Positions 1 through 36,487 of a stretch of 36,487 nt of DNA are shown here, piece after piece. A program made the position numbers and the translations under genes. Where the stretch lies: assembly GCA_944332635.1 (NCBI GenBank), contig CALVKI010000038.1:1-36487 (forward strand), in the 5' to 3' direction. Within the stretch, counting starts at the first letter, position 1, and every line of letters begins with the position of its first letter. Source of the stretch: an uncultured Bacilli bacterium (GTDB lineage: Bacteria; Bacillota_I; Bacilli_A; RF39; UBA660). The notes below the pieces were generated by a model. That model was not told where the DNA came from and did not search any database. It saw nothing but the letters and a program-made list of their open reading frames with translations.

Positions 1-34
1 TTTTGAATATAAAAAATAAGGTTTGTTATTAGTA

Positions 35-72
35 AATACCAGCCATGTTTTTACATGCCTGGTATTTTTTTA
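35..72 (+). terminator. Rho-independent terminator at left edge
   Basis: A 13-base stem (35-47 with 54-66, one mismatch) encloses a 6-base loop and runs into a T tract at 65-71. The T tract is on the + strand, so it ends a + strand transcript that enters from outside the window. No part of that gene is recognisable in the first 34 bases. Confidence 0.75.
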
Positions 73-86
73 TTGTTCTTTTTTTA

Positions 87-395
87 TTATTTTTCTATAG
101 TTTGAACTTTCCTATAAGATAAAAAAATACGTTCATTGATATAATAACGAACGTATTCAAAAGAAATTGGGATACTTGTCTCCTGTGCAGTATATTTAAA
201 TTAAATAATCTTTTTATTTAGTGAGTACTTGATAGGTACTAATATCAATTTTCTTTTTTTATTACCATTTTCATTAATTCCATGCTCATCACTTAATAAA
301 CTTAATTCTTCTAATTTCTAAAACTCATTATTTTTCTCAAATAATAGTCAACAACACAATCTATATCTACTTTTTCATATTTTATTATTATCTAC
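87..395 (-). pseudogene. Decayed gene of unknown family
   Basis: Read on the minus strand, one frame ends in TAA at 87-89. Upstream it gives protein-like text with segments such as SIPISFEYVRYYINERIF and ELSLLSDEHGINENGNKK, interrupted by a TAA and a TAG. The 5' end needs a frameshift to join VDIDCVVDYYL. The composition is richer than chance translation of AT-rich spacer, so I read it as a broken gene. I do not recognise the family. A 9-bp inverted repeat (126-134 with 149-157) lies inside this reading frame. Confidence 0.45.
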
Positions 396-479
396 TTACT
401 CTATAGTAAAAAATAAAATACTACAAAAGTAATAAAGAAAGAAAAGTTCTAAAACTCTTCTTTTCATTAATATTACAGC

Positions 480-1853
480 TTATTGATATTGATTATTATA
501 ATTTTTTTTAATTTTTTCTATATTATCTTTACTAGAAGTAACAGTCATAGAAGCATTACCCAACTTATCATATGTATATAGTTTATTCTTTTTTAAATTG
601 GCAATAATACTATTAGTAACTTCATTTATATTAATAGAATCAATTGTATCATAATTAACAAAAATTTCATTATCATCTTTTTCTAATGTCGCAGCAGTAT
701 AATCAGGATAATAATCAATTCTAACTCTAACTTGATCAGTCATAGATTCATCTTCAACAAATTTAATGTAATACCAACCATATTGAACAAGCAAATCATC
801 ACTCATCATATATACTTCTTCTTGTGTTTCCTGTTTAAAATTATTAGGAACACCGTTCACAACATTCAAATTAAGAAAATACCAAATAGAAAGTCCAGTT
901 CCAATAGCACTAACTACAATAGAAGAAATAATTGTAATAATAATTCTTCTACTACTAAATCTTAAATTAAATATAAAATCTAAAATTAACTCTATAACAA
1001 CTAAACAAAAAACAGTTATTCCTAATACAATTAAAATCGGACCAACTAGAAATAGTCCTCTAAAAATCAAAACAATTAATATAACAAAAGCAATAATTAA
1101 CATAATAACACCAATTATTGTTGGTATTAACAGAAATAATAAAAATACTTTTAAACAAAATGTAATAACTTTGGAAAGTAAATCTAATAAACTAAATCCT
1201 TCAGTTCGTTTTACTTTAATAATTTTTTTCTTTTTACTTTCTTTCACAATAAGTTTAGAATCATCATTATCAATAGTATTCAAAGGTTCATTTACTTCCT
1301 CAATAACAATTTCTTCTCCATCTAAAAATTTAACTTTAAAAATATACAGAAAAGTTGCAATCGCTAAAACACCATAACTTGCATTAAAAACAAAATTCCA
1401 AAATCTAGAAAAGAAAATGCTAAACCAATTATCACCAGTATAAAATAAACTAACAACCATTTCTTTAAATACCATAAATGGAATAGAAAAACACAAAATA
1501 ACACAAACAATAATTATTATTTGAGCAATCATTTTAATAATATCCTTAAAACTTTGGTGTTCAAACAAGTAAATAGTCTTCTTTATATAATTAGCAACAT
1601 TTTTAAATCCTACTTTAACAACTTTACTAGCATCTTTCTTATCTCTTTCTTCTGTGATATCTTTATTGATTAATACATCCATATCACAATGAAAAATATT
1701 ACATATTGCAACAATCTTATCCATTTCTGGATAGCTGGCACCAGACTCCCACTTAGAAACAGATTGTCTAGTCACCCCCAATTTTTCAGCTAACTGTTCT
1801 TGAGAAATTCCTCTCTCTTTCCTTAACTTTTGCAAGTTTTCACCAAACTTCAC
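480..1853 (-). CDS. XRE-family regulator fused to a multi-pass membrane domain
   Basis: About 457 residues from the preferred start. Residues 3-65 form an HTH_3/XRE DNA-binding domain with the motif LGVTRQSVSKWESG. Five or so hydrophobic segments follow at roughly 107-130, 155-174, 227-260, 264-290 and 304-328, with a basic and acidic linker near 180-220 and a polar C-terminal tail of about 130 residues. This looks like a membrane-tethered regulator that could couple an envelope or ligand signal to transcription; the signal is unknown. In-frame GTG (1865) and ATG (1862) codons sit on top of the GAGGTG ribosome site. The GTG at 1853 is spaced 9 bases from it and begins MKFGENLQ, the usual XRE start, so I chose it. 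No operon partner lies within 300 bases. The DNA-binding call is firm; the role is not. Confidence 0.85.
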   Translation of the reverse strand: MKFGENLQKLRKERGISQEQLAEKLGVTRQSVSKWESGASYPEMDKIVAICNIFHCDMDVLINKDITEERDKKDASKVVKVGFKNVANYIKKTIYLFEHQSFKDIIKMIAQIIIIVCVILCFSIPFMVFKEMVVSLFYTGDNWFSIFFSRFWNFVFNASYGVLAIATFLYIFKVKFLDGEEIVIEEVNEPLNTIDNDDSKLIVKESKKKKIIKVKRTEGFSLLDLLSKVITFCLKVFLLFLLIPTIIGVIMLIIAFVILIVLIFRGLFLVGPILIVLGITVFCLVVIELILDFIFNLRFSSRRIIITIISSIVVSAIGTGLSIWYFLNLNVVNGVPNNFKQETQEEVYMMSDDLLVQYGWYYIKFVEDESMTDQVRVRIDYYPDYTAATLEKDDNEIFVNYDTIDSININEVTNSIIANLKKNKLYTYDKLGNASMTVTSSKDNIEKIKKNYNNQYQ

Positions 1854-1887
1854 TTTTTTCATCACCTCGCAAAAATCATACTATGTT

Positions 1888-1909
1888 AATTGGTTGCACT
1901 CTACCAATT
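1888..1909. promoter_or_regulatory. Candidate operator upstream of the XRE gene
   Basis: A perfect 7-bp inverted repeat, AATTGGT and ACCAATT separated by 8 bases, lies 35 bases before the GTG start of the XRE gene. Just beyond it are two direct copies of TCAGTTG at 1911-1917 and 1932-1938, exactly 21 bases apart (two helical turns). Short palindromes next to XRE genes are commonly autoregulatory operators. The assignment here is inference. Confidence 0.4.
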
Positions 1910-2162
1910 TTCAGTTGTTTTTTGTAAAATATCAGTTGCATAATCCTATTGTATATTATATATAAACAAATAATATAATGTATTTTTTTATCTCTTTATA
2001 TTTTAAATAAAAACAAGACATTATGCATTAACCTCTATTTTTAACCAAAATAAATTTATATTTAAAAAATATAGATACTATCTTTTTTTACCTGAGTAAA
2101 ACATATATTACACCAATTATAAAATCAAATAAATACTTCTAAAAACAAAATAATTATACAAA

Positions 2163-2701
2163 TCACAATCCCTTGTTTTCAACAACTAATTGATTATTAT
2201 TAATTACTTTATCTCCCTCATTTATCATAGAAGAAAGACTAAAATAATTAAGTACTGCTCTTTCAGCTTTATCAAAATCACCAGAAGAACTCAATGTAAT
2301 AGAAACAACTTTAGATGAACGAGCATTTTTAAAATGAGCAGTATTGGCACATACATAATATCCTTTTAACTGAGGGAAAATTTTTGTTACCTCATTAACT
2401 TGTTCATCCGTAGAAGTTTGTGGTAATGTCACAATCATAAATTCCGGATTATTAATATTACTAGGCCAAAAAACAACTCTCCCATTAGCAGCAACAAAAT
2501 TAGCCAATTCAAATCCACTACTAAAATTTCTATCACCGGCATATCCAAACAAAATATTAGGAATTACCTCTTCTAATCTTGTAAAAGCACACCCATGATT
2601 CTTTTCTCCTTCAATCCTAGGCAAAAAAACAACATTACCATCTTTTTCCACTACAACAAGAGAACAAGAGAATTTTTTTTAAAAACATTTTCACTTTGCA
2701 T
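2163..2701 (-). pseudogene. Hypothetical protein gene interrupted at an A8 tract
   Basis: An open frame of 162 residues runs from a GTG at 2651 down to a TAG/TAA-bounded end at 2163. It has no ribosome site at that GTG. Reading on upstream in the same frame gives FSCSLVV and then a stop beside a run of eight A (plus-strand T8 at 2673-2680). One extra base in that run would join the frame to an ATG at 2701 that has a purine-rich leader, giving MQSENVFKKKFSCSLVVVEK and about 179 residues in all. The gene is therefore either frameshifted, slippage-decoded or phase-variable. The protein has mixed alpha/beta character with no membrane segment. I do not recognise the family. Confidence 0.5.
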
Positions 2702-3200
2702 ACTCTTTCACTTCCATATTCTAATATAAAATAATTCATAAAAATATAACACATAAGGCCTTTACAAATTTTTTTAATTTCTATATTTGCAATAAACCGT
2801 ACTAAAAAAACAATAACTATCTATATGAAATAAAATACTTTTTACACAAATACTCCCACCTACCATAATTAATATACTCTACAACTGAAACAGTGTCAAT
2901 ACCACAATATCCACGAAAGAAAAATTATATTACACAATTAGAATATCACAAAACATTAAATATTATTTAACATGATTTAAATATTGATTTTTAATACTAT
3001 TTAATCTTATAAAAAAACGAATAAAATTTTATTATTTCAATTATTAATCAATGTTCAAAATTCGCTTGATTAATAAAAGCATAATATATACAAAAATATT
3101 ATTCTACAAAACTAATCAATAATTTTTTAATTCAAAATGAACCCAATTATAAAAATATATAAAAATACAATTATTCCATCATAATGCTTTATTAATTAAA
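2702..3200. other. AT-rich spacer with possible coding scraps
   Basis: Five hundred bases without an intact gene. On the minus strand 2817-2924 is an open stretch of 35 codons without a start, containing DTVSVVEYINYGRWEYLC, which looks like protein rather than spacer. A second scrap near 3050-3085 reads AFINQANFEH before a stop. Both suggest an eroded gene, but the case is weak. No RNA gene or repeat was seen. Confidence 0.3.
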
Positions 3201-3201
3201 A

Positions 3202-3230
3202 GAAAAAAAGAGTGACCTTAAATCACTCTT
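3202..3230 (-). terminator. Terminator of the hrcA-grpE-dnaK-dnaJ operon
   Basis: On the minus strand an 8-bp perfect stem (AAGAGTGA with TCACTCTT, 7-base loop) is followed by a T-rich run. It lies about 75 bases downstream of the dnaJ stop codon and closes the operon. Confidence 0.85.
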
Positions 3231-3303
3231 AAATAATAATGAATTTATTAAATTTATTGTTTATCAATACTTTTATATTATAAAAACATTTATCACTCAT
3301 AAA

Positions 3304-4455
3304 CTAACTATTATGTTTAACAAACTGATTAAACTCTTTGATTTCTGGAGTTTCCAATTCCGTTTTAGCAAGTTTTTCAATCAAAGCTTTTTGATCTCGA
3401 GAAAGTTTTTTAGGAGTATAAACTTTAAAAATAACATACATATCTCCCTTAGACTTACGATATTTATTATCCACACCTTTACCACGAATACGTTGTTTAT
3501 CACCACTATTAGTACCAGGAGCAATATTAATTTTAACATTACCATAAAGTGTAGGAATATCTTTTTTGCAACCAATAATTGCCTCTGTCAACGTAAGAGG
3601 TACTTCAACATAAATGTCATCCTCTTGTCTAATAAACACATCATGCTCTTCTACCACAAATTCTAAATATAAATCTCCATTTTCTCCACCGTTAGTACCA
3701 GGATTACCTTTACCACTAACACGTAAACGATCTCCAGTATTAATACCAGCAGGAATACTAATTGTAAGAGTTTTATTTTTCTTGATTTTTCCTTTACCTT
3801 TACAATAAGTACATTTTCTTTTGAATGTATGGCCAGTACCTCCACAATCAGGACACGTACTCTTAGATAAGAAAGAACCTAAAATAGTATGTTGTTCAGA
3901 TGTAACAGTACCACTTCCACGACATGTAGAACATTTTTCTTCTCCAAAACCACCTTTGCCATCACATTCATCACAATCTTCTACAACATCTAAATCAAGC
4001 TTCTTCTCACATCCAAAAACTGCTTCATTAAAGTCTAAATCCATTCTCATTAATACATCGCTACCACGACGAGATCTACTACTTCTACCAGAAGAATTTC
4101 CTCCACCAAAACCAAATCCAGAGAAACCACTTCCACCACCGAAGATAGAATCAAAGATATCTCCAAAGTCAAAATCAGAGGCATCAAAACCTTGATAAGA
4201 ATATCCACCAGCACCACGTGGACCATTACCTACACCTGCATGACCATATTGATCATACATTTTTCGTTTAGAATCATCTGATAATACAGAATAAGCCTCT
4301 TGTGCTTCTTTAAACTTCTCTGCGGCCTCTGGATTATCCTTATTTAAATCTGGATGATATTGTTTTGCTTTTTTACGAAAGGCACTTTTGATTTCATCCT
4401 GTGATGCTGTCTTACTAACACCAAGCACCTCATAATAATCACGTTTATCTGCCAT
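3304..4455 (-). CDS. dnaJ: Chaperone protein DnaJ (Hsp40)
   Basis: 383 residues, the usual length for a type I DnaJ. The J domain (5-70) carries HPD at 34-36, which stimulates the DnaK ATPase. A Gly/Phe-rich region follows at about 75-125, including a Ser-rich patch. The zinc-finger region has all four CxxCxGxG repeats ([32 protein letters not shown]). The C-terminal substrate-binding beta domains complete the chain. It delivers unfolded proteins to DnaK in the cytoplasm. The ATG is preceded by GGTGGAG. It is the last gene of the heat-shock operon, 56 bases after dnaK, and is under HrcA/CIRCE control through the promoter upstream of hrcA. Confidence 0.97.
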
Positions 4456-4511
4456 ATCTCCACCTCATCTCATTTTATGATAGACAAGAAAGTAGCATTA
4501 CGCTACTTTTC

Positions 4512-6356
4512 TTATTCTTCTTCGATATCTGCTTCTTGAACATCATCATCAGATTTTTTATTCTTTTTCTTATCCTTCTTCTTATCTTTTTCTCCATCAG
4601 TTGATTCTTCTTGTTGTCTTTCCTTAGCAGCATTTTCATATACTTTTGTTGCTAAAGCCATAGCCTTTTCTTGAAGTTTTTCTTTATATTTCTTGATATC
4701 ATCCATATCATCTTTTTCTAAAGCTTTTTTCAAGTCTTTAATTAAATCCTCTGCTTCTTCTTTTTCTTTTTTATCAGCTTTATCTCCAAGATCTTTAAGA
4801 GCTTTTTCAGTTTGGAATACTAATTGTTCAGCTTCATTCTTAACTTCAGCTTGTTCTTTACGCTTTTCATCAGCTTCTTTATTCTCTTCAGCTTCTTTAC
4901 GCATCTTTTCAATTTCTTCATCTGTTAAGTTAGTAGAAGAAGTAATAGTAATTGATTGTTCTTTATTAGTACCAAGATCCTTAGCAGTAACATTAACAAT
5001 ACCATTAGCATCAATATCAAATTTAACTTCGATTTGAGGAACACCACGAGGTGCTGGTGGAATATTTCCTAATTGGAATCTTCCTAATGTCTTATTATCA
5101 GCTGCCATTGGTCTTTCACCTTGTAATACATGTACATCAACTGCAGGTTGATTATCAGCTGCGGTTGAAAATACTTCAGACTTAGAAACTGGAATAGTTG
5201 TATTTCTAGGAATTAATGTAGTCATAACTCCACCTAATGTTTCAATACCAAGTGATAATGGTGTCACATCAAGCAAAACAATATCATTAACATCTCCAGT
5301 TAATACACCACCTTGAATAGCCGCACCCATAGCAACAACTTCATCTGGATTAACTTCACGAGATGGTTCTTTTCCTAATTCTTTAGTAATTAAATCATAT
5401 ACCATAGGTACACGAGTAGATCCACCTACCAAAACAACTTTATCAATATCCTTCTTAGTCATATGAGCATCCTTTAATGCTTTACGAACTGGTTCAAGTG
5501 TAGACTCTACTAAATCAGAAATTAAATCTTCAAATTTAGCACGAGTTAAAGTCATATCTAAATGTAGAGGTTCCCCATCTTCTCCTTTAGCAATAAATGG
5601 TGCAGATACTTGTGTAGATACCATACCAGATAAATCTTTCTTAGCTTTTTCAGCAGTTTCTTTTAAACGTTGCATAGCCATTTTATCCTTAGATAAATCA
5701 ATGCCATTTTCTTTCTTAAACTCACTTACTAAATAATCCATAATAGCTTCATCAAAGTCATCTCCACCTAAATGATTATTACCATTAGTAGCTTTAACTT
5801 CAAATACACCATCACCCAATTCAAGAATAGATACATCGAAAGTACCACCACCTAAGTCATAAACTAAAATAGTTTGACCTTCATCTTTTTCAAGTCCATA
5901 AGCTAAAGCGGCAGCAGTTGGTTCATTGATAATACGTTCAACTTCAAGTCCTGCAATCTTACCAGCATTTTTAGTAGCTTGACGTTGACTATCATTAAAG
6001 TAAGCAGGAACTGTAATAACTGCCTTATCAACTTTTTCACCTAAATAACTTTCTGCATAATCTTTAATATAACTTAAAATCATAGCAGATATTTCTTCTG
6101 GTGTATATTCTTTACCTTCAAGTTCTACTTTCTCACTAGTTCCCATTTTTCTCTTAATAGAAATTACTGTATTCTTGTTTGTCAAAGCTTGTCTTTTCGC
6201 AGACTCTCCAACAATCCTTTCACCTTTTTTAAATGCAACTACAGAAGGAGTTGTTCTACTACCTTCAGGATTTGGGATAACCTTAGGAGCACCAGCTTCC
6301 AATACTGCAGCACATGAATTTGTTGTACCTAAATCGATACCAATAATTTTACTCAT
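4512..6356 (-). CDS. dnaK: Chaperone protein DnaK (Hsp70)
   Basis: 614 residues. The N-terminus has the Hsp70 phosphate-1 motif [23 protein letters not shown] and [11 protein letters not shown], further ATPase signatures, follow. The nucleotide domain ends near 355-370 at the linker region [18 protein letters not shown], and then come the substrate-binding sandwich and a helical lid. The C-terminus is a Lys- and Asp/Glu-rich tail ending ADIEEE. DnaK binds exposed hydrophobic segments in an ATP cycle driven by DnaJ and GrpE. The ATG has an AGGAGAG site at good spacing. It is the third gene of the operon, 15 bases after grpE. Confidence 0.98.
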
Positions 6357-6371
6357 ATATCATCTCTCCTT

Positions 6372-6986
6372 TTATTTACTATTAACTTTTACTGAAGCAG
6401 GACGAATCACCCTACCATTTAATTTATAACCTTTTAATAAAACTTCAATAACAACATCATCATCCATTTCATCAACACAATCCGTCATCAAAGCTTGTTC
6501 TTGATTTGGATCAAAAACCTCACCAACGCGACTAATTTCTTCAACCCCAAATTTCTTTAGAATTTCCATTAGGTTAGCATACATCATTTTAAATCCATCC
6601 AAGAATTTAGATAACTCATCAGTTAAATCATTATCATCAAGTTTAATTGCACGTTCAAAATTATCAACCACATTAATTAATTCAGTAATCAAACCTTGAT
6701 TAGCAAATTTTAACATATTAGCGGTTTCGTCATCTTTTCTCTTACGATAATTAACAAGTTCTGCTTGTGTTAATTTTACTTTGTCAATCAAACTTTGATT
6801 ATCTGCCTGTAGTTGTTGTAATTGTTCTAGCAATTTTTCATTCTCTTCTTTTAACTTATTGTCTTTTTTATTTTTCTTTTCTTTTTTCTGTTTTTTATCT
6901 TCACTTACTCCCCCAGGAATAGGTGTTTCTTCTTCAAGCATTTCTACTTTCACATCTTCTTTTTTGTTTTTTTCTTCTTGTTCCAT
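6372..6986 (-). CDS. grpE: Nucleotide exchange factor GrpE
   Basis: 204 residues. Residues 1-50 are highly charged and probably disordered. A long coiled coil spans about 45-95 (KLKEENEKLLEQLQQLQADN), followed by the GrpE core with NYRKR, VVDNFERAI and the C-terminal beta domain ending VIRPASVKVNSK. It acts as a dimer that releases ADP from DnaK. It begins 7 bases after the hrcA stop and ends 15 bases before dnaK, so it is tightly co-transcribed. The start has an AGGTAGG leader. Confidence 0.95.
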   Translation of the reverse strand: MEQEEKNKKEDVKVEMLEEETPIPGGVSEDKKQKKEKKNKKDNKLKEENEKLLEQLQQLQADNQSLIDKVKLTQAELVNYRKRKDDETANMLKFANQGLITELINVVDNFERAIKLDDNDLTDELSKFLDGFKMMYANLMEILKKFGVEEISRVGEVFDPNQEQALMTDCVDEMDDDVVIEVLLKGYKLNGRVIRPASVKVNSK

Positions 6987-6993
6987 AAACGAC

Positions 6994-7980
6994 CTACCTT
7001 TCTATATTTTCTTTCATGTATTCAAGCATTGAAACAACTCGATCATATTCCATTCTCTTGGGACCAATAATCGCAAGTGTCCCCTCATGATTACCATTCT
7101 TAAATCTAGTCTTAATAACAGTAACATCATCATCAATTTTACTTTCACTACCAATATATACTTTAATGTTATTATCATCATCTTCTTCTATTTTGTGAAG
7201 AATTTCTGGATTTTCAAGTTTACTAAATACAGACTGAATTTTTTGAATATTACCAAATTCAGGTTGTGTTAAAAACTTATTTTTCCCAACAACATTAACT
7301 TCTTGGTTAGTAAAATCACTAAACACATGATAGAAGGCATTATATAGTTGTTCATGTTGCTTAACATATTTACCAATAATAGGTTTTACTTCATATTCTA
7401 GTTTTATACTAACTTCATCAATAGGAGTACCAGCAATCAAATTATTAATTAAATTTACTGTCTTTTTAACTTCATCTAAAGATATATCTTGCAAACGAAT
7501 ATTTTTATGTTCAACATGACCTCTATCAGTAATTACAATTACAATCATACTAACATCATCAATAGGAACTACTTCTATTTGTTTAAGAAGATTCTCATGA
7601 GAAGTACTACCAAGTACTACTGTAGTATAATTGGTCATATCAGAAATTACCTGTAAACTCTTTACTATAACATCTGATAAAGCAAGCTGTTGATTATGAA
7701 AAACCGTTTGGAGTTTAAGCATATCCTCTCCAGTCATTTTTTTGGGTTCCATTAAATGATCTACATAATAACGATATCCATCTTCGCTTGGAACACGACC
7801 AGAAGATGTATGAGTCTTCTCCAAAAGTCCAGCATCTTCTAATGCAGACATTTCATTACGAACAGTTGCACTGGAACATTTCAATGTTTTAGATATAGTC
7901 TTAGAGCCAACTGGAATTGGATTTTTAATATACTTTTCAACAATCAACTTTAAGACTTTACATTGCCTATCCGTCAACAT
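6994..7980 (-). CDS. hrcA: Heat-inducible transcription repressor HrcA
   Basis: About 328 residues from the chosen ATG at 7980, which begins MLTDRQCKVLKLIVEKYIKN and has an AGGAGG site just upstream. The open frame continues 20 codons further, but those codons lie in the promoter/CIRCE region. The N-terminal winged helix has SATVRNEMSALEDAGLLEKTHTSSGR spanning the recognition helix and is followed by the GAF-like HrcA domain. HrcA binds CIRCE and represses class I heat-shock genes; GroEL normally keeps it active. It is the first gene of the operon and so autoregulated. No groES-groEL is in this window. Confidence 0.96.
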   Translation of the reverse strand: MLTDRQCKVLKLIVEKYIKNPIPVGSKTISKTLKCSSATVRNEMSALEDAGLLEKTHTSSGRVPSEDGYRYYVDHLMEPKKMTGEDMLKLQTVFHNQQLALSDVIVKSLQVISDMTNYTTVVLGSTSHENLLKQIEVVPIDDVSMIVIVITDRGHVEHKNIRLQDISLDEVKKTVNLINNLIAGTPIDEVSIKLEYEVKPIIGKYVKQHEQLYNAFYHVFSDFTNQEVNVVGKNKFLTQPEFGNIQKIQSVFSKLENPEILHKIEEDDDNNIKVYIGSESKIDDDVTVIKTRFKNGNHEGTLAIIGPKRMEYDRVVSMLEYMKENIER

Positions 7981-7997
7981 AATTTTGCCTCCTATTG

Positions 7998-8024
7998 CTA
8001 GCACTATTATTATACGAGTGCTAA
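7998..8024. promoter_or_regulatory. CIRCE operator 1 (between promoter and hrcA)
   Basis: CTAGCACTA, a 9-base spacer and GAGTGCTAA match the CIRCE consensus (TTAGCACTC-N9-GAGTGCTAA); the right half is exact. It lies just downstream of the -10 box, where bound HrcA would block initiation. Confidence 0.93.
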
Positions 8025-8028
8025 TTGT

Positions 8029-8057
8029 ATTATATGACACATATTAGCACTTGTCAA
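8029..8057 (-). promoter_or_regulatory. Sigma-A promoter of the heat-shock operon
   Basis: On the minus strand TTGACA (8052-8057), exactly 17 bases, then TATAAT (8029-8034): a full consensus promoter. Transcription would start near 8022, inside CIRCE 1. The -35 box overlaps CIRCE 2. Such a strong promoter needs tight repression, which two operators could give. Confidence 0.93.
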
Positions 8058-8070
8058 TGGTTTGTGCTAA
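8044..8070. promoter_or_regulatory. CIRCE operator 2 (overlapping the -35 box)
   Basis: TTAGCACTT, a 9-base spacer and TTGTGCTAA form a second CIRCE element, slightly weaker than the first (right half differs at two positions). It covers the -35 box of the hrcA promoter. The centres of the two boxes are about 46 bases apart. Confidence 0.88.
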
Positions 8071-8078
8071 CTTTTCCT

Positions 8079-8105
8079 AAAAAAAAAGCAAGTTTATTAA
8101 CTTGC
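8079..8105 (-). terminator. Terminator of the adhesin gene
   Basis: On the minus strand a 7-bp stem GCAAGTT/AACTTGC with a 4-base loop is followed by nine T. The stop codon of the adhesin gene lies inside the hairpin, and the transcript ends just before the hrcA promoter region. Confidence 0.88.
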
Positions 8106-9827
8106 AACAACAAATTTCCAGCGCTGCGTATGTTGACCAGAAGACGTTAGACTATAAACAGCATCATATGTTGGATTATAACTTGCTTGAACACTAGTAG
8201 TGTTATATGGTGAAATTGTATAATACCCATTTCCAAGAGGTGTAATTGTAACATTCTGACTATCAGCAGAGAGACTAGGATCATTTAAATAAGCTAAAGA
8301 ATCACTAGAATCGAAAAGAATAATATCTTTCTGATATTTAATATTTTGAATATGATAATATTCCCCGTTCTTATAAACACGCCAAAGTTGATCACCTTCA
8401 CCAGTAAATAATTGCAATGCAGCAACATAATTATCACCATCTGATCGTAACGTTAATACTTTATTATTACTATAGGAAGAAAAAATATAATAATTGCCCT
8501 CAGGTAATTCTTCTGTCGAATCGTATTGAAAAGTATTATAGCGAATTCCATCAGAAGTTTCATATTCGTTATGTTGACCGCCAGTCGAAGTATCAGTACT
8601 CACACTTCGTAACATAGTCCAAACCCTCCTATCGGCACTAACTGACAACTCATGTCCAATAACCCTAGACGAAGTATTTGTATAAGAATAACTATGCCAT
8701 ACTGCTATTTCATCTAAATTCATAGTATCGCTTAATTGATAAATAACACATTTTTTTCCGCTACCATCCATTCTAGCATAAACATCTGGAACATCTGCAT
8801 CACCATCATTTATAATGGAGTCATCGCTAAGAGTTCCACCAGTTGCTTCTACAAAACTAAGCTCTTGTCTAACCCCATTTTTAATAGCTTGAATCTCTAT
8901 CCATTTAGCAACATTAGTAATATTATTAGGATTAGTAACACAATCACGAATATACATAACATTGTTCAACTTAGCATTACTATTTCTTCTTGGTGGATTA
9001 TCAATATCATTATCGGATACTTTAGTAATTTTAAACTTTCCAACACCAGAATTTACCCCAGAAAGCATCATTCCATCATAAAAAACAGGAGTATATTCTT
9101 CTAACACAGGAGTACCGTCCTCATTGTATTTACCTCGATGTATATTAAACACTTCATAGGTTTGCCCAGTAGAAGCTTTTACTCCCGCATAACCAGCAAT
9201 ATAAGAGGATCCACCTCCTGTACTAGTAGAACTTCCATATCCTGCCCCACCTAAAGAACCAGCTGTACATGGTAACTGAATACCTGGACTATTACCATTA
9301 CCAGCAATGGCACCACCACTACCATAAGAACCTCCACCAGCAGCAACCATAATACGAGAACTTAAAGATTTTTCATCATCCCATTCTCCAGAAATCAAAC
9401 GAACATCCGTAGCTCCACCACCAGCACTACCACTATTAAATGTACCATGTACCCCTCCCTGAGCACCTACATAAAAATATAAGGAAGAATTAGCCTCCAA
9501 ATAAATAACCCCTGAAACATATGAGCCTTTTCCTGCAGAAACACTAGGTCCCCCAGAAGCTCCCCATAACTCTATCTTATACCAACCATTTTCAGAAACA
9601 ATATATTCTCTTCCCTGGGCATCTACTACTCCACCTATATAATCTCCACCTGTATTAACAACACTCAAACGATTTAATTCATCTTCAACTTTATCTACAA
9701 ATGTAACTGTATTTTGACGATTAGTACTTAAATTACTAAATAGAGCAAAAACAATCAGTAAAGACATTATCATCAGACCATACAATAATGTTGAAATAGC
9801 AAAACCCCGATTATTTAACTTTTTCAT
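8097..9827 (-). CDS. Prepilin-like glycine-rich adhesin with discoidin-like and ricin-like domains
   Basis: 576 residues, probably a surface adhesin that binds glycans. Residues 1-7 are basic, then GFAISTLLYGLMIMSLLIV begins a single hydrophobic helix (8-31). This resembles a type IV prepilin with cleavage after Gly8, although the usual Glu at position 5 of the mature chain is replaced by Thr. A short linker leads to a glycine-rich domain at about 60-265 (ELWGASGG, GGGATDVRL, AAGGGSYGSGG) resembling the ALK/LTK glycine-rich family. Residues 280-415 look like a discoidin/F5-8C sugar-binding fold (LDEIAVWHSYSYTNTSSR, then LSVSADRRVW). Residues 445-575 look like a ricin-type beta-trefoil with QLW (480-482) and QRW (568-570). 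Its ATG has AGGTG upstream, 27 bases after rsmD. No prepilin peptidase or assembly gene is present here. Confidence 0.75.
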   Translation of the reverse strand: MKKLNNRGFAISTLLYGLMIMSLLIVFALFSNLSTNRQNTVTFVDKVEDELNRLSVVNTGGDYIGGVVDAQGREYIVSENGWYKIELWGASGGPSVSAGKGSYVSGVIYLEANSSLYFYVGAQGGVHGTFNSGSAGGGATDVRLISGEWDDEKSLSSRIMVAAGGGSYGSGGAIAGNGNSPGIQLPCTAGSLGGAGYGSSTSTGGGSSYIAGYAGVKASTGQTYEVFNIHRGKYNEDGTPVLEEYTPVFYDGMMLSGVNSGVGKFKITKVSDNDIDNPPRRNSNAKLNNVMYIRDCVTNPNNITNVAKWIEIQAIKNGVRQELSFVEATGGTLSDDSIINDGDADVPDVYARMDGSGKKCVIYQLSDTMNLDEIAVWHSYSYTNTSSRVIGHELSVSADRRVWTMLRSVSTDTSTGGQHNEYETSDGIRYNTFQYDSTEELPEGNYYIFSSYSNNKVLTLRSDGDNYVAALQLFTGEGDQLWRVYKNGEYYHIQNIKYQKDIILFDSSDSLAYLNDPSLSADSQNVTITPLGNGYYTISPYNTTSVQASYNPTYDAVYSLTSSGQHTQRWKFVVAS

Positions 9828-9854
9828 ATAATCACCTATCTTACAATTATTTTA

Positions 9855-10400
9855 TCACACATAATGCAAGATAGCCACCCATTTATCACCATATTTTTTA
9901 CTCTTTACAATTTCTAAACAAGAAGGATAAATTATTTTCTCTAATTTATCACTTTCAACAACAATAATTCCTTTTTTATTTAAAACCCCTAATTCTACAA
10001 TTCTATCTACACTAAGCTCTACCAATTTTGTTTGATATGGAGGATCTATAAAAATAATATCAAACAAAATATTATTATCTGAAAATTTTTTTAAAGCTTT
10101 AAGATAATCCATGCAAAAAACCAAAGCATCTTCAGCATCTAAATTCTTTAAATTATTCAAAATAATATTACAAGCCTTTCTATTTTTATCAACTAAATAA
10201 ATCCCTTTCGCCCCTTGACTCAACGCCTCTATACCTAGATTACCACTACCAGCAAACAAATCAAGAACTAAGGCATCATTAAGAGAAGGCTGAATCATTG
10301 CAAATAAACTTTCTTTAACCCTATCCATAGTAGGTCTAGTACCAGAAATATTAAATCCTAACAAATTTCGCCCCTTATATTTTCCACTAATTATTTTCAT
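9855..10400 (-). CDS. rsmD: 16S rRNA (guanine-N2)-methyltransferase RsmD
   Basis: 181 residues from the ATG at 10400, which begins MKIISGKYKGRNL and has AGGAAAG upstream. The frame stays open to 10424, but those codons overlap the ribosome site. LVLDLFAGSGNLGIEALSQG is the SAM-binding Rossmann motif and FIDPPYQ is the catalytic NPPY-type motif for exocyclic amino methylation. By family it methylates G966 (E. coli numbering) of 16S rRNA in the small subunit head. It corresponds to Bacillus ylbH and follows ylbF by 4 bases, keeping the Bacillus gene order. coaD, the usual next gene, is replaced here by the adhesin gene. Confidence 0.93.
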   Translation of the reverse strand: MKIISGKYKGRNLLGFNISGTRPTMDRVKESLFAMIQPSLNDALVLDLFAGSGNLGIEALSQGAKGIYLVDKNRKACNIILNNLKNLDAEDALVFCMDYLKALKKFSDNNILFDIIFIDPPYQTKLVELSVDRIVELGVLNKKGIIVVESDKLEKIIYPSCLEIVKSKKYGDKWVAILHYV

Positions 10401-10404
10401 ACTA

Positions 10405-10692
10405 TCACTCTTTCCTACAATCAACTTTATGGTTTAACTCTTTAAATTTTTGATTGATACCAAAAATAAAAATATTAACATCTAACTCCTTTTTCTTATA
10501 TGCCAAAAAAGAAGGCGAATTTTCGATCTCCTTTTTTAATTTTTCTGAAGGGTAAGTTTTATACTGCTCAATTTTTGAAACAATTTCATTATTACTAAAT
10601 ATTTTCTTTTTTTCTTTCACATATTGAATAATAACTTCTTCTTTAGAAATTTCCTCTTTTAATTGTTCTAACTTTTCTATTAACTCTCTCAT
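10405..10692 (-). CDS. ylbF: YlbF-family protein
   Basis: 95 residues, almost all helix, with repeated heptads (KLEQLKEEISKEEVIIQYVK) and the LAYKKKELDVNIFIF segment typical of the YlbF/YmcA family. In Bacillus subtilis YlbF (RicF) joins YmcA and YaaT in an Fe-S complex that works with RNase Y on mRNA maturation and affects competence and sporulation. A cytoplasmic role with RNase Y is inferred by family only. The identification leans on position, directly upstream of rsmD and downstream of ylbD-ylbE. The stop is TGA followed at once by TAG. No clear ribosome site precedes the ATG, so coupling to ylbE is likely. Confidence 0.75.
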   Translation of the reverse strand: MRELIEKLEQLKEEISKEEVIIQYVKEKKKIFSNNEIVSKIEQYKTYPSEKLKKEIENSPSFLAYKKKELDVNIFIFGINQKFKELNHKVDCRKE

Positions 10693-10713
10693 AATTTTAT
10701 TTTACCATAATTT

Positions 10714-10935
10714 TTACTTTAATACATCAATAAAAGAAGAAAGCATCTCAATATTTCCAACAATTCTTTGAATTGTATCAGGAAAAGTAAGTTTAAAATA
10801 TTTTTTTGCAGCTTTTTCTAAATCAACAACAGCCTGAGGATTTCTATTCAGAACTTTATACCAAGAAGAGTCAACTTTTAAATAAGAATGGAGTATAGGA
10901 TTATCTTTGATTAAATGAATTGTTTTAATCTCCAT
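10714..10935 (-). CDS. ylbE: YlbE-like protein
   Basis: 73 residues. The core NPILHSYLKVDSSWYKVLNR is typical of the small YlbE-like family, which has a conserved WY.xLxRNP motif and no known function. The start ATG lies 2 bases after the ylbD stop and lacks a ribosome site, so it is probably translated by coupling. Size, motif and gene order between ylbD and ylbF agree. It has no signal peptide or membrane segment. Confidence 0.72.
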   Translation of the reverse strand: MEIKTIHLIKDNPILHSYLKVDSSWYKVLNRNPQAVVDLEKAAKKYFKLTFPDTIQRIVGNIEMLSSFIDVLK

Positions 10936-10937
10936 AT

Positions 10938-11309
10938 TTAATCATCAAAATGCTGATATAATGGACGAGGTTCATAAGTAGTTGCTGAACTACTTTGTCC
11001 AATTCCTATATCTTTTAGCACTCCCAAAGCTTTTTGAATATTAGTAATACCCTTCTGAACAGAATCTAAATCTATATTTCTTATATTACTAACCAAATCT
11101 TTAAGACTAGTAGAAAGTTCAGAAACCTCTGTTTCTTTATTAACAGCATTGACACTACTCGAAGAAAAATAATCATTCCAAATACTGCTATTTTCACCAT
11201 AAATCTCGTATAGCTCATACAATCTTTGCCAACTAGTCTTCCCATTCATAACATAATTTGCAAGTTCTGTATGCCCCCTCGCAAAAGACTTAAAACTTTC
11301 TTTCGACAT
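10938..11309 (-). CDS. ylbD: YlbD-family protein (putative spore coat family)
   Basis: About 123 residues from the ATG at 11309 (TTG and GTG codons lie 4 and 3 codons upstream, but GGTGG before the ATG favours it). SFKSFARGHTELANYVMNG and SWQRLYELYEIYGENSSIW match the YlbD pattern of a short motif near FxRxHP followed by TWQxLYEEWxxxGE. The C-terminus ends RPLYQHFDD, like the RPLFQH end of Bacillus YlbD. The middle is Ser-rich and then helical. The family is named as a putative coat protein, but its wide spread makes a non-spore role likely. It is the first gene of the ylbD-ylbE-ylbF-rsmD unit. Confidence 0.75.
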   Translation of the reverse strand: MSKESFKSFARGHTELANYVMNGKTSWQRLYELYEIYGENSSIWNDYFSSSSVNAVNKETEVSELSTSLKDLVSNIRNIDLDSVQKGITNIQKALGVLKDIGIGQSSSATTYEPRPLYQHFDD

Positions 11310-11488
11310 ATTTACCACCAATACAATATATGCAAAATAAATAATAATATAATCTCTTCTTCAAAAACAAAGCACTTTCTAAGTACAAAACATATTATAA
11401 CATTATAATAAATATTAAAAAACTAAACGAAAAAAAAGAAATCAAAAACTAAGTAAGACTATTATATGTATAATTCATAAGTTAATTC

Positions 11489-14053
11489 TTATTTTAAAAA
11501 ATCATCAATAGTCATTAACCGATCATCAATTTCTTTTAAAGAAACCCTATCTTTCTTAAAACCACATTTTTCTTCTTTAATCTCTTTCTTTTCCACACTA
11601 GACATCTCGATTTCTTCTTGTGATAACTCTCTTCTTTTAAGCGTTGCAATTAAGAAACTATCAACAACATCATGTTTAGAAATTTGTCCACCTATAGAAT
11701 AACGATCAAGTATATTTAATTCGGTTAATTTTAATGTATTTATTTCACCGTTCTTAATACCAATATAATTTTTAGAATCTGTAATGAACGTCTTAACAAC
11801 ATGATATGGATTACTCTTAACCTCACGAAGTACTAAAAGTCCACGTCTAGCACGAGTAGAAAGTTCAAATTCAGATAAATGAACTCTTTTACCAGTACCT
11901 TTATCAGTAATAATAGAAATATATTCGGCATCCGTTGGACAATATTGATTAATTGATACTAAATGATCATCTTTTAATTTCATCGCCTTTACACCAGCTG
12001 CCTTTACTCCAACAATCGGTACTTCCTCAATTTTAAAACTAAGACCATACCCACTATCAGTAGTAATAAATAACATATCCTTTTCTTCAATAAATGCATC
12101 AATTACTAAGTCATCATCTTTTAACTTCATACAACTAATTGGTTTAGAATAACGGGAAAGTTTAAAATCAGATAATTTACTACGTTTAATCATACCATTT
12201 TTAGTTGTAATAACAACATTCTTATCAACTTCAAAAGACACAACCGGAATAGCACTAATAACAGACTCTTCTGGAGAAGTTTCTATAACATTACTTACAT
12301 GTTTAGGCATATCTTTCCATTTTAAATCAGGAAGAATATATACCGGAATATGCAAATAATTACCATGAGTAGTAAACACTAATAAAGTATCTAAAGTACT
12401 CATCTCATAAATACCTAAAATATAATCATTATCTTTAATAGTAATATCTTCTGGATTACTTGCCGTATAACTTCTAAATGAAGTACGTTTAACATATCCA
12501 TCACGAGTAACCATAACAACACAATCCTCTTTAGGAATCATGGCTGCCGTATCAATTTTAATTTCCGTAATTTCATCCTTAATATCCGTAAGACGTTCTA
12601 CCGGATAATCCTTCTTAACATCACGTAAATCCTTTTTCATAACAGACTTCATAATGTCATCACTACCTAATATAGCACTAAGACCATTGATAATTTTTTC
12701 TAGATTAGCCATTTCTTCTTGTAATGCAACAACATCAGTATTAGTTAAACGATAAAGTTGTAATGTGACAATAGCCTCCGCTTGTTCAAATGTAAACTGA
12801 AATTCTTTAACTAAATTTTCTTTGGCATCACTTTTATTTTTAGATTCACGAATGACACGAATAACTTCATCCAGAATGGAAAGACATTTAACCAAACCTT
12901 CAACAATATGATATCTAGCCTTCGCATGAGCCAAATCAAATTCCGTACGACGTCGAACCACTTCTTTTTGATGAGCAATAAATGCATCTAATGATTGAAC
13001 AAGGCCTAATAATTTAGGACGTTTATTAACAATTGCAACCATATTGAAATTATAATTAATTTGCATATCTGTATTTTTAAGTAAATAGTTAATAATTAAA
13101 TCAACATTAGCATTTTTCTTTAAATCAATAACTATTCTAACATCAGCTGCTGACTCATCACGAACCTCATTAATTCCATCAATTCTTTTGTCAATACGAA
13201 TATCATCAATTTTTTTAACCATTAATGCCTTATTAACTTCAAATGGAATTTCAGTAATAACAATAGATTTCCCACTTTTATTTTCTTCAATTATATACCT
13301 ACTTTTAACAACAATCTTACCACGACCTGTTTGATAAGCTGAACGAATTCCATCAATGCCTTCAACAATACCACCAGTAGGAAAATCAGGACCTTTAACA
13401 TATTTCATCAAAGTATCCAAAGTACAATCCGGATTATCAATGCGATAAATTGCTGCATCAATTACTTCACCAAGATTATGTGGTGGAATATTTGTAGCAT
13501 ATCCTGCAGAAATACCCATAGCACCATAAACAAGCAACGCAGGAAAACGGGCTGGCAATACAGTAGGTTCAACTGTAGTATCATCAAAATTTGGTGCAAA
13601 TTCTACAGTGTTCTTATCGATATCGCGAAGCATTTCGTTGCTTATTTTAGATAATCTTGCTTCTGTATAACGATAGGCAGCAGGACTATCACCATCAATA
13701 GAACCGTTATTTCCATGCATATCAATATAAGGAAGTCTTGTCTTCCACGACTGACTCATACGAACCATAGCATCATAAATAGAAGTATCTCCATGTGGAT
13801 GATAATTGCCAATAACATCTCCAACTGTCTTAGCACTCTTACGATACCCCTTATCATATGTATTTTTTTCTTTATGCATAGAATATAAAATACGGCGTTG
13901 CACTGGTTTTAATCCATCTCTAGCATCAGGAATTGCCCGATCTTGAATAATATATTTAGAATAACTTCCAAATCTCTCTCCCATGATATCCTCTAAAGTA
14001 TAATCAAATATTTTTTCTATCACTTCTTGTGTATCATTTTTCTTTTTTGGCAT
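11489..14053 (-). CDS. parC: DNA topoisomerase IV subunit A
   Basis: 854 residues. The breakage-reunion domain fills about 1-490, with the catalytic tyrosine Tyr129 in AAYRYTEARLS. The quinolone region GNYHPHGDTSIYDAMVRMSQ has Thr90 where Gram-positive ParC usually has Ser (Ser79/80) and Asp94 at the Asp83/Glu84 position. The C-terminal half has the beta-propeller strands with repeats such as MVTRDGYVKRTS, VITTKNGMIKRS and LFITTDSGYGLSF. With ParE it decatenates daughter chromosomes. It follows parE by 14 bases, and pairing with the ParE-type partner supports ParC over GyrA. Confidence 0.93.
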   Translation of the reverse strand: MPKKKNDTQEVIEKIFDYTLEDIMGERFGSYSKYIIQDRAIPDARDGLKPVQRRILYSMHKEKNTYDKGYRKSAKTVGDVIGNYHPHGDTSIYDAMVRMSQSWKTRLPYIDMHGNNGSIDGDSPAAYRYTEARLSKISNEMLRDIDKNTVEFAPNFDDTTVEPTVLPARFPALLVYGAMGISAGYATNIPPHNLGEVIDAAIYRIDNPDCTLDTLMKYVKGPDFPTGGIVEGIDGIRSAYQTGRGKIVVKSRYIIEENKSGKSIVITEIPFEVNKALMVKKIDDIRIDKRIDGINEVRDESAADVRIVIDLKKNANVDLIINYLLKNTDMQINYNFNMVAIVNKRPKLLGLVQSLDAFIAHQKEVVRRRTEFDLAHAKARYHIVEGLVKCLSILDEVIRVIRESKNKSDAKENLVKEFQFTFEQAEAIVTLQLYRLTNTDVVALQEEMANLEKIINGLSAILGSDDIMKSVMKKDLRDVKKDYPVERLTDIKDEITEIKIDTAAMIPKEDCVVMVTRDGYVKRTSFRSYTASNPEDITIKDNDYILGIYEMSTLDTLLVFTTHGNYLHIPVYILPDLKWKDMPKHVSNVIETSPEESVISAIPVVSFEVDKNVVITTKNGMIKRSKLSDFKLSRYSKPISCMKLKDDDLVIDAFIEEKDMLFITTDSGYGLSFKIEEVPIVGVKAAGVKAMKLKDDHLVSINQYCPTDAEYISIITDKGTGKRVHLSEFELSTRARRGLLVLREVKSNPYHVVKTFITDSKNYIGIKNGEINTLKLTELNILDRYSIGGQISKHDVVDSFLIATLKRRELSQEEIEMSSVEKKEIKEEKCGFKKDRVSLKEIDDRLMTIDDFLK

Positions 14054-14067
14054 AACTTCACCCTCTT

Positions 14068-15969
14068 CTATATCTGATAATCATCTTCTAAAGTAAATTC
14101 AACATTCTCATCTATCCATTCTTTTCTAGGGGCAACCTCATCTCCCATAAGAACAGAAACACGTTTTTCAGCAAGTTGTGCATCTTCAATATTAACACGA
14201 ATTAAAGTACGACTTCCTGGATGCATAGTAGTCTCTCCTAACTGATCAGCATTCATTTCACCAAGTCCTTTATATCTTTGAATTTCACATTTTTTACCTT
14301 TAGACTTTTCTTTCATTTCTTCAATTGTATAAGCATATTCAATAGTCTTACCAGATTGAATTTTAAATAGTGGAGGAAGAGCAACAAAAAGTCGTCCATC
14401 TTCAATTAAAGGTTTCATATAGCGATAAAAGAAAGTAAGTAACAAACACTGAATATGTCCACCATCTTCATCAGCATCGCTCATAATAATAACTTTACTA
14501 TATTCACAATCATTAATATCAAAATTAGAACCATAACCAGCACCAATTGTATAAATCATAGTATTAATTTCTTCATTCTTTAAAATATCTTCTTCTTTTG
14601 TTTTTTCTGTATTTAAAACTTTACCACGCAAAGGCAAAATGTCTTGATAACGTCTATCTCTTGCTTGTTTAGCAGAACCACCTGCAGAATCTCCCTCGAC
14701 TAAAAACAATTCTTTTTTACTTTTATCCTTACTTTGAGCAGGAGCAAGTTTACCAGATAAACTTCTCTCCTCTTTTTTCTTACTAGTACCTTTGCGAGCC
14801 TCTTCACGAGCTTTTCGTGCAGCTTCTCTAGCAATTTTACTACGTAAACTCTTATTAATAATCTCAGTTGCAATAGATTTATTCTCTTCTAAGAAAACTC
14901 TCATTTGTTCTGTTACAATATTTTCAACCACAACACGTGCCCCAGGAGTTCCAAGTTTTCCTTTCGTTTGCCCTTCAAATTGCAAAATACCTTCTGGTAT
15001 CTTCATACTAATAACCGCAGTAAGCCCTTCCCGAACATCACTACCCTCAAGAGCTTTATCTTTAGCTTTCAAAAATCCATTACTTTTTGCATAGTCATTA
15101 AAAACACGAGTTAAAGCAGTTTTAAATCCAACTTCATGAGTACCACCATCAATTGTCTTAACATTATTAACAAAGCTAACAATAGTTTCATTATAAGAAT
15201 CCGTATATTGCATGGCAATATCAACTTCCATCTTATCTTTAGAACCAAAAATAGCTAAAACTTTATGAAGTGTATTTTTTCCCTTATTCATATCTTCAAC
15301 AAATTCTTCTATACCTCGATCATAGTGAAATTTACTACTTCTTTCATCTTCTTCATCAATAACTTCAATAGTAATTCCTTTTAAAAGAAAAGCAGACTCT
15401 TGCATTCTCTCACAAATTGTTGTGTAAGAAAAATTAGTAGATGAAAAAATAGTATCATCGGGCATAAAACGAACTGTCGTACCAGTCTTATTTGTAGTTC
15501 CTATCTTTTTTAATGGTATCGCAACATGGCCACCATTTTCAAAACGGATATAATACTCACCCTTATCATGTTTAATTGTTACTTCCATCCAACGAGACAA
15601 AGCATTGACAACGCTAGAGCCAACTCCATGAAGACCACCAGATACTTTATATCCATCGCTTTCAAATTTTCCACCAGCATGTAAAACCGTAAAAATAACT
15701 TCTGGAGTAGATTTACCAGAAGCATGCATACCAGTAGGAATACCACGACCATGATCTTCAATACTAACAGATTTATCACTATGTAAAATTATTTTAATAT
15801 AGTCGCCAAACCCATTAATTGCTTCATCAATAGCATTATCTACAATTTCCCATACCAAATGGTGAAGTCCTCTTTTATCAGTAGAACCTATATACATACC
15901 TGGTCTTTTTCTAACTGCTTCTAGTCCTTCCAAGATCTTAATCGATGACTCATCATATTTTAATGCCAT
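14068..15969 (-). CDS. parE: DNA topoisomerase IV subunit B
   Basis: 633 residues. The GHKL ATPase domain has EIVDNAIDEA (Glu41 and Asn45) and the glycine-rich lid GGLHGVGSSVVNAL. The transducer domain follows to about 400, then the Toprim domain with LVEGDSAGGSAKQARDRRYQ (Glu425) and MSDADEDGG (Asp498, 500, 502). GLHHLVWEIVDN and the absence of a gyrase-type insert fit ParE rather than GyrB. It supplies ATP-driven strand passage to ParC. Codons around Toprim are normal except Glu501, where Val or Ile is usual. The ATG has AGGAG, and the gene leads the two-gene operon. Confidence 0.93.
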   Translation of the reverse strand: MALKYDESSIKILEGLEAVRKRPGMYIGSTDKRGLHHLVWEIVDNAIDEAINGFGDYIKIILHSDKSVSIEDHGRGIPTGMHASGKSTPEVIFTVLHAGGKFESDGYKVSGGLHGVGSSVVNALSRWMEVTIKHDKGEYYIRFENGGHVAIPLKKIGTTNKTGTTVRFMPDDTIFSSTNFSYTTICERMQESAFLLKGITIEVIDEEDERSSKFHYDRGIEEFVEDMNKGKNTLHKVLAIFGSKDKMEVDIAMQYTDSYNETIVSFVNNVKTIDGGTHEVGFKTALTRVFNDYAKSNGFLKAKDKALEGSDVREGLTAVISMKIPEGILQFEGQTKGKLGTPGARVVVENIVTEQMRVFLEENKSIATEIINKSLRSKIAREAARKAREEARKGTSKKKEERSLSGKLAPAQSKDKSKKELFLVEGDSAGGSAKQARDRRYQDILPLRGKVLNTEKTKEEDILKNEEINTMIYTIGAGYGSNFDINDCEYSKVIIMSDADEDGGHIQCLLLTFFYRYMKPLIEDGRLFVALPPLFKIQSGKTIEYAYTIEEMKEKSKGKKCEIQRYKGLGEMNADQLGETTMHPGSRTLIRVNIEDAQLAEKRVSVLMGDEVAPRKEWIDENVEFTLEDDYQI

Positions 15970-16001
15970 TTATTATCACTCCTAATATCTAACTACACTT
16001 C

Positions 16002-16029
16002 ATTATAACAAAAAAGCAAAATTTTTCAA
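16002..16029 (-). promoter_or_regulatory. Promoter of parE-parC
   Basis: On the minus strand TTGAAA (16024-16029), 16 bases, TATAAT (16002-16007). The -10 box lies 32 bases before the parE ATG. Confidence 0.7.
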
Positions 16030-16333
16030 AGACAACTTTACTATATTTGACATAAAGTAAATTATTTTTCATTAAATTAAACCAACTTCATTCTTCTTTA
16101 TCTGCCATAAAACATCTATAATTATTAAATTATTAAATAGTACTTTACAAAAATTACAATCACCATTCCACACTTAATATTTTAAATCTTATTATTCATA
16201 AAAGAGATTATTCTAAAATTCAAGATATTACTTTTTACAATATAAATTACCATCTAAAATACAACTTCTTCCTCTTAAACCTAAATATAATCAATAAAAA
16301 AACTATATTTATTATTACACATGTAATAACCTA
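16030..16333. other. Spacer without a recognised gene
   Basis: Between the parE promoter and the terminator at 16334 I see no gene, RNA or repeat. All frames are broken often and the composition is strongly A+T. Confidence 0.6.
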
Positions 16334-16375
16334 AAAACAAAAAAAGACTGTCTCCTAACTATAGATTACAATCTT
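16334..16375 (-). terminator. Terminator of the recD2 unit
   Basis: On the minus strand AAGATTGT and ACAGTCTT pair (8 bp, one G-U) around a 16-base loop and lead into seven T. It lies about 50 bases after the small membrane-protein gene. Confidence 0.7.
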
Positions 16376-16424
16376 CAATTATAAACGCCTTATAAACTAA
16401 TCCACTTTTAGTCCAATCCATTTA

Positions 16425-16592
16425 CTAATCAATATCTTCTAGTTTATCATATGTAGCTTTAGCCGCATTTTTTGCCATTTCTTTCATATTAGACATAGCA
16501 TTGGGATTTTTTTTCATATACATATATCCAGCTACTCCCATTCCACCCAAAATTGCAGCCCACATCATTTTATTCATTGTTTTCTTTTCCAT
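16425..16592 (-). CDS. Small single-pass membrane protein
   Basis: A 55-residue open frame with a good GAGGTG site 8 bases before its ATG. The N-terminus MEKKTMNKMMWAAILGG is basic then hydrophobic, with one membrane helix at about 8-26 (glycine-rich, GGMGVAGYMYM). A cytoplasmic or exposed amphipathic tail with KEMAKNAAKATYDKLED follows. The shape resembles the YtxH-like or DUF3918-like small envelope proteins. It starts about 37 bases after recD2 and shares its terminator, so it is the second gene of that transcript. Its function is unknown. Confidence 0.8.
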   Translation of the reverse strand: MEKKTMNKMMWAAILGGMGVAGYMYMKKNPNAMSNMKEMAKNAAKATYDKLEDID

Positions 16593-16629
16593 GTTTTTAT
16601 CACCTCATTTTTATTATGAGAAAAAAATT

Positions 16630-18822
16630 TTATTTTATACCATTTTCTAAAAATTCTTTCATTGTTGTTCTACGCACATCTGAAAAAGTATTATAAATAG
16701 CTTGATGAAAGGCATTCTTATCCCCAATTAAATATAACATTTTTTTACTTCTAGTAATTCCTGTATATACAAGTTTACGATAAAGCATTTTTCTATATCC
16801 CTCAACAATCGGCATCACAACAACATCAAATTCACTTCCTTGTGCTTTGTGTATTGAAATAGCATAAGCAAGACGGAATTTATTAAAATTAGCAGCCGTA
16901 AAAGTTACTTCATTACCATCAAAATCAATGATAATTTTTTTTGATGGTTGTATAATTATTTGACTAATAATGCCAATATCACCATTATAAATATTTTCAT
17001 CTGGCATATTGGTAAGTTGAATTACTTTATCTCCCTCACGAAAAACACCATCTCCAACTACAACTTCTTTTTTTAAATCACCTTTGGGATTAAAAATACC
17101 CTGTAATTTTTGATTAATAATATCAATGCCATATTGGGATTTATACATTGGTGCTAAAATCTGAAAATTTTTATATGACAAATCTTTAAATGCAGAAGAA
17201 ATTTCCATTAAATTAGAAATTATATCATCATTCTCACATTGAATAAAAGTTAAATCTTCATCCTTATTAAAAACATTATCATTAATTTCTCCATTTCGAA
17301 CATTATACGCCAACATTAAAATATTAGAATCTTGTCCTTGACGATATAGTTCTCTTAATTCTACTACTGGTAATTTTTTACTTTCAATCAAATCATGTAA
17401 AACTTGTCCAGGACCAACAGAAGGCAACTGATAACTATCACCTACCATAATTACTTTACAATTTGCAGAAACACCACGTAATAAACTAGCCAAAAGCAAA
17501 GTATCAACCATGCTGGCCTCATCTAAAATAATTAATTCTACTTTGCTTTTATGATACTCATTTACTTGAAATTTATTCGTTTCTTTTTGCCATTTCAAAA
17601 AACGATGTATAGTACTTGCTGGCATTAGTGTAGTATCACTCATCCTTTTTGCCGCCCTACCAGTAGGAGCAAGTAATTGAACTTTTTCCACTAATTTTTC
17701 ATAATTCAATTTATGAATTTCTTTATATAATTCAATAATACCTTTCATAATAGTAGTTTTACCAGTACCAGGGCCACCAGTAATAATCAAAAAATTTTTA
17801 CAAACGCTATCTAGAATAGCTCTTCTTTGATCCTGATTATAAAAAATACCAAAAGCACTCTCCATCATTTTAAACTTATCTTCTAAATCTTTAAATTTTT
17901 CATCTTCTTTATGAGCAAGTAAACGAAACCTTTTTACTATTAAAACTTCGGCATCATACATTTCTTTTAAATAAAATTTATCCTCTCTTTGAATAACCAT
18001 CAACTCTGCAACTAAAGATTCCATTGCTTTGCGATATACTTCATCAGAAATACTAACAACTAACACTCTAGGTAAATATTTAAAAATTTCCTGATAATAA
18101 AAGTAACTATGACCATAAGCATTACCAACCTCTTCCATAATATATAAAATTGCTGCTCTAACACGAACAAAGGCATCTTTCTGCATTCCATTTTTTAAAG
18201 CAACCCGATCAATTTTTTTAAAATTAAGTTCATAAATACTATATTCTAATTGATAAATATCTTCTTCTATTATACTTTTTACTCGATTTTTATAAAAGTT
18301 ATAAATAAGCATTGAGTCCTTAGTAGAAAACCCAAAATTAGACAAATATAGCACCGTCTCATAACTAGCTTCATATTCTTTCAATTTACTATGCAAAGTA
18401 TCAACATTAGTTTTAGTAATACCTGGAATTAAAATTAAATTATCTGGGTGATTCAGAATAATTTGTAAAGTATCCTTACCAAGAACATCAACAATAGATT
18501 TAGCTTTTTTCTCACCAATCCCTTTAAATATTCCACTAGTTAAAAACTCTACTATCGCATCCTTTTCTTCAGGCTTACATCTTTCATAACTAGTAACAGA
18601 AAACTGAGGACCATATTTAGGATGTTCAATCATTTGTCCAAAAAAAAGATAGGTATCCACATCATTTAATTCATGAAAATACCCTGTAAAAGTAATAGTC
18701 TTATCTAAAAATGATGTAAGATATGAACTATTGGTTTCACGCACCTTAAAAAGTCCAATATGGTAACCATTACTATTCTTATAAATACTTCTTTGATAAT
18801 GACCCTTAATATAGATATCCAT
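16630..18822 (-). CDS. recD2: SF1B DNA helicase RecD2
   Basis: 730 residues, a RecD2 without RecBC partners. Residues 1-80 are the small OB-like N-terminal domain. Tandem helix-hairpin-helix segments lie at about 95-150 (GIFKGIGEKKAKS and LIPGITKTNV). The helicase core starts near 325 with Walker A GGPGTGKTTI (349-358), motif II ILDEASMVD (Asp434, Glu435), QGQDSN, VGDSYQLPSVGPG and the last motif VYTGITRSKK. It is a 5'-3' helicase implicated in DNA repair and replication restart. AGGAGG precedes the ATG. It sits on its own transcript, 113 bases after mtaB, with a small membrane-protein gene downstream. Confidence 0.93.
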   Translation of the reverse strand: MDIYIKGHYQRSIYKNSNGYHIGLFKVRETNSSYLTSFLDKTITFTGYFHELNDVDTYLFFGQMIEHPKYGPQFSVTSYERCKPEEKDAIVEFLTSGIFKGIGEKKAKSIVDVLGKDTLQIILNHPDNLILIPGITKTNVDTLHSKLKEYEASYETVLYLSNFGFSTKDSMLIYNFYKNRVKSIIEEDIYQLEYSIYELNFKKIDRVALKNGMQKDAFVRVRAAILYIMEEVGNAYGHSYFYYQEIFKYLPRVLVVSISDEVYRKAMESLVAELMVIQREDKFYLKEMYDAEVLIVKRFRLLAHKEDEKFKDLEDKFKMMESAFGIFYNQDQRRAILDSVCKNFLIITGGPGTGKTTIMKGIIELYKEIHKLNYEKLVEKVQLLAPTGRAAKRMSDTTLMPASTIHRFLKWQKETNKFQVNEYHKSKVELIILDEASMVDTLLLASLLRGVSANCKVIMVGDSYQLPSVGPGQVLHDLIESKKLPVVELRELYRQGQDSNILMLAYNVRNGEINDNVFNKDEDLTFIQCENDDIISNLMEISSAFKDLSYKNFQILAPMYKSQYGIDIINQKLQGIFNPKGDLKKEVVVGDGVFREGDKVIQLTNMPDENIYNGDIGIISQIIIQPSKKIIIDFDGNEVTFTAANFNKFRLAYAISIHKAQGSEFDVVVMPIVEGYRKMLYRKLVYTGITRSKKMLYLIGDKNAFHQAIYNTFSDVRRTTMKEFLENGIK

Positions 18823-18935
18823 ACTTTCCTCCTATTATTTTTAGTAGTATAAAAAACTGGCAAAATAATCAGTTTAATTTTAGATTAATTATTCAACCTA
18901 TCCTTATTTCAATACTTCAAAATAAGACTTTTAAT

Positions 18936-20252
18936 TTATACATCCAACAAAGAAACCTCACCAACACAATAAGGATACGAAACTTCTCTAATTTTAACTT
19001 TGACGAAAATATTCTGAGGAAGAACAAGAGGTATCTCTACATGCAAATAGTTTCCTGTATGACCATAACTTCTACCGTTTTTTATTTCTTCTATTAAAAC
19101 ATCTACTTCTTTTCCTACGAAAGAAACATAATATAAATTTTCTAATTTTCTAGAAACATCAAGAAGTTTTTTTGCTCGTTCTTTTTTGATGGTAGCATCT
19201 ATATGTGAAGGTAATTCCATAGCTTTCGTTCCCATTCGTTCACTATAAGGAAAAACATGAATCTTAGCAAAACCAACTTTTTGACAGATATGAATAGTTT
19301 CAATAAAGTCTTCCTCGCTTTCACCTGGAAAACCAACAATAATATCCGTAGTAATAGCTATATTAGGTCGAACAGATCTAATTTCACTTATTTTATCTAA
19401 ATAATAGTCCAAATCATATTTACGATTCATTAATGATAATACATGGTTACTACCTGCTTGTAAAGGAATATGCATATGATCAACAATAATAGAAGAATGT
19501 GCAATAACTTCAAGTACATCTTTAGTCAATTCCGTAATTTCAATAGAAGAAATACGAAGGCGTAAAAGACCAGGAATAGTAACAATTTCTTTTAAAAGAG
19601 TAGCAAAATCTATATCAAGATCAACCCCATAATTTCCAGTATGAATACCAGTTAAAACAACCTCTTTATATCCATTATTCACCAAATCAGTAATTTCTGC
19701 TATAACTTCACTAGGTTTTTTACTGCGACATTTTCCCCTAACAAAAGGAATAATACAATATGAACAAAAATTTTCACAACCATCTTGAATTTTTACAAAA
19801 GCTCTTGTCCTACCAGGAAACTCACTGATATACATATCTTCAAACTCACTTGATAAAGAAGCATATAGTCTTCTAATTTGCTCTTTTTTTAGAAACCATT
19901 GATCAAGTAATTCAACAATCTTAGATTTATCTCTATTACCTAAAACAATATCAAGTCCGGGCAAATCAAAATTCTTATTTGCTTCAACAAAGCAACCTAT
20001 AGCAACAACACAAGCATCAGCATTTTTTCTAATTGCTTTACGAATCATTTTTCGGGATTTTATATCACTTGTATTTGTAACCGTGCATGTATTAATAATA
20101 TAAACATCACAAACTTCATCAAAATCTCTTACTTGATAACCAGCTTCTTTTAATAAATGAATAATATATTCACTTTCATATGTATTTACTTTACACCCCA
20201 AAGTCAAAATTCCAACTGTATGCAAATTACTCCCTACTTTCTTTAAAACCAT
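18936..20252 (-). CDS. mtaB: tRNA t6A37 methylthiotransferase MtaB
   Basis: 438 residues. The N-terminal UPF0004 domain has three cluster-binding cysteines, Cys20 (LGCKVN), Cys56 (NTCTVT) and Cys87 (IGCF). The radical SAM motif is CENFCSYC with Cys159, 163, 166. A TRAM domain closes the chain. The LGCKVNxYES opening distinguishes MtaB from MiaB. The enzyme converts t6A to ms2t6A at position 37 of tRNAs that read ANN codons. The ATG at 20252 overlaps the preceding gene by 26 bases and lacks a clear ribosome site. A TTG at 20225 follows GGGAG closely and would give the more usual short N-terminus, so the start is open. Confidence 0.92.
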   Translation of the reverse strand: MVLKKVGSNLHTVGILTLGCKVNTYESEYIIHLLKEAGYQVRDFDEVCDVYIINTCTVTNTSDIKSRKMIRKAIRKNADACVVAIGCFVEANKNFDLPGLDIVLGNRDKSKIVELLDQWFLKKEQIRRLYASLSSEFEDMYISEFPGRTRAFVKIQDGCENFCSYCIIPFVRGKCRSKKPSEVIAEITDLVNNGYKEVVLTGIHTGNYGVDLDIDFATLLKEIVTIPGLLRLRISSIEITELTKDVLEVIAHSSIIVDHMHIPLQAGSNHVLSLMNRKYDLDYYLDKISEIRSVRPNIAITTDIIVGFPGESEEDFIETIHICQKVGFAKIHVFPYSERMGTKAMELPSHIDATIKKERAKKLLDVSRKLENLYYVSFVGKEVDVLIEEIKNGRSYGHTGNYLHVEIPLVLPQNIFVKVKIREVSYPYCVGEVSLLDV

Positions 20253-21009
20253 TATACCAACTATCTATTTTACCAATAGCATCACTAACAATTTCTTTTC
20301 CCTTATCCAATGTTTGAGATCCTATTTCCTTACCTTTTTCTATATATGGCGTATAAGCATCTTGAAAACGATTTTTATCTTCTTCTAAATTATCTACAAC
20401 ATTATTATACTGATCATCTCCAACTTTTTCTTTATATTTAGAAACAATAGTATCTTTTAATTCACTTGCTTTAGAAATGACAGTTGTATAACTTTTTTTC
20501 GCAGTTGATTTAATATTTTCTTTATAGCTAGGAAAACGACTCTCTATAATACTATCAACTTTCTCATAAATAATTAATACTTTTTCTTTTGCCGTATCAG
20601 TAAGTTCTTGAAAAGTAATACCCTTAATAGTGCCACCATAAAATATAAAGTCTGTAAATGTAATAAAGGTATCTTCTAATTGATCTTTTATTTTTTTAGA
20701 ATCCGACTGTTGATGAGATAATTTTTCAACCTGTTGTTCTACTTGACTAATATAATAAACAACTTCGTCCTCACTAGCAGCTATTTTTGTATCATTAAAT
20801 AATGACTCATTATTATCATTAATATTATTAGAAGTATCAAAAGAACCTCCCATATTATCGATATTATTCATCTTTTCTTCTGTTTCTGCAACATTTTTAT
20901 TATCTTTTTTAAAACCACTATCTCTAACGGATAATAGCAGAAAAACCAATAAAAATATAACGATAATTAAACAAATTAGAATTATAATATCAAGTGGATG
21001 TTTCTTCAT
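20227..21009 (-). CDS. Membrane-anchored protein of unknown function
   Basis: About 260 residues from the ATG at 21009, which has AAGAGGTG upstream; the frame stays open 18 codons more, but they are covered by the promoter. Residues 1-6 are basic and 7-27 are one long hydrophobic helix (PLDIIILICLIIVIFLLVFL), so the protein is anchored with the rest probably outside. The rest is charged and mostly helical, with an Asn/Asp-rich linker and a C-terminal run of amphipathic helices (YKEKVGDDQYNNVVDNL). It has no catalytic motif I recognise. It overlaps mtaB's start and shares its promoter with it. Confidence 0.7.
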   Translation of the reverse strand: MKKHPLDIIILICLIIVIFLLVFLLLSVRDSGFKKDNKNVAETEEKMNNIDNMGGSFDTSNNINDNNESLFNDTKIAASEDEVVYYISQVEQQVEKLSHQQSDSKKIKDQLEDTFITFTDFIFYGGTIKGITFQELTDTAKEKVLIIYEKVDSIIESRFPSYKENIKSTAKKSYTTVISKASELKDTIVSKYKEKVGDDQYNNVVDNLEEDKNRFQDAYTPYIEKGKEIGSQTLDKGKEIVSDAIGKIDSWYNGFKESRE

Positions 21010-21034
21010 AACAAACACCTCTTTTCGTCTACAA

Positions 21035-21063
21035 AGTATATCATATTTAGACAGTTTTTTCAA
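21035..21063 (-). promoter_or_regulatory. Promoter of the membrane protein-mtaB pair
   Basis: On the minus strand TTGAAA (21058-21063), 17 bases, TATACT (21035-21040). The -10 box ends 25 bases before the start codon at 21009. This places the promoter between the terminator at 21068-21090 and the gene. Confidence 0.72.
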
Positions 21064-21067
21064 CCAA

Positions 21068-21090
21068 CAAAAAAACTCCTTATGGAGCTT
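21068..21090 (-). terminator. Terminator of the 342-residue protein gene
   Basis: On the minus strand AAGCTCC and GGAGTTT pair (7 bp, one G-U) across a 4-base loop, followed by T. The hairpin overlaps the stop codon of the gene that ends at 21089. Confidence 0.8.
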
Positions 21091-22117
21091 AATCTAACTT
21101 TTTCTGCAACTCTTTCAAAGTCATTAAAAATTCATTAGTTTTTCTAATTTCTTCATCTAACTTCTCATAATTTGCCGTATTTTCCAGTTCTATATCAGAA
21201 GAATTATTCACTGTTGGCTTTTCAATACCAAATACAGGAGAAATAACTGGACTACTCTTAAATTTCTTATGCTCTTGATAAATAGGTTTTTCTTCTAATT
21301 TTACATTTTCTACATTAGAAACTGAAACAGTTTTAAAATCATCAAGAGCCATTTGTTTAGGCACTGATATATTATCTTCTGTTAAAACAGTAGTTGGCTC
21401 ACCAATTATAGATTGAGCTTCCGTATAACTAACTTTCATTCTTTCTTCTAAATCCTGTAAACTAATAGGTTCATTTCCCTCATCTTGAAGTTGTTCTAAT
21501 TGACCGTTTTCATACAAAATCTTATTACGTTTCATCAATTCGTCCAAACTTATAATTGCATTTTGCTCTTGTTCTTCTTCAAACGCAGTCAAATCAATAT
21601 TTTTAACTTCCTCCTCTGCTTTTTCTAATGTTTCTGTAAGTCTCATCAACTCAGCCTGTGCTTCAGTTGGATTTGGTTCAATACTAGTATATTGCAACCC
21701 ATCATTTGAAAAAGAATCTTTAGGAACATCCCCTCCTATTTCGCTCTGAATAGAATCTTCCATATGCAACTTTGCAACTTCAGAAACACTTGATACATCC
21801 TCAATTTTCTCAATTTTTGATACTTCCAATTCTGGTTTTATCTCCTCAATATCTAAAAGAATCGGTTCATCTGCCTTCTTCTCAGTACTAAGTGTTAAAA
21901 TCGGTTCTTGAGAATCTATCTCAATATCTTTATCAAAAGTATTACTACAATCTTCTAATACACTTTTTTTTAACTCTCGCGTATTCTGTTTCTGTTTCCT
22001 CTTGGCCGCTGTTTTATCTAAAAAATAAACAAGAAAATATAAAATGGATGCAACCCCCACTAAGACATACACCACTATCATTTCTTCTGTCGTTAAAAAT
22101 TTTAATAACTCGTTCAT
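21089..22117 (-). CDS. Membrane-anchored acidic protein, unknown function
   Basis: About 342 residues from the ATG at 22117, with GAGGTGG upstream. A hydrophobic segment at about 12-34 (EEMIVVYVLVGVASILYFLV) is followed by KTAAKRKQKQ, so the long acidic tail is probably in the cytoplasm. The tail is rich in Glu and has several coiled-coil stretches (ELMRLTETLEKAEEEVKNI, LQDLEERMKVSYTEAQSI) and a C-terminal helix. It resembles septum or scaffold proteins in general shape, but I find no family match. It has its own terminator and is divergent from the flippase gene. Confidence 0.65.
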   Translation of the reverse strand: MNELLKFLTTEEMIVVYVLVGVASILYFLVYFLDKTAAKRKQKQNTRELKKSVLEDCSNTFDKDIEIDSQEPILTLSTEKKADEPILLDIEEIKPELEVSKIEKIEDVSSVSEVAKLHMEDSIQSEIGGDVPKDSFSNDGLQYTSIEPNPTEAQAELMRLTETLEKAEEEVKNIDLTAFEEEQEQNAIISLDELMKRNKILYENGQLEQLQDEGNEPISLQDLEERMKVSYTEAQSIIGEPTTVLTEDNISVPKQMALDDFKTVSVSNVENVKLEEKPIYQEHKKFKSSPVISPVFGIEKPTVNNSSDIELENTANYEKLDEEIRKTNEFLMTLKELQKKLD

Positions 22118-22357
22118 TGCTTCCACCTCTAAAATCAGTCTATCATATTCCATTAATATGAATAAAGATATAATTTATATTTTTTATAAAATTAATTTTC
22201 TTTGACAAAATTAATTGACATATTTTTACATTTGTTCGGTTAACAATAAATTTACATATAAATAAAATTATCTCTACATCAATGATACCACAAAATAAAT
22301 TTTATTAAAGCTTTTTTTCCTTTTAATATAATTATCTTTTCCATCATATACTAAAGT

Positions 22358-23650
22358 ATGAAAGAAAAATTTATAAAATCTGTAATCATACTACTAATTG
22401 GCGGACTACTAACCAAATTACTAGGAATGCTAATAAAAATCATTATGAGTAGATTAATAGGAACCGAAGGTTTAGGATTATATATGATGGTTTTACCAAC
22501 CTTTTCCCTATTTATTGGAATTGGACAATTTGGCCTTCCTACCGCTTTATCAAAATTAGTAGCCGAAAAAAGAAAAAACAATATCAAACTATTTTTTTCC
22601 ATTCTTCCTATATCAGCATTAGTAAATATCTTACTAATTATAACAATTATAATAATAGCACCTACTCTATCAAGTGATTTATTACACGATAAAAGATGCT
22701 ATCTTCCAATTCTAGCAATCACTTTAGTAATACCATTTACAAGCTTATCAAGTATCTGTAGAAGCTATTTTTTTGGAAAAGAACAAATGACACCTCACGT
22801 AATTTCAAACTTAGTAGAAGATATAGTTAGATTATTTTTAATGATAATAGGTATACCATATTTTTTACCCAAAGGATTAGAATATGCAGTCTGCTTTATT
22901 ATCTTATCAAATGTCATTAGTGAACTATCTTCTATCGTAATCTTATTTTTATTTTTACCAAAAAAAATACAAATAAAAAAAACAGACTTAATTCCAAAAA
23001 AAGATTATATGAAAGAATCATTATCTATCGGAATACCAACTACTACAGGTAGATTGTTAGGAAGTATTGGATACTTTTTAGAACCGATTCTTTTAACATC
23101 GGTCCTAATAGCGTTAGGCTATCCTTCCAAATATATTACCATAGAATATGGAATATTATCTGGCTATGTAATGCCTTTGCTATTACTACCATCATTTTTT
23201 ACTATGGCAATATCCCAAGCCTTATTACCAGTCGTTTCTAGAGAATATTCAAGAGGAAACTATAAATCTGTTAAACGAAAAATAAAACAAGCTATTCTAT
23301 ACTCTATATTAATAGGAATTCCTGTAACCATATTTTTTATGCTGATACCACAATTACCATTAAAACTAATTTATCATACAACCGAAGGAACTGCATACAT
23401 ACGATTTTTAGCACCAATTTGCTTATTTCAATATATTCAATCTCCTCTCGCCTCAGCACTAGATGCAATGGGAAAAAGTAAAGACACCTTAATTGCAACC
23501 TCAATTGGTGTAATCATCAGATCAACACTATTAGTTATTTTATCATTATTAAAAATAGGTTTATGGGGATTAATAATTGCAATATCTATAAATGTTATAG
23601 CAACAACATTTTATTCTATAAAAAGAGTAAAAAAGCACCTTACTGCCTAA
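22358..23650 (+). CDS. SpoVB/MurJ-type lipid-linked oligosaccharide flippase
   Basis: 430 residues, nearly all hydrophobic, with about 12 membrane segments. The opening IGGLLTKLLGMLIKIIMSRL and the VLPTFSLFIGIGQFGLPTALSKLVAEK segment fit the MVF/SpoVB group of the MATE-like flippases. These carry lipid-linked wall precursors or polysaccharide units across the membrane. Whether it moves lipid II, as MurJ does, or a polysaccharide unit cannot be told from sequence. The start has no ribosome site. TATAAT (22327-22332) and TATACT (22347-22352) precede it; if the second is used the mRNA would be nearly leaderless. The two-component genes follow, 79 bases on. Confidence 0.85.
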   Translation: MKEKFIKSVIILLIGGLLTKLLGMLIKIIMSRLIGTEGLGLYMMVLPTFSLFIGIGQFGLPTALSKLVAEKRKNNIKLFFSILPISALVNILLIITIIIIAPTLSSDLLHDKRCYLPILAITLVIPFTSLSSICRSYFFGKEQMTPHVISNLVEDIVRLFLMIIGIPYFLPKGLEYAVCFIILSNVISELSSIVILFLFLPKKIQIKKTDLIPKKDYMKESLSIGIPTTTGRLLGSIGYFLEPILLTSVLIALGYPSKYITIEYGILSGYVMPLLLLPSFFTMAISQALLPVVSREYSRGNYKSVKRKIKQAILYSILIGIPVTIFFMLIPQLPLKLIYHTTEGTAYIRFLAPICLFQYIQSPLASALDAMGKSKDTLIATSIGVIIRSTLLVILSLLKIGLWGLIIAISINVIATTFYSIKRVKKHLTA

Positions 23651-23700
23651 ACTATTTTCATTTTTAAATGATTTTTTCACGCAAATTACACATTATTTAG

Positions 23701-23721
23701 TATAATATAACTACAGGGAGG
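23701..23721 (+). promoter_or_regulatory. -10 box and ribosome site of the two-component system
   Basis: TATAAT at 23701-23706 is a full -10 hexamer without a clear -35. AGGGAGG (23715-23721) lies 8 bases before the ATG. The genes could be transcribed from here or by read-through from the flippase gene. Confidence 0.55.
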
Positions 23722-23729
23722 GATTTCAA

Positions 23730-24404
23730 ATGAAAATATTAGTTGTAGATGATGAAACAATGATTCGTGAAGTTATAAAAGAATATTGTGCTGCTAATCA
23801 CTTTACTACCGATGAAGCAGCAAGTGGAAAAGAAGCATTAAAAAAGTTAGAAATAAATACTTATGATCTACTAGTATTAGACATCATTATGCCAGAAATG
23901 GACGGTTACACATTGCTAGAAGAACTTCCTAAAGAAAAAAGAATCCCCACTCTTGTACTATCAGCAAGAAGTGAAGAAATTGATAAATTGCGTGGATTCG
24001 AATTAGGAATTGACGACTATTTAACTAAACCATTCTCACCAAAGGAGTTAATTGCTCGTATTAAAGCAATTTATAACCGTACTACTCAAAACTTACCCAA
24101 TATATATAAACTCAATACTCTCGAACTTAACTTTTCCGCACACACATTAAAAATAGATAATAAACTAATAAATATTACTCCAAAAGAATTTGAAATCCTT
24201 ACCTATTTAATTAAAAATAAAGAAATTGCTATATCTAGAGAACAATTATTATCAAAACTATGGGGATATGACTACTTTGGTGATGATAGAACAGTAGATA
24301 CTCATATAAAAATGCTTCGTAACAATCTAGGTATCTATAGAAACCATATTGTAACTGTAAGAGGTACTGGGTATAAATTTGTAGAAACTTATGAAAAAGA
24401 ATAG
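23730..24404 (+). CDS. OmpR/PhoB-family response regulator
   Basis: 224 residues. The receiver domain (1-115) has the acidic pair in VVDDE, phosphoacceptor Asp51 in LDIIMPEMDG, Ser78 and Lys100 in LTKPF. The winged-helix DNA-binding domain fills 125-224, with DRTVDTHIKMLRNNLG as the recognition region and the closing VRGTGYKF motif. Its histidine kinase partner overlaps the last 14 bases, a typical arrangement. The signal and target genes are not shown by the sequence; the flippase upstream hints at an envelope role. Confidence 0.95.
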   Translation: MKILVVDDETMIREVIKEYCAANHFTTDEAASGKEALKKLEINTYDLLVLDIIMPEMDGYTLLEELPKEKRIPTLVLSARSEEIDKLRGFELGIDDYLTKPFSPKELIARIKAIYNRTTQNLPNIYKLNTLELNFSAHTLKIDNKLINITPKEFEILTYLIKNKEIAISREQLLSKLWGYDYFGDDRTVDTHIKMLRNNLGIYRNHIVTVRGTGYKFVETYEKE

Positions 24405-25800
24405 TCTACATATAAAGATATGGCAATACTTTTTAATATTTTCACTATTAATATTAGGATTCCTATGGACGTTCCAAGTCCTTTTTTTAAATCAATTTTA
24501 TAGAATAAATAAAACCAAAGATATTGCAGAAGTTGCTAATACCATTATCAAATATAAAGATAATGAAAATGTTGCTAACATTATTGATCAAGAAGCCATG
24601 GATAAAAGTGTATGTATAGAAGTCGTAAATGAAAAAGCCTATACTGTCTATACCTCAATGTATTTTGGAAAAGGGTGCGTATCTGGAAAAGAACAAAATC
24701 TAAAATATAAAACTGATTTCATAAAAAGTAATAAAACAAGACAAACTTATGAACTAATTAATCCTATGTATGATAATAGGACATTAATTCAAGCCATTAA
24801 ATTAGATTCTGAAAACTATGCATTCATTAATACTTCAATGGATCCAATTGATGGAACTGTAGACATTCTGCAAACACAACTAATATATGTCACCATTATT
24901 GTACTAATATTATCATTTATTATTGCATACTTCATATCTAGACATATATCAGAACCAATTGTAGAAATGAATAAAACGGCCAAAGGTTTAGCAAAAGGAA
25001 AATTTGATGTGTCCTTTCATTCACAAGAAGATATTTTAGAATTGACAGAACTAGCTTCCACTCTAAATTATGCCAAAGATGAACTAGAAAAAACAGATGA
25101 ATTAAGACAAGACTTAATGGCTAACGTTTCACACGATTTGAAAACACCTCTTACAATGATTAAAGCCTATGCTGAAATGAGTAGAGATCTTCATAGTAAG
25201 GATAAAAAGAAACAAAAAGAAGATATGGATATTATTATAAGTGAAGTCGATCGTTTAACAATATTAGTAAACGACATACTAGAATTATCTAAAATGCAAT
25301 CAAATATCAACGAATTAAAAAAAGAAGAATTTGACTTAATTGATTTAACAAAAGAAATACTTTATCGCTATAAAGTACTACAAGAAACAGAAAACTATAA
25401 ATTTGAATTTAATCACAACGAAAAAAGCTTAACAATAACTGCAGATAAAAAGAAAATAGAACAAGTAATATATAACCTAATCAATAACGCAATCAACTAC
25501 ACAGGAGAAGACAACAAAATAATAATAAACATAACCAAAGAAGAAAACGATATTTTAATAGAAATAAAAGATACTGGTAAAGGAATCAAAAAAGAAGATT
25601 TACCTTATATCTGGGATAAATACTATAAAAATAAAAAGAAACATAAACGAAACTTGGTAGGTACTGGTCTAGGTTTATCAATTGTAAAAAACATACTAGA
25701 ATTACATAACTATGAATTTGGAGTAACATCAGAAAACAATAATGGCTCCACATTCTACTTTAAAATACCTACTAAAATAAACAGAATCTCTAATAATTAA
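24391..25800 (+). CDS. Sensor histidine kinase
   Basis: 469 residues. A membrane helix at about 12-33 and another at 164-183 flank an extracytoplasmic sensor of about 130 residues. A HAMP linker follows (185-240), then the HisKA domain with His248 in NVSHDLKTPLTMI. The ATPase domain has the N box NLINNAINY, the G1 box DTGKGI and GTGLGLSIVKNI. It transfers phosphate to the response regulator next to it. It overlaps that gene by 14 bases. The sensor has no motif naming its ligand. Confidence 0.94.
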   Translation: MKKNSLHIKIWQYFLIFSLLILGFLWTFQVLFLNQFYRINKTKDIAEVANTIIKYKDNENVANIIDQEAMDKSVCIEVVNEKAYTVYTSMYFGKGCVSGKEQNLKYKTDFIKSNKTRQTYELINPMYDNRTLIQAIKLDSENYAFINTSMDPIDGTVDILQTQLIYVTIIVLILSFIIAYFISRHISEPIVEMNKTAKGLAKGKFDVSFHSQEDILELTELASTLNYAKDELEKTDELRQDLMANVSHDLKTPLTMIKAYAEMSRDLHSKDKKKQKEDMDIIISEVDRLTILVNDILELSKMQSNINELKKEEFDLIDLTKEILYRYKVLQETENYKFEFNHNEKSLTITADKKKIEQVIYNLINNAINYTGEDNKIIINITKEENDILIEIKDTGKGIKKEDLPYIWDKYYKNKKKHKRNLVGTGLGLSIVKNILELHNYEFGVTSENNNGSTFYFKIPTKINRISNN

Positions 25801-25873
25801 AGGGTTTAGCATATAAAATTTTATATAAATATCTCCTTTGATAATTGGAACTTATTATAAAGTAGTCAAATAA

Positions 25874-25899
25874 AAATAGTCACTTAAAAAGAACTATTT
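25874..25899 (+). terminator. Weak hairpin after the histidine kinase gene
   Basis: AAATAGT and ACTATTT pair (7 bp) over a 12-base loop, 74 bases after the kinase stop. There is no good T run, so it may be an accessory hairpin before the main terminator at 25956. Confidence 0.3.
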
Positions 25900-25955
25900 A
25901 TTTAAACCCTGATTGAATTTTACATTGAAGTCAGACAGTTGTAGTTTTTAATTAG

Positions 25956-26000
25956 AGGATTGTAGCCTGTAATTTACTGGTGACAATCCTTTTTATTTTG
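25956..26000 (+). terminator. Terminator of the flippase/two-component unit
   Basis: AGGATTG (25956-25962) pairs perfectly with CAATCCT (25984-25990), and a T run follows (TTTTTATTTT). Inside the stem a second helix forms from GCC with GGT and GTA with TAC, so the hairpin is longer than usual. The T run is on the + strand, so it ends the + transcript just before the converging sigma gene. Confidence 0.85.
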
Positions 26001-26032
26001 GTTCTTTATCAAATAGAATGGTATTTTTATTA

Positions 26033-28309
26033 TTACATTTTTTTCTTTAATACTCTTGGTTTATCAGTAACAATCTCAATTGCATTATCAAGAAATTGAT
26101 CTATATTATCTTTATACAACAATAAAACCTTTTTTGTTGTATCCCTTACTTCATCAGGTTTAATGCTTAAAAATTCAGCGATATCTTCTGTTGAAAAATA
26201 CTTACCATCTATATAACCTAATTTAAGAGAAATAATGACCGCTTCTTTAACAGATAAAAGACTTATCATTTGACTAAATGTAGGAGTTCTTAATAATTCC
26301 AAAAACTTCAAACAGTCTTCCCTAGAAATATTTTCTTGTTCTAAATTATTTTCTTGTTCTAAATTATTTTCTAATGGTTCAAACGACACATTACTTTTTT
26401 TATCAAAATCTTCATTTGAAATTAATGTTATATCTCCTCCTATAACACTTTCACCTTGTTTTATTAATTCTTTTTTCTTCCCATCAACCATAGCAGTGGT
26501 TGGTTCACTTACAATGCTATTTGCTTTTTTTCTCTTTTGTTTTTCTCCCTTATTTTGATAAAACAATAATCTTCTCATTTTAGGAACTAAACTTCCATAA
26601 AATTTATCTCTTTGCCCTTTTGTTAATTTTCCTGATATTGGTTTGCTTAAATCTTCTCCATATCTTAATGTTATTAAAGCGATTTCTTCATCTGATAATT
26701 TTGATAACATTAAATCCACTTGTTCTTTAGTATAATCGTTAAAATATTGATATATTGATTGTAATTTTACCATTTCTTCATCTTCCTTTCTTTTTGCCCT
26801 TTCAGCTTCTTTTAAAAATGCTTTATTTAAATTACCAGTTTCTCTATATTTTCCTCTAAACCCTCCTATTAATTCTAATGACTTATCAGGATTTTGCATA
26901 CATTCAACGAATGCTTCAATATGCTTTGATCTTCTAATCTTACTTAATGCTTTTAACTCAATCTGTCTTACTCTTTCACGACAAATACTAAAAATTTGAC
27001 CAACTTCTTCTAATGTCAGTGGTTTCCCACCACAAAATCCAAATCTTAACATTAAAACTTCAATTTCTCTTTGTTTTAAATTACAATCATATAATAATTT
27101 TTTAACTTCATATTGCATTGTTTTAGCAATTACAATATCTTCTGGAGTTTCTTCTAATGCAGGTATAAAGTTTTCTAATTCAGTATCTTCATCATCCCCA
27201 ATTAAAGTATTAATACTTACTGTATCTTCTTGAAACTTATGTAATTTTGATACTTCTGAAATTGATATTCCCATCTCATTAGCAATCTCATTTAACGTTG
27301 GGTCTCTATTTAATTTTTCTTCTAAACGTGTAATTACCTCCCTATATATTCCTATCTTTCCATACATGTAAATAGGAATTCTAATATTTCTACTTTTATT
27401 AGCAATAGCACTTGTTATTCCTTGCCTTATCCAATGTGTAGCATATGACGAAAATTTTAAACCACGATCAACATCATATTTATCAACAGCTACCATTAAA
27501 CCAATGTTACCTTCTTGAATAAGATCTAAAAATGATAAGCCTCTCCCTAAATATTTACGTGCAATACTAATAACTAATCTTAAATTACTCTCAATAAATA
27601 ATTCTTTAGCTTTAGCATCTCCTTGTTTTATTTTTATTGCCAATTCTCGTTCTTCTTCTCTTGATAATAATTTTCTCTTTCCAGCCTCTAAAAAATATAT
27701 GTCTATATTATCAGTTATATCTACACTACTATCACTATAATTCTTTTCCTTTATTTCAATACTATTCAACATACAATAACTTTCGATAATTAAAATTATC
27801 GTGCCATTGTCAAAAACTTTTTCAATATCTCCAGAGGTTATTTCCCTTTTATGTTTATTTACAATTAATTTGATTGATTTAGAAAATAATTGATTATCTT
27901 CTATTATTTTTAATAATATATCTGGAGTTGGTAAATAATTGAATAATTCAAAAAACGAATCTAGTTTTTTTAATAATTTTAGCGAATCATCATAAGTTGA
28001 AAAATATTTTGAATTCTTATTAATATAATTATTTATAATTGTGACTGCACTTTTAGAACTTTTTAGCATTTCTTTTATTTCTTCAATTACTATTGTTTCA
28101 ATTCTTTTTTTTATAAATTCGTTGTATGAAATATCACCATTATACATTTTTTTAGAACTATTTATTTCATTAAAAATAAGTTTCTTGAATTGGTTTTGAG
28201 AAATACCAATATAATCAAATTTTTTATAAATCCTATTTATTAAAGGTAACAATATATTATAAATCTCACTATTTTGCATCTCAATAATTTCTTCCGTGCT
28301 TAATCCCAT
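26033..28309 (-). CDS. Extended sigma-70 family factor (SigA-like core, extra N- and C-terminal domains)
   Basis: 758 residues, about twice the length of Bacillus SigA. Residues 1-200 are a helical N-terminal part with no resemblance to region 1.1. A SigA-like core follows: region 1.2 (201-235), region 2 with [19 protein letters not shown] and [12 protein letters not shown] (242-272), the -10 recognition helix [12 protein letters not shown] (291-302), region 3 (320-390), and region 4 with [20 protein letters not shown] (431-450). His292 takes the place of the first Trp of the usual WW pair (E. coli Trp433). After 480 come two further modules: 518-585, with [14 protein letters not shown], and 669-745, with VRDTTKKVL. 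Both look like altered region-4 folds. A linker at 590-660 has an 18-base duplication. AGGT precedes the ATG. The gene is alone, between a terminator and transposase scars. Probably a second, primary-like sigma factor; not the housekeeping one by structure. Confidence 0.85.
26330..26365. repeat. 18-bp tandem duplication inside the sigma gene
   Basis: Two perfect adjacent 18-base copies (26330-26347 and 26348-26365) encode NNLEQE twice in the linker before the last module. The number is divisible by three, so the frame is kept and copy number could vary between strains. Confidence 0.85.
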
Positions 28310-28351
28310 TTGTTACCTCACTTTCCCATTTTAAAAAATTATTTGCTCTAT

Positions 28352-28380
28352 ATTTTAACACTTTTCAATCTTTTAGTAAA
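28352..28380 (-). promoter_or_regulatory. Candidate promoter of the extended sigma gene
   Basis: On the minus strand TTTACT (28375-28380), exactly 17 bases, TAAAAT (28352-28357). The -10 matches five of six consensus bases, the -35 four of six. It lies 43 bases before the ATG, with the tandem repeats starting 5 bases upstream of the -35. Confidence 0.55.
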
Positions 28381-28384
28381 TAAC

Positions 28385-28434
28385 TTTGTGAATTTTTAGC
28401 ATAAGTTAATTTGCGAATTTTTAGCATAAGTTAA
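28385..28434. repeat. 25-bp tandem repeat upstream of the sigma gene promoter
   Basis: Two adjacent 25-base copies (28385-28409 and 28410-28434) differ at one base (28389/28414). They abut the -35 box of the sigma gene. Position and spacing of about 2.4 helical turns make this a candidate operator or activator site. Two copies are too few for a CRISPR array and no spacer lies between them. Confidence 0.85.
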
Positions 28435-28468
28435 TAGTGCTACAATAGATATAAAACATTTCCATATA

Positions 28469-28518
28469 TTAAGTCTTATAATTGAGTAATATAGTATTCA
28501 ATTAATTAAAAGACTTAA
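28469..28518. repeat. Inverted repeat beside the transposase remnant
   Basis: TTAAGTCTT (28469-28477) and AAGACTTAA (28510-28518) pair perfectly, and inner bases ATTGA and TCAAT add to the stem. It lies 4 bases before the first ATG of the + strand transposase remnant and may be part of the element's end or a bidirectional hairpin. Confidence 0.5.
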
Positions 28519-28521
28519 GTT

Positions 28522-29034
28522 ATGAAAAGTATATCACAAAAAAGTACAAGATATCCACCAAATGAATTAAAAACTATAATTCATACTGTAAAAAAGAAAC
28601 AGTAATTCAATTAATTATGTATACAGAAATTAAAAATATCTCTTTAGATATGAAATATGTTCCTAATGAATATAAGATATATTCGATTCCCAATAATTTA
28701 GAATTTTACCAATATACATGTAAAAATGAGGTTTCTAAAGAAAAATATTTATTCTGGTATACAAATTGTACTCCTATAAATATTGTTATCTTCATTAAAA
28801 GACATATTGAATATTAGGCTAATAAACATCAAAAATTCAAACTGGTAATACAACCGAATTTACCTTTAACAAAGAAACATAAAAGTTTTACATCCTACGG
28901 ATCAATATTTTATTCAAAATAATATTTATTATCGCAAAATACAATCTAAAATATCAAAAAATAATCAAAAAGTGGAAAAAAATCATAGAAACGATAATGA
29001 AAAATTTTATTCACTAGAAGATTTAGGATGGTAA
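28522..29034 (+). pseudogene. Decayed DDE (integrase-core) transposase, IS481-like
   Basis: Pieces in different frames spell an rve-type transposase: MYTEIKNISLDMKYVPNEY at 28617, YQYTCKNEVSKEKYLFWYT, then KIQTGNTTEFTFNKE and finally KVEKNHRNDNEKFYSLEDL ending in TAA at 29034. Family members normally read KIQTDNGTEF and NGKVERSHRNDNERFY; here the catalytic Asp is Gly, and frameshifts and stops break the chain at least three times. It is inactive. The nearest intact gene is the extended sigma gene on the other strand. The exact IS family needs a search. Confidence 0.75.
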
Positions 29035-29214
29035 GATAAACAATACTAAAAAATTTAGCAATATCACACAATACAAGTTTTAAATTTTAACACGCTTTGA
29101 TATAAAAAATAAATTTATAATCATTTAGTAATTTTAAACTTATATAACCCCTTATCTCTACATCATACCTTTTAACATAAATACTACTTATTCCTTTAGT
29201 AAATTAATAAGTAT

Positions 29215-29859
29215 CATTTAATAGACAGAAAACTTGCCAAATCGTAACCAACAATTTCTTTATTCAATGCATCAAAATACATTGTAAGTTCATAATATAC
29301 ACCTTTAACTTTAAAAGCTGTCATATCAGAAACAATTACTTCGAATGGTCTAGATAAGTATTTTCATCCATTCCATATTAAAAGTTTCATGTTCTTCAGT
29401 AGTTTTTTACCTTGGTATCTTATATTCCCATATCTGTAACATAAATGAACATGATGATTTGTCCAAACTATTCCATATTTTTTCTCACATATGAATTTAT
29501 CCATCTATAGACATGTGCTTTATGTTTACTATGCATTTTTTTAATCAATTCAATATCAGATTGTCTTGATATCATTTTCATTGTTGGATGTTCCTGTCTA
29601 TATTTCCACTTATAATAACCTAATTAACTTATAGACATATATTTACATAAAGTTTTAATTGAATATTTATTTTTATATTCCTCTATTACTTTATATTCTT
29701 GTTGAATGTAGTAACGAACTTCTTTTCTTGACCAACGTCTTTCACTGCATAATCTTTTTTATCGGACAATCTCAATATCATTCTTCATTATTTCTATTCC
29801 TAATTCTTCAATTTTATTTTTTGTTTTTCTTTAGAACTTCTTATATTACTTTTTCACAT
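29215..29859 (-). pseudogene. Decayed IS3-family transposase (OrfB)
   Basis: Read on the minus strand from an ATG with AGGAGG (29867-29872), fragments of an IS3/IS150-type transposase follow in order. They are ERRWSRKEVRYYIQQEYK, IKTLCKYMSIS, LGYYKWKYRQEHP, IELIKKMHSKHKAHVYRWI and FEVIVSDMTAFKVKGVYYE, ending near NKEIVGYDLA. The third catalytic motif is missing because the element stops at about 29215. At least two frameshifts and three stops break it. It converges on the + strand transposase remnant. Confidence 0.82.
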
Positions 29860-29896
29860 AGATTATTCCTCCTAACTATAAAACAAGATAAAAAAA

Positions 29897-29923
29897 TGTA
29901 GCAGTTCATTTTTACTGTCTACA
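29897..29923. repeat. Putative terminal end of the IS3-family element
   Basis: TGTAG at 29897 and CTACA ending at 29923 form an imperfect inverted repeat about 40 bases upstream of the transposase start, where an IS end is expected. The outer TGT...ACA bases fit IS3-type ends. I could not find the opposite end, which agrees with truncation at 29215. Confidence 0.4.
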
Positions 29924-30029
29924 TTTACTATATCACTTCATTATAGTCCCCTTTTTATTATATAATACAAATCCATAAATGAATTTATCTAAATAAAATA
30001 TATCCCCTATATATTATAAATAAAAAAAT

Positions 30030-30950
30030 TTATTGTAGTCCACCATTTAACATTTTTTCATCCATATCATCTAAAAGATTAATTAATTTATCCGCAAAAT
30101 CTTTACTTTTCATAAACTCTACACTAGTGGATGAATATAAAGTCATAAATGCTGTCTTTTTTAAAATAGGAATCAAAAATTCCTGATCACTAGTTGTAAT
30201 ACGAAGCATCATTTCATAACAACTATTTTTATTAGCCGTTAATCTTATCCTTCGATTACTGCGTTTTTCTCGTACAACTATATCATCCAATAATAATTCA
30301 TAATTTTTTATCTCACAAATATTATATTTATTATGAACATCTCCAGCATGAAACACCAATTCATTTTTTGTTCCAATACTAATACCAGAACCAATATCAT
30401 TAAGATAAAAAACAAGAGGAATTGTATTACAAAACATCTGTAATTTCTGATTAATTAATTCTAAACGATAAGAAATATCCTGAATCAATCTAACGAATTG
30501 TAAAAGATCTTCATTGATACCATTCACATTAAACAGCATATTTCCAAGTAATAAAACCTTACTTAACATACCATTTTTAACAATATCGATAACCAAATCT
30601 TGATAATTGTATTTAAGATAACCATCTGCATTAATAAGCCATAAATATTTTGTTGTTGCTACAAAATAAAACTTCAAATTTGTTTTACACTCTATAGCAT
30701 AAAAACAAAAAATAACAACTTCATCCATAGGAATTAAACCACGAATAATTAAGGCATCTCTTTCATTTAAATCTGCACACATATCCATCAGCAATTTATA
30801 ACTGACTGTTAATTGTTTTTTATCGATAGGAGAAAAATGATAAAATTTAGGAAGTGTAAAAACTTTTCCCAAAAGATCTTGATATCTTGCTGCTTCTTCT
30901 TGCATCTTTTTATACTGATTTCGAACTCCATTTAATAATTGTTTAAACAT
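30030..30950 (-). CDS. Hypothetical cytoplasmic protein, possibly PH-like
   Basis: About 306 residues from the ATG at 30950, with AGGAGTG upstream; an earlier in-frame ATG at 30989 lacks a ribosome site. Residues 1-30 are charged and helical. The strand-rich stretches MDEVVIFCFYAIECKTNLKF then YFVATTKYLWLINADGYLKY and the ELVFHAGDVHNKYNICEI region look like bacterial pleckstrin-like folds such as YokE, but this is a guess from pattern only. There is no membrane segment or signal peptide and no catalytic motif. It stands alone between decayed genes and is intact, so it is probably expressed. Confidence 0.6.
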   Translation of the reverse strand: MFKQLLNGVRNQYKKMQEEAARYQDLLGKVFTLPKFYHFSPIDKKQLTVSYKLLMDMCADLNERDALIIRGLIPMDEVVIFCFYAIECKTNLKFYFVATTKYLWLINADGYLKYNYQDLVIDIVKNGMLSKVLLLGNMLFNVNGINEDLLQFVRLIQDISYRLELINQKLQMFCNTIPLVFYLNDIGSGISIGTKNELVFHAGDVHNKYNICEIKNYELLLDDIVVREKRSNRRIRLTANKNSCYEMMLRITTSDQEFLIPILKKTAFMTLYSSTSVEFMKSKDFADKLINLLDDMDEKMLNGGLQ

Positions 30951-30999
30951 ATATATCACTCCTAAAAAAGAAAATTTTATTAAATCCAATGCATATCAT

Positions 31000-31635
31000 T
31001 TATAAAATATCTTCATAAATCAACTTTGCATGAACGACTTTTCGATTTTTATTATCTACTGTACATGTAGATAGAGTAATAATTCTATCCTAACTATTTA
31101 AAGTAACAGAAAAAACTTCTTAAATATACTATTTAGTAGAAGTCAATATCACAATTTTATGATTAGAAGTAATTACCAAATTATCCTGAAAAAGCATATC
31201 TAAAGACCCAAAAACAGTATCATTTAATAAATTATATCCATAAAAAATAGTATTTTGATTACTCATGTCAGAAAAATTACCATAATTCATAAAAATCAGC
31301 CCACTATTTTTATCTTCTTTAAGAAAAGAATGTGTTAAATAGTAATCATTATCACTCAACTGAACAACATGATAATTAATATAAGTACCATCAACATCTG
31401 TTAAAGAAGTTTTACCATAATTACGAAATAAACTAGTATCTACAAAAGAATTATTATCATTACTACTAATATCAGAAAAATCAATACTTTTATTATCCGT
31501 TTCAACATCATTCAAAATACCATTAACATAAGCCCCATTACTCTCCTTAATACTTTGTGGAGTATAAAAATATTATAAAGAGAAAAACCAGCTATCAAAT
31601 ATAAAAAATAAACATAATAAGAACGGAATTTCAAT
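31000..31635 (-). pseudogene. Decayed class B-like sortase
   Basis: One minus-strand frame reads an N-terminal membrane segment (FLLCLFFIFDSWFF), then YTPQSIKESNGAYVNGILND, VVQLSDNDYYLTHSFLK, IFYGYNLLNDTVFGSL and RIITLSTCTVDNKNRKVVHA. This is the order of a class B sortase: the YLTHSF region, a YGHN motif with catalytic His, TLSTC with catalytic Cys, and the Arg. Four stops (31573, 31129, 31120, 31090) break the frame, and YGHN reads YGYN, so the His is lost too. Sortases join LPxTG-type or similar surface proteins to the wall. It is not functional. Confidence 0.82.
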
Positions 31636-32026
31636 ATAACGATAAGAAAAAAACATAGAATCTTTTTCCATCACACCAAGATAAAAATTACCATTAACAA
31701 GTACATACATTTCTTTAAGCATACAATAATAATCATCTAAAGATGAAAAATCATAACCATTATCACAATCATCATAAATAATATATTTTTCTCTTACTTC
31801 CTTAATACCAAACCGCAAAACATTACCATATCCACGTAAAGAAGTGGAAACAACTCTAACTCCAGCATTAGAAGTAATTAACTTAGAGTTATCACTACTA
31901 CCATTATCAACAATAAGAACCTCCCCCATCAATATCATTACAACTCAAAAAATCCAATGCTTTTTCAATACAAATTCCAATAGTCTTCTCTTCATTGAGA
32001 CAGGGCATCAAAATAGTTAAATCCAT
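31636..32026 (-). pseudogene. Truncated, frameshifted family 2 glycosyltransferase
   Basis: Starts at 32026 (ATG, GAGGG upstream) with MDLTILMPCLNEEKTIGICI, a GT2 opening. After NDIDG a run of five G (plus-strand C5 at 31924-31928) shifts the frame; deleting one G restores EVLIVDNGSSDNSKLI, RGYGNVLRFGIKEV and IIYDDCDNGYDF, which carries the metal-binding acidic motif. The chain ends at about 130 residues at FFSYRYIEIP and continues in frame into the sortase remnant, where a full DPM-like enzyme would read on. It would use a nucleotide sugar at the inner membrane face, but is inactive here. Confidence 0.8.
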
Positions 32027-32066
32027 ACAATTAAATCCCTCACATATATATTTCATAATAACATAC

Positions 32067-34097
32067 TTAATTATAAATATAAAGCTCATGTTGTGCTCTA
32101 GTACATGCAACATATAATAAATTACGTTCATTACTCTTATAAGAATTACTTCTATCATTATATAAAATTACACTATCAAACTCCAAACCTTTAGCTAAGT
32201 ATGCAGGAACTAAAATTAAATCCCTTTTAAATTTTTTAGTATCTAGTTTAACATAGGAAATATTTACCTCATCCTTAATAAGATTATAAATCTTTTCAGC
32301 TTCATTATCATCCTTTGTTATAACTGCAACACTTCTATATGATTTTTTCATATTAGAAATATCCTCCAATAAAGTTTCTTTTAAATTACTCAAACGTTTA
32401 CGAAAAACAACAGGCTTATGATTATGACGTCTAATAGCGTTAACATGATTTAAGTTTAAAATTTTATTTGTATATTGAATAATCTCTGGAGAAGACCGGT
32501 AAGTCTTCAACAACTCCAAATACTTACTACCATTTTTCAAAACAGGAATCAATTCTTCTAAAGATTTATAGTGATAATAAGGATTAATATTTTGATTAAT
32601 ATCACCTAAAATAGTAAAATCAGCCCTACCAAATATTTTAGAAATAATAATATATTGCAATTTATTATAGTCTTGTGCCTCATCAATAACTACTTGCTTA
32701 ATTTGCTGCTCATACGGAAAACCATCTAATATTCCCTTCATATAAGAGAATAATAAAGCATCCTCATAATATAAAATCTTTCTTTTAATAAACTTATCAA
32801 TTTCTCTTTCTGTTAAGGTAACTTTACAATATGGACTAAGATAAAAACCTCTATAAATCTCTTTAAAATCCCTTTTGAAATTTGCATGCTCCTTAAGCAA
32901 CTTTCTAAAAGTAGCTTTCTTCCTGCTACTCCCATCATAAAAACTAGAGGACAACTTCTCAGCAATTTCATCTACTCTTTCAAACAACGGTAATCTATCA
33001 TATTTATAATGAAGTAAATGATTAATTTCCTCTCTATCTACATAATTAATTTCATTCTCATAGAAAGACTCAACAAATTCTGCACGCTCGATATAATCTC
33101 GAAGATACTCATCAAAATCATGAATAATATTATCGCTTTGCTTATATTTGATAACATCAACATCAGGAACTTGATAAGTATAATATCTAGCAACAAAATC
33201 AGTGAATGCTTCTACATCCTTATATTCAGTAATGCTATATGCTAAGTAATCATTAAAAGTTGTCTGTAAAGTATTATCCTCACCTAATGATGGCAATACA
33301 TCTGAAATATATTCCGTAAAAATGGGATTAGGAGAAAATATTAAAATATTATTACTAGACAACTTCTCTAATCGATACAATAAAAATGCAATTCTATGCA
33401 AAGCAACTGTAGTTTTACCACTACCAGCAATACCTTGAACAATTAAGTTATGATCTTCTAAATTTCGAATCACTTGATTTTGTTCTTGTTGAATTGTATT
33501 AACAACATTTTTCATTTTATCACTAGACTCTGTGGCCAACACTTCCTGTAAGACTTCATCCGAAATATTTAAAGAATTATCAAAAACACCTATTAATTTA
33601 CAATTTTCAATTTTATATTGTCTTTTTCTTTTTAATTCACCAAAATATTGACCTCCAGGCGCTTTATATGAACAAGGACCAACTTCATAATCATAAAACA
33701 AACTACAAATAGGACTACGCCAATCATACAAAATATTATTAAAATCACCATCTTTTAGATAAGTAAGAGAAATATAAATATTCCATATTTTCCCATGATC
33801 ATCTTTAAACACAATAGAAGCAAAATAAGGTTTGTTTTTTATTTGACATAACTTTTTAAAGTATCTTTGCTTTTGTAATACTCTTTCAGCTTCTTGATTA
33901 GTAGCAGCCATAACTTGCTGCATCTCACCTTCATCAAAACTACTAGAATTTTCCCACATCATTTTTTTAAACTCAGTAAAATCTTCTTCATCTTGATATA
34001 CATCTTTTCCTAATTCATTTAATGTATTCACCAATAATTCTTGAACTTTAGATAAAATTCGCTCCTCTTTAACGTATTCTTCCTTAGAAATTCCCAT
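32067..34097 (-). CDS. helD: RNA polymerase recycling motor HelD
   Basis: 676 residues (Bacillus subtilis HelD is about 774). The N-terminal coiled coil at about 5-90 is the arm that reaches into the RNA polymerase channel. YDWRSPICSLFYDYEVG and CSYKAPGGQYFGELKRKRQY are characteristic HelD segments. The UvrD-like core has Walker A VQGIAGSGKTTVALHR (220-235), VVIDEAQDYNKLQY, FTILGDINQNIN, TYRSSPEI and LLYVACTRAQHELYIYN. HelD removes stalled or inactive polymerase from DNA using ATP. AGGAGG precedes the ATG. The truncated glycosyltransferase begins 41 bases after it. Confidence 0.93.
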   Translation of the reverse strand: MGISKEEYVKEERILSKVQELLVNTLNELGKDVYQDEEDFTEFKKMMWENSSSFDEGEMQQVMAATNQEAERVLQKQRYFKKLCQIKNKPYFASIVFKDDHGKIWNIYISLTYLKDGDFNNILYDWRSPICSLFYDYEVGPCSYKAPGGQYFGELKRKRQYKIENCKLIGVFDNSLNISDEVLQEVLATESSDKMKNVVNTIQQEQNQVIRNLEDHNLIVQGIAGSGKTTVALHRIAFLLYRLEKLSSNNILIFSPNPIFTEYISDVLPSLGEDNTLQTTFNDYLAYSITEYKDVEAFTDFVARYYTYQVPDVDVIKYKQSDNIIHDFDEYLRDYIERAEFVESFYENEINYVDREEINHLLHYKYDRLPLFERVDEIAEKLSSSFYDGSSRKKATFRKLLKEHANFKRDFKEIYRGFYLSPYCKVTLTEREIDKFIKRKILYYEDALLFSYMKGILDGFPYEQQIKQVVIDEAQDYNKLQYIIISKIFGRADFTILGDINQNINPYYHYKSLEELIPVLKNGSKYLELLKTYRSSPEIIQYTNKILNLNHVNAIRRHNHKPVVFRKRLSNLKETLLEDISNMKKSYRSVAVITKDDNEAEKIYNLIKDEVNISYVKLDTKKFKRDLILVPAYLAKGLEFDSVILYNDRSNSYKSNERNLLYVACTRAQHELYIYN

Positions 34098-34362
34098 ACT
34101 ACCTCCTAATTATTCTTCAAACAAAACCACTAAAAAAACTACATAATACATGCAGTCCCCCACTTCTATATATGTAACTTTTAAAGAAAATATCTACTTC
34201 AATATAACATATTTATTTTTTTATTTCAAGAAAAAATTTATAAATATTAAGTCGTTTTATTATATCCTTCTTATAATTTAATGAAAGTTTTCATCAGATA
34301 TTTCCATTAGCCTACCTACGTTAGTCAAATCATAAAAAGAAACTATCTTTTATAGTAAATCT

Positions 34363-34616
34363 TCAGCAGTTGTAAAACATAAAAATAAGTTTAGCCCATT
34401 CCAAATTCAATGTAACACCTTTACCTTAAATTAATATGGTAATTATTACATTAAAAGCCATAACCTCATATTTTCCTAATTTTACATATTTAATTATATA
34501 CTTTCTTAACAAATCATCACTTTGATTATTTCCCAATCATAAAGTTATTACCAAATCTTATTTTCTTAATTTATTAACTCACAGTTTTTCATTCCAAAAA
34601 CTAAATAAAATTTCAT
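34363..34616 (-). pseudogene. Decayed gene of unknown family
   Basis: An ATG at 34616 has GGAGG at good spacing and begins MKFYLVFGMKNCELIN before a stop. After a frame change, GNNQSDDLLRKYIIKYVKLG and KYEVMAFNVIITI follow, then a stop and GKGVTLNLEWAKLIFMFYN to a stop at 34363. The run of plausible protein with several interruptions and a good ribosome site points to a small dead gene. I do not recognise the family. The rest of 34098-34709 shows nothing. Confidence 0.5.
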
Positions 34617-34709
34617 TATTTACCTCCAAATTAACATAAATATATAGAATTACTATGCAATACATTGATTAGTATATTAGTGATAAACTTCTTAAGAATT
34701 TCTAATCAA

Positions 34710-34740
34710 CAAAAAACCAATAAATAACATATTGGTTTTC
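34710..34740 (-). terminator. Terminator of the phosphomannomutase gene
   Basis: On the minus strand AAAACCAATA pairs with TATTGGTTTT (10 bp, 7-base loop) and runs on into T. It begins 8 bases after the stop codon. Confidence 0.92.
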
Positions 34741-34747
34741 GCTTTAT

Positions 34748-36121
34748 TTATTGCAATAAATCTTGAAGAATATTTGTAAATTCCTCTTGTAATTCTTCTA
34801 ATCGTTCTTCTGATTTAGCTTCAAATCTCACTGTAATATTTGGTCCTGTATTACTCGCACGTACTAACGCCCAACCATCATCAAATAACACTTTAATACC
34901 ATCGATATCTAAATAAGAATATCCTTTATTTTTAGCATATTCACCTACTCTATCTACTACTCCAAACTTAATGTCATCATTAGCAGTAAATTTAATTTCA
35001 GGAGTAGAATAATATATAGGAATCCCTTCTGCTAACTCATCCACAGTTTTTTCCGCACGAGATAGCAATTCAACCATACGAAGACCAGCATAAAGACCAG
35101 AATCAAATCCAGGCCAACGATCTCTAAAGTATACATGTCCAGATAACTCACCTCCAAAAGGCAAATCCATATCTCTAACAGCAGCTTTTGTATAAGAATT
35201 CCCCGTACGATAACAAATACCTTTACCACCAAGTCTACGAATCTCATCCTCAACCGATTTAGAACATTTAACATCATATAAAAACTCTTTTTTTTCTACC
35301 ATAGAAATAATATCTCGAATAATTAAAATCATGTAGTAATCAGTTGGCAAAAACTTTCCTGAATTAGTAATCAATCCCATTCGATCACCATCACCATCAA
35401 AGGCTAGACCAACATCAGCATGAACTTCTAACACTTTTCTCTTTAACTGAGCTAAATTATCCTCAACGCAAGGATCTGGATGATGATTTGGGAAATTACC
35501 ATCACTTTCACCATTAATCACAACCAAATCAATAGGAAACATTTCATATAGTTTTTTAGCAATAACACTAGTAGTACCATTGCCAGGATCAATAACCACT
35601 TTAACCCTTCTTGATCCAAAATTAAGACTATTTTTAAATAATTCTAAATATTCATTTTCTATACTATAATTTGATAACTTTCCTTCTCCTGTATGAAAAT
35701 CACCCTTTAAAATATAAGTTAAAAAATCTTGAATTTCTTGCCCTTTACAGTTTCCACTTTCATCAAAAGCGAATTTAAACCCATTATCATCTTTTGGATT
35801 ATGAGAAGCAGTAACCATAACACCACTATAAATTTTCAATTTGATACAAGCATAATAATACATCGGTGTAGTACAAAGACCTAAAGAAATAATATCAATA
35901 CCAGTAGATAAGATTCCTCGAGTTAATGCATCATATAGCAAAGGGCTACTTAAACGATTATCATGACCAACAATACAGGTGGTTTTACCCAAATCACGAA
36001 TATAACTTCCAAAGCCAAGACCAATCGTATAAGCTGTATCCTCATCAATTTCACTTGGATAAATCCCTCTAATATCATAACCTCTAAATATGTTTTTATT
36101 AATATTCTGTTTATACTTCAT
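34748..36121 (-). CDS. Phosphomannomutase/phosphoglucomutase
   Basis: 457 residues from the ATG at 36121, which has AGGAGG upstream; the open frame runs 25 codons further, without a ribosome site. The phosphoserine loop is VTASHNPKDDNG (Ser106), the metal loop DGDGDRMG (Asp242, 244, 246), the sugar-specificity loop GGELSGHVYF (Glu325) and the phosphate-binding loop RASNTGP (Arg421). The alpha-D-phosphohexomutase family interconverts sugar 1- and 6-phosphates through a bisphosphate intermediate. GGELSGH fits glucose or mannose rather than glucosamine. It probably feeds wall, glycolipid or capsule sugars. Confidence 0.9.
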   Translation of the reverse strand: MKYKQNINKNIFRGYDIRGIYPSEIDEDTAYTIGLGFGSYIRDLGKTTCIVGHDNRLSSPLLYDALTRGILSTGIDIISLGLCTTPMYYYACIKLKIYSGVMVTASHNPKDDNGFKFAFDESGNCKGQEIQDFLTYILKGDFHTGEGKLSNYSIENEYLELFKNSLNFGSRRVKVVIDPGNGTTSVIAKKLYEMFPIDLVVINGESDGNFPNHHPDPCVEDNLAQLKRKVLEVHADVGLAFDGDGDRMGLITNSGKFLPTDYYMILIIRDIISMVEKKEFLYDVKCSKSVEDEIRRLGGKGICYRTGNSYTKAAVRDMDLPFGGELSGHVYFRDRWPGFDSGLYAGLRMVELLSRAEKTVDELAEGIPIYYSTPEIKFTANDDIKFGVVDRVGEYAKNKGYSYLDIDGIKVLFDDGWALVRASNTGPNITVRFEAKSEERLEELQEEFTNILQDLLQ

Positions 36122-36313
36122 ATTATTCCTCCTACCATTCCAGTATAACATATAAAAGAAAAAAACACTATTACAAACTAAACTAATGAATATCAATTGA
36201 AAATACCTTAATATTAATAAATGAACTATCTATAATAGATATAGAATAACGTATAACAAATAATATTATATATTTAACTCAAAATACTATTATAAATAAA
36301 TTGTTGTTTATTT

Positions 36314-36344
36314 ATAAAAAAAAGCCCAACAAAGGACCTTTTTC
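36314..36344 (-). terminator. Terminator of the gene entering from the right edge
   Basis: On the minus strand AAAGGTCC and GGGCTTT pair with two G-U pairs, followed by T. It lies 57 bases downstream of the partial gene that ends at 36401. Confidence 0.5.
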
Positions 36345-36400
36345 ATATTATAACAAACTTTTTTAAATAATGACAAAAACATTACTTTAATCTTTCATAT

Positions 36401-36487
36401 TTAATATTGTCTATCTCTAAGTAATGCAGACATATATGTTTTTAATTCAGCAACATAATAAGAAACATACAAATCACCAGCAGTATT
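36401..36487 (-). CDS. C-terminal end of an unknown protein (partial)
   Basis: Twenty-eight codons on the minus strand, open to the window edge and ending in TAA at 36401, read NTAGDLYVSYYVAELKTYMS and then ALLRDRQY. Most of the gene lies outside the window, and the fragment is too short to name. A terminator follows 57 bases on, which supports it as a real gene end. Confidence 0.6.
   Translation of the reverse strand, partial: NTAGDLYVSYYVAELKTYMSALLRDRQY

Follow-up and report, generated by a model that had tools for sequence, protein, structure and literature searches.

A candidate Glu5-less modular pilin-like protein with putative glycan-binding modules in a family of uncultured gut Bacilli

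Here, we describe a 576-residue protein, encoded on the reverse strand of a 36,487-nucleotide stretch of DNA from an uncultured Bacilli bacterium (the window), which we read as a modular type IV pilin-like subunit without Glu5 that would be cut by the prepilin peptidase PilD and would display putative glycan-binding modules, probably at the tip of a pilus. We give this reading a probability of roughly 0.58. For a wider proposal we regard the odds as about even: that the protein belongs to a lineage-wide Thr5 pilin-like class (GFA[IVF][ST]T) kept in one old slot between rsmD and hrcA in a large, uncultured family of gut Bacilli, where it occurs as a bare helix of around 50 residues or as a carrier of binding modules and would form a subunit dedicated to the tip or to surface display, in contrast to the minor pilins of pil clusters.

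The gene (8097-9827, reverse strand) is a real coding sequence with an ATG start, preceded at a distance of 5 nt by AGGTG, a likely ribosome-binding site (9833-9837, reverse strand). As orthologs are found in 15 of 16 genomes searched in the genus, its own included, the reading frame did not arise by chance. It lies between two conserved neighbours on the same strand, rsmD upstream (9855-10424; PF03602 at C38:9870-10400), whose stop codon is 27 bp before the ATG of the pilin-like gene, and hrcA downstream (6994-8040), which begins a run of heat-shock genes with grpE, dnaK and dnaJ. Small YlbD-coat-like and YlbF-like proteins are encoded upstream of rsmD (10938-11321 and 10405-10692), where relatives have similar small open reading frames, and a 162-residue frame at 2163-2651 has no Pfam match at E ≤ 0.001. 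The genome from which the window comes measures 1.45 Mb in 112 contigs and is 71% complete. One congener (L033) seems to carry the same protein as Candidatus Faecimonas gallistercoris (L094; class Bacilli), a name that stems from chicken gut metagenomics (PMC8035907), and the other relatives are metagenome-assembled genomes with isolate names that indicate the guts of goat, sheep, water deer and rabbit.

The protein begins with MKKLNNRGFAISTLLYGLMIM..., in which a hydrophilic leader, MKKLNNRG (residues 1-8; 9804-9827, reverse strand), ends in the putative -1 glycine of a prepilin cleavage site and is followed by a hydrophobic stretch (FAIST...), as in class III signals. The leader resembles those of Glu5 prepilins in the same genome. 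Across an alignment of 38 proteins, Gly-1 (Gly8), Phe+1 (Phe9), Ala+2 and Tyr+8 are invariant, and residue +5 is threonine in 37 and serine in one, but glutamate in none. Mean pairwise identity is 78% over residues 1-18, 50% in the glycine-rich domain described below, 35% in the discoidin-like part and 28% in the trefoil; judged by sequence, the N-terminus is the best conserved part of the protein. Residues 9-55 (9663-9803, reverse strand) form a single predicted helix, hydrophobic at first and then polar and conserved, with the +5 threonine at residue 13. It spans residues 7-55 in an AF2 model, comparable to the alpha1 helix of about 50 residues in pilins, at low confidence (pLDDT block means of 49-77), and the protein has no globular pilin head.

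When compared profile to profile with 15 N-termini of Glu5 prepilins, the N-terminus aligned Gly-1 on Gly-1 (96.7%, E 4e-10), although, with two N-termini this short and hydrophobic, the likeness counts for less than this E-value suggests. A preliminary description, made from the sequence before any searches, had called the N-terminus a prepilin-like anchor with Gly8 and a hydrophobic helix but no Glu5, which the sequence and the alignment bear out, and had proposed searching the genome for proteins with the same N-terminus; over all six frames of the genome, the N-terminal profile matches only the query itself and three Glu5 prepilins. Neither PF07963 (N_methyl) nor the NCBIfam prepilin models match the protein, and it is not among the seven Glu5 prepilins that PF07963 finds in its genome. 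The absence of Glu5 excludes a canonical pilin while leaving room for a capping one, as GspK, PilK and PilA lack this residue as well.

Three modules follow the helix. The first, an ALK/LTK-type glycine-rich domain (GRD) at approximately residues 79-271 (9015-9593, reverse strand), is matched by PF12810 (ALK_LTK_GRD) at residues 79-182 with an E-value of 5e-19 and 69.6 bits, against a curated cut-off of 24.5, and in all 38 relatives. The second, at approximately residues 285-432 (8532-8975, reverse strand), is discoidin-like (F5/8 type C, CBM32-like): the F5_F8_type_C_2 model (PF22633) stays below its cut-off in the query (E 0.036) and reaches E ≤ 0.01 in 20 of the 38 relatives (best 5.2e-9), and profiles connect the segment to 4lks and 2j1a/2j7m. 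Because the segment modelled alone gives only weak fold matches (Z 8.2 for the best, 6eon, and 5.4 for the next, 3hnm), and a fold-only search with it returned nothing strong, this assignment rests mainly on profiles. The third, an R-type (ricin-like) beta-trefoil at residues 440-576 (8100-8510, reverse strand), falls just below the cut-off of RicinB_lectin_2 in the query (24.1 against 25.6 bits) and is matched at E ≤ 0.01 in 33 of the 38 relatives (best 5.6e-14); VIA-align superposed residues 434-576 on HA33/HA1-type trefoils with a Z-score of about 20 (rmsd 1.7, 133 aligned). Together with this predicted fold, two QxW motifs mark it as an R-type trefoil: QLW at residues 480-482 (8382-8390, reverse strand), with Q in 37 and W in all 38 of the relatives, and QRW at residues 568-570 (8118-8126, reverse strand), with Q in 26 and W, F or Y in 37.

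The AF2 model, built from 38 sequences, has a mean pLDDT of 88 and shows beta domains after the single helix; in Foldseek searches with it, the glycine-rich domains of LTK and ALK and trefoils rank first. A profile of 12 orthologs compared with solved structures matched ThreeFoil at 2e-9 and a galactanase's R-type trefoil at 1.5e-6; CBM32-like chains followed at 2e-4 to 0.03, and the match to the ALK homolog scd-2 was weak (0.26). The order of domains and the two QxW motifs given in the preliminary description hold, and the predicted folds agree with its family assignments for the trefoil and the GRD, with a weak fold match in the discoidin-like part. It is misleading in presenting the ALK/LTK-like domain as best known from animal receptors: the GRD occurs in 52 of 117 genomes of this bacterial family, often on classical prepilins, with fusions to Glu5 prepilins in many genera, and Clostridioides phages, including those of C. 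difficile, encode GRD-like glycine-rich proteins that share 37-41% identity with the query across about 85 residues. Three genomes (G051, G079 and G123) have 13 to 21 GRD matches each, several of them in tandem gene arrays (for example, G123:C3:966847-980947). In the open-access literature, we found no paper on the ALK/LTK-type GRD in bacteria.

The machinery that the proposed processing calls for is present. On contig C80, the genome encodes PilC (T2SSF, 2.5e-51), PilD (L023:8636-9490; A24_N_bact, 1e-23; Peptidase_A24, 9e-12) and one of its Glu5 prepilins, so the absence of a prepilin peptidase and pilus machinery, which would have spoken for a plain anchor, is not what we see. No PilB-type extension ATPase was seen in this 71% complete genome; full-length PilB (T2SSE at E < 1e-100) is found in 13 of 15 congeners, the exceptions being G001 and G013. 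A prepilin peptidase occurs in 36 of the family's 38 genomes in a class-wide sample, and the remaining two carry PilB and Glu5 prepilins.

The position of the gene extends well beyond the genus. In most of 53 loci found by protein search, across many genera, it sits after rsmD and before hrcA-grpE-dnaK. Among 60 genomes of the family, the gene behind rsmD is a Glu5-less protein of this type in 13, a classical Glu5 prepilin in five, each from another genus, and something else in 42. Random placement of five Glu5 prepilins in this slot has a binomial P of about 4e-5 to 1.4e-3, with the caveat that slots are not independent. Some of the Glu5-less slot proteins comprise 55-70 residues and little beyond the helix (G047, G108 and G024; also G019 and G269), a form found in five rows of an rsmD tree. 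Stand-alone Glu5-less helices of this length adjoin rsmD at L146:1474-1647, L147:1501-1674, L145:733-900, L230 and L237, and some end in two-cysteine tails (for example, ACVQDKTC). In the rsmD tree, nearly all of one clade of 52 rows (100/89) belongs to the Glu5-less type, which has a few occurrences elsewhere, and the five Glu5 slots belong to a different set, of 13 rows (94/87, drawn open), that also contains three Glu5-less ones; the automatic slot labels miss L100, L133 and L135 (leaders EKGF or QKGF), which are of the Glu5-less type. The tree does not give the order of replacement in the slot.

Published work indicates how such a protein could function. The glycine is critical for processing and Glu5 is dispensable, and Glu5 mutants form no homopolymers but can join mixed filaments (PMC4471445); tip complexes contain a capping subunit without Glu5 (PMC10191384); and Streptococcus sanguinis has a PilA without Glu5 and a lectin-bearing modular pilin, PilC, modelled at the tip (PMC9934059). 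On these grounds, we propose a PilD-cut, Glu5-less display subunit, most likely at the tip. A PilD-type peptidase would remove MKKLNNRG between Gly8 and Phe9 on the cytoplasmic side, and the remaining helix of about 47 residues would be retained in the membrane and become part of a type 4 filament or of a short pseudopilus. Without Glu5, the subunit would lack the usual salt bridge to its neighbour and would thus be likely to sit at the tip or to be present in few copies, as is supposed for GspK/PilK and S. sanguinis PilA; its exposed GRD, discoidin-like domain and trefoil would bind host, dietary or bacterial glycans. In favour of this reading stand the invariant residues of the N-terminus and its likeness to Glu5 prepilins, the presence of PilD, PilC and prepilins, the fixed slot that Glu5 prepilins or bare helices occupy in other genera, and the pilin-linked loci of G020 and L097/G097 described below. 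Counting against a pilin are the lack of a prepilin-model match and of a pilin head, the location outside the pil cluster of its own genus, the PilB missing from this incomplete genome, the low confidence of the helix and one congener, G013, to which we return below.

Archaeal class III signals often lack Glu5. The main rival, which we hold to be unlikely but deserving of weight, builds on such systems: the protein would be processed by PilD but stay out of filaments, acting alone or in a small assembly as a membrane-held sugar-binding protein. The archaeal bindosome sets a precedent, with sugar-binding modules behind a class-III-type signal, but it is archaeal, and a type 4 filament-like machine was shown to be needed for its surface localisation (PMC4471445). 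That Glu5 is missing throughout the family of proteins, that the gene has a housekeeping neighbourhood and lies outside the pil cluster in its own genus, and that three large modules may be hard to pack into the body of a filament all fit a non-filament protein; the helix-only forms, which carry no binding module, do not. Nor does G020, where a Glu5-less protein with GRD and discoidin-like domains lies inside a pilin operon beside pilB, one of three pilin-like genes divergent from it, together with a Glu5 prepilin-like protein with a GRD and a small Glu5 one. The same pilB-linked operon encodes a prepilin-like protein with alanine in place of glycine at -1 (NNKAFSLVELL; L079:6170-6700). Elsewhere, a 62-residue Glu5-less protein stands in a run with Glu5 prepilins (G073), and a 691-residue modular Glu5 prepilin directly follows the homolog (L097/G097).

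Less probable still is a plain, uncleaved signal anchor that only tethers a surface lectin to the membrane and resembles prepilins by accident. The missing Glu5 and PF07963 match would suit it, as would G013, a 92% complete genome that has an ortholog and in which searches found neither full-length PilB nor PilC nor PilD. A mere anchor has, however, no need of an invariant Gly-Phe-Ala and Tyr+8 in a protein that elsewhere drifts to 28% identity, and the equivalent chromosomal position is taken by Glu5 prepilins in other genera. We considered and rejected G013, G086 and G106 as genomes that keep the protein after losing the pilus machinery: all three retain Glu5 prepilins (two in G013), and G086 and G106 also PilB, which makes incomplete assembly the likelier and simpler explanation. 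The N-terminal profile has no match in G106.

A T2SSE match on contig C7 of the window's own genome was rejected as PilB, as it is a CpaF-like ATPase; behind it, two membrane proteins without a Pfam match are TadB/TadC-like by gene order (G000:C7, L024:5608-9560), and the locus is probably a second pilus system of the Tad/Flp type. Although these genes make a subunit of that apparent type IVc system conceivable in place of one of the PilB/PilC/PilD pilus, we consider it very improbable, given that the leader and the residues after it resemble the PilD-type prepilins of the genome and, judging by the Flp motif, would not resemble Flp pilins.

Modular pilins are already known and diverse (PMC8179133), and the proposed display subunit resembles several known systems in part. 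S. sanguinis PilC and PilB (PMC9934059, PMC8179133) are likewise monoderm proteins in which a short pilin-like N-terminus carries lectin or adhesive modules, whereas their N-terminus has a recognised class III signal (with Glu5 in PilC) and their modules are Ig and concanavalin-like lectin domains and vWA, compared to Thr5, GRD, discoidin-like domain and trefoil without a pilin head here. GspK/PulK, PilK and S. sanguinis PilA share a class-III-like leader without Glu5 and are minor pilins of tip complexes, but are encoded with other minor pilins; the present protein differs in its rsmD-hrcA location, its lectin modules and a +5 position fixed as threonine. Within the family, Glu5 prepilins with a GRD (for example, L053, L059, L068 and L073) also place this domain behind a pilin N-terminus, yet theirs reads GFTLIEL or GFTVVEL and keeps Glu5. 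The extracellular glycine-rich (TG) domain of ALK/LTK belongs to the same Pfam family and has a similar predicted fold, whereas the bacterial GRD lacks the receptor kinase context and is probably a spacer or a binding module. Our search of the open-access literature returned no Thr5 class that occupies a fixed chromosomal slot and has both bare-helix and multi-lectin forms, and no GRD on pilins.

If the proposed reading is true, it would give mostly uncultured gut Bacilli a defined adhesin and place the ALK/LTK glycine-rich fold in a bacterial setting. It would also offer a natural series, from the bare helix through GRD and GRD with discoidin-like domain to GRD with discoidin-like domain and trefoil, and, in one and the same slot, with either Glu5 or Thr5; the parts played by Glu5 and by module grafting in type 4 filaments could be tested on it directly.
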